Positions 1-40,187 of a DNA stretch of 40,187 nucleotides are shown here, in pieces; position 1 is the stretch's first letter, and every line of letters starts with the position of its first letter. The DNA lies in NCBI GenBank assembly GCA_003584875.1, contig QVQD01000094.1, forward strand, positions 1 through 40,187. Reading direction: 5' to 3'. The notes beneath the pieces are model-generated. The model had not been told where the DNA came from and ran no database searches. It saw nothing but the letters and a program-made list of their open reading frames with translations. This stretch comes from Methylococcales bacterium. GTDB taxonomy: Bacteria; Pseudomonadota; Gammaproteobacteria; Methylococcales; Methylomonadaceae. The translations under genes were made by a program, and so were the position numbers.

Positions 1-22
1 TGTTATAGAGCTTATTTTATAA

Positions 23-41
23 GGGCGTATGCAATACGCCC
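23..41. repeat. GGGCGTAT hairpin repeat, copy 1
   Basis: Arms GGGCGTAT (23-30) and ATACGCCC (34-41) surround a 3-nt loop. The same unit recurs at 28544-28570 (12-bp arms) and 37464-37482, with a half copy at 37521-37530. It is a dispersed intergenic palindrome lying beyond the end of the fdxB operon; no function can be read from it. Confidence 0.75.
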
Positions 42-97
42 CTACGATCTTCACCACAATGTTATCGTTCGCGATTGGTAATCCTTACAATTATTTG

Positions 98-150
98 TGT
101 AGATACCTAAGCTCTTTAGCCATAGGTATCTACAAAATTAATGATCCTTG
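98..150. repeat. Hairpin plus copy of a dispersed intergenic repeat
   Basis: Twelve-bp perfect arms at 98-109 and 123-134 enclose a 13-nt loop about 40 nt beyond the fdxB stop codon. The stretch 114-150 also matches 13515-13550 and the complement of 19485-19520 (shared core CTTTAG-CATAGGTA followed by AATTAATGATCC), so it belongs to a repeat family. It could help end the nifENX-fdxB transcript, but there is no clear U-run after the stem. Confidence 0.6.
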
Positions 151-174
151 ATAGCATAACTTGACGATATTAAA

Positions 175-492
175 TTATGCAGCTTGCTTATGTTCGTGAG
201 TAAAGCAATCTTTAGGACAGACTTTGGAACAGGCTTCACAACCAATGCAGTCAAGACTGTTTTTTAAACTCATGACCATGCTGCTATCATCGTCGTCTTC
301 GAAATCACCATAATCATCATCAAAGTCATCTGGATCCATAGCCTCAGACTTTTCTACCAAATCAAATACATCACGAGGGCATACTTTAAAACAACGACCA
401 CAACCAATGCAGGTCTTTTGATTAATGTCCGTTACATAAGCCGGTGTCCAAGTACTGCCTCCAAAAGTAACACCCGTTACAAATTCAGCCAT
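175..492 (-). CDS. fdxB: Ferredoxin III, nif-specific (FdxB)
   Basis: A small cytoplasmic 2[4Fe-4S] ferredoxin of 105 aa, likely an electron carrier for nitrogenase or cofactor assembly. Two cluster motifs are visible: CIGCGRCFKVCP near residue 28 and CIGCEACSKVCP near residue 82. They are separated by a strongly acidic linker rich in Asp (residues about 53-70). The family is normally encoded at the 3' end of nifENX-type operons beside the DUF269 and DUF683 proteins, exactly the arrangement here. It starts 11 nt after the DUF683 gene and is the last gene of the operon. Which electron donor or acceptor it serves cannot be told from sequence. Confidence 0.93.
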   Translation of the reverse strand: MAEFVTGVTFGGSTWTPAYVTDINQKTCIGCGRCFKVCPRDVFDLVEKSEAMDPDDFDDDYGDFEDDDDSSMVMSLKNSLDCIGCEACSKVCPKDCFTHEHKQAA

Positions 493-503
493 AGAATTCT
501 CCT

Positions 504-716
504 TTAGATTGTTTCAGCAAGCTTAGCAAGCAGCTTTTGATTTGCATCATCCCAAGCTTTGCAGGCCTTATACGTCGCCTCTGCAATACCCATAATTTCC
601 GCATAGGCCTCAGGTAAGCGATCTTCAATCAAATCATGTAATTCCATTGCTTGTTCGCTCGCCAGACGTTTATTCTTTTTAACGTCCTTTTCCAACTGTT
701 TTAAGTCTTCAGACAT
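504..716 (-). CDS. Nif-associated small helical protein, DUF683/CCE_0567 type
   Basis: A 70-aa protein with no cysteines, predicted to be almost entirely helical and highly charged, with Lys/Glu heptad-like spacing that suggests a helical hairpin. Members of this family (DUF683, CCE_0567 type) are found next to nifX and the DUF269 protein in many diazotrophs; a metal-binding role has been proposed but the function is not settled. It lies 9 nt after the DUF269 gene and 11 nt before fdxB, so the three are co-transcribed. Family assignment rests on length, composition and position. Confidence 0.85.
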   Translation of the reverse strand: MSEDLKQLEKDVKKNKRLASEQAMELHDLIEDRLPEAYAEIMGIAEATYKACKAWDDANQKLLAKLAETI

Positions 717-725
717 TTTGCCCCC

Positions 726-1199
726 TCAGTCTGTTGCAGCTGCATTATATTTTTCAATCAAACCTAGTGCGTTTGCGATGATTTTATCGCTTTTTTCACG
801 CAGATCTTCGAGGCTAGAAAAACCAAAGCGATGGGTGTCGCGGAGTATTTTGTCTACCACGATAAGCTTGCCAACCATAATTAAAGCACGACCAAAGCCT
901 TCATGACTCAGATGAACCATAGGGGCTGCCATCAGCCCAGACTTTTTCTCTATCAATGTTGATAGTGAATTGTAATAAGCTTTAACTCTTGCAATTGTGA
1001 TTTCATCAGGATCACCAATAACCGGAATATCTTTTTTGCGCTCCTTGGTCAGTACAATAGGATCTATGATTTTAGCCTCCGACCAACCATCATAAGTATC
1101 ATAAGAATCGATCGCGCGTAATTGTTTGATCATATCCTTAACAATTTCAGAATTTAGATTACTGTCATCTTCTTGTACAACTAATGCGGCTGCTGCCAT
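726..1199 (-). CDS. NifX-associated nitrogen fixation protein (DUF269)
   Basis: A 157-aa protein of the NifX-associated DUF269 family. Recognisable features are the DTYDGW segment near residue 34, the internal stretch around MVHLSHEGFGRALI (about residues 94-107) and a helical C-terminus. The family is almost always encoded just after nifX and is thought to act in FeMo-co assembly or trafficking; its biochemical activity is unknown. It is separated from nifX by 273 nt holding repeats and a duplicated nifX tail, which is unusual because these genes are normally close together. The downstream DUF683 gene follows after 9 nt. Confidence 0.92.
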   Translation of the reverse strand: MAAAALVVQEDDSNLNSEIVKDMIKQLRAIDSYDTYDGWSEAKIIDPIVLTKERKKDIPVIGDPDEITIARVKAYYNSLSTLIEKKSGLMAAPMVHLSHEGFGRALIMVGKLIVVDKILRDTHRFGFSSLEDLREKSDKIIANALGLIEKYNAAATD

Positions 1200-1266
1200 G
1201 TCATTTCTCCGTTAAAAATTAATGATTCTTGATTCTTTAAGACGCCGTTAGGACAGGTTCTATCTA

Positions 1267-1299
1267 AACCCTCGTCTTCCATTTTCTTAAAGCGATCAG
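1267..1299 (-). pseudogene. Duplicate of the nifX 3' end
   Basis: These 33 nt match 1484-1516, the end of the nifX coding sequence, with one mismatch (1274 versus 1491). Read on the minus strand it still encodes DRFKKMEDEG, the nifX C-terminus without the final WDE. It is a direct repeat 217 bp from the original, with a MITE-like element (1301-1421) and a palindrome between them. It records a local duplication rather than a working gene. Confidence 0.85.
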
Positions 1300-1300
1300 T

Positions 1301-1421
1301 TTGTAGGCAGGAATAAGACTTTGCTAGCGTAAGCGAGAAAAGCGTTTCCGGCCTAGGTGCCGATTTTGTGCCTGATACGCTACCACGCGCTGCGCTTGAG
1401 TAGTCTTATTCCAGCTTACAA
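1301..1421. repeat. MITE-like element with 20-bp terminal inverted repeats
   Basis: The ends 1301-1320 and 1402-1421 are inverted copies matching at 18 of 20 positions (TTGTAGGCAGGAATAAGACT against TTGTAAGCTGGAATAAGACT). The inside contains the core GCTAGCGTAAGCGAG seen in related copies at 5402-5457, 15322-15385, 24989-25030, 28441-28490 and 39915-40031. At 121 bp and non-coding, it resembles a miniature non-autonomous element. It separates nifX from the DUF269 gene, directly beside the nifX tail duplicate. Confidence 0.75.
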
Positions 1422-1437
1422 CAGCTTTAATGTACCG

Positions 1438-1463
1438 TAGGGACAGGTCGCGACCTGCCCCTA
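1438..1463. repeat. 26-bp near-perfect palindrome after nifX
   Basis: The centre CAGGTCGCGACCTG (1444-1457) is a perfect palindrome, and the flanks TAGGGA/CCCCTA extend it with one mismatched pair. It lies 10 nt beyond the nifX stop codon, where an RNA hairpin could stabilise or attenuate the message. A degenerate relative (TAGGACAGGT) sits at 1249-1258 next to the duplicated nifX tail. Confidence 0.65.
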
Positions 1464-1472
1464 TAAGCTATG

Positions 1473-1958
1473 CTATTCATCCCAACCCTCATCTTCCATT
1501 TTCTTAAAGCGATCAGGGTCGGGAGTCTTATACTGATTAATCGCTTTTGCTAACCAACTAGAAGGCCCTGCTTTTATTTCATTTTGCAGATCAGTTATTA
1601 AATCAATGATTTTGCTACCCTCATGTACCTTAACTGGCTGTATATTTTTTGCGAGCAACTGATTAATTGCCGAAGCTCCAATAGCTTGACAATAGACGGC
1701 TGCACAGCCATTTAATAATTCAATCTTGACCGATAACTTATCTTCATTACCATCCTGATTAAGTACACCAAACTCGGCAGCTTCTAACAATTGTGCTTGA
1801 TCTTGATCAACGGCATAGATTGCAAAGGACTTAGCTGAACCAAAATGTTGGTTGACTATTTCCATATCAGTAGTTGCAAAAGCTATTTTTAAGGCAGTTT
1901 CCATAAATTTTTTCTCTTCTGGGGATTGCACGAGATGAATGCGTCTTTTTAATGACAT
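1473..1958 (-). CDS. nifX: FeMo-co carrier protein NifX
   Basis: NifX binds NifB-co and the VK-cluster and shuttles FeMo-co precursors between NifB and NifEN in the cytoplasm. The 161-aa product has the single NifX/NafY-type ribonuclease-H-like domain: FATTDMEIVNQHFGSAKSF (residues 27-45), LNGCAAVYC (about 82-90) and the tail PSSWLAKAI ending in EGWDE, all typical of Azotobacter-type NifX. It overlaps the end of nifN by 10 nt, so the two are translationally linked. The start at 1958 keeps the family N-terminus. A 33-nt copy of its 3' end lies downstream at 1267-1299. Confidence 0.96.
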   Translation of the reverse strand: MSLKRRIHLVQSPEEKKFMETALKIAFATTDMEIVNQHFGSAKSFAIYAVDQDQAQLLEAAEFGVLNQDGNEDKLSVKIELLNGCAAVYCQAIGASAINQLLAKNIQPVKVHEGSKIIDLITDLQNEIKAGPSSWLAKAINQYKTPDPDRFKKMEDEGWDE

Positions 1959-3358
1959 GACTGCGTTTTACTTACATTAAATTCTGTTAATTCGCTCTCT
2001 GGTTTTTGTCCATAGATAGAGTGGTAGACAGGAATTTCTTCATGCGAATAATTAATCACTAGATTAGCTAAATCAAACAAGGTCTGCCGTGATCCTCGAT
2101 AACCAATCCATGTCTTCTGATAACCACCAATAATGTCGTAGAGTGGAAATCCTGCTCTTAATATAGGCACAGCCAATCTTTCTGCGGTATCTACGGCATG
2201 AGAATTACCAATCACCAGTTGCACCTTGTTGGTCTTAGCTATATGTTCCATATCTTCAAGATCGCCAATTTTGATAGTATCTACTGGAATTTTGGCTAAC
2301 AACGGCACGTTGCAAGAAGTGACAGCCGCAACAACCTCACTGCCCATTTCTTGAACCAAGGCAATAAAAGCATTCAATAAATCTGCATCAGCAGCAATCG
2401 CAATACGCAACTGACCCAGCATAAAATGCGTATCCAACATGGCATCCTGCAATTGTGCACGCTGCCGTTCAATTTGCTCAGGGACAGTTTTACCACTAAT
2501 TGCCACCAAGGCTGAAATGAGTTCATCATTGGCTTTCAGGCCATAAAGATGGGCAATTGTATAAGTAGGCACACCGGTTTTTTCTTCTAATACCTCTGCC
2601 GCTTTGGCAAGCGAAGGACCTATCACAATGGTTGCTAAGGCATCACCCAAAGTTGCCATTTCGGAGACTAGCGTGCCACCAATAGTGACTGGGCTAAAAT
2701 CTTCAGCTGTCAAACAACCATCTAAGGAATCTGAAATATCAGGAACAAAAACAGCTCTGAGTTGAAATTTCTCAACAATATCTCGTAAGGCTTCTAGGTC
2801 TCCCGGTGTCAGCATGTAATTAACCAAGACATTCACTTGACGATGACGTTTACCTGGATAAGTACCCGCCTGTTTGGCATCAGGTACTAAAGCTCGAATG
2901 ATTTCAGTTAAAGTAGCAGCAAAGCCAGTTTCGACACTCCCAGTAAAATCAGGCGTGTTTACCGCAACAACGGCAATATTTGCAAATTCAGGATTGGCCT
3001 CTCTAAACTCCCTAACATTTCTGTGTATATCTGCGCCCTGAGTTTCAGCAAGCCCTGTAGTCAATATAGTAATCAGTGCCGGCTTTGATTTTTCGGCTAT
3101 GGCTTTAATACCCTGCCGAACGTTTTCGTCGGCTCCTAAGACAGAGCTAGCTTGATCCATAGCCGTACTTTGCAAGGGTATGGGCTCTCTGAAATGACGA
3201 ACAAAAAACACTTTCGCAAAGGCAGTGCAGCCTTGTGAGCCGTGTAACATCGGCATAGATCGGTTAAAGCCCAAAGTTGCCAGAGCACCACCGATAGGCT
3301 GACTGGCTTTTAATGGATTGACCGAGAGCGCTTTATTTCTTTTCAGGATATCGGCCAT
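1949..3358 (-). CDS. nifN: FeMo-co scaffold subunit NifN
   Basis: NifN is the beta subunit of the NifE2N2 scaffold on which the NifB cofactor precursor matures to FeMo-co. It is a NifK paralogue of about 469 aa from the start chosen here. Visible features are PLKASQPIGGALATLGFNRS near the N-terminus, then HGSQGCTAFAKVFFVRHFREP, with a conserved cluster-binding cysteine and a NifN-like HFREP in place of the NifK HFKEP. I chose the ATG at 3358 (protein MADILKRNKAL) because GGGAG lies 8 nt upstream and it matches NifN N-termini; an in-frame ATG at 3373 lies inside nifE. It begins 2 nt after the nifE stop and overlaps nifX by 10 nt. Confidence 0.96.
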   Translation of the reverse strand: MADILKRNKALSVNPLKASQPIGGALATLGFNRSMPMLHGSQGCTAFAKVFFVRHFREPIPLQSTAMDQASSVLGADENVRQGIKAIAEKSKPALITILTTGLAETQGADIHRNVREFREANPEFANIAVVAVNTPDFTGSVETGFAATLTEIIRALVPDAKQAGTYPGKRHRQVNVLVNYMLTPGDLEALRDIVEKFQLRAVFVPDISDSLDGCLTAEDFSPVTIGGTLVSEMATLGDALATIVIGPSLAKAAEVLEEKTGVPTYTIAHLYGLKANDELISALVAISGKTVPEQIERQRAQLQDAMLDTHFMLGQLRIAIAADADLLNAFIALVQEMGSEVVAAVTSCNVPLLAKIPVDTIKIGDLEDMEHIAKTNKVQLVIGNSHAVDTAERLAVPILRAGFPLYDIIGGYQKTWIGYRGSRQTLFDLANLVINYSHEEIPVYHSIYGQKPESELTEFNVSKTQSCH

Positions 3359-3360
3359 GT

Positions 3361-4779
3361 TTAGCACTCCCAACGTTGACTAGTTGGCTCTAAGGTAGTT
3401 TTTATGTTCCAAGGTGCTGGAGCTCTAACCGCTTCCCAGACTGGACTTTCAATGGTCAAGGCTAGTTGACGCACCAATTCCAACATGCCCTGATACCCTT
3501 CATAACCAAACTCTCGTTCCTGATTAATATCTAAAAAGGGCACTTTGGCTTTTAATGCGGTGTACATATTACGGCCACCAGCGATCAGAATATCAGCCTT
3601 ATAATCATGGACGATTTTCAATAAGGCTCTAGGAGAGCCATCATCAACCATCACCGTGTCTTCGCCCATTAATTCACGAATACGGGCTTTATCTTCTTCA
3701 GTTGATTTATTAGTTCCTGTTGCCACCACGACCATACCTAAATCCTGCAAGGCAGAAATCACCGACCAACTTTTTACGCCGCCGGTAAACAGCAATACTT
3801 TTTTACCTTTCAAGCGTTGCTTCCAAGGCAGTAAAGCCGTTCTAATCTGCGTTTCTTCACGCTCTATTAGCGCTTCGGTACGACCAACTAAATCTTGATC
3901 ATTAAGTGCCTTAGCAAAGTCTCTTAAGGCCTGACTGGTATCGGTAATACCATAAAAACTACCTTCAAACCACGGCGTTCCATATTGCTGCTGTAACTTA
4001 CGTGCAACGTTGACCATGGCTTTAGAACACACCATCATATTGACTTCGGCTTTGTGCATGGTTTGTACTTCACGAAACCGTGCATCTCCTGATAAGGTAC
4101 AAAGCACCCGCAAACCTAATTCATCTAACAACGGTAATACATGCCAAAATTCACCCGCAATGTTGTATTCGCCAATTAGATTAACGTCATGAATTTTTAT
4201 ATCGGTGCGTTTTACAGAGTTTGGAATGCTATCGGTATCACGCGTACCAATCACATGATTAACCATGGCATCACCAGCAATGCGATTTCCCAAGTTTTTA
4301 GTACCATAAAAGCCCGCACAATCGATAGGTACGACCGGCACACCCCAAAGCTCTTGAGCTGATTGACACACCGCATTAATATCATCGCCAATCAAAGCGG
4401 GAACGCAGGTGTTATAAACAAAGACTGCGGGTGGCTGATAAGTTTCTATAGCTTGTTTAATGGCATGGAACAAACGCTTTTCAGCGCGTCCCATAATTAT
4501 GTCCTGCTCTGTTAAATCAGTGGTCATACCTATACGGTATAAATTTGCTCCAGAAGAACGTGTGCCTCGGTTATCCCAAGAACTACCTGCACAAGCAATA
4601 GGACCGTGGACGATATGTGCGACATCAGCAATTGGCAGTAAGGCAATCTGTGCACCATCAAAAGCACAACCACCTGCAGCAGCACCAGGCTTTGGTTTTG
4701 CACAACCCGACTTTTCTTTCTTGTTATGTTCACAAGCTGGTTCATCCAGCAGTGCCGCAATGTCATTAGTTGATTTCAT
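3361..4779 (-). CDS. nifE: FeMo-co scaffold subunit NifE
   Basis: NifE is the alpha subunit of the NifEN scaffold, a NifD paralogue. The N-terminus [20 protein letters not shown] and the following [10 protein letters not shown] and [14 protein letters not shown] stretches are classical NifE, as is [21 protein letters not shown] place the start at 4779: a GGAT lies about 9 nt upstream and family proteins begin with this Met. An alternative ATG at 4791 adds four residues but would leave a leader of only about 12 nt from the predicted sigma-54 start near 4803. It is the first gene of nifENX-DUF269-DUF683-fdxB. Confidence 0.96.
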
Positions 4780-4814
4780 CAGCTTATCCATACTGTTGTT
4801 TTTTTATATACAAA

Positions 4815-4829
4815 GCAACCATTATGCCA
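4815..4829 (-). promoter_or_regulatory. Sigma-54 promoter of the nifENX operon
   Basis: The minus strand reads TGGCATAATGGTTGC, giving the -24 GG and -12 GC with exact 10-nt spacing (consensus TGGCAC-N5-TTGC). Predicted transcription starts near 4803, 24 nt before the chosen nifE ATG. A NifA site lies at 4873-4888. Confidence 0.88.
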
Positions 4830-4872
4830 ACACATATAGCATTGAAATCATTATGATTTATGGATATTGTTT

Positions 4873-4888
4873 TGTAGGAAAACTTACA
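4873..4888. promoter_or_regulatory. NifA upstream activator site for nifE
   Basis: TGT-AGGAAAACTT-ACA fits the NifA consensus TGT-N10-ACA, extended to TTGT/ACAA. Its centre is about 77 bp upstream of the predicted nifE transcription start, a usable distance for DNA looping with IHF or intrinsic bending. Confidence 0.8.
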
Positions 4889-4943
4889 ATTGAAGTAAAA
4901 ATATGACAAGCGAATTTAAGGCTGTAATAAAAGGTTAATTCTT

Positions 4944-5237
4944 ATGCGTAATGCCGAACTCTTGGAATTGATTGCCAAAGGTGAAAACTCTGGTGTTGCG
5001 TTTAAACAGGATAATATTCGTCCCGAACAATTAGCTAAAAAAATTTGTTGCGATGGCTAAATTTCAGGGTGGTAATGATAAAACTCATCCATTGATACTG
5101 CCGTTCTACGAAGAAATTAACTTAGACGCTGATAAAATCGTTGTGGTGATTAGTCTTCCGTAAGGCATAACTAAACCCTATGTATTGCGCGGGAAAGGTA
5201 AAGAAGATATTTATATCCGTGAAGGTATTTATAGAAT
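4944..5237 (+). pseudogene. Decayed AlbA_2 (Schlafen-type) domain gene
   Basis: The plus strand starts with MRNAELLELIAKGENSGVAF, the typical N-terminus of AlbA_2-domain DNA-binding/ATPase proteins of the RecG-like Schlafen group. An extra T near 5044-5046 shifts the frame and stops at 5058. The next frame continues VAMAKFQGG, then jumps to LPFYEEINLDADKIVVVIS (an internal deletion), meets TAA at 5161 where Gln is expected, and resumes GITKPYVLRGKGKEDIYIRE. The 3' end runs into a hairpin repeat at 5238. So there are a frameshift, a deletion, a nonsense codon and a truncation. It is a remnant, probably of horizontally acquired DNA, between nifE and the nif11 gene. Confidence 0.85.
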
Positions 5238-5286
5238 TGTGGAAGTGGTTTTAGCCACGACAGTAGCGGCTAAAACCACTTCCACA
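5238..5286. repeat. Hairpin repeat with 19-bp perfect arms
   Basis: Arms 5238-5256 and 5268-5286 (TGTGGAAGTGGTTTTAGCC and its complement) are perfectly paired around an 11-nt loop. Related, less perfect copies lie at 10650-10688 (nifD-nifK spacer) and 34344-34388 (after rnfH). This is a dispersed palindromic repeat that truncates the AlbA_2 pseudogene. Confidence 0.85.
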
Positions 5287-5401
5287 AAAGACTAAACACC
5301 CTTAACTGTGGATTGGTAGGGGGTTATGATAAGCAATTTTGAACCGAAACTAGACCACACTAGCATTGTGTGTGGTGGAATTTTTAGCAATTCCTCCAAC
5401 G

Positions 5402-5457
5402 TGCATGCCGGAATCGTTTTTCTTGCTTACGCTAGAAAAATCTTATTCCGGCATACT
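5402..5457. repeat. Short MITE-like palindrome after nif11
   Basis: Inverted ends (GCATGCCGGAAT at 5403-5414 and ATTCCGGCAT at 5446-5455) enclose CTTGCTTACGCTAG, the core found in the 1301-1421 family. It is 28 nt beyond the nif11 stop and could form a transcript-end hairpin for the long nifH operon. Confidence 0.6.
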
Positions 5458-5485
5458 AAACGACTAAATTACCGACTAATTCTTA

Positions 5486-5704
5486 TTAAACTCTGAGCAA
5501 GGCTTTTGCCATTCTTTCTGATAGTTGCTCTTCAATAAATTGGGGTTCGTTGGGTGGATAAAGCTCTACTTCATCGAGTTCAAAATCATATTCTTTGCCT
5601 AATGCAATAAGCTCTCTTATTTTTTGTACTTCTAATAATTTTGCCTTTAATTCCGGATCAATCTTTGCTTTTTCAGAGAAGGCTTTTATTTGTGCAATTG
5701 ACAT
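5486..5704 (-). CDS. Nif11-domain small protein
   Basis: A 72-aa protein beginning MSIAQIKAFSEKAKIDPELKAKL, which matches the Nif11 domain (helical, often about 50 residues, first seen in diazotrophs). In other bacteria Nif11 domains serve as leader peptides of ribosomal peptide precursors, but here no double-glycine cleavage site is visible and no maturation enzyme is nearby. The C-terminal part (LYPPNEPQFIEEQLSERM) is acidic. AGGAG sits 8 nt before the ATG. It is the last gene of the nifH operon, 67 nt after the 323-aa ORF. Function in nitrogen fixation is unknown. Confidence 0.85.
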   Translation of the reverse strand: MSIAQIKAFSEKAKIDPELKAKLLEVQKIRELIALGKEYDFELDEVELYPPNEPQFIEEQLSERMAKALLRV

Positions 5705-5771
5705 AGTGTTAACTCCTAATGTTTTAAGGGTGCTTTGCTATACAAAGCAATAAATGTAGTAAGGGTTTTAG

Positions 5772-6743
5772 CTAAACGCTGTAGGGCGAACTAACCCAGT
5801 CTTTAAGAACCGCAGCATCACGCTCCGGTAAATAAGAATAATCTCCGCTAATATCTTTATAAACTGCGGCGCCGCAGTGCGAAGAAACCTGTTTACCATT
5901 AACCATATAAAAGAACCAAGCAAAGGGATAGCCAGCTTGACGATCAAAACGTGTGAGGAGGTTATGCAGAGCAACGCCTTTTTTACCATTAATATCGTCT
6001 AGTTGTGGCACTTGTTTTTGCTGTGCGTTAATGATTTCAATATTGATATGTTGCTCGCCAAACCGACCCACATGACGATAAGGACGAACAATCCAATCGT
6101 CAGAAAGCAAAGCTTTTTGTTGAGCACTACTACGATTCCAATCATTCATAAAGCGCTGTACGGGATGCTCTTCAATATAGTATTTATTAAGTTCATCCAT
6201 AAAAATCGCCACATCGGTTTTACGTCGATATGAATACCTAGAGTTACCAATACAAAATGCTTCTAAGCAATCAGGCTCTAGTGGATCAATAAATTCCTCT
6301 AAATCCTCGGGAGGATGGTATTGATTGACCAGCACTCTATCAGCTATTTCATAAATTTTATCGATATCCAGTTGAATAAACTGTTCGGCTTGACTGCCTA
6401 TTTGTACTACAATATTTAGGGTATTACCTGTTTGCCGAGTAGCTATTAATTTTTTCTCCTGAGCAAAATCAATCAGGATTTGCATATTTTTACCGCATTC
6501 AATATAGGTTCTTTCGGTCCATTCGATAAGATCATTCGCTATACGATTACCGTCTATATCAACAATTCCACCCAACCGGTACCATTCTTCACTTATTTTG
6601 GCTAAGCGAATCGAATATTCGGGATTTAGTGTTTGTAACTGATTTAAAAGCAGCTCATCATCTTGACTGGGCATGGTTTGCTTACAAATTTTTGCTAACT
6701 GCTGCCCTGACAATTGAAAGATTTGATCATTCATAGCTTTCAT
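5772..6743 (-). CDS. Uncharacterised nif-operon protein, 323 aa
   Basis: I do not recognise a family. The protein is soluble, acidic and rich in Asp, Glu, Gln and aromatic residues, with no signal peptide or membrane segment. Cysteines are scattered rather than in a cluster motif (near residues 20, 118, 174, 179 and 294). The N-terminal half looks helical (SGQQLAKICKQ, then LNPEYSIRLAKISEEWYRLGG) and the C-terminal half is mixed. It overlaps the LRV Fe-S gene by 17 nt (ATG 6743) or 8 nt (ATG 6734, equally plausible), so translation is coupled. Its place between LRV and Nif11 in a NifA-driven operon suggests an accessory nitrogenase role; nothing firmer can be said. Confidence 0.8.
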   Translation of the reverse strand: MKAMNDQIFQLSGQQLAKICKQTMPSQDDELLLNQLQTLNPEYSIRLAKISEEWYRLGGIVDIDGNRIANDLIEWTERTYIECGKNMQILIDFAQEKKLIATRQTGNTLNIVVQIGSQAEQFIQLDIDKIYEIADRVLVNQYHPPEDLEEFIDPLEPDCLEAFCIGNSRYSYRRKTDVAIFMDELNKYYIEEHPVQRFMNDWNRSSAQQKALLSDDWIVRPYRHVGRFGEQHINIEIINAQQKQVPQLDDINGKKGVALHNLLTRFDRQAGYPFAWFFYMVNGKQVSSHCGAAVYKDISGDYSYLPERDAAVLKDWVSSPYSV

Positions 6744-7509
6744 CCATTAACTGACTCCCTTTAAGCTCGGGAGCATTATTTAATCTATCTTGAACAACGG
6801 CTCTAACATCAGGCTCTACATCATCTAGTAGACAAAGCAATGCTTTAGGCTCAACGCGCAAAGCTGCGTTATAACGTACCACCCAATCTTGATCAGTTAA
6901 TAGCATTACTGCATCTTCAGGACTCATACGTTCAGCCAAAATGCGCCTGACTTCGGGTGCTTCATCATGTGCCATTAATCCTAAACTAACAATCGGTAAG
7001 CGTTCAGCCACCACTTTTCTGACTTCTGAATCGGGATCACGTATCAAGCGAAATAAACGTCCTGTAGGCAGTCGCCTTGCTACTGTCAATCTGACGATAT
7101 AATCAACATCATTCGCGAGCGTTTCTAAGTCTTCGATAGCAATACGATCCGCAACTGTCATCCGAACTTCTCGATCAGTATCATTAATCAAAGACGATAG
7201 TTGTGCAGGCGGTAATCGATAAGCAACCGCACGCCTAACGACCTCATCTTCATCATTAATTAATTGGCTTAATGATTTTTGAGAGGCATAACGAACAGCT
7301 ATCGCCCTTCTCTCCCAAAAATCGTCGCTAAGATATTGCTCAGCATAGTTTGGATTAATCCTTAAAAATCGATCAATTTGACGTCCACTATCAACTAATA
7401 TACAAGTATCACCTGGCATACATCGACCCTGTAATAATGTTTTGCTACGAAAGGGGCAAAAACCACAATCAGCTATAGGTACACTCACCGCATTATCATT
7501 ATCAGACAT
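6727..7509 (-). CDS. LRV (leucine-rich variant) Fe-S repeat protein
   Basis: A 260-aa protein with an N-terminal cysteine cluster (C15, C18, C30, C36) for a [4Fe-4S] centre. It is followed by about eight 24-residue leucine-rich-variant repeats, each recognisable by DxDxEVRxxVAxRL-type segments (for example DEDEVVRRAVAYRL and DPDSEVRKVVAERL). This is the architecture of the Azotobacter vinelandii LRV protein, whose structure is a right-handed superhelix; its biological role is unsettled, with protein-protein contacts near nitrogenase likely. It lies 12 nt after the 88-aa gene and overlaps the 323-aa ORF. The ordering nifT-nifY-LRV also matches Azotobacter. Confidence 0.93.
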   Translation of the reverse strand: MSDNDNAVSVPIADCGFCPFRSKTLLQGRCMPGDTCILVDSGRQIDRFLRINPNYAEQYLSDDFWERRAIAVRYASQKSLSQLINDEDEVVRRAVAYRLPPAQLSSLINDTDREVRMTVADRIAIEDLETLANDVDYIVRLTVARRLPTGRLFRLIRDPDSEVRKVVAERLPIVSLGLMAHDEAPEVRRILAERMSPEDAVMLLTDQDWVVRYNAALRVEPKALLCLLDDVEPDVRAVVQDRLNNAPELKGSQLMDESYE

Positions 7510-7521
7510 GCACAGTTCCCT

Positions 7522-7788
7522 TTAATCAGGATAGACTTCTGCAACGACAATGCCCGTTGCAATCTCGTAATCTAGGGTTAAACACAAACAATGTTCACGA
7601 CCATCAATTAAGTAAACATTAAAATTATCGTATTCAAGTACCGGTTTGTTGTTGGGTAAATCATCATCCATACAATAGCTAAAATGTATAGGCGCAAACT
7701 GTCGCCTAAGCACTAAAACTGTCTCATCACTTACACCTAAACTTTTAATGATGCCAACTATTTCTTCAAGCTGAATTTTGCTTATCAT
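7522..7788 (-). CDS. Small conserved nif-operon protein, 88 aa
   Basis: An 88-aa acidic soluble protein: an N-terminal helix (ISKIQLEEIVGIIKSLGVSD), then strands including HFSYCMDDDLP, NFNVYLIDGREHCLCLTLDY and IATGIVVAEVYPD. Similar small proteins are encoded between nifY and LRV genes in other gammaproteobacterial nif clusters; from memory this may be DUF6129, which I could not check. It overlaps nifY by 4 nt (ATGA type), so the genes are translationally coupled. Function unknown. Confidence 0.8.
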   Translation of the reverse strand: MISKIQLEEIVGIIKSLGVSDETVLVLRRQFAPIHFSYCMDDDLPNNKPVLEYDNFNVYLIDGREHCLCLTLDYEIATGIVVAEVYPD

Positions 7789-8489
7789 CCTATAGCCTCT
7801 TCGCGCTCAAATTTAAAACGTTGAGAAGCCTCTATACCCATTACTTTGGCTAACCAAGGTGGAGGCGTGCCTGCAATCACCGCTTGTAATTGCAAAATGA
7901 CATCGCTAATACTTTCTATATCAGATAACTTTAAAGGGTGTATGCCCTGCTTGACGATTTTCGCAGCCGCTGGCCCTCCAACTGAGACCATATAAACTAC
8001 CTGGCAATCATTAATTAGCTCTGCTCTATAGGTATTTTTATCTTCTATCTCAAGATTAGCGATTTCTTTTGGTGTGCGTACATCAATTAACTGAGCCACA
8101 CATGCAGAAACTTGGTAGATCATAAATTGCTTACATGAACCAAAATGGCCATCGACATTTAACCTATCATTACTGGCAAAGGCTAAACGTATAGACCCTG
8201 GTAAATCTCCCTCTTGATAAGCTTGAATTGGTTCGCTAGTGTCAACTGGCGTTTGTAGCGTGTTAAGCAGTTGCAAAAGCAAATCTTCTTCAAGGCGGGA
8301 AACCCCGTCCGTTTGTAGCGTTTTTAAATCTTTTAAAGTGATGCCAGCTATTTTTTGTTCCGTTAAAGGTAAACCTAAATAATCGGTTAATAATATAAAT
8401 AAGCCTTTGGCATCAATATCGGGCCAAGCGCGAGCCGCCAGCCCGATACGTAAAGCCAGTTCTCTTGTTATCGTGTCCTGGCCACTCAT
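7785..8489 (-). CDS. nifY: NifY/NafY-type apo-dinitrogenase chaperone
   Basis: Proteins of this group bind FeMo-co and hold apo-NifDK open for cofactor insertion. The 234-aa product has an N-terminal helical domain (residues about 5-90, typical of NafY/NifY) and a C-terminal NifX-like cofactor-binding domain (about 108-220). The second domain carries IRLAFASNDRLNVDGHFGS, with the conserved His, and ends PPWLAKVMG. Location just after nifT and a ferredoxin points to NifY, but two-domain NafY has the same architecture and both are paralogues in Azotobacter, so the symbol is a positional choice. It ends overlapping the 88-aa gene by 4 nt. Confidence 0.88.
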   Translation of the reverse strand: MSGQDTITRELALRIGLAARAWPDIDAKGLFILLTDYLGLPLTEQKIAGITLKDLKTLQTDGVSRLEEDLLLQLLNTLQTPVDTSEPIQAYQEGDLPGSIRLAFASNDRLNVDGHFGSCKQFMIYQVSACVAQLIDVRTPKEIANLEIEDKNTYRAELINDCQVVYMVSVGGPAAAKIVKQGIHPLKLSDIESISDVILQLQAVIAGTPPPWLAKVMGIEASQRFKFEREEAIG

Positions 8490-8493
8490 GAGC

Positions 8494-8694
8494 TTACGCC
8501 TCTAGTGGAAGTATGCAGTTATCAATCGGGCATACTTTGACACATTGAGGAATATCAAAATCACCTTCACATTCGGTACAGGTTTTTTTATCTATTTCAA
8601 AAACAATTTTACCTTCAGTAATCGAGTTAGTGGGACATACTGGTTCGCAGTCTCCGCATGATATGCAATCAGCCGCAACAATATATAAAGCCAT
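8494..8694 (-). CDS. 2[4Fe-4S] ferredoxin of the nifHDK operon
   Basis: A 66-aa bacterial-type ferredoxin. Motif one is CISCGDCEPVCP (residues 10-21). Motif two is the expanded C-x2-C-x8-C-x3-C form (CTECEGDFDIPQCVKVCP, 38-55), common in nif-linked FdxN-type ferredoxins. It would carry electrons to nitrogenase or the assembly enzymes. It sits 2 nt after nifT and 4 nt before nifY. A second protein with the same expanded motif is encoded after nifB (22607-22885). Confidence 0.93.
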   Translation of the reverse strand: MALYIVAADCISCGDCEPVCPTNSITEGKIVFEIDKKTCTECEGDFDIPQCVKVCPIDNCILPLEA

Positions 8695-8696
8695 GA

Positions 8697-8921
8697 TTAT
8701 TCTCCTGAATCTAAACGTTTTGCGCGTAAAGTAACGGGGAAGTCCGGTTGTCCGTCTATGGGTTCAAAGTAATATTTTGAACCGTCACTTAGTAGAACTT
8801 CACCTCCCCATTTTTCGGGGCTATCAAATTCAACGGACTCTGCTACTTCTTCTAAATCTTTTTTAGGAACGTAGAAGACTAATTTGCCTTCGGTATTCTT
8901 TTTTAACATGACACTAGGCAT
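8697..8921 (-). CDS. nifT: NifT (FixU) protein
   Basis: The 74-aa product MPSVMLKKNTEGKLVFYVPK is a typical NifT/FixU: small, beta-rich, with the conserved KWGGEVLLSDGSKYYFEP segment. NifT is conserved after nifK in many diazotrophs but its deletion has little effect elsewhere, so the exact role is unknown. It follows nifK by 111 nt, a gap occupied by two inverted palindromic repeats. Confidence 0.93.
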   Translation of the reverse strand: MPSVMLKKNTEGKLVFYVPKKDLEEVAESVEFDSPEKWGGEVLLSDGSKYYFEPIDGQPDFPVTLRAKRLDSGE

Positions 8922-8951
8922 AGACTTCTCCGTTATCGGTTTGGATAGTAG

Positions 8952-9019
8952 GTCGGGTTAGCAATAGCGTAACCCGACTTTAATGCATGAGTTGTCGGGT
9001 TAAGCTATCGCTAACCCGA
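8952..9019. repeat. Inverted pair of REP-like hairpins between nifK and nifT
   Basis: Hairpin one is 8952-8978 (GTCGGGTTA arms, 9-nt loop). Hairpin two is 8995-9019 (TCGGGTTA arms). The second is an inverted copy of the first with two mismatches. On the nif transcript they would lie directly after nifK, where stable stems can protect upstream mRNA from 3' exonucleases. This is a BIME-like arrangement of a widespread REP-type sequence. Confidence 0.8.
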
Positions 9020-9032
9020 ACTACCATTCATT

Positions 9033-10604
9033 TTAACGAATCAAATCGTAGTTATAGTCGGTAGTACCCATACCTTTAGTTTCTTTATCCAATTGCTCTA
9101 GGATGGCATTTACTAAGGTAGTCAGCATATAAATAGCGCCTTCATAACCTAATGTTGTCATTCTATGCAAATGATGTCTGTCAAAGATAGGGAAACCAAT
9201 ACGGATCAATGGCACTTCAAACTCTTCACCTTTATAGAAAGTATCACGTTGAATAAACTTGCCATAAGAATTACCGATCATAAAATCAGGTTTGTTAGTG
9301 AATACTAAAGAACGGAAATGCCATAAGTCTTTACCCGTATGTACCACTGAATTTTGGCCATAAGGTGAATCTTTAAGCATTTTTTCCATCGCTTTAGTCC
9401 AGCGCTTACTAGCATGATTACATAAGACATCAGCGGGTTCCGCACCCATTTCTAATAAGAACTTAGTCATACCCATGACAAAATCAGCATCACCATACAA
9501 GGAAAACTTTTTACCATGCATCCAGGTATGTGAGTCGGTCATCATGTCAACTAAACGACCACGCTCAAGTTCTAAAGAAGCAGGTATTGGTTTACCAGTT
9601 AATTCAGAGATTTTCATCAAGAATTCATCAGTCCATTCCAAACCCATTGGAATATTGATCGCTGTAGCAGGTTGATGCCAGATAGATTGCACAAACTTTT
9701 TAGTTTTTTCTAACTGCCAAGGTTGTAACAACAACGTATCAATAGCATTTGGTGAATCTTTTAATTCAGCTTGCGTAGTACCACCGGCATACATACGGAA
9801 AGTACCATCCGCTGGAGTATCTAACACCTCTGAAGGATCACTCATCAGTGTGTAATCCACACCCATTTCTTTCATCATGCGGTGCATGACTCGGTAATTA
9901 CCCAGATACGTTTCAAAGCCAGGCACTAAGTTAATTTTACCGTTAGAACCTACTTTTTTGTCGCCCATATGGTTTAAGGTAAAGTACTTAATCATGCCTT
10001 CAAACATGTTATCCCAACCCGTAGTATGGCTACCCACAAAACTAGGCGTGTGTGCAAAAGGAGTAGGATAATCTTGCTCTACATGACCCGCTTTTTTAGC
10101 ATTGTTAATGAAGGCGTTTAAGTCGTCACCAATAACTTCAGCCATACAAGTGGTTGAAACGGCAATGATGTCTGGTTGATATAAGGCTTTTGCATTCTCT
10201 AAACCAGCCATCATATTCTTTTGGCCACCAAATACCGCCGCATCTTCAGTCATTGAGTCAGAAACACAGGCAATGGGTTCTTTAAAATGACGATTAAAGT
10301 AAGTACGGAAATAAGCTACACAACCTTGCGAACCATGTACATATGGCATGGTTTTTTCAAATCCCAAAGCACACAATACAGCGCCTAAGGGTTGACAAGC
10401 TTTAGCGGGGTTAACCGTTAACGCTTCACGATTAAAATTGAGTTCTTGATATTCTTTGGTAGTAGTCCATTGAAAAACATCATCAATCTTTTCTTGCGGG
10501 TGACGCTCTTCATAAGCCTCACGTTTATTGGCTAAGCTTTCCTTATATTCGTCATTACGAAATAAAGGGTAACTAGGTTGAATATTATCTACTTCTTGAC
10601 TCAT
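9033..10604 (-). CDS. nifK: Nitrogenase molybdenum-iron protein beta chain NifK
   Basis: NifK is the beta subunit of dinitrogenase and shares the P-cluster with NifD. At 523 aa it has the same length as Azotobacter NifK, and its P-cluster ligands keep that numbering: C70 (NPAKACQPLG), C95 (GSQGCVAYF), C153 (STTCMAEVIGDD) and S188. The N-terminal extension typical of Mo-type NifK is present. It is preceded by a 90-nt spacer after nifD containing a hairpin repeat and followed by REP-like hairpins. No truncation or odd residue is seen. Confidence 0.98.
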   Translation of the reverse strand: MSQEVDNIQPSYPLFRNDEYKESLANKREAYEERHPQEKIDDVFQWTTTKEYQELNFNREALTVNPAKACQPLGAVLCALGFEKTMPYVHGSQGCVAYFRTYFNRHFKEPIACVSDSMTEDAAVFGGQKNMMAGLENAKALYQPDIIAVSTTCMAEVIGDDLNAFINNAKKAGHVEQDYPTPFAHTPSFVGSHTTGWDNMFEGMIKYFTLNHMGDKKVGSNGKINLVPGFETYLGNYRVMHRMMKEMGVDYTLMSDPSEVLDTPADGTFRMYAGGTTQAELKDSPNAIDTLLLQPWQLEKTKKFVQSIWHQPATAINIPMGLEWTDEFLMKISELTGKPIPASLELERGRLVDMMTDSHTWMHGKKFSLYGDADFVMGMTKFLLEMGAEPADVLCNHASKRWTKAMEKMLKDSPYGQNSVVHTGKDLWHFRSLVFTNKPDFMIGNSYGKFIQRDTFYKGEEFEVPLIRIGFPIFDRHHLHRMTTLGYEGAIYMLTTLVNAILEQLDKETKGMGTTDYNYDLIR

Positions 10605-10649
10605 GATAAACTCCTACGCGCCACCAATCTGTGGACAACGGATGAAGGA

Positions 10650-10688
10650 TGGGGAGAGCTTTAGCAACTTAGCTAAAGCCACTCCCAC
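10650..10688. repeat. Hairpin repeat in the nifD-nifK spacer
   Basis: Arms GCTTTAGC (10658-10665) and GCTAAAGC (10672-10679), with partly paired GGGAG/CTCCC flanks. It is a diverged copy of the family at 5238-5286 and 34344-34388. On the message it would fold between nifD and nifK. Confidence 0.65.
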
Positions 10689-10694
10689 ACAAAA

Positions 10695-12176
10695 TTAAGC
10701 GCTTGCAGCAATCGCTACCTTTGGACTTTCTTCGGTTTTCCAAGGTACTTTGACTTGCTTCCAACAAGGGTTATTCAAAGTCATGTCCATATCTCTAGCA
10801 AAGATAGCAAAGCCATCATAACCATGATAAGGGCCCGAATAATCCCAAGAGTGCATTTGTCTAAAAGGAATACCCATTTTTTGGAAGATATACTTTTCTT
10901 TAATACCAGAACCGATTAAGTCAGGCTGTACACGTTTAACGAATTCTTCAAATTCATAACCGGTAACATCGTCATAAATTAACGTTGCATTACCCATTTC
11001 TTTGATAGTACGATCGTAATCATCGTTATGACCGAATTCATAACCCGTACCAACGACTTCCATCCCTAAATCTTCATAAGCACCAATCACGTGGCGTGGT
11101 CGTAAACCACCAACATACAACATAACGCGTTTACCTGTTAAGCGAGGTTTGTATTTAGCGATAACGGCATCATATTCTGCTTGATATTTAGCAATCACTT
11201 TTTCTGCGCCAGCTTGTATAGTTTCATCAAATAACGCGGCTATTTTGCGTAATGATTCAGCAATTTTAGTTGGACCAAAAAAGTTATATTCAATCCAAGG
11301 GATCTTGTATTTTTCTTCCATGTGCCTTGCAATGTAGTTCATTGAACGATAGCAATGGATTAAATTCAGTTTAACTTTGGGTGTTTTTTCCATTTCTGCA
11401 ATGGTACCGTCACCCGACCATTGAGCAACTACGCGTAAACCCATTTCTTCTAAGAGCGTACGTGAAGCCCATGCATCACCACCGATATTGTAATCACCGA
11501 TAACAGCGACATCATAAGGTGTAGTTGGAAAGCTATCATCACCATCACGGTTTTCTAAAACCCAGTCACGTATTGCATCGTTAGCAATATGGTGACCTAA
11601 TGATTGAGAAACTCCACGAAAGCCTTCGCAACGCACGGGTACGACAGGTTTACCGATTTCTTTGTTAGCTTTTTTGGCAACCGCTTCAATATCGTCACCA
11701 ATCAAACCGATTGGACATTCTGATTGAATACTAATACCTTTATTTAATGGGAATAAGCCTTCAATTTCATTCATGATTTTGGCAAGCTTTTTATCGCCAC
11801 CGAAAACGATATCTTTTTCTTGAAAGTCTGAGGTAAAGTTCATGGTACCAAAGGTATTAATACCGGTGGTGCCCACATAATAATTACGACGACCCGCACG
11901 AGAATATTGTCCACAACCCACTGGGCCATGAGAAATATGGATCATATCTTTAATTGGACCCCATACCACCCCTTTTGATCCCGCATAAGCACAACCACGA
12001 ATAGTCATAGTGCCTGGTTGAGATTTACGGTTAGAGGTTATACATTTGTTTGATTTTTCTAACGATTGATCGTTAACAGCCAAATGTTTTGCACGATCTT
12101 TTCGTGCTTGTTCTGGATAGATTTCGAGCACTTCTTGAATCAGCGCTTCAGTCTCTTCTCTTGTTAGAGCAGCCAT
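10695..12176 (-). CDS. nifD: Nitrogenase molybdenum-iron protein alpha chain NifD
   Basis: NifD is the alpha subunit of dinitrogenase, which carries FeMo-co where N2 is reduced. At 493 aa its key residues fall at Azotobacter numbering: P-cluster C62 ([10 protein letters not shown]), C88 (GPVGCGQYS) and C154 ([11 protein letters not shown]); FeMo-co ligands C275 ([10 protein letters not shown]) and H442 ([15 protein letters not shown]). Q191 and H195 of the active-site pocket are present ([12 protein letters not shown]). This makes it a molybdenum-type enzyme rather than VnfD or AnfD. The start at 12176 follows an ATG preceded by GGAGA. It lies 99 nt after nifH with a stem-loop between. Confidence 0.99.
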
Positions 12177-12233
12177 GTTGTTCTCCTACTTATGCCGTGG
12201 GTAATCCCCCACAGGCAGGTTTCAGGACAGGAA

Positions 12234-12266
12234 TCTGTAGAGATAACTTTTTATTATCTCTACAGA
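12234..12266 (-). promoter_or_regulatory. Strong intercistronic stem-loop between nifH and nifD
   Basis: Perfect 13-bp arms (12234-12246 and 12254-12266, TCTGTAGAGATAA and complement) enclose a 7-nt loop, beginning 10 nt after the nifH stop codon. No U-run follows, so it does not look like a terminator. It is well placed to protect the 3' end of a processed nifH mRNA or to attenuate read-through, giving more NifH than NifDK. It differs in sequence from the dispersed repeats. Confidence 0.75.
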
Positions 12267-12275
12267 GTATTCTTT

Positions 12276-13160
<885 letters not shown>

Positions 13161-13205
13161 CTATTCCCCTTTTAGGATGTTGTTGTTGATGACATTTACA
13201 ATATA

Positions 13206-13220
13206 GCAAGCGCTATGCCA
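13206..13220 (-). promoter_or_regulatory. Sigma-54 promoter of nifHDK
   Basis: The minus strand reads TGGCATAGCGCTTGC, with GG and GC in exact -24/-12 spacing. Transcription is expected near 13194, 37 nt before the nifH ATG. A NifA site is at 13316-13331. Confidence 0.92.
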
Positions 13221-13315
13221 ATTGATATACCTACACTTAAACCATTGAACAAATTGGATTTAATATATTTCACTTGCCTAAAGTTACGTTGCTTTTCATA
13301 CATTTTGTTATGCCC

Positions 13316-13331
13316 TGTAAGCTTAGTAACA
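13316..13331. promoter_or_regulatory. NifA upstream activator site for nifH
   Basis: TGT-AAGCTTAGTA-ACA matches TGT-N10-ACA. Its centre is about 130 bp upstream of the predicted nifH start, the classical distance for NifA activation at nifH. Confidence 0.85.
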
Positions 13332-13426
13332 GTATGGTTTTTATTATTAGCACGACATCTCTCAACTATGTGGCTTATTAATATCTATATTGATGCGTCT
13401 TAGTTAATTGGGTTGTAGATTCATAG

Positions 13427-13453
13427 GATGGGTAGAACAATGTGGAACCCATT
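13427..13453. repeat. REP-like hairpin in the nifH-SIR2 intergenic region
   Basis: GATGGGT and ACCCATT form short arms in a pattern (GGATGGGT-N-ACCCAT) common as dispersed hairpins in proteobacteria. It lies between the two divergent regulatory regions and so may help insulate them; this is speculative. Confidence 0.4.
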
Positions 13454-13482
13454 AAACCGTGCAATGATGAGTTTCGCAGTCC

Positions 13483-13550
13483 GAGACTGTGAAAGTATTC
13501 TTTTTATGCCCCCACATTAGCCATGGGTAACTACATAACTAATGATCCCT
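13483..13550 (+). repeat. Dispersed ~70-bp repeat, copy between nifH and the SIR2-like gene
   Basis: GAGACTGTGAAAGTATTC followed by TTTTTATG-CCCCC, then CATTAGCCATGGGTAACTAC and AATGATCCCT, matches the complement of 19485-19552 along its length and its second half also matches 114-150. It is a non-coding repeat shared by three intergenic gaps of this region. Confidence 0.75.
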
Positions 13551-13709
13551 GTTGGGTAAGCATTTCAGCCTTAGTTCCCTCATTGTCCCGGCTATGCGTT
13601 GCTTTTCAGATCTACTATTTACAATTACAACCTTTTGGTCGAGGCTATCAAACCAGATAGGCATTGTGCGTACATACAGCCAGTATTATGTGTAACAAAT
13701 TAGGATGAT

Positions 13710-13725
13710 TGTTATAAACAATACA
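13710..13725. promoter_or_regulatory. NifA upstream activator site for the SIR2-like gene
   Basis: TGT-TATAAACAAT-ACA fits TGT-N10-ACA (extended TTGT/ACAA). Its centre is about 120 bp upstream of the predicted start at 13838. An inner palindrome ATTGT-N5-ACAAT overlaps it. Confidence 0.78.
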
Positions 13726-13811
13726 ATTTGTAGCCCATCCCTTTTTAATTAGCCTCATTTAAAGCATTGTTAAATAATTAGTTTCAACACTTTAAATTCA
13801 TAATAATAAAC

Positions 13812-13826
13812 TGGATTGAATTTTGC
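13812..13826 (+). promoter_or_regulatory. Sigma-54 promoter of the SIR2-like gene
   Basis: TGGATTGAATTTTGC has GG and GC at exact -24/-12 spacing with a TTGC-type -12 element; the -24 element is TGGA rather than TGGC. Predicted start is near 13838, 28 nt before the ATG at 13866. Confidence 0.78.
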
Positions 13827-13865
13827 TTTAATCAAAGACATCGCTTACTTACATTGGAATTTGTT

Positions 13866-14702
13866 ATGTCTACTACAGTTTTTTCAGAAATATTAAATGG
13901 TTTATTCGAAAATAAAATCGTGCCATATCTAGGTCCCGGTGTTCTTTCTGATGCAACTAATAAACTTACTGGCCAGCCTATGCCAGCCGATAGCAATAGC
14001 TTAATTTTAGCGATGAATAATGGTCAGCCTATGGCTCCTAAGTTGATGTATGAGTTTCCTAGAGCTGCTATGAATCTCGAACTCAAACGAGGTAGAAACT
14101 TTCTAAGTCAATTTCTAAACAAACTTTATGGCGAAACAGAGTGGACTCGCTCTGAAATACATAAATGGATAGCAGACTGGAAACCTGCTTATGTCATAGA
14201 TATCAACCGAGATACTCAATTACAAGATAGTTATGCCGATGAAGAACATACTTTAATTGTGGGTGTTGCAAGAATCAGCGCAAGCGCTTTTCGTTTTAGA
14301 ATCTATCATTATGATGGCTCTCATTATTTTGAAATACCTCAGGAACAAATAGATCGTAGACTGCCTATTCTATTCAAACCGATGGGCACTCCAAAACCAG
14401 AAGCTAACTTTATCGCTTCAGATGCCGATTACGTTGATTACATCACCGAATTAATGGGTGGCTTCGCTATTCCTGATTTTCTTAAAAATTATCGTAAAGA
14501 CAAACAATATCTATTAATTGGTATGCCGTTAAACAGGGATTCTGAACGTATGGTCATGAGCGATATTATTTATGGTGCGGCACCTCAAAAAGGCTGGGTC
14601 TTAAATAAAAATCCAACAGATAAAGAAGTACGCTTTTGTAAAAAAATAGGCCTACAAATCCTAGATGCTGATATTGAAGACTTACTGACAGCGACTGCTT
14701 AA
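13866..14702 (+). CDS. SIR2-like NAD-binding-fold protein, NifA-controlled
   Basis: A 278-aa cytoplasmic protein of the SIR2-like (SIR2_2) type. The N-terminal LFENKIVPYLGPGVL gives the glycine-rich nucleotide-binding turn. A middle block PILFKPMGTPKPEANFIAS followed by DADYVDYI resembles the K-x-x-G...DY segment of SIR2-like proteins. A late KQYLLIGMPLNRDSERMV resembles their second nucleotide-site strand. The classical sirtuin zinc cysteines are absent. I use the ATG at 13866 (GGAA 8 nt upstream) rather than a TTG at 13854. It is divergent from nifH with its own sigma-54/NifA sites and is followed after 2 nt by another unknown gene, so it probably acts in nitrogen fixation. Substrate unknown. 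Confidence 0.8.
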   Translation: MSTTVFSEILNGLFENKIVPYLGPGVLSDATNKLTGQPMPADSNSLILAMNNGQPMAPKLMYEFPRAAMNLELKRGRNFLSQFLNKLYGETEWTRSEIHKWIADWKPAYVIDINRDTQLQDSYADEEHTLIVGVARISASAFRFRIYHYDGSHYFEIPQEQIDRRLPILFKPMGTPKPEANFIASDADYVDYITELMGGFAIPDFLKNYRKDKQYLLIGMPLNRDSERMVMSDIIYGAAPQKGWVLNKNPTDKEVRFCKKIGLQILDADIEDLLTATA

Positions 14703-14704
14703 CT

Positions 14705-15142
14705 ATGAACCCTTCTGAACCATTCGCTGATCATAGATTATTGCTCTATTACAAAGGTGATATCAGTGCTTTGATACTTTTCGCTCAGCACAGCAACGGA
14801 AGCATATGTTTTCCAGAGCCCTTACCTAAGCTTTCAAGCGCACTTGAAGCTGATGAAGTCATTAGCTCTAAAGTCAGCCTTCATCCTGCCATGTTGGTTA
14901 ATGCTATAAACAAACTGCTGCAAATTGATAATGATATTTTATGCATCGAACCAGAGTTTTCTGAACAAATCGATGCTCCAGGCGGTATCATTACAGTACA
15001 CATGGCTAGATTCATGTTACTTGATCCACCACACAAACTCATGCAAAGCAGAGATTGCCGTATGCGAACTTTACCTGAATTACGCAATAGACCTCCTGCT
15101 GAAATGGAGTTATTGCGCCGTGCTTATACTAAAGTGATGTAG
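14705..15142 (+). CDS. Uncharacterised nif-linked protein, 145 aa
   Basis: A 145-aa soluble protein I cannot place in a family. It shows mixed alpha/beta character: strands HRLLLYYKGDISALILFAQ and GGIITVHMARFMLLDPP, and an Arg-rich, helical C-terminus (QSRDCRMRTLPELRNRPPAEM). It has two cysteines and no cluster motif. It begins 2 nt after the SIR2-like gene and must be co-transcribed with it from the NifA-type promoter, so the two probably work together. No terminator is evident; repeats follow at 15172-15385. Confidence 0.8.
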   Translation: MNPSEPFADHRLLLYYKGDISALILFAQHSNGSICFPEPLPKLSSALEADEVISSKVSLHPAMLVNAINKLLQIDNDILCIEPEFSEQIDAPGGIITVHMARFMLLDPPHKLMQSRDCRMRTLPELRNRPPAEMELLRRAYTKVM

Positions 15143-15171
15143 GCTTGCCCCCAATGCCCAAAGTTAAGCAT

Positions 15172-15240
15172 TTGTAGGGGCAACAAATTCGCCCTGTATT
15201 TTGGAGTATCGGATTACGGGGCAAATCTGTCGTCCCTAAA
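15172..15240. repeat. TTGTAGGGGC-type inverted-repeat element
   Basis: TTGTAGGGGCAACA at 15172-15185 and TGTCGTCCCTAAA near 15228-15240 are imperfect inverted ends of the family better preserved at 22978-23162. The preceding CCCCC-AAGTTAAGCAT stretch also resembles the left flank of that copy. Confidence 0.55.
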
Positions 15241-15321
15241 GGTGAAAGTTTGTAAGATAAAAGCCTCCCCTTTGTAAACGGGGAATCAAGGTGGACTTTT
15301 AGAATATTATTTCGTAACTGT

Positions 15322-15385
15322 GAGCAGTGCCTTTGCCGAAAACGCTTTACTCGCTTAAGCGAGTAAAGTCTTACTCCTGTCTACA
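15322..15385. repeat. Palindromic MITE-family copy with 24-bp perfect core
   Basis: The core 15345-15368 (CTTTACTCGCTT and its exact complement) is a perfect palindrome, flanked by GAGCAGTGCCTTTGCC (also at 24989-25004) and by TAAGTC/CCTGTCTACAA, which resembles the outer end of the 1301-1421 element. It lies in the 320-nt gap before the GlcF-like gene; that gap holds no gene. Confidence 0.7.
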
Positions 15386-15462
15386 ATTAACTATTGTTTT
15401 TTTCGTTCCCACATAAAGCGAGGGAATGATAAGAATATAAAATATAAAAGACGATCAATACT

Positions 15463-16710
15463 ATGTTTGACTTTATAGACCTCGAATACAATGAGGAATA
15501 CCAGGCCTTAGAAACCAGCTTATATATACCGGATGCTGCTGAATGTATGCGCTGCGGTTTATGTGTCAGCAGTTGTCCGACCTTTAGATTATTTCAAACT
15601 AATGAAGAAACGCCTCGTCAACGCCTACGAACAATCAGTAAAATTTTAATTGATAAACAAGCTATCAGTACTAATGAACGCAAACAACTCGATAACTGCC
15701 TGCAATGTCGTGCTTGCGAGATCAGTTGCCCTAGCTATGTAGCTTATGGGCAGTTGTTTGATCAAGCAAGGTTAGCATTAGAAACCAAGCCGACAGCTCT
15801 TGCCAATTTAGCGTTTAAGTTAATTGAAAAAAAACGTCTAAGATCATGGCTAATGCCATTACTTGCTATCTATCTAAAATTTGGCCTGCAAAAACCTCTT
15901 AGATATTTCAATGTACTAAAAAAACTGCATTTGTCTGAGGCTGATACCTTATTCGCTAAACCAGCTTTGCAAGCTATGACTGATCGCTATCCTACGAGCA
16001 AAATTAAACGTGGGCAAGTTGCCATGTTTACCGGCTGTATTGCTGAGCATTTAGATCGCAACACCTTAATGTCGGCCATAAAATTGCTTAACGAAATAGG
16101 TTATGAGGTATTAGTTCCAAAACAACAAAGCTGCTGCGGTGCAATACATCAGCACAACGGTCAATCAGCTAACACCTTTGTGACGAACAACATTGAAGTA
16201 TTCAATGCCTTAGAAGTCGATGCTGTACTTCATGTTGCCACCGGGTGTGGTGCGATGTTAAGCGAATATCGAAGCGACGACAATATTGCAACCGCCTATT
16301 TTTTACAACGCTTAAGGGATATCAATGAGTTTGTATTGAAACAGTGGCCGAATGAAATAAAGCTAATTCCATCTAAACTGAAAGTCTCAGTACATGAACC
16401 TTGCAGTCAACGAAATATCCTTAAAAACCAAGCTATCGTCTATGCCTTACTGCATAAAATACCCGACATAACTGTTACAGAACTAGCCAACAATAATCTT
16501 TGCTGTGGAGCTGGAGGCAGTTACATGCTAACTCACCCTAACAACGCAAAGCAATTGCGTACTTTAAAACTCCAAAGCATCAGTAAAATGCAGGTAGATA
16601 TCGTTGTAAGCAGTAATTTTGGCTGCTCGGTATTTCTTAATAATGATCAGTGTAAGGTTGTACACCCTTTAGTGGTATTGGCCAGACACTTAGAAAGTGC
16701 GGGCGAATGA
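15463..16710 (+). CDS. GlcF-like (Fe-S) oxidoreductase subunit
   Basis: A 415-aa protein with the architecture of the glycolate oxidase iron-sulfur subunit. Two ferredoxin-type motifs, CMRCGLCVSSCP (about residues 27-38) and CLQCRACEISCP (about 80-91), are followed by two cysteine-rich CCG domains (SCCGAIHQH and LCCGAGGSYML). It would pass electrons from a flavin dehydrogenase (glycolate or lactate) towards quinone. No glcD or glcE partner lies beside it, so the substrate is uncertain; related heterodisulfide-reductase-like proteins share the CCG fold. It is 320 nt from the SIR2-like pair with no sigma-54 element seen, and is convergent with modC. Likely a housekeeping gene at the edge of two nif blocks. 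Confidence 0.82.
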   Translation: MFDFIDLEYNEEYQALETSLYIPDAAECMRCGLCVSSCPTFRLFQTNEETPRQRLRTISKILIDKQAISTNERKQLDNCLQCRACEISCPSYVAYGQLFDQARLALETKPTALANLAFKLIEKKRLRSWLMPLLAIYLKFGLQKPLRYFNVLKKLHLSEADTLFAKPALQAMTDRYPTSKIKRGQVAMFTGCIAEHLDRNTLMSAIKLLNEIGYEVLVPKQQSCCGAIHQHNGQSANTFVTNNIEVFNALEVDAVLHVATGCGAMLSEYRSDDNIATAYFLQRLRDINEFVLKQWPNEIKLIPSKLKVSVHEPCSQRNILKNQAIVYALLHKIPDITVTELANNNLCCGAGGSYMLTHPNNAKQLRTLKLQSISKMQVDIVVSSNFGCSVFLNNDQCKVVHPLVVLARHLESAGE

Positions 16711-16770
16711 ATTCACCCCTACAGTTGTTTAATTCATTTCATGCGCAATCTTTACTTAAATATCGCTGAC

Positions 16771-17847
16771 TTAATTTAATATGGATGTGCCTTTAATCTG
16801 TACAAATACCAACATACCAATTTTCAAGCCTAGCAACAATAAGGACTTGCGAGTAATATGTGCTAACAATAATTGCTGACCTACCTTTAACTGAACAACT
16901 GTTTGACTATCTCGCCCCTCTATTAGCTCAGTAATCACAGCGGGCAACACATTAAGTATGCTAGTTGCACTGGGTTTTATTAAGACAATACTGACATCTC
17001 GTGCGTAAATTTGGACTCTTAACACTGCACCAATCTCTGCTTCGATAGCCGCAAGACTCAGCGAGCCGCCTTCAAATTCAACGCGAGTCAGATGATAATC
17101 ACTCTCATGTTCTATTATTTTTACCTGCCAAACTGTTGCGGCCTCTCTATCTTGTGCCAACGGCAAATCAAGACGACTTTGTGTTTCTGCTAATGGCCCC
17201 ATTGCTAAGATATGGCCGTCTTCTAAAATAACCAAAGTATCTGCTAGCTGTGCAACTTCCTGCTGAGAGTGAGTCACATAGATTACCGGTATATCCAGTT
17301 GCTGATGTAAGCGACTCAAATAAGGCAAGATCTCTTGTTTACGTTTGAGGTCGAGTGATGCCAATGGCTCATCCATTAACAAGATTTCTGGGTTAAGAGC
17401 CAACGCCCTGGCGATGGCTATTCTTTGTCGTTCACCACCCGATAAATTATTGGGCATACGCGCCAATAAATGACCGATACCCAAAAGTTCAATGGTTTGA
17501 TTCAGCTTGATCAAGCCTAGATTATTTTTAATACGCTTTAAACCAAAGTGCAGATTATCTAATACCGTTAAGTGAGAAAACAGATTAGCCTCCTGAAACA
17601 CGTAGCCTAGCGGCCGTTTATAAGTAGGTATAAATATTTGTCGCTTACTATCCTGCCAAACATGCTCATTGATTTCTAAATAACCGAGTGGTGCTTGTTC
17701 TAGTCCCGCTATGCAACGCAGCAACGTGGTTTTTCCTGAACCAGAATGACCGAACAACACAGATACGCCAGTGCTGGGCAATGTTAAATCGACATCTAAT
17801 CTGAAGTCGTCATAATTGAGCTTAAAACGTGCATTGATAACTGTCAT
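16771..17847 (-). CDS. modC: Molybdate ABC transporter ATP-binding protein ModC
   Basis: ModC is the cytoplasmic ATPase that powers molybdate import. The 358-aa protein has Walker A GHSGSGKTTL (about residues 33-42), Q-loop region, signature LSGGERQRIAIARAL, Walker B EILLMDEPLASLD and the switch His (VTHSQQEVAQLAD), then a C-terminal TOBE/Mop-like domain (about 225-358) that can bind molybdate and limit uptake. It overlaps modB by 4 nt and ends 60 nt from the convergent GlcF-like gene. Next to nifQ, it supplies molybdenum for FeMo-co. Confidence 0.96.
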   Translation of the reverse strand: MTVINARFKLNYDDFRLDVDLTLPSTGVSVLFGHSGSGKTTLLRCIAGLEQAPLGYLEINEHVWQDSKRQIFIPTYKRPLGYVFQEANLFSHLTVLDNLHFGLKRIKNNLGLIKLNQTIELLGIGHLLARMPNNLSGGERQRIAIARALALNPEILLMDEPLASLDLKRKQEILPYLSRLHQQLDIPVIYVTHSQQEVAQLADTLVILEDGHILAMGPLAETQSRLDLPLAQDREAATVWQVKIIEHESDYHLTRVEFEGGSLSLAAIEAEIGAVLRVQIYARDVSIVLIKPSATSILNVLPAVITELIEGRDSQTVVQLKVGQQLLLAHITRKSLLLLGLKIGMLVFVQIKGTSILN

Positions 17848-18530
17848 TTAAATTGTTGTGCCATTGGTGGAGATTTAAACTGGCTATAAAGCACTAACAA
17901 TACAGTAAATGAAAATAATAACAGACAGCCTGCCAACCAATGTGCGTCGGTATATTCCAATGCTTCAACATGATTATAGATTTGCACCGATACAACACGA
18001 GTCTTGTTAGGTATATTACCGCCTATCATCAATACAACGCCAAACTCACCAACGGTATGCGTAAAACCCAAAATAGCAGCCGTAATAAACCCTGGCTTAG
18101 CTAATGGCATTACTACACTAAAAAAACTATCTAACGGACTAGCTCTTAAAGTAGCTGCCGCCTCAAGTGACTGTTTACCAACCATTGCAAAAGCAGATTG
18201 CAATGGTTGTACAACAAACGGCATGGAATACAACACCGATCCAACCACTAAACCATAAAAGGTGAAAGGCAATGCTTCGATACCCAGCCAGTGTGTAAAC
18301 TGACCAATGATTCCAGTCGGCCCCATTAATACCAATAAGTAAAAACCCAATACCGTTGGCGGCAACACCAACGGCAGTGCCACGATGGCATTAATAACGC
18401 CTTTCAAAGAAGAATTTGTTCTACTCAGCCACCAGGCTAACGGAGTTCCGATTAGTAACATAATAGTTGTAGCAATACCAGCCACTTTAAAAGTCAGCAG
18501 CAAGGTATCGAGATCAGCAGAACTTAGCAT
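17844..18530 (-). CDS. modB: Molybdate ABC transporter permease ModB
   Basis: A 228-aa inner-membrane permease with about five hydrophobic segments. The ABC-contact loop is present as LEAAATLRASPLDSFFSVVMPLAKPG (about residues 142-167, given here as LEAAATLRASP followed by VVMPLAKPG), the EAA motif. The GVVLMIGGN segment and the final hydrophobic helix are usual for ModB. It begins 14 nt after modA and overlaps modC by 4 nt, forming a modABC operon. Confidence 0.95.
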   Translation of the reverse strand: MLSSADLDTLLLTFKVAGIATTIMLLIGTPLAWWLSRTNSSLKGVINAIVALPLVLPPTVLGFYLLVLMGPTGIIGQFTHWLGIEALPFTFYGLVVGSVLYSMPFVVQPLQSAFAMVGKQSLEAAATLRASPLDSFFSVVMPLAKPGFITAAILGFTHTVGEFGVVLMIGGNIPNKTRVVSVQIYNHVEALEYTDAHWLAGCLLLFSFTVLLVLYSQFKSPPMAQQFK

Positions 18531-18544
18531 CAGTGAATTTAATC

Positions 18545-19306
18545 TTATTGGGCTAAATCATAGCCATATTTTTTGATAATCTCCAAAGCTGGAGCAGATT
18601 TTAAATAAACCAACAAAGCCTTTGCCGCTGGATTTTCAGCACCGTTGTTTAATAGCACAACTGCTTGCTTAATCGGTGCATGTAACTCTGCTGGAACAAT
18701 CCAAGCAGAGCCACTAGTAATTTTACCGTTGTCAATCACTTGCGATAAAGCAACAAAGCCCAGTTCTGCGTTGCCGGTACTAATAAATTGATAGGCTTGA
18801 GCTATACTTTCACTCTGTACAATTAAAGGTAGTAATTTTTCCTGCAATTTCAGTCCATTTAAAACTTCTATAGCAGCTGCACCATAAGGCGCAAGCTTTG
18901 GGTCTGCCAATGCTAAATGCGTAAAGTCACCTGAACTTAAAATTCCCCCTTTATCATCAACATAACCTGGAGTGGCTGACCATAATACTAACTTGCCCAC
19001 CGCGTATATAAATTGACTACCGGAAACAGCAAAGCCGTCCTGTATCAATTTTTCAGGGCTCTTTTCATCTGCTGCCAACAATATCTCAAATGGCCCACCG
19101 TTTTCCATTTGTGAAACAAATTTGCCGGTAGAACCAAACGATAAATTAGCACTGTGACCGGTGGCTTTTTCAAAGCCTGCAGCTATTTCAGTCATCGGCT
19201 TACTAAAGTTTGCCGCTACTGCGACTAAGGTTGTTGCAGAATAAGTGCTTTGACTCATCAATAATAAAAAAAGTAGACAAAAACGTATTGAAATATATTT
19301 AAACAT
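18545..19306 (-). CDS. modA: Molybdate-binding periplasmic protein ModA
   Basis: A 253-aa periplasmic binding protein for molybdate/tungstate. A Sec signal peptide is evident (basic MFKYISIRF, hydrophobic CLLFLLLM, cleavage near TYSA-TTL, about residue 24). The mature protein begins TTLVAVAANFSKPMTEIA and contains FGSTGKFVSQMENGGPFEI (oxyanion-binding Ser in the first loops) and KLVLWS, typical of ModA. AGAGAG lies 5 nt before the ATG. I see no clear ModE operator upstream. The gene follows nifQ after 264 nt of repeat-containing spacer, so it may have its own promoter. Confidence 0.95.
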   Translation of the reverse strand: MFKYISIRFCLLFLLLMSQSTYSATTLVAVAANFSKPMTEIAAGFEKATGHSANLSFGSTGKFVSQMENGGPFEILLAADEKSPEKLIQDGFAVSGSQFIYAVGKLVLWSATPGYVDDKGGILSSGDFTHLALADPKLAPYGAAAIEVLNGLKLQEKLLPLIVQSESIAQAYQFISTGNAELGFVALSQVIDNGKITSGSAWIVPAELHAPIKQAVVLLNNGAENPAAKALLVYLKSAPALEIIKKYGYDLAQ

Positions 19307-19484
19307 GTAAGCTCTCTATTATGGGTTGAATGATATAAGTACTTTTCTGAACGTACTATTTATTTAGGATCAAGCTTGTAACTAAGGTTAATTTAAAAGT
19401 ATCTCTAATTACAAACCTAGCTGTACTCATAGAATAATATAAAACGTTAAATGTTATTAATTATTCAAACTGCAACTAAATTAA

Positions 19485-19552
19485 TAGGGATTATTAATTG
19501 TGTAGTACCTATGACTAAAGAGGGGGTCATAAAAGAATACTTTCACAGTCTC
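19485..19552 (-). repeat. Dispersed ~70-bp repeat, copy between nifQ and modA
   Basis: On the minus strand this reads GAGACTGTGAAAGTATTC, ATGACCCCC, then CTTTAGTCATAGGTACTACA and AATAATCCCT, matching 13483-13550 in order and 114-150 in its second half. It occupies much of the gap between nifQ and modA. No ORF or sigma-54 element is visible in that gap. Confidence 0.75.
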
Positions 19553-19570
19553 AATCCTTATAAAACTTGA

Positions 19571-20146
19571 TTACTCCTCTGAACCAAAACATTTGGAGTA
19601 ATCAATACAGACCTCACAGGAAGGAGCACGGCATAAATATAAACCCTCAGTTTCACAGAGTTGTTTATATAAAAACTTCTTCCATTTCATATCTTTGTTA
19701 TTTTTTTCTGCCAACATCGGAAAGTTATAGCGTAACAAATCAGTGAGTTGCGAACGCGACCATAAGCCTAAATCTTGCCATAAATGATCACTACCCAAGC
19801 AACCCGCGACAACAATAGCTATTATCCAATCTGTTTCATTTGTATCTGCTTTGCTAAACTTTTTTAGTAACTTGACTAAATCATCTTTTTCCAACATTCG
19901 ATTATAATCTAGCTGACTAACCGAAGAAGCTAACTCGGGTATATAACACTCTGGGAAAAAATCTGTCTTCAAAGCCGAAAACTGCTCCAACGCCAAACCG
20001 AGATAGTCGGGCAAAACACCTTGCCCAACACACCAACTGGCAATCATACAAGACAACCATTCATGATTTGGATTAATCATGGCAGTTGATTTCAATCGGA
20101 AATACATTTGTTCCCGATCTTCTTGACGTTGGAGTACAGCAGACAT
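19571..20146 (-). CDS. nifQ: NifQ, molybdenum donor for FeMo-co
   Basis: NifQ is a [Mo-Fe-S] protein that gives molybdenum to NifEN/NifH during FeMo-co assembly. The 191-aa product ends in the diagnostic motif C-x4-C-x2-C-x5-C (C172, C177, C180, C186: CRAPSCEVCIDYSKC). The N-terminal region is helical, with WLSCMIASWCVGQGVLPDYLG. It starts 2 nt after the FeSII-like ferredoxin gene and is the last gene of the nifB operon, directly before modABC, linking molybdenum uptake and use. Confidence 0.95.
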   Translation of the reverse strand: MSAVLQRQEDREQMYFRLKSTAMINPNHEWLSCMIASWCVGQGVLPDYLGLALEQFSALKTDFFPECYIPELASSVSQLDYNRMLEKDDLVKLLKKFSKADTNETDWIIAIVVAGCLGSDHLWQDLGLWSRSQLTDLLRYNFPMLAEKNNKDMKWKKFLYKQLCETEGLYLCRAPSCEVCIDYSKCFGSEE

Positions 20147-20148
20147 AA

Positions 20149-20499
20149 TTAATATTCGACCAAAATATCTTCGTCTCTAACGATCATCTGACATGCTAAT
20201 CGCCAAGGCGTTGGTAAATCATCAACTAGCATTTGCTCCATTTCTCCTTTAGTGATTTTTCCACTAGACAGCAACACCGACTTTTCTTTTTCGGTTAATG
20301 GACCACCCATACGCTGAAGCTTTTGATCAACACTACTGACTTTTACCAGACAAGTAGCGCATTCTCCATCTTCACATTCATAATTAATTGGTATTTTATT
20401 TTCTCGTGCTAGTTTCAGTAGTGTGCCTGTATGACTGCCTGCAACTGCATAGACCGTTTTATCCTTATATTCTGGACTTGAAAAAGTAATTAATGCCAC
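20149..20499 (-). CDS. Shethna FeSII-like 2Fe-2S protective ferredoxin
   Basis: A 116-aa [2Fe-2S] ferredoxin with ligands C42, C47, C50 (CEDGECATC) and C103 (RLACQ). Beyond the fold, it resembles Azotobacter Shethna protein II over its full length: TFSSP near the start, then AVAG, TLLKLAREN, CLVKV, LTEKEKSVL-SSGK, DLP-P-RLACQ-IVRDEDILVEY, including the 30-residue insertion before the last Cys. FeSII binds NifH and NifDK under oxidative stress and locks them in an inactive but oxygen-tolerant complex (conformational protection). That role here is inference from similarity and its place 2 nt before nifQ. An ordinary ferredoxin is the alternative. Confidence 0.85.
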   Translation of the reverse strand: MALITFSSPEYKDKTVYAVAGSHTGTLLKLARENKIPINYECEDGECATCLVKVSSVDQKLQRMGGPLTEKEKSVLLSSGKITKGEMEQMLVDDLPTPWRLACQMIVRDEDILVEY

Positions 20500-20576
20500 G
20501 ATTGATTCCTCATAGTTGGTGACTTGCTTTTATTAGACCTGCATTAGACCCTTGTTGGGAAACTTTAAGTCAGCGT

Positions 20577-20882
<306 letters not shown>

Positions 20883-20892
20883 TTAAAAATTA

Positions 20893-22173
20893 TTAGGCAA
20901 GATCGGCCATATCAATCACTCTGGGTTGCCTTAAACCCAATAGCTCCTGAGCCAAATGCTGCCCAAATTCTCGACAGCTTTCTATTTCTTCTTCTGTCGG
21001 AATTAACTTAATGCGTATTCCCGGTATGGGCACACGCAATTTGAGACCGCGTAAGCGATCCTCAACCATTTTTACGCCTTCTCCAGTCCAACCGTACGAA
21101 CCAAAAACACCGCCGACCTTAGTTTTGAGGTTAATAACAGCCAATGAAGATAATAAATCCCATACCGGTTTGACCGCATCACCATTAATGGTGGGTGTAC
21201 CAAAGACTATTCCATCCGCGCCTTCTATTAAATCGACAAACGGCGCTACTTCACTACCTTCTAGATCATACAAAGAAACACGAACATGCTCTATTTCCAT
21301 TGCACCTTCATAAATGGCTAATGCCATACGCCTGGTATTTCCATAAGAACTGATGTAAAAAATCAGCAAGGTCTTTTCACCTGCACCGATTTCGCTTTGT
21401 AATACTGAACTTGATAATTCACGGTATCGTTGTACATATTTTTTAGGTTGATCACGTAGCAAAGGACCATGTGCAGGTAATATATTTATTAACGCTAATG
21501 GCTCAAGCAAATCCAATGCTTTATTTACATAATCTTTAAAGGGTCGCATGATATGCGCATAGTAATATTCAAACGAAAAACGAAAATCCCCCACCTCATC
21601 ATTAAACAATCGCGCATCACAAAAATGACAACCAAATACATCACCAGAAAACAGGGTTTGCTCTTCTTGCAAATACGTGCACTGGGTGTCAGGCCAATGC
21701 AAATATGGCGTGTGAAAAAACTCCAGCGTTCTGTCACCTAACGATACTTTGTCACCCGTTAAAACTGAGGTAAAATCAAACTCATCTTGTTTTAACAAGG
21801 CTTTAAGCATAGATTGAGCTTTCTGAGAAATATACACGCGAGCTTGTGGCGCACGACGCATCAACTCTGGTAAAGCGCCGGTATGATCTGGTTCCAAATG
21901 ATTAAGAACGATCACCTTGATTTCGTCATAGCTTGCAACTGACTCCAATCTTTCGAAAAAATCATTAGAAAAGTTTTCTTTGACGGTATCTACAATCGCA
22001 ACACCTTCACTGCCTCTAACAAGATAGGCGTTATAAGTAGTGCCATTAGCGGTTTTTAAAATTATATCGAAGTTGCGTAATGAAGGATCCATAGCCCCAA
22101 TCCAATGCACTCGTTCAGATAATTCTACAGCCTGAGCTATACCAGAGATTGTTAACTGAGGCAGCTTACTCAT
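20893..22173 (-). CDS. Flavodiiron protein (O2/NO reductase, FprA type)
   Basis: An N-terminal metallo-beta-lactamase-like diiron domain and a C-terminal flavodoxin domain form a soluble FMN enzyme that reduces O2 to water or NO to N2O. From the start at 22173 the diiron ligands are visible: H92-x-E94-x-D96-H97 (NHLEPDH), H159 (TPYLHWPDT), D178 (FSGDVFG) and the last His in PAHGP. The flavodoxin FMN loop is ISSYGNTRRMA. The start could also be GTG at 22179; both overlap the nifO end. Placed in the nifB operon between nifO and a ferredoxin, it most likely scavenges oxygen near nitrogenase. No rubredoxin domain is fused. Confidence 0.92.
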   Translation of the reverse strand: MSKLPQLTISGIAQAVELSERVHWIGAMDPSLRNFDIILKTANGTTYNAYLVRGSEGVAIVDTVKENFSNDFFERLESVASYDEIKVIVLNHLEPDHTGALPELMRRAPQARVYISQKAQSMLKALLKQDEFDFTSVLTGDKVSLGDRTLEFFHTPYLHWPDTQCTYLQEEQTLFSGDVFGCHFCDARLFNDEVGDFRFSFEYYYAHIMRPFKDYVNKALDLLEPLALINILPAHGPLLRDQPKKYVQRYRELSSSVLQSEIGAGEKTLLIFYISSYGNTRRMALAIYEGAMEIEHVRVSLYDLEGSEVAPFVDLIEGADGIVFGTPTINGDAVKPVWDLLSSLAVINLKTKVGGVFGSYGWTGEGVKMVEDRLRGLKLRVPIPGIRIKLIPTEEEIESCREFGQHLAQELLGLRQPRVIDMADLA

Positions 22174-22591
22174 GGCCACAGCAATTACTTTGCGTAGTGC
22201 GTTTAGGACAACCCGCCATATCCTGATAAGTTGTCGTTTCGTTCAAGCCTATCCAATTATCGACGGCATACTGATCAAATCCAGCCATAAAACTTTCACC
22301 GACTTGCATTAAGGGTCGACGAATCAATAAGGGATTTTCCATCATCAATACTAAAGCCTCTTGCTCTGTTAGACTCCCAGTATCAATCTCACCTTTTTTT
22401 ATGGCTGGAGCGCTACTATTAAACCAATTTCGTACCGCCATTTTCCCGAAAAATGGACGTAAGCGCTCAGGCAACCAAACTTCCGTCATCAAATTCAGTG
22501 CAACAACCTCATGACCAGCTGCAATTAATAATTTCCTTTGTCGGACATTGTTAATGCAACCTGATTTTTCATAGAAAGTAACAATAGCCAT
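22166..22591 (-). CDS. nifO: NifO, ArsC/Spx-fold nitrogenase-associated protein
   Basis: A 141-aa thioredoxin-fold protein of the arsenate-reductase-like nitrogenase-associated group. It starts IVTFYEKSGCINNVRQRKLL, with one active-site Cys (about residue 12) followed by the typical N, and has the LLIRRPLMQVGESFMAGFD block (ArsC RPL motif). Azotobacter NifO lies in the same order (nifB-fdxN-nifO-nifQ) and affects molybdenum partitioning and nitrate sensitivity of fixation; the biochemical reaction is unknown. It overlaps the flavodiiron gene by 8 nt and follows fdxN by 15 nt. The C-terminus carries extra cysteines (NCCGHE). Confidence 0.9.
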   Translation of the reverse strand: MAIVTFYEKSGCINNVRQRKLLIAAGHEVVALNLMTEVWLPERLRPFFGKMAVRNWFNSSAPAIKKGEIDTGSLTEQEALVLMMENPLLIRRPLMQVGESFMAGFDQYAVDNWIGLNETTTYQDMAGCPKRTTQSNCCGHE

Positions 22592-22606
22592 AAGAATGAT
22601 CCTTAA

Positions 22607-22885
22607 TTAGTGGCCCTGCATTTCAGCCATGACTTCGGCCATTCTTTCTGGTGGTATACCTGTTAAAGATCCCGGTGGATTAATTTCCTCGCCCAAGGAA
22701 TTCAATATCGCACCCTCAATAGGGCAAATACTGGCACATTGATATACAGGGAAATCGCCTTCACATTCAGTACATTTTTTACTATCAACTAAAAAATGTG
22801 GCTCAGCCTTGTAAATTGCATTACTTGGACAAACAGGCTCACACGCATAACAATTTACGCAAGATTCAATAATTTTTACTGTCAT
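22607..22885 (-). CDS. fdxN: 2[4Fe-4S] ferredoxin FdxN
   Basis: A 92-aa ferredoxin with CVNCYACEPVCP (residues 9-20) and the expanded CTECEGDFPVYQCASICP (38-55), followed by an about 35-residue extension rich in Pro, Gly and Met. FdxN downstream of nifB supplies electrons for NifB/NifEN cofactor assembly or nitrogenase in other diazotrophs. It is 377 nt after nifB across a repeat element, with no sigma-54 motif found in the gap, so it is probably read from the nifB promoter. Confidence 0.93.
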   Translation of the reverse strand: MTVKIIESCVNCYACEPVCPSNAIYKAEPHFLVDSKKCTECEGDFPVYQCASICPIEGAILNSLGEEINPPGSLTGIPPERMAEVMAEMQGH

Positions 22886-22977
22886 AACAATTCCTTAATG
22901 TTAGGTTATCAACTTCACGCCGAATTAAGGGCAGATAGAGACCTTCCTTCTAAAATCTCCTACCCCCAGTTAAGGAT

Positions 22978-23162
22978 TTGTAGGGGCGACACATATGCTC
23001 CAACAGATTATTTGCTTTCCCCCAGTCCTTAACTTAATGACATTGCCCCTACCCCCCTTTTTAAAACATTGGTATCTACACCATTCAAAAGCAACATCAT
23101 TCCGGCAGTTCATGTGGCATGAATCGTCATAAACTGCAGATATCATACTGTCGCCCCTACAA
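22978..23162. repeat. 185-bp MITE-like element in the nifB-fdxN gap
   Basis: Perfect 14-bp terminal inverted repeats TTGTAGGGGCGACA (22978-22991) and its complement (23149-23162) bound a non-coding stretch. A related, decayed copy is at 15172-15240. It interrupts the usual tight nifB-fdxN spacing. No ORF or promoter is seen in the rest of the 377-nt gap. Confidence 0.75.
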
Positions 23163-23262
23163 CCGCTCTCTTTTGAAATCTAGACAGTTCTTGCTATGTT
23201 TACCCTGTAGGAATAATCCCTTTTGTAGATAACTATGCTTTTAAAAAGGAGGGACTAAATGA

Positions 23263-24753
23263 CTAAGCACTCACTCTAACAGACTCATTGGCATCGACCA
23301 GCTTTCCGGCAACCGCCATTTCCTTGTAAACTGCCATGACAGCTTCCTCAATCGGTTCCATAGCATGCTCACCATTTGGAGTGATGCCTGCTGCCTCCAA
23401 CATTTCCCAAGGTTCATAACCCACTTTTGAACACAATACCGCTACACATCCGGCTAAGCCTCGAATAGTCATTTGCAGAACACTTTCACCGTCGCCACAC
23501 GAACTGTCACCGGCACAATATTGTTCGGCTTTGCGATGACTGATAAAACGCACGCCTTCCGGCGAAGCTTCATAAATCAGAAATTCTTTAGCATGACCAA
23601 AGTGCACATTAATAAGGCCTTGGCCACTGGTGGCTACCGCCATCAACACTGGACGTGTCGTTAATTTAGGCTGTTCTTTGTGCTGCTGAATCTGCTGTGC
23701 TTTCTCTAACCTTTTACTATCCATTTCAGCTTGTATAGCTCCATGAATCACCTTGCGTTTTTCCATCGCGGCTTGATAATCTATTTCCATATCTTCAATT
23801 TTATCCAAAGTAAACTCATCACCTCGATCTTCGCCTAACAAACCAACTGCATCGGCGCGGCATTGACGGCAATGGCGCATCATATTCATATCGCCTGAAC
23901 AACTATCTTGCAGGTCTTGTAACTCTTCTGGCGTAGGACCTCGCTGCCCCATAACTCCAAAGAAAGTTCCATGTTCTGGCTCTGAAATTAAAGGCATCAC
24001 ATTATGTAAAAAGGCACCTTTCGATTTAACAATTCGACTAACTTCAGCCAAATGCTGGTCATTAACACCAGGAATCATCACAGAATTAACCTTAACTAAA
24101 ATGCCTTTAGCTATCAGCATTTCTAGGCCTTTTTGCTGCTGCTCAATGAGAATTTTCGCGCCCTTTTTGCCTTTAATGCGTTTATTGTTCCAAAAAATCC
24201 ACGGATAAATTTTCGCGCCTATTTCAGGATCAACACAATTAATGGTAATGGTGACATGATCGATATTATGCTTAGACAACTCCTCTACCGCATCCGGTAA
24301 AGCAAGACCGTTAGTAGATACACATAATTTAATATCTGGGGCTTCTTGACTTAAACGCCTAAAGGTTTCAAAAGTACGCTCAGGATTAGCTAATGGATCA
24401 CCTGGACCTGCAATGCCCAACACGGTCATCTGAGGAATATTTGCAGCAACTGCCATCGTTTTTTTAACGGCTTGATCGGGCGTCAACACTTCAGAAACCA
24501 CCCCAGGACGAGATTCATTAGAGCAATCATATTTACGATTACAGTAATGGCACTGGATATTACAAGCTGGCGCAACAGCCACATGCATACGTGCAAAATA
24601 ATGGTGTGCATCCTCGGAATAACAGGGATGATTCTGGATTTTTTCCCTAATAGAATCAGGTAAGGTATCCATTTGATTTTCGGTGCTACCGCAAGAACTG
24701 GCTTCGCAACCGCTTTTTAATACAGGGGTATCGTTTAATACGGGTAAATGCAT
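23263..24753 (-). CDS. nifB: NifB, radical-SAM NifB-co synthase with C-terminal NifX domain
   Basis: NifB makes the [8Fe-9S-C] NifB-co core of FeMo-co, inserting carbide from S-adenosylmethionine. From the start at 24753 the product has 496 aa. Radical-SAM cysteines are C64, C68 and C71 (CNIQCHYC), the GPGDPLANP SAM-binding loop follows, then CRQCRADAVGLLGED. The C-terminal NifX-like domain (about 372-480: VLMAVATSGQGLINVHFGHA) is the long gammaproteobacterial form. A perfect AAAGGAGGT lies just upstream of the ATG at 24753; an upstream in-frame ATG at 24795 falls inside the sigma-54 promoter and is rejected. First gene of nifB-fdxN-nifO-FDP-fdx-FeSII-nifQ. Confidence 0.98.
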   Translation of the reverse strand: MHLPVLNDTPVLKSGCEASSCGSTENQMDTLPDSIREKIQNHPCYSEDAHHYFARMHVAVAPACNIQCHYCNRKYDCSNESRPGVVSEVLTPDQAVKKTMAVAANIPQMTVLGIAGPGDPLANPERTFETFRRLSQEAPDIKLCVSTNGLALPDAVEELSKHNIDHVTITINCVDPEIGAKIYPWIFWNNKRIKGKKGAKILIEQQQKGLEMLIAKGILVKVNSVMIPGVNDQHLAEVSRIVKSKGAFLHNVMPLISEPEHGTFFGVMGQRGPTPEELQDLQDSCSGDMNMMRHCRQCRADAVGLLGEDRGDEFTLDKIEDMEIDYQAAMEKRKVIHGAIQAEMDSKRLEKAQQIQQHKEQPKLTTRPVLMAVATSGQGLINVHFGHAKEFLIYEASPEGVRFISHRKAEQYCAGDSSCGDGESVLQMTIRGLAGCVAVLCSKVGYEPWEMLEAAGITPNGEHAMEPIEEAVMAVYKEMAVAGKLVDANESVRVSA

Positions 24754-24791
24754 GATGACTGACCTCCTTTGTGGGTTTACATAAAGTAAAA

Positions 24792-24806
24792 GCACAGGTC
24801 ATGCCA
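24792..24806 (-). promoter_or_regulatory. Sigma-54 promoter of nifB
   Basis: The minus strand reads TGGCATGACCTGTGC, with exact GG/GC spacing; the -12 element is GTGC rather than TTGC. Predicted start near 24780, 27 nt before the nifB ATG. Two NifA sites lie upstream. Confidence 0.85.
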
Positions 24807-24870
24807 TCAGCAATAATTTATTTTATCTTATTGTTTTTTATTAGAAAGATATTTGGTTGTGGGGTAGTAT

Positions 24871-24886
24871 TGTAAGATACACAACA
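24871..24886. promoter_or_regulatory. NifA site 1 upstream of nifB
   Basis: TGT-AAGATACACA-ACA, centre about 98 bp upstream of the predicted nifB start. Confidence 0.8.
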
Positions 24887-24903
24887 GTCATTGATTTAGA
24901 TTT

Positions 24904-24919
24904 TGTAACAAAGCAAACA
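24904..24919. promoter_or_regulatory. NifA site 2 upstream of nifB
   Basis: TGT-AACAAAGCAA-ACA, centre about 131 bp upstream of the predicted nifB start, 33 bp (about three helical turns) from site 1, so both can lie on the same DNA face. Confidence 0.78.
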
Positions 24920-24954
24920 ATGTAACGACCATTGTTTTGAAAGATCTTAAGGTG

Positions 24955-25137
24955 CTATAGACAATAGCCGTATTGCTCCGTATGCAAGGAGCAGTGCCTT
25001 TGCCAGAATCGCTTCACTCGCTTGCGCTCGAAATTACATCCTTGCTGGGCTTTTTCATCTTTCAACCATTGCGCTGCCATAGCAATGGCTACAGCCTCAG
25101 TTTCACCAAAGCCAAACACAGCATAATCATGTTGCAC
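24955..25137 (-). pseudogene. Small ORF or gene fragment between nifA and nifB
   Basis: A 60-codon frame opening with GTG directly after an in-frame stop and without a ribosome site. The first half (DYAVFGFGETEAVAIAMAAQW) looks like real protein, with a regular strand-helix pattern. The second half (from about residue 34, CNFERKRVKRFWQRHC) is translated from a dispersed palindromic repeat (24989-25030). The most likely reading is a short gene whose 3' end was replaced by the repeat. It might still be expressed behind nifA. I do not recognise the family. Confidence 0.4.
24989..25030. repeat. MITE-family fragment between nifA and nifB
   Basis: GAGCAGTGCCTTTGCC (24989-25004) and the CACTCGCTTGCGCTCG core match the copy at 15322-15385. 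It supplies the C-terminal codons of the small frame at 24955-25137. Confidence 0.65.
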
Positions 25138-25167
25138 TTATAAAATAGTCATATCACTCTAAAAACC

Positions 25168-26709
25168 TTAAATTTGTTTCATGGTAATACCTAAGGTTAA
25201 AATGCGGTAAGCGATTTGCCTAGGTGTCATATTAAGCAAACGCGCTGCCTTTGCTTGCACCCAACCGCTCTGTTCCAAAGCAGCAATGACTTTCTCTCGA
25301 TCATCCATACTTTCATTATTGAAATCAATAACGACAGACTTTTGCACCTTAAGACTATTTTCCATGTCAATTTCGTCTTCCAGACCAGTACTCACCATGA
25401 CATCACGATCAATAATACCGTTTTGACTCATAATAGCCGCTCTCTCCAAACGATTCGCCAGTTCGCGAACATTACCTGGCCAATTGTGCTTCATTAAAAT
25501 TCGTATGGCACTTTCCTTGATATCGAGTTGACGACCACCTTGCTGCACTGAAATCCTTGCTAACAAAAATTCAGATAACTTAGGAATATCCTCTTTTCTG
25601 TCGCGTAAAGCTGGCATATTGACTGGCATAATATTGAGACGATAATACAAATCTTCTCTGAATACACCGCTAGTCACCTCTTCCTCAAGATTACGATTAG
25701 TTGCGGCAATAATTCGCACATTTACCTTAATAGTCTGTGTGCCCCCTACTCGTTCGAACTCACCTTCTTGTAAAACCCGCAGCAATTTAGCCTGAAAAGA
25801 AGCCGAAATTTCACCAATCTCATCCAGAAACAATGTTCCATTATCAGCGAGTTCAAAGCGACCTTTGCGTTGAGTAATCGCACCACTAAACGCGCCTTTT
25901 TCATGCCCGAATAATTCAGACTCCAATAAAGTATCTGGTAAGGCGGCACAATTTAATTTTAAAAAAGGACCACTAGCACAACCTGAATTAAAATGTATTG
26001 CATTGGCCACGACTTCTTTACCCGTCCCTGATTCGCCACGAATTAAGACGGTGGTATTCCATTTTGCAACCTGTCGAATAACATCAAAGACCTTTATCAT
26101 GGGCGGTGAATGTCCAATGATATTCTCAAAGTTATAATTTTTGATTAGCACTTGTCGAAGCTGATCCCTTTCATTCAATAGATTACGTTGTTTGCGCTCA
26201 GTGACTCGCAACAAATTAACACTTTGGGCAATCAGATTAGCAATCATCTCCATAAATCGCGCACGATCACCCAGAAACTCTCCGCTATCAGGTTGGGCAG
26301 CCAATACACCAATAACATCGCCCTCTTCTAAGTAAATCGGTGAACCGATAAAAGGCAACTCAGGATCATATAAGCCCATACGACCCAGGAAACGCGGCTC
26401 TTCAGACAATTTATCAATGACTATAGTGCTACCTTCCTCAAGAATGGCTCCGATTAAGCCTTCACCAGGGTTGTATTTGACTGGCTCAGAAAATTTTCCC
26501 GCATCCTTGGCATGCACTACACTCACTATCATGCTGTTACTTTCAATTTCACGTAACGTTATCATTCCTAAACGCATACCCGATCTCTTATGCAACATTT
26601 CCAGAACAGCCTGTAACTTTGCATTTAAATCGTGTGCACTGGTTAATACCTGACTAATAATATATAGGGTATCCAGTTCGGCTTCGATTAACTGTATCCG
26701 TTCAGTCAT
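25168..26709 (-). CDS. nifA: NifA, sigma-54-dependent activator of nif genes
   Basis: NifA binds TGT-N10-ACA sites and opens sigma-54 promoters. From the ATG at 26709 (4 nt after the nifL stop) it has 513 aa. It has an N-terminal GAF domain (about 10-170), an AAA+ domain with Walker A GESGTGKE (225-232), Walker B GTLFLDEIGE, and a C-terminal Fis-type helix-turn-helix (WVQAKAARLLNMTPRQIAYR). The sigma-54-contact loop reads GAFSGA (272-277), with Ser in place of the nearly universal Thr. No cysteine motif joins the AAA+ and DNA-binding domains, as expected for the NifL-controlled class. An upstream in-frame ATG at 26727 lies in nifL and has no ribosome site. Confidence 0.96.
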   Translation of the reverse strand: MTERIQLIEAELDTLYIISQVLTSAHDLNAKLQAVLEMLHKRSGMRLGMITLREIESNSMIVSVVHAKDAGKFSEPVKYNPGEGLIGAILEEGSTIVIDKLSEEPRFLGRMGLYDPELPFIGSPIYLEEGDVIGVLAAQPDSGEFLGDRARFMEMIANLIAQSVNLLRVTERKQRNLLNERDQLRQVLIKNYNFENIIGHSPPMIKVFDVIRQVAKWNTTVLIRGESGTGKEVVANAIHFNSGCASGPFLKLNCAALPDTLLESELFGHEKGAFSGAITQRKGRFELADNGTLFLDEIGEISASFQAKLLRVLQEGEFERVGGTQTIKVNVRIIAATNRNLEEEVTSGVFREDLYYRLNIMPVNMPALRDRKEDIPKLSEFLLARISVQQGGRQLDIKESAIRILMKHNWPGNVRELANRLERAAIMSQNGIIDRDVMVSTGLEDEIDMENSLKVQKSVVIDFNNESMDDREKVIAALEQSGWVQAKAARLLNMTPRQIAYRILTLGITMKQI

Positions 26710-26713
26710 TTCT

Positions 26714-28327
26714 CTACCCTCGGCCATAACTGGTATGCACAGGGAAGCTAATAATAAATCGGCAACCCTGATCAAAATAAGGATCTATTTCAATAAAACC
26801 ATGATGCTGATTTACAATTTCCTTAGCCATAACTAAGCCCATACCCGCTTTATTACCCCCTATAGGTCGAGTGGTATAAAAAGGTTCAAAAACTTTTGCA
26901 CGTTTTTCAATTGGAATACCCGGCCCACTATCCTCAATAACAGCATAAATTAAGTCATCCTCTGTATTTGTGGTTATTTTAAGCCGATGTTCCTGAACAC
27001 TAGATCCGCTGATCGCATCAATCGCATTGTCAACTAATTGTTTAAAAAGTATGCGCAAACGATTTTCTGAACCCAAAAGAGAGGGTAATTGTGACAACGG
27101 TTGCCAATGAACCTCTATGCCATTATTTGCAATCTTTTGGTCACTTAACAACAAGACATCATGCAAAATTTTATTAAGATTAATCGGTATTACCGCAGAC
27201 TGCAGAATTTCAGGTATGCAATATTGCATAGTAGCAACAGCTTTTTCCCCTGATCGTTGAATCTCTTGCAATACATGTAATAAACCCTCGTTTTGACTCA
27301 TTCCCTTATGCCGTAAAATCTGCTCAGCCGCACCTATTTGATTCATTGGCATTTGAATTTGGTGCATTGCACCCAGCAAAGTCTCTCTTATACTGCGTAC
27401 CCGCTCATCTTCAGCCATCAATGTTTTTAAGGTCTGAATATATAACTCGTCCATCTGTCTGCGTTGCCGAGTTATATCAGTTAAGGTTAAAACCAAATAA
27501 CGCTTTGAGGCTTTTTCAAAAAAAGCATCAGCATTGACTTCATATTCAGTAAACCAATTACCCGCACAAGAAAACCACCGCGAACGCCTATTCTTTTTAC
27601 TATCGACTCTAAATTCGCGATTAGAAAAACCTTTTTCATTAGTTTGTAAAGTGAGCCATAAATCGCCCATTTCTTCCCTGAGTAAATCAAGAAAATACCT
27701 TGCAGGTTCAATCAGATCAAGATCACTTACCAATGCCTTATAGTTATGATTATCCAAGATAACCCTATTCTGATCATCAAGGACTACCATCGCAATCGGT
27801 GAAGAATTAATAACTGATTCAATCAACAGCTTCTGATTGACCGTAATTTTTTCAGACTCATAAGATTCTGTTATATCTCGGTGCATACCAATGTAGTGAG
27901 AAATCTCACCCGATTCATTCAACATGGGCGCTATGGTCAAGTCAGATAGATAACGTGTACCCGCTTTATGCCGATTACATAGAGTTCCTCGCCATGTTTT
28001 CTTGGAACTAATCGTACGCCACAAATCTTGATAAACGGCTCTAGGTGTGCGTTTATCTGATAATAAAGATTCATTTTTACCTAAAATATCTTCAGGCTGA
28101 TATCCAGTGACTCTGCAAAATTCTTGATTAACATACAGAATTTTGGCTTTTTTATCTGTAATTGATATGGCTATTGGCACTTGCTCTACTGTTTCAACAA
28201 ACAAATTGCATAGTATTTTGTTATCCAGATCAATGTCTTCACTATCCAATAAATCGGGGATTAGTTCACCCATCACTGTGGCCATGTTGCTATGCTTTTG
28301 TAGGTAGCTCAATGAAGTCTTTTTCAT
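26714..28327 (-). CDS. nifL: NifL, redox- and nitrogen-responsive anti-activator
   Basis: NifL inhibits NifA by direct contact under oxygen or fixed nitrogen. The 537-aa protein has a first PAS domain (about 42-155: VPIAISITDKKAKILYVNQ, LGKNESLLS, IGMHRDITE) matching the FAD-binding PAS of Azotobacter NifL. A second PAS (about 168-290) follows. Next come an H-box-like helix with AMHQIQMPMNQI (H322) and a GHKL ATPase-type domain (NAIDAI, EDSGPGIP, AGMGLVMAKE). NifL does not signal by phosphotransfer in known cases despite the kinase fold. No strong ribosome site marks the ATG at 28327; later Mets (residues 15 and 19) are possible. nifA starts 4 nt downstream. Confidence 0.95.
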   Translation of the reverse strand: MKKTSLSYLQKHSNMATVMGELIPDLLDSEDIDLDNKILCNLFVETVEQVPIAISITDKKAKILYVNQEFCRVTGYQPEDILGKNESLLSDKRTPRAVYQDLWRTISSKKTWRGTLCNRHKAGTRYLSDLTIAPMLNESGEISHYIGMHRDITESYESEKITVNQKLLIESVINSSPIAMVVLDDQNRVILDNHNYKALVSDLDLIEPARYFLDLLREEMGDLWLTLQTNEKGFSNREFRVDSKKNRRSRWFSCAGNWFTEYEVNADAFFEKASKRYLVLTLTDITRQRRQMDELYIQTLKTLMAEDERVRSIRETLLGAMHQIQMPMNQIGAAEQILRHKGMSQNEGLLHVLQEIQRSGEKAVATMQYCIPEILQSAVIPINLNKILHDVLLLSDQKIANNGIEVHWQPLSQLPSLLGSENRLRILFKQLVDNAIDAISGSSVQEHRLKITTNTEDDLIYAVIEDSGPGIPIEKRAKVFEPFYTTRPIGGNKAGMGLVMAKEIVNQHHGFIEIDPYFDQGCRFIISFPVHTSYGRG

Positions 28328-28367
28328 AAATAGAATCGTATATGAGAGGGTTTTACTAAAATGTCAT

Positions 28368-28382
28368 GCAAATATAACGCCA
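28368..28382 (-). promoter_or_regulatory. Candidate sigma-54 promoter of nifLA
   Basis: The minus strand reads TGGCGTTATATTTGC, with exact GG/GC spacing, predicting a start near 28356, 29 nt before the nifL ATG. I find no TGT-N10-ACA site or convincing NtrC site just upstream, so the activator is unclear; NtrC would be expected by analogy with Klebsiella nifLA. Confidence 0.65.
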
Positions 28383-28440
28383 AGAATGCGAAGAATTAAT
28401 TCATATTTTTTATAGAATGAGCTGAATGAAAGTAAAAGCT

Positions 28441-28490
28441 GTAGGCCAGAATAAGGCTTTGCTAGCTTAAGCGAGCAAAGCGTTTCCGAC
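28441..28490. repeat. MITE-family half copy upstream of nifL
   Basis: GTAGGCCAGAATAAG is followed by the near-palindrome 28456-28481 (GCTTTGCT-AGCTTAAGCG-AGCAAAGC, one mismatched pair). Same family as 1301-1421 and 39915-40031. Confidence 0.7.
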
Positions 28491-28543
28491 AGTCGCACAG
28501 CTCCTGAACCATGCAGGATGCACCCATGCAGCGAAAAAACACC

Positions 28544-28570
28544 GTAAGGGCGTATGCAATACGCCCTTAC
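28544..28570. repeat. GGGCGTAT hairpin repeat, copy 2
   Basis: Perfect 12-bp arms (28544-28555, 28559-28570; GTAAGGGCGTAT and complement) with a 3-nt loop, the best-preserved copy of the family at 23-41 and 37464-37482. It lies between the nifL and rnfA control regions. Confidence 0.8.
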
Positions 28571-28668
28571 GATCATCACTACTAGGTTATCGTTCTTTCG
28601 AAGAAACGATAATAAGAACCGCGCTGCAAAACACTTTGTCCTTAACCTAAGTTCTGATAATAAAGCAT

Positions 28669-28684
28669 TGTAAGGTTTGCTACA
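28669..28684. promoter_or_regulatory. NifA site 1 upstream of rnfA
   Basis: TGT-AAGGTTTGCT-ACA (extended TTGT/ACAA), about 149 bp upstream of the predicted rnfA start. Confidence 0.78.
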
Positions 28685-28707
28685 AAAACTTTATCTCGCT
28701 GTCGCTA

Positions 28708-28723
28708 TGTATCACTTACAACA
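28708..28723. promoter_or_regulatory. NifA site 2 upstream of rnfA
   Basis: TGT-ATCACTTACA-ACA, about 110 bp upstream of the predicted rnfA start and 39 bp from site 1. Confidence 0.75.
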
Positions 28724-28799
28724 GCCTGCTTAAACTTATTTGGATACTTAAGACTAAGATTCTAGGTACAAAGAAGCCGAGTTTGACCATAAAACATTC

Positions 28800-28814
28800 T
28801 GGCATAATTGATGC
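28800..28814 (+). promoter_or_regulatory. Sigma-54 promoter of the rnf operon
   Basis: TGGCATAATTGATGC has exact GG/GC spacing; the -12 element is ATGC. The predicted start near 28826 leaves a 32-nt leader before the rnfA GTG. Confidence 0.82.
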
Positions 28815-28857
28815 TTTAAACTAGTAACATAACAATCATCTAAAGTCTGGATCAACA

Positions 28858-29442
28858 GTGAGCGAATATCTTTTACTTTTATTAGGCACTGCTCTGGTTA
28901 ACAACGTGGTTCTGGTTAAGTTTCTAGGTTTATGTCCTTTTATGGGCGTCTCGAAAAAACTAGACTCTGCTTTAAGCATGGGCTTAGCGACTACTTTTGT
29001 GCTCACTCTGGCTGCAATGACTAGCTGGATGCTAGAGCATTTTATTTTGGCGCCCTTCAATATCCAGTTTTTACGCATCGTGTGCTTTATTTTAGTCATT
29101 GCTGCAGTTGTGCAATTTACCGAAATGGTTGTGCATAAAACGAGTCCCGTTTTGTATCAAATACTCGGTATTTTTTTACCCCTAATTACCACAAATTGTG
29201 CAGTATTGGGTGTGGCTCTATTAAATGTGCAAGAACATTATGGCTTTATGCAAAGTATTATTTTTGGATTCGGATCGGCCTTAGGTTTTACACTGGTAAT
29301 GGTGCTTTTTGCTGGATTGAGAGAGCGCTTAGCTTTAATGGCTGTACCAGAGCTATTTGCAGGAACGCCCATTGCATTTATCACTGCCGGCATTTTGTCG
29401 TTGGCGTTTATGGGATTTGCCGGACTTTACAGCGCACACTAA
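28858..29442 (+). CDS. rnfA: Rnf electron transport complex subunit RnfA
   Basis: A 194-aa inner-membrane subunit of the ion-translocating ferredoxin:NAD oxidoreductase, with about six hydrophobic helices. It starts with GTG and reads [20 protein letters not shown], then [18 protein letters not shown] and [14 protein letters not shown], the two Cys-containing half-helices that hold a membrane [2Fe-2S] cluster with RnfE. It is the first gene of rnfABCDGEH. In diazotrophs Rnf uses the ion gradient to reduce ferredoxin for nitrogenase. rnfB follows after 12 nt. Confidence 0.97.
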
Positions 29443-29454
29443 TAGGACTAAGGC

Positions 29455-30009
29455 ATGTATGTGTTATCCGCCATTTTTAGCTTAACTTTATTAGGACTAT
29501 TCCTAGGCTTGTTATTGGGCATTGCAGCTAGATATTTGAAAGTTGAAAGCAGTCCGATAGTTGATGAATTAGAAGCTTTACTACCTGGCTCACAATGTGG
29601 TCAATGTGGTTATCCTGGATGTAGACCCGCAGCTGAAGCCTTAGCTGAAGGACTAGTTCCTGCAACAATGTGCCCACCTGGCGGCAGTGCCTTAGCAGAA
29701 CAAATAGCTACTTTACTAGGTATTGATTTGGATTTAAGCGAAGTAAAAGAACCCGATTTACTGGTTGCCAGAGTCAGCGAAGCAACATGCACTGGCTGTA
29801 CGCGCTGTTTTAAGGTTTGTCCTACCGATGCCATAGTGGGTGCACCCAAACAAATTCATGCAGTCGTTGCTGATGCCTGTATAGCGTGCAAAAAATGTGT
29901 CGAAGTTTGTCCAACTGAATGTCTACAAATGCACCCAGTTGAGATTACTTTACGTAACTGGCGATGGAATAAACCCATATTAACTGAAGTAGGTAACATC
30001 TCATGTTAG
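29455..30009 (+). CDS. rnfB: Rnf complex Fe-S subunit RnfB
   Basis: A 184-aa subunit with one N-terminal membrane helix (about residues 3-24). A [4Fe-4S] domain with C48, C51, C56 and C73 (CGQCGYPGC, MCPPGG) follows, then two ferredoxin motifs CTGCTRCFKVCP and CIACKKCVEVCP. It is the expected entry or exit point for ferredoxin electrons. It overlaps rnfC by 7 nt. Confidence 0.97.
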   Translation: MYVLSAIFSLTLLGLFLGLLLGIAARYLKVESSPIVDELEALLPGSQCGQCGYPGCRPAAEALAEGLVPATMCPPGGSALAEQIATLLGIDLDLSEVKEPDLLVARVSEATCTGCTRCFKVCPTDAIVGAPKQIHAVVADACIACKKCVEVCPTECLQMHPVEITLRNWRWNKPILTEVGNISC

Positions 30010-31490
30010 GTTTTTTCACTCAATCAGCTATTCGTGGTGGTATTCATGCCGAACAACATAAAATCGAAACCTGCGCTGCTCCAATAGTCAGAAACTTTCC
30101 ATTGCCTAAAAAGTTATATATTCCCCTGCAACAGCATGTTGGCAAACCCGCCGAACCCATCATTAAAGTCGGTGAAAATGTATTAAAAGGCCAATTATTG
30201 GCTTATAGCCAAGGCATGGTTTCAGCGCCTGTTCACGCCCCTAGCTCTGGCATTATTTTAGATGTAAACGATTACCCTGCCCCGCATCCATCAGCCTTAC
30301 CTATCCGAATGATCGTACTAGAAACGGATAATAAGGATGAGTGGATAACAGCAGCTCAAATTGAAGACCCTTTTCTATTAACACCTGAAGACATTATTTT
30401 ACGCGTTGGCGCTGCAGGCATCGTAGGATTAGGCGGAGCCACTTTTCCAACTGCGGTTAAGCTCAACATGGGGCGCGAAAATCAAATTGATACACTCATC
30501 ATCAACGGCGCTGAATGCGAACCGTATTTAAGCTGCGATGATCGACTCATGCAAGAACATGCCGCCATGATTATTGATGGTGTGCGCTTGATGCTGCATG
30601 GCATGAATACCGAAAATGCTGTGATAGCCATTGAAGACAATAAACTGCTTGCATTCCATGCGATGCAAAGTGCAGCAACGCCTTTTTCTTCAATCAAGGT
30701 TATACAAATTCCCACTCGCTACCCAATGGGCTGGGATAGACAATTAATCCGTTATGTAACTGGAAAAGAAGTCCCAGTCGGTAGTAGATCATCTGAAATT
30801 GGAGTCACTATCCATAACGTCGGCACCGCTTACTCTGTGCACAATGCATTAAGATTTGGGCATCCTTTATTAAGTCGAGTTATTACAGTTGCAGGTGGAG
30901 CTGTTAAACGCCCCATGAATGTAGAAGTTCCCATTGGCACCTTAATATCGGAACTATTCGAATTTTGTGAGGTAAGTGTGAATGACATCGCACGACTTGT
31001 TATGGGCGGGCCCATGATGGGTGATTCTTTACCCCATACCAGTGTACCTACCGTTAAAGCAACAAGTGGCCTGCTTGCTTTAACTCAAAATGAACTTAAA
31101 GATGGCGATGAACAACCTTGTATCCGATGCGCCAGTTGTATCAGTGTTTGTCCAGCAGGACTTAGACCCTTAGATATGGCCAATAACATCCGCATTAATC
31201 AACTGGATGCTGCCGTGGATTTAGGTTTAAAAGATTGTATCAGTTGTGGTTGCTGCTCTTATATCTGCCCTTCTAATATTCCACTCGTACAATACTTCAA
31301 ATATGCGTCCGGTGAAGTCATTGCAAGACAGCAAGCTCAACACAAATCAGAACAAACCAAACGTTTAATCGAATCTCGCAATGAGCGCATGGAGCGTATT
31401 GCCCAACAACAGCGTGAAGAAGAACAAGCACGTTTAGCTGCAAAAGCAGAACGAGAAAGACTTAAAGCAGAGCAAGAGGCTTTACTATGA
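30003..31490 (+). CDS. rnfC: Rnf complex NADH-binding subunit RnfC
   Basis: A 495-aa peripheral subunit. The N-terminal barrel-sandwich region (about 30-110) precedes the FMN/NADH site GAAGIVGLGGATFPTAVKL (about 139-157). Two [4Fe-4S] motifs, CIRCASCISVCPAG and CISCGCCSYICPSN, lie near residues 375-425. The tail (about 445-495) is a charged Arg/Glu/Gln helix, shorter than the long Ala/Lys-rich extension of E. coli RsxC. It overlaps rnfB by 7 nt and rnfD by 4 nt. Confidence 0.97.
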   Translation: MLGFFTQSAIRGGIHAEQHKIETCAAPIVRNFPLPKKLYIPLQQHVGKPAEPIIKVGENVLKGQLLAYSQGMVSAPVHAPSSGIILDVNDYPAPHPSALPIRMIVLETDNKDEWITAAQIEDPFLLTPEDIILRVGAAGIVGLGGATFPTAVKLNMGRENQIDTLIINGAECEPYLSCDDRLMQEHAAMIIDGVRLMLHGMNTENAVIAIEDNKLLAFHAMQSAATPFSSIKVIQIPTRYPMGWDRQLIRYVTGKEVPVGSRSSEIGVTIHNVGTAYSVHNALRFGHPLLSRVITVAGGAVKRPMNVEVPIGTLISELFEFCEVSVNDIARLVMGGPMMGDSLPHTSVPTVKATSGLLALTQNELKDGDEQPCIRCASCISVCPAGLRPLDMANNIRINQLDAAVDLGLKDCISCGCCSYICPSNIPLVQYFKYASGEVIARQQAQHKSEQTKRLIESRNERMERIAQQQREEEQARLAAKAERERLKAEQEALL

Positions 31491-32557
31491 TCAAGCGTCT
31501 AAAACCACGTAGTGGTGCACATGTAGGTAGCAATACCACTATCAGCCATATCATGTGGCAAGTTATGTTAGCCCTGATGCCTGCGACCGCTTTTGGTTTT
31601 TGGTGTTTTGGATGGCCCGCTTTAAATCTATTTATCATTACCGTATGTTCAGCAATGATTTTTGAAGCCTTTTGTTTGCGATTAGCTGGCAAAATAGCAA
31701 TACCCATCCTTATGGATGGTTCTGCTGCGCTCACAGGTTGGTTACTAGCAATGACTCTGCCCCCTTGGGCACCTTGGTGGATTGGAGTTATAGGCTCAGG
31801 ACTCGCCATCATTCTAGGCAAACATGTTTATGGAGGCTTAGGGCAAAATTTATTTAACCCAGCGATGTTAGCTAGGGTGGCACTTCTCATATCTTTCCCT
31901 ATAGAAATGACCACTTGGGCGAATGTCTCACCGCTGTTTTTTTCTAATTCTCCAGGTATTATCGAAAGCTGGCATATTACTTTTTCGGGCTTAGACAATA
32001 TTGATGCTCATACCGGAGCTACCACTTTAGGCTTTATTAAAACAGAATTCTCACAGAACAAAGTATTGAGCAACATCCTAGAAGACATCTCTGGATTTGA
32101 AAATTTTATCGGCTGGCAACGCGGAAGCCTAGGTGAAACCTCGACACTATTAATTGGCTTGGGAGGTATTTGGTTAATCAGGCAAAATATCATTCATTGG
32201 CAAATTTCAGCCTCTCTATTAGTAACGGCCCTAGTACTAGCCACTATCTTTCATAGCATTGATAGCCAGCACTATATAAGTCCTTTTTTACATTTAAATT
32301 CGGGAGGTCTAATGTTAGTCGCCTTTTTCATTGCAACTGACTATGTAACCTCGCCAAATACGCCCACAGGACAATTAATATTCGGTGCATGCTGCGGCTT
32401 GCTCATATTCGTCATTCGTACTTGGGGTGCTTATCCAGAAGGAGCTGGTTTTGCTGTGCTGCTGATGAACTCTGCTACACCATTGATTGATTATTACATA
32501 CGCCCACGTATCTATGGACGTGATCGTAATGGCAAGCCCCTTGAAATATCTAAATAA
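31487..32557 (+). CDS. rnfD: Rnf complex membrane flavoprotein RnfD
   Basis: A 356-aa membrane protein with about eight to ten helices. The covalent FMN site is visible as TGAT, with T179 as the likely attachment residue (DAHTGATTLG). It is paralogous to NqrB. It overlaps rnfC by 4 nt and is 18 nt before rnfG. Confidence 0.96.
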   Translation: MIKRLKPRSGAHVGSNTTISHIMWQVMLALMPATAFGFWCFGWPALNLFIITVCSAMIFEAFCLRLAGKIAIPILMDGSAALTGWLLAMTLPPWAPWWIGVIGSGLAIILGKHVYGGLGQNLFNPAMLARVALLISFPIEMTTWANVSPLFFSNSPGIIESWHITFSGLDNIDAHTGATTLGFIKTEFSQNKVLSNILEDISGFENFIGWQRGSLGETSTLLIGLGGIWLIRQNIIHWQISASLLVTALVLATIFHSIDSQHYISPFLHLNSGGLMLVAFFIATDYVTSPNTPTGQLIFGACCGLLIFVIRTWGAYPEGAGFAVLLMNSATPLIDYYIRPRIYGRDRNGKPLEISK

Positions 32558-32575
32558 TAAACCAGAGAAAACGCC

Positions 32576-33286
32576 ATGAAAGTTGACCCTGAAAGCATTG
32601 AACATTGGAAAAGGAAAATCGCTGCTTATCGTGTGTTTCTAAAGAATTGGTTAGAACCCTCAAATCTAGCAGGACTAAGACCCAAACTGAAATTTCAAAC
32701 AGGGATATTAGCAGGCTTTGCCTTAATGGCCAGCGTATTACTGGGTGTTACTAACTGCAGTACCGAAGGCACTATTCAAAAGAGACTCGATGAAGATCTA
32801 AAAAAGTCACTAGAAGAAGTGGTACCTGCTGCGCTTTATGATAATAACATTCTACAAGACACACTGAGCATTCCCTCCGCTGACTATAATATAGGCGCAA
32901 AAGAAACCATGGTTTATATCGCCAAAAAGTTAGGGAAAGTTACTGCTGTAAGCTTTAAATTCATCGCACCCGATGGTTATTCTGGAGCCATCAGTATGAT
33001 TATGGGCTTGGACCGAGAGGGCAATATACTTGGAGTTCGAATACTCAGTCACAAAGAAACACCCGGCCTAGGCGACAAAATAGAAGTAACAAAATCTAAC
33101 TGGATATTGAGCTTTGTGGGACGGTCGCTAGACAATCTAAGCAAGCAACAATGGGCGGTTAAAAAAGATGGCGGTGACTTCGATCAATTTGCTGGCGCAA
33201 CCATCACGCCGCGTAAGTCGGTACAGGCAATATATCGTGGCTTACAGCTATTTAAAGACCATCAGACACAATTAATCAATCCATGA
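32576..33286 (+). CDS. rnfG: Rnf complex flavoprotein RnfG
   Basis: A 236-aa subunit with one membrane helix (about residues 44-62, GILAGFALMASVLLGVTN) and a periplasmic FMN-binding domain. The covalent FMN site is AGATITPRKSV, with T209 as the attachment Thr; HKETPGLGDKIE is another family hallmark. The roughly 40-residue N-terminal extension before the helix (MKVDPESIEHWKRKIAAYR) is longer than in E. coli RsxG. Confidence 0.96.
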   Translation: MKVDPESIEHWKRKIAAYRVFLKNWLEPSNLAGLRPKLKFQTGILAGFALMASVLLGVTNCSTEGTIQKRLDEDLKKSLEEVVPAALYDNNILQDTLSIPSADYNIGAKETMVYIAKKLGKVTAVSFKFIAPDGYSGAISMIMGLDREGNILGVRILSHKETPGLGDKIEVTKSNWILSFVGRSLDNLSKQQWAVKKDGGDFDQFAGATITPRKSVQAIYRGLQLFKDHQTQLINP

Positions 33287-33296
33287 GGGCGACACC

Positions 33297-33995
33297 ATGT
33301 TTCTATCAAAACCCTATCGTAAAATTGCTAGTGACGGCCTCTGGAATAACAATATTGTTTTTGGACAAAATCTTGCGCTATGCCCCTTATTAGCAGTGAC
33401 GGGAACAGCGACAAACGGTTTAGGAATGGGGCTTGCAACGCTAGTGGTCATTATCTGTTCCAACGGACTCATTTCAGCAGCACGACATTTGATACCTAGC
33501 GAAATTCGTATCCCTATTTTTGTATTATTAATTGCCGCCTTAGTGACCTTGGTCGATATTTTAATGAATGCTTGGGCACACGAACTCTATAAAGTTTTAG
33601 GCTTATTCATCGCCTTAATAGTCACCAATTGTGCATTATTAGGACGCGCCGAAGCTTTTGCTTCCAGACAACCAGTAAGATATGCCTTGTGGGATGGACT
33701 CATGATGGGACTGGGATTTACACTAGTGCTAGTCACATTAGGGGCAGCTAGAGAAATTAGCGCCAATGGTACTCTTTTTGCCAATGCCTCATTATTACTG
33801 GGTCACTCGTTTAAATTTCTTGAAATCACTGTAATTCATGACTACAAAGGTTTCTTATTAATGGCTCTACCCCCAGGCGGCTTTATTATGCTGGCTTTTA
33901 TAATAGTTAGTAAACGCTTGATAGACCGAAAACTAGCACAAAGAAAAGCAATTATTAAAATAGTAACGCCCGTTATTGCAGAGGAATCAGTATGA
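33297..33995 (+). CDS. rnfE: Rnf complex membrane subunit RnfE
   Basis: A 232-aa membrane protein homologous to RnfA and NqrD, about six helices. It has NLALCPLLAVTGTATNGLGMG near residue 26 and IVTNCALLGRAEAFAS, each with the conserved Cys that pairs with RnfA. The C-terminal tail is basic. It overlaps rnfH by 4 nt. Confidence 0.96.
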   Translation: MFLSKPYRKIASDGLWNNNIVFGQNLALCPLLAVTGTATNGLGMGLATLVVIICSNGLISAARHLIPSEIRIPIFVLLIAALVTLVDILMNAWAHELYKVLGLFIALIVTNCALLGRAEAFASRQPVRYALWDGLMMGLGFTLVLVTLGAAREISANGTLFANASLLLGHSFKFLEITVIHDYKGFLLMALPPGGFIMLAFIIVSKRLIDRKLAQRKAIIKIVTPVIAEESV

Positions 33996-34252
33996 ACGTC
34001 GGAGTTTGTTATGCAGAAGTCGATAGGCAACTATGGATGCGTCTTGAAGTACCCGATGACAGCAGCATAGAACAAGCCATTAAACTTTCAGGCCTATTAA
34101 AGCTCTACCCTGAAATAAACCTAGATATCCAAAAAGTGGGCATCTTCGGCAAAATATTTCCATTGGATACCACGGTAAAAGATGGAGATAGAGTTGAAAT
34201 TTATCGCCAAATAACCGTTGATCCACAGACTGTGCAAAGACGGAGACGGTAA
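33992..34252 (+). CDS. rnfH: RnfH family ubiquitin-like protein
   Basis: An 86-aa beta-grasp protein (MNVGVCYAEVDRQLWMRLEV, then VGIFGKIFPLDTTVKDGDRVEIY) of the RnfH family. It is the last gene of the rnf operon, as in Azotobacter rnf1, and overlaps rnfE by 4 nt. Its role in Rnf assembly is presumed. The C-terminus ends in an Arg-rich tail (QRRRR). Confidence 0.94.
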   Translation: MNVGVCYAEVDRQLWMRLEVPDDSSIEQAIKLSGLLKLYPEINLDIQKVGIFGKIFPLDTTVKDGDRVEIYRQITVDPQTVQRRRR

Positions 34253-34343
34253 TAATACATTCAAGCGATGCATAGACTAACTCGACGTATGTCTACTTAT
34301 CGCAAAGCGTCATTCCTACAGTTATGGCTATATAGAGTGCATT

Positions 34344-34388
34344 GAAAGTGGTTTTTGCCGCGATTGTCTTAGCTAAAACCACTTCCAC
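34344..34388. repeat. Hairpin repeat after rnfH
   Basis: GAAAGTGGTTTTTGC and GCTAAAACCACTTCC form imperfect arms; a diverged copy of the perfect hairpin at 5238-5286. It could end the rnf transcript. Confidence 0.65.
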
Positions 34389-34420
34389 AAAGTATGAAAA
34401 CCTTAAATTAAACCCCCATA

Positions 34421-34448
34421 TTGTAAATAGAATAGATTTATCTATACT
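34421..34448 (+). promoter_or_regulatory. Candidate sigma-70 promoter of the signalling genes
   Basis: TTGTAA (34421-34426), 16-nt spacer, TATACT (34443-34448). The predicted start near 34455 gives a leader of about 150 nt before the ATG at 34604. Confidence 0.4.
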
Positions 34449-34603
34449 CCTCATCAAATTAAACTCACATCAACGTATTACACTATACGGATATTGAGCT
34501 GTATTACAGTTCTTCTTATTGCTGTGATTATTCATACTTACGTTTGCACTAAAAATGAACTATATACCCTCATCCATCGAATTTTTAAAATCGAGTACTC
34601 GGT

Positions 34604-37357
34604 ATGTTTGAATACATTCAACAATACCTGAGTAATAGTACGGAATGGATGCCTGAAGGTTACTCTATCGAATGGACCCCTAGCCTTTTTTGGACTCATG
34701 TCTTTACCGATCTTTTAACAGCTGCAGCTTATTATACAATTCCTCTTTCACTGCTCTATATAGCATGGCATCGAAAAGACCTACCCTTTCGTAAAATTTA
34801 CTTAATGCTGGGCGCTTTTATAATAGCCTGTGGTACTTCGCATTTAATTTCAATTGTCCTGCTATGGAAACCCATCTACTGGCTGGATGCACTCATACAC
34901 ACAATCACCGCTTTGCTTTCACTAGGCACCGCATTTTTTGTCATTCGTCTAATACCGTTATTAAAACAATCGTCTTTACCTACCATGGAAAAAACGATTT
35001 ATGAAGCCCTACTCATGAAAGGTGACATTGATCTTTCATCAATGAAAGCCAGATTTAATAACACAACACAACTCGCTCCTGTTGGTATTGTTAACGTTTC
35101 AACAAATAGTGACATACTGGAAGTCAACCCCAAGTTCTGTAATTTCATCGGCTATAGTCATGATGAAATACTCAACATGAATCTTGAAGATATCAGTTGT
35201 GAAGATTGTTACTCTCAATACGCAAGCAAAATTAGTCAGTGTTTGTCGGGTGAGATTTCTGAATTTGAAGAGAAATGTCAATATCGACATAAAAAGGGTC
35301 ATGTCATCTGGGGGGCTTTACACGTAAAATTAATCCGACATAAAGATAGACGCCTGGATTATTTTATTTTAATTGTAGAAGACATTTCTATTCAAAAAAA
35401 CCTACAAGACAATTTAACCATACAATCTATGGCCGTCAATCAAAGCCCTAGCCCAGTTATGATTACTAATCTTAATAGAGAAATTAAATACGTCAACCCT
35501 GCATTTTTAAGACACACAGGTTATTCATTTAGTGAGGTGATCGGACAAAATTCGCAGATGTTCTTTTCAGAAAAAACTCCTCCAGAAATCTATAGCGAAA
35601 TGTGGTCTGCATTATTGGAGTTCAAGCCATGGAAAGGTGAGTTGATCAATAAAAGTAAGCAGGGTAAAGAAACGGTAGATTTAACTGAAGTTATTCCTAT
35701 TGCGACTGCAGATGGAATTATTGACCATTATTTAGTTTTAAAAGAAGATATAACTGCCCGTAAAGAAACTGAACTTGCATTGATTACAGCCACTAAAGCA
35801 GCAGAATCACTTTTTGAAAGCAAGTCCTTATTCATGGCTAATATGTCGCATGAAATACGTACACCTATCAGTGTCATTATGGGCTTTACTGAACTTGCTT
35901 TAATAAAAGACATGCCCGATAACATTCGAGACTATCTTTGCAAAATCAAAACTGCCTCTATGGGCTTGCGCAATATACTGAATGACATTTTAGACTTCTC
36001 TAAATTAGAAGCTGACAAAATCACCATTGTTCCAGAATTATTTGATCTGTCATTACTTAAGGACGAACTGTATAGCTTTTTTAAAAGCAGTGCCGATAAG
36101 AAAGGCCTTCTATTTACCACAGATATTGCCGCTGATACTCCACTGCAATTGATTGGTGATGAACAAAGAATAAAACAAATACTCATAAACCTAATCAGCA
36201 ACGCAATCAAGTTTACTGAATTCGGATATGTAAAACTTAATATTTCAGCACTGAGTAAAGATGCCAAGCAGGCAAAACTTTTGTTTTCTGTTCAAGATTC
36301 AGGTATCGGCATTACTGAAGAGGATCAGACTCATTTATTTCAAGTTTTCAACCAAATTGACAACTCTATCACTCGTCGTTACGGGGGTACAGGTTTAGGC
36401 TTATCGCTTAGTAAAAACCTCTTGCATCTAATGGGGGGAGAATTCAAAGTCAGTAGTGAATTGGGTGAAGGCAGTTTTTTTAGCTTTGAGATAGTGATGG
36501 ATTTACCAACCGAAACAATTGCATACCCTACAAAACAAGCAGAAAGCTTAGCTGATATAAACAGCGACCCTGATTCAGAGCACACAAACATACGAATACT
36601 GGTAGTAGAAGATAATCTATTCAACCAGCAAATTATTGAAGAGATACTGGCCTTAGCGGGCTTTAGCGTGGAACTTGCAGATAATGGTAAAGTAGCATTA
36701 GACTTATTAGAGCAGCATGAGTTTGATGCGATAATCATGGATGCACACATGCCGATCATGGATGGTTTTGAGGCGACTACACGCATACGTAGTCAAACAC
36801 GTTTTGACAAAATGCCGATTATCGCCCTAACTGCTGGTGTATCCCAAGATGAGAGAATACGATGCTTAGAAGTTGGCATGGATGATTTTCTAAATAAGCC
36901 CATCAATGGACGACTACTTATTTCCACACTAAAACAACACCTTAATTCAGAAATACAAAATAAGCCTCAGCTAAATAAACCAGAACCTGCGACAGTAGCG
37001 ACTACTGAAATAAGCAATAATGAAAATAGGTTGAATGTAGATATACTGAAAAAAGAAATTGGCGATGATCCAGCCAAAGTAGCTAAGTTCTTAAACTTTT
37101 TCCAAAAATCATCGCAAGAAATAAGCGTTGAAATAATAGCAGCCTCCCGTGCGCAGCAATTAGATGCAGTATTCGCAGCGGCACACAAACTTAAATCAGC
37201 AGCCCGTACCGTAGGCGCTATTGATCTTGGGGATTTATGTAGTGCTATTGAAAATGCTGCAAAAGCAGGCAACCAAACTGCACTCAACACCCTGCTGCAA
37301 AGCTTTGAAGAAGAATGGAACGAGGTCAATAAACTATTGCAGGCTTGGACTAAATAA
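34604..37357 (+). CDS. ETR1-like membrane hybrid histidine kinase
   Basis: A 917-aa sensor. Residues about 28-120 form three membrane helices that align without gaps with the plant ethylene receptor ETR1 at a constant offset of 11: D36, Y43, I46, P47, I73, C76 and H80 correspond to ETR1 D25, Y32, I35, P36, I62, C65 and H69. C65 and H69 are the copper ligands for ethylene. Then come PAS 1 (about 150-265), PAS 2 (about 272-390) and a HisKA domain with H416 (MANMSHEIRTPISVIMG). An ATPase domain (NLISNAIKF, DSGIGI, GGTGLGLSLSKN), a receiver with D713 and a C-terminal Hpt domain with H861 (AAAHKLKSAARTVGA) complete it. A complete internal phosphorelay is present. The ligand is unproven: ethylene, or another copper-binding small molecule. 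Confidence 0.9.
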   Translation: MFEYIQQYLSNSTEWMPEGYSIEWTPSLFWTHVFTDLLTAAAYYTIPLSLLYIAWHRKDLPFRKIYLMLGAFIIACGTSHLISIVLLWKPIYWLDALIHTITALLSLGTAFFVIRLIPLLKQSSLPTMEKTIYEALLMKGDIDLSSMKARFNNTTQLAPVGIVNVSTNSDILEVNPKFCNFIGYSHDEILNMNLEDISCEDCYSQYASKISQCLSGEISEFEEKCQYRHKKGHVIWGALHVKLIRHKDRRLDYFILIVEDISIQKNLQDNLTIQSMAVNQSPSPVMITNLNREIKYVNPAFLRHTGYSFSEVIGQNSQMFFSEKTPPEIYSEMWSALLEFKPWKGELINKSKQGKETVDLTEVIPIATADGIIDHYLVLKEDITARKETELALITATKAAESLFESKSLFMANMSHEIRTPISVIMGFTELALIKDMPDNIRDYLCKIKTASMGLRNILNDILDFSKLEADKITIVPELFDLSLLKDELYSFFKSSADKKGLLFTTDIAADTPLQLIGDEQRIKQILINLISNAIKFTEFGYVKLNISALSKDAKQAKLLFSVQDSGIGITEEDQTHLFQVFNQIDNSITRRYGGTGLGLSLSKNLLHLMGGEFKVSSELGEGSFFSFEIVMDLPTETIAYPTKQAESLADINSDPDSEHTNIRILVVEDNLFNQQIIEEILALAGFSVELADNGKVALDLLEQHEFDAIIMDAHMPIMDGFEATTRIRSQTRFDKMPIIALTAGVSQDERIRCLEVGMDDFLNKPINGRLLISTLKQHLNSEIQNKPQLNKPEPATVATTEISNNENRLNVDILKKEIGDDPAKVAKFLNFFQKSSQEISVEIIAASRAQQLDAVFAAAHKLKSAARTVGAIDLGDLCSAIENAAKAGNQTALNTLLQSFEEEWNEVNKLLQAWTK

Positions 37358-37740
37358 AACAAGTTGGCTCTAAGTAATTAGGAGACTTCGATTTATTCCT
37401 AAAGAGTATCGGCAACTTATCGTTTCAACGCATAATTGACAACATTGTGGTAATTGCCAGTAGGGGCGTATTGCATACGCCCTTATAAATCAGACCATGT
37501 AATATTGAACTTAGATAAATGGGCGTATGCACTACAATGTTTACATCGTAACGAGCCTACCTAAGGGACTCTAATAAAAATTGTAACTAGCTATGCCAAA
37601 AAGAGAAAATCAGATCGATCGATAGCAATAAAATACTCATGTATAACGACGAACGTTATACAACTAAGCAAGAATAGCGATACAAAAGTGTCGCATTAGA
37701 TGATGACTTTAAATAAACCCCAATATTAATAATAATTTAA
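37358..37740. other. Gene-free gap between the two signalling genes
   Basis: 383 nt holding the GGGCGTAT palindrome at 37464-37482 and a half copy at 37521-37530. The rest is AT-rich with no ORF, sigma-54 element or convincing terminator seen. It is too long for tight co-transcription, so the next gene may have its own promoter. Confidence 0.6.
37464..37482. repeat. GGGCGTAT hairpin repeat, copy 3
   Basis: Arms GGGCGTAT (37464-37471) and ATACGCCC (37475-37482), loop TGC; the loop is the complement of the GCA loop in copies 1 and 2, so this copy is inverted relative to them. It lies about 105 nt after the hybrid-kinase stop. Confidence 0.75.
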
Positions 37741-38874
37741 ATGACAATCTCGATACTAATAGCCACAGATAATAGTGAACAAGCTCAGCTTATAGTCGCT
37801 CAACTTGCCAAAGACTATAGCGATATAGTTATCTCTATTAAATCCCAATCGCTAATTAACGATTTTGACAAACATCAACCTGATGTTTTAATTCTCGCCT
37901 TTGCTAATTTGGCTAAAGCACAAGAGTATTACGAAGCTTTATATGAAAGCAGCAATCATATTACCAACTGCACCCATAGAACCGTGCTTTTGTGCCACGA
38001 AGATGAGATAGAACAAGCTCATGAACTGTTTAGGCAAGAGGTTTATGACGAATATATTCCCTTTATGCCAACCCCATATGATAGCCATCAGTTGCCTAGG
38101 GCAATCCATCGGGCATCATTAAGCCTTAAAGCGGGCGCCATTAACGACACCAACTCTGAATTGATTAAACGGGTCCGTAGACTTAGCAATCTGGAGGCAA
38201 AGTTTGAATCTGCACTAAAACTTGCCCACCAGCAATTAGATATCGTCAATCAAGCCTCAGATCAAATAAAAATAGATCAATTAAACGTCTTAACTAATTT
38301 TCTTCAGAGCCTTAACGAGCTGACCAACAATAGTTCAGAGCAAAGTTTACAACCACTGATAGATGAATTAGAAGAAAGCTTAATTAATCAGAAGCTCAAC
38401 ACACTCACCCTACCCTTATTAAAAATAAAAAATTGGTTTAATGATTTGCGACCCTTAATTAACATATTGGTTAACGAGGTTACTTTATTAAAAGTTGTCG
38501 CACAAAAAACACCGCCCACTGTATTGATTGTAGATGACGACAAGTTTGCACAAATGATGCTTAACGATATAGTCGCCACAGAAAATTATTCTGTACTGTT
38601 TGCTGATAGCGGTATAGATGCACTCAAACTATTGCGTAAGCACAAACCTGACATTATTTTAATGGATATGAATATGCCAGCATTAGGCGGCATAGAAACC
38701 ATTAGTCGCATTAAAGATTCACCGAGGTTTTCGTCTATACCCATCATAATGATAACGGGCAGTAATGCGAAAAAAGATGTCATCGAAAGCTTGAAAGCTG
38801 GAGCAGCAGATTTTATTGTTAAACCAGTAAGTCATGGGATTTTGCTTGATAAAATCGAACTATTACTTCATTAA
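37741..38874 (+). CDS. Response regulator with pseudo-receiver and C-terminal receiver
   Basis: A 377-aa cytoplasmic protein. The N-terminus (about 1-130) looks like a receiver fold but has lost the phosphorylated Asp (PDVLILAFANL where LxxD is expected), so it is a pseudo-receiver. A helical, coiled-coil-like linker (about 140-250, rich in Leu, Asn, Glu) follows. The C-terminal receiver (about 258-377) is intact: VLIVDDDKFA, phosphoacceptor D309 (ILMDMNMPALGG), T/S and K residues (MITGS, VKP). There is no DNA-binding or enzymatic output domain. It lies downstream of the hybrid kinase and is a likely phosphorelay partner; that link is inference. Confidence 0.82.
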   Translation: MTISILIATDNSEQAQLIVAQLAKDYSDIVISIKSQSLINDFDKHQPDVLILAFANLAKAQEYYEALYESSNHITNCTHRTVLLCHEDEIEQAHELFRQEVYDEYIPFMPTPYDSHQLPRAIHRASLSLKAGAINDTNSELIKRVRRLSNLEAKFESALKLAHQQLDIVNQASDQIKIDQLNVLTNFLQSLNELTNNSSEQSLQPLIDELEESLINQKLNTLTLPLLKIKNWFNDLRPLINILVNEVTLLKVVAQKTPPTVLIVDDDKFAQMMLNDIVATENYSVLFADSGIDALKLLRKHKPDIILMDMNMPALGGIETISRIKDSPRFSSIPIIMITGSNAKKDVIESLKAGAADFIVKPVSHGILLDKIELLLH

Positions 38875-38959
38875 ACAACCATTAAATTGATTACTTAGTC
38901 CTAAAATGACATTATCATGCTATTTAATTCGCACACTTTAACCTTTACCGGCAATAAAA

Positions 38960-39871
38960 ATGACTAACATTGACATTAATTTAAATCTTTATTTAACTGC
39001 GTTTGAAAAAATGGCTGATGCAGTATTGCTGTTAAATGCAAAAGATGAGCGATTCATAAACTGCAATGAGGCTGCACTTAAGCTATTTGCTTATCCTAAT
39101 AAAACTGCTTTTCTTAATCAAAAACCAGCTGATATTTCACCAACACATCAAACAGATGGCAAAAGCTCTAGTCAAAAAACTACAGAAAGCTACGCATTAG
39201 CCAAACAAACCGGTTTTCATCGTTTTGATTGGCAATATTTAAAACATGATGGCTCAACATTTTCAGCTGAAGTTACTCTAACGCCCATTATTGTAGAGGA
39301 AGAAGAAATATTCCATATAACGCTACGAGAACTTAGCGAACATATTCTTCGTGAGCTAACTGAGCGCATACAAATACCAGAAAGTATCATTAAGAACATA
39401 ATGGCTTATCTTGAGTCAGAGAAAACTAATGTCGCTTCTATGTCTATTGATCAAAAAATCCAAGAACTCAATCAACACACAGGTCCAACTGAGCTTAAAG
39501 GATTAAATATTTTAATCGTAGAAGATGATGCCTTTATGCAAGAAGTCATCACCGAATTGCTAGAACGCTTCGGAGCGACTTTTATCGTTGCGAATAATGG
39601 TGCAGAAGCCTTAGAGGCCTTAGAAAAAGATCAGTTTGATGCTGTATTAATGGATTTACACATGCCACTTATGGATGGATTTGTCGCTACATTGCAAATC
39701 CGTAAAATTGAAAAGTTTGCCAATTTACCTATTATAGCGGTCACCGCAAGCGTTAGCGAAGAAGCTAAGCAACGCTGCTTGAGAACAGGCATGAATGACT
39801 TTATCAGCAAACCCATAAATGTCAGCAAACTCCTTTCTAAAATTACAAGTTGGACTAAGGTATCTGAATAA
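38960..39871 (+). CDS. PAS domain plus receiver protein
   Basis: A 303-aa cytoplasmic protein with a PAS domain (about 10-130: EKMADAVLLLNAKDERFINC, then a YLKHDGSTFSAEVTLTPI strand). A helical linker (about 130-175) and an intact receiver (about 183-303) follow: LNILIVEDDAFMQ, D232 in VLMDLHMPLMDGF, AVTAS and SKPI. The receiver closely resembles that of the hybrid kinase upstream (LVVEDN, MDAHMPIMDGFEATT-IR). There is no kinase or output domain. It follows the previous gene by 85 nt, so both are probably co-transcribed and take phosphate from the same Hpt. Confidence 0.85.
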   Translation: MTNIDINLNLYLTAFEKMADAVLLLNAKDERFINCNEAALKLFAYPNKTAFLNQKPADISPTHQTDGKSSSQKTTESYALAKQTGFHRFDWQYLKHDGSTFSAEVTLTPIIVEEEEIFHITLRELSEHILRELTERIQIPESIIKNIMAYLESEKTNVASMSIDQKIQELNQHTGPTELKGLNILIVEDDAFMQEVITELLERFGATFIVANNGAEALEALEKDQFDAVLMDLHMPLMDGFVATLQIRKIEKFANLPIIAVTASVSEEAKQRCLRTGMNDFISKPINVSKLLSKITSWTKVSE

Positions 39872-39914
39872 GCAAAGTTTTTGTTGTGGGCAATGGAGTC
39901 TACTATTGATCATT

Positions 39915-40031
39915 TGTAGGCCGGAATAAGACCACTTAAGCCTAGCGCGGGTGGCGTTTCCGGCCATACGTGCTTGCCTATACCGGAAACGCTTTCCTCG
40001 CTTACGCTCGTAAAGCCTTCACCGGCCTACA
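39915..40031. repeat. 117-bp MITE-family element with 10-bp inverted ends
   Basis: Ends TGTAGGCCGG (39915-39924) and CCGGCCTACA (40022-40031) are perfect inverted repeats. Inside, GCGTTTCCGGCC and GGAAACGCTTTCCTCGC are partial palindromes matching the other family copies. It is the best-bounded copy with the 1301-1421 element. Confidence 0.8.
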
Positions 40032-40187
40032 GCTATATCGTTGCCACCCTACTAAGCTGTCAGCAGGTTGGAGTCAAAACTCACGAGTTTTGATTCGTAC
40101 TTTAGATGGAGTTTTTAACCCCATCCCAAACGTTTTATCGGGGCTTGCAAATCCCGACCGGCATCGCTTTTTTTGCCATCAAAACTC
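40032..40187. other. Window end without a recognisable gene
   Basis: The last stretch contains a short palindrome CAAAACTC-AC-GAGTTTTG (40075-40092) and no ORF I can support. It may be the edge of another repeat or of a gene that starts beyond the window. Confidence 0.4.

Follow-up and report, generated by a model that had tools for sequence, protein, structure and literature searches.

The locus raises the question of whether a hybrid histidine kinase gene beside nitrogenase and rnf genes encodes an ethylene receptor, and whether its place in the genome says anything about its function. The window, meaning the whole stretch of 40,187 nucleotides that was analysed, is the entire contig C7 of a Methylococcales genome (G000; 3.03 Mb in 240 contigs). 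The nif and rnf neighbourhood described in an earlier, sequence-only reading was confirmed, with nifH, nifB, nifA, nifL, nifD, nifK, nifE and nifN each scoring over the NCBIfam curated cut-off and rnfC, rnfA, rnfG and rnfH over the cut-offs of their models; the Mo-nitrogenase locus beside the kinase is genuine. The label of methanotroph fits as well, given an AMO/pMMO family gene present in the genome as two pieces on two contigs. Short repeats were observed at positions 1-70, 1300-1355, 28440-28612 and 39983-40031 of the window, among others, and also near the kinase gene of a related genome (G029) and, in part, on contig C1; these repeats, some of them at the window ends, may explain assembly breaks or rearrangement.

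The kinase gene and its domains are listed in Table 1. Pfam searches upheld the description of a hybrid kinase with PAS-PAS-HisKA-receiver-Hpt order in a single open reading frame, headed by an ETR1_N domain (PF25487; 105.8 bits, cut-off 27). The HisKA, HATPase_c, REC and Hpt motifs are intact and all three phosphosites are present. Hydropathy maxima near residues 46, 78 and 105-110 of the N-terminus are consistent with three membrane helices; a search of solved structures by the kinase sequence gave no match at E up to 10. Comparison with the G029 ortholog, in which the counts of changes are small, gave a dN/dS of 0.21 for the sensor, 0.07 for PAS-PAS, 0.04 for the kinase region, 0.09 for the receiver and 0.19 for the Hpt tail, a pattern that indicates purifying selection on the gene with less constraint on the sensor and Hpt tail.

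Table 1. Features of the kinase gene and its surroundings, in window positions.
Feature	Positions	Strand	Basis or remark
rnf cluster ending in rnfH; neighbour only	28858..34252	+	Family-model matches
Inverted repeat between rnfH and kinase	34343..34387	.	Homology to G029 copy begins just past repeat (34394 or 34408)
Hybrid histidine kinase, 917 aa	34604..37357	+	ORF call; ETR1_N-PAS-PAS-HisKA-HATPase-REC-Hpt; dN/dS 0.12 overall vs G029 ortholog
Ethylene-binding-type membrane domain (Pfam ETR1_N, aa 28-120)	34685..34963	+	Pfam E 1.4e-30
D36 (= ETR1 D25, AzoEtr1 D35)	34709..34711	+	Alignment
C76 (= ETR1 C65, AzoEtr1 C75), copper ligand by homology	34829..34831	+	Alignment
H80 (= ETR1 H69, AzoEtr1 H79), copper ligand by homology	34841..34843	+	Alignment
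H99, replacing helix-3 lysine (ETR1 K91, AzoEtr1 K98)	34898..34900	+	Alignment; clade of four, support 99/90
PAS domain 1 (aa 172-255)	35117..35368	+	Pfam
PAS domain 2 (aa 282-385)	35447..35758	+	Pfam
HisKA, phosphoacceptor H416	35822..36013	+	Pfam and motif inspection
HATPase_c, N and G boxes	36155..36493	+	Pfam and motif inspection
Receiver (REC), D713	36596..36931	+	Pfam and motif inspection
Hpt, H861	37091..37327	+	Pfam and motif inspection
Response regulator RR1, 377 aa, C-terminal REC; candidate partner, not conserved with kinase	37741..38874	+	Pfam
PAS-REC protein RR2; candidate partner	38960..39871	+	Pfam

The seven ETR1 residues that the earlier reading had reported as conserved are all present in an alignment of 80 distinct sensor domains, taken from retrieved loci that are mostly of the source organism's family, one of them an 84-residue fragment (L127). 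In the kinase they are D36, Y43, I46, P47, I73, C76 and H80, matching D25, C65 and H69 of plant ETR1 and four further positions that the earlier reading names as Y32, I35, P36 and I62. All seven are kept in 61 of the aligned domains, and at least one is missing in the other 19. The plant positions were mapped not by direct alignment but through the numbering of AzoEtr1 from Azospirillum brasilense, which pairs D25 with D35, C65 with C75, H69 with H79 and K91 with K98 (PMC11819568). Our alignment reproduces these published AzoEtr1 numbers, the kinase stands at an offset of +1 from AzoEtr1 (L213) at all eight positions checked, and C76 and H80 fall on AzoEtr1 C75 and H79. The gap-free match to ETR1 at an offset of 11 residues, claimed earlier, holds at D25, C65 and H69 but gives way to an offset of 8 at K91, so the stretch between helices 2 and 3 is three residues longer in ETR1. 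Alanine scanning of ETR1 singled out these seven sites as needed for ethylene binding, and all are conserved in AzoEtr1, which binds ethylene; binding is lost when either C65 or D25 is mutated in AtETR1, or the corresponding Cys in SynEtr1 (PMC11819568). Because all seven sites so defined are kept, ethylene binding by the kinase is likely retained, and the alignment supports an ethylene-receptor-type copper site in this bacterial hybrid kinase.

The earlier designation of a full ETR1-type copper site was accurate for the seven binding residues but not for three other conserved positions. The helix-3 lysine is replaced by His99; across the 80 domains this position is Lys in 71, His in four, Arg in three, and Asp and Gly in one each. 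In a sensor tree built from few columns, the four His99-type sensors, from the kinase and its relatives in G029, G026 and G080, group together on one side of a branch (support 99/90), surrounded by lysine-bearing relatives. In addition, the PHGxC motif of the aligned bacterial members (His in 75 of 80 aligned domains, Cys in 74 of 79) reads PEGYS in the kinase and PQGYS in G029, with His changed to Glu or Gln and Cys to Ser. Departure at all three positions together was seen only in the kinase, G029 and L123. Natural Asp-to-Asn variants at the D25 position were observed in L110 (G014) and L123 (G005), the latter also without further site residues including the Cys. A published model of the ETR1 sensor proposes signal transfer via helix 3, with K91 not named in the text available to us (PMC6586836). 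We regard it as unlikely that the His99 receptors represent a derived branch with an Asp-His pair in place of the bridge between the helix-1 Asp and helix-3 Lys, the proposed output carrier, or with His99 as a third protein ligand of copper, in a methanotroph family that widely uses ETR1-type receptors to watch a toxic co-substrate; if true, this would be a receptor with changed output, affinity or preferred gas.

Sensors of this type are unexpectedly abundant in the source organism's family, and this is the clearest new signal of the analysis. The ETR1_N-type domain was found in 138 of 237 family genomes (135 over the cut-off, with up to six per genome) and in 160 of 311 genomes across the order, including 22 of 74 outside the family. 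A sample of the class yielded 16 of 369 genomes, 12 of them over the cut-off, of which two belong to the source family and one to another family of the order; 14 control genomes yielded none. The Fisher test of family against class (135/237 vs 10/367) assumes just two family genomes in the class sample, and the groups were sampled differently with kinship uncorrected; the gap is large despite the sampling. No match was present among 50,697 phage records, and an IMG/VR scan with a four-sequence alignment gave no relative. The sensor matched 19 plasmid records, seven of them from Azospirillum, and the whole protein at least 5000. A whole-protein contig search was led by the kinase domains, and none of the 80 loci retained from it carried the sensor domain.

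The same genome encodes a second sensor (L117:193-3027, G000:C203), in which ETR1_N precedes three PAS domains, GGDEF and EAL, making a direct link from ethylene to c-di-GMP possible. Elsewhere in the genus, paralogous receptor genes lie near a Met/His-rich, secreted-looking protein of 104-107 aa (L119, L122, L125, L127, L130, L132 and L138), with 13-15 Met and 5-6 His in five of the small proteins; the ORF start in L122 is uncertain, and the L127 copy was found by tblastn only. These loci also carry a sigma-54 response regulator, 89-100% alike over 477 residues. Of the receptor gene, an 84-aa remnant is all that is left in L127 (G010, about 9570-9850), and L125 has 357 aa. L135 has the sigma-54 regulator (87%) without the small protein. 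Two of the small proteins were scanned and had no Pfam match at E 0.1, and one had a sub-cut-off NCBIfam match to BhsA (0.0028). The small protein could supply copper to the receptor.

On this evidence we put the probability at about 60% that the kinase serves a gammaproteobacterial methanotroph as an ETR1_N-family ethylene receptor, encoded by a separate gene rather than a part of the nif/rnf cluster. In domain and key residues it is an ordinary family member that carries an unusual His in helix 3. With D36 positioning them, C76 and H80 would hold Cu(I) in the membrane, where ethylene would bind the copper. By analogy with AtETR1, SynEtr1 and AzoEtr1, ethylene would then lower autophosphorylation at H416 via helix 3 and the PAS linker, and so change a relay predicted to run from H416 to D713, H861 and a response regulator. 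An inverse-agonist model, in which receptor loss gives constitutive ethylene responses, is said to be valid for plants, Synechocystis and Azospirillum (PMC11819568). The receptor would most likely serve as a warning of ethylene, which methane monooxygenase co-oxidises to toxic epoxyethane; alternatively, it may signal ethylene-rich wet soil and roots. Growth of Methylohalobius crimeensis is completely inhibited above 0.5% ethylene; the study describes induction of an epoxyethane oxidation system, names a MEDS-domain regulator and nowhere uses the word "receptor" (PMC11507031). Given this inhibition of a methanotroph by ethylene, the role of a warning sensor suits the kinase better than that of a nitrogenase regulator. 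Ethylene also lowers c-di-GMP in Azospirillum (PMC11819568) and, with the L117 sensor joined to GGDEF-EAL, c-di-GMP is another plausible ethylene output in the source genome. Against the reading of the kinase as an ethylene receptor stand the His at the K91 position, the PHGxC changes, the looser dN/dS of the sensor and the lack of a conserved output partner.

In order to determine whether the position beside rnf is conserved, residues 1-401 were searched against the 237 family genomes, yielding two full-length orthologs, in G029 (95%) and G026 (55%); the next relative, in G080, was 46% alike over residues 1-270. Neither G029 (98% complete) nor G026 (90% complete) contains nifH over the cut-off, and neither has an rnfH closely related to the one in the window, the best matches being at 42-43% identity. 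The G029 kinase gene neighbours genes for a 752-aa RNase R-like protein, an rlmB-like gene and cytochrome c maturation genes, and in G000 a different contig carries the counterparts of the first of these, next to a P-type ATPase-like gene (all named by sequence reading). DNA homology between the G000 and G029 copies ends at window position 37489, a block comprising the kinase gene with flanks of about 200 bp before it and 130 bp after it, and no rnf; 268 bp beyond the kinase, the G029 contig stops. With an E limit of 1e-20, RnfH matched 130 places; counting the copy in the window, 124 of these qualify as close relatives, with 61-100% identity and scores above 110 bits. Downstream DNA, the only side examined, was searched for 77 of the 123 others (all 17 from the rest of the genus and 60 selected from the remainder); with rnfH counted in, 63 of the retrieved pieces were 4 kb or longer and 70 were 2 kb or longer. 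None of the 77 contained the sensor domain. Among 35 genomes of the genus, 15 have the domain and 20 have nifH (17 over the cut-off plus fragments in G003, G006 and G017), with both in nine, the domain only in six, nifH only in 11 and neither in nine (Fisher p = 1.0). RR1 was considered as a conserved partner of the kinase and rejected, since G029 offers nothing closer than a 46% relative, equalled in similarity by a second copy within the source genome itself (G000:C16, 46%); relatives occur in three other genomes of the 35. Pfam at E 0.001 assigned RR1 no DNA-binding domain and matched nothing within its first 250 residues. With the G029 copy elsewhere, no domain in the rnfH flanks, no co-occurrence beyond chance and no RR1 ortholog in G029, the position beside rnf seems peculiar to the source genome, and the nitrogenase link drawn in the sequence-only reading was rejected as a functional linkage.

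These results bear directly on the proposal that the kinase regulates nitrogenase or Rnf in response to ethylene, as its place downstream of rnfH on the same strand suggests. In Azospirillum, ethylene lowers nifH, glnB and amtB transcripts, an effect tied to carbon/nitrogen balance, and Azoetr1 is expressed more strongly when a nitrogen source is missing (PMC11819568). The nifH effect is the one real argument for a nitrogen link, but nothing in the part of that paper available to us rests on gene position, and the nifH-less closest orthologs, the different location in G029, the empty rnfH flanks and the genus-wide counts together make such a role highly improbable. The upstream region of the kinase (34253-34603) also has no NifA-type and no sigma-54-type match; this point is weak, since the region upstream of rnfA, with two NifA-type matches, likewise has no sigma-54-type match. 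Window-wide scans found 15 NifA-type sites against 11.6 expected and five sigma-54 sites against 1.9 expected; these scans and one for sigma-70 sites and terminators gave nothing firm on the kinase gene.

Two other proposals concern the sensor itself. The copper site may be kept while another cue is sensed, such as copper status, CO, acetylene or another alkene, with the helix-3 His altering copper coordination. Copper is central to pMMO bacteria, the Lys-to-His change is confined to one clade, and the Met/His-rich protein beside paralogous receptors is a possible copper handler; the retention of all seven ethylene-binding residues, and the lack of any copper gene among the neighbours searched with family models, make this proposal unlikely. 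That the membrane domain is a degenerating anchor, with the PAS domains as the true sensors, would account for the three lost positions, for a sensor evolving faster than the PAS and kinase regions and for the Asn at the I62 position of the G026 ortholog (L108). With the seven binding residues remaining in both the kinase and G029, and the sensor dN/dS still well below 1, we consider a mere anchor very unlikely.

Bacterial ethylene receptors tested so far, in the literature covered, come from cyanobacteria and Azospirillum, and no report of ethylene receptors in methanotrophs was found in the open-licence literature searched. A methanotroph family with the domain in more than half of its genomes gives ethylene sensing a concrete reason, namely the conversion of ethylene by methane monooxygenase to toxic epoxyethane. 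Cultured methanotrophs of a comparable kind exist, so the idea of an ethylene warning is directly testable, and the natural Lys-to-His variant offers a means of testing the proposed output bridge.

Compared with known systems, plant ETR1 shares the copper-site residues, mapped through AzoEtr1, but has a GAF domain (PMC12643061) where the kinase has PAS-PAS, and it has no Hpt; it also keeps Lys91 in helix 3 and, from the numbering in PMC11819568, differs in length between helices 2 and 3. SynEtr1 of Synechocystis, compared by description, is likewise a bacterial ethylene receptor signalling via His phosphorylation, but is cyanobacterial and also a light receptor (PMC11819568). The hybrid kinases of G010 (L104/L126) and G002 (L112) have sensors 66% and 62% identical to that of the kinase, and L126 shares PAS, HisKA and REC together with an Hpt match below the cut-off; they differ in the Lys at the helix-3 position, in open frames of about 1355 aa and, for L126, in more PAS domains. 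AzoEtr1, also bacterial, shares the ETR1_N-type domain, all seven binding residues, and PAS with histidine kinase domains (PMC11819568), with no net gap between D36 and H99. It differs in keeping Lys98 and PHGxC, in 34.6% identity over the sensor and in its length of 525 aa against 917, with no REC or Hpt named in the text available to us (PMC11819568). The likeliest function of the kinase, judged from its sequence, is that of an ethylene receptor like AzoEtr1.
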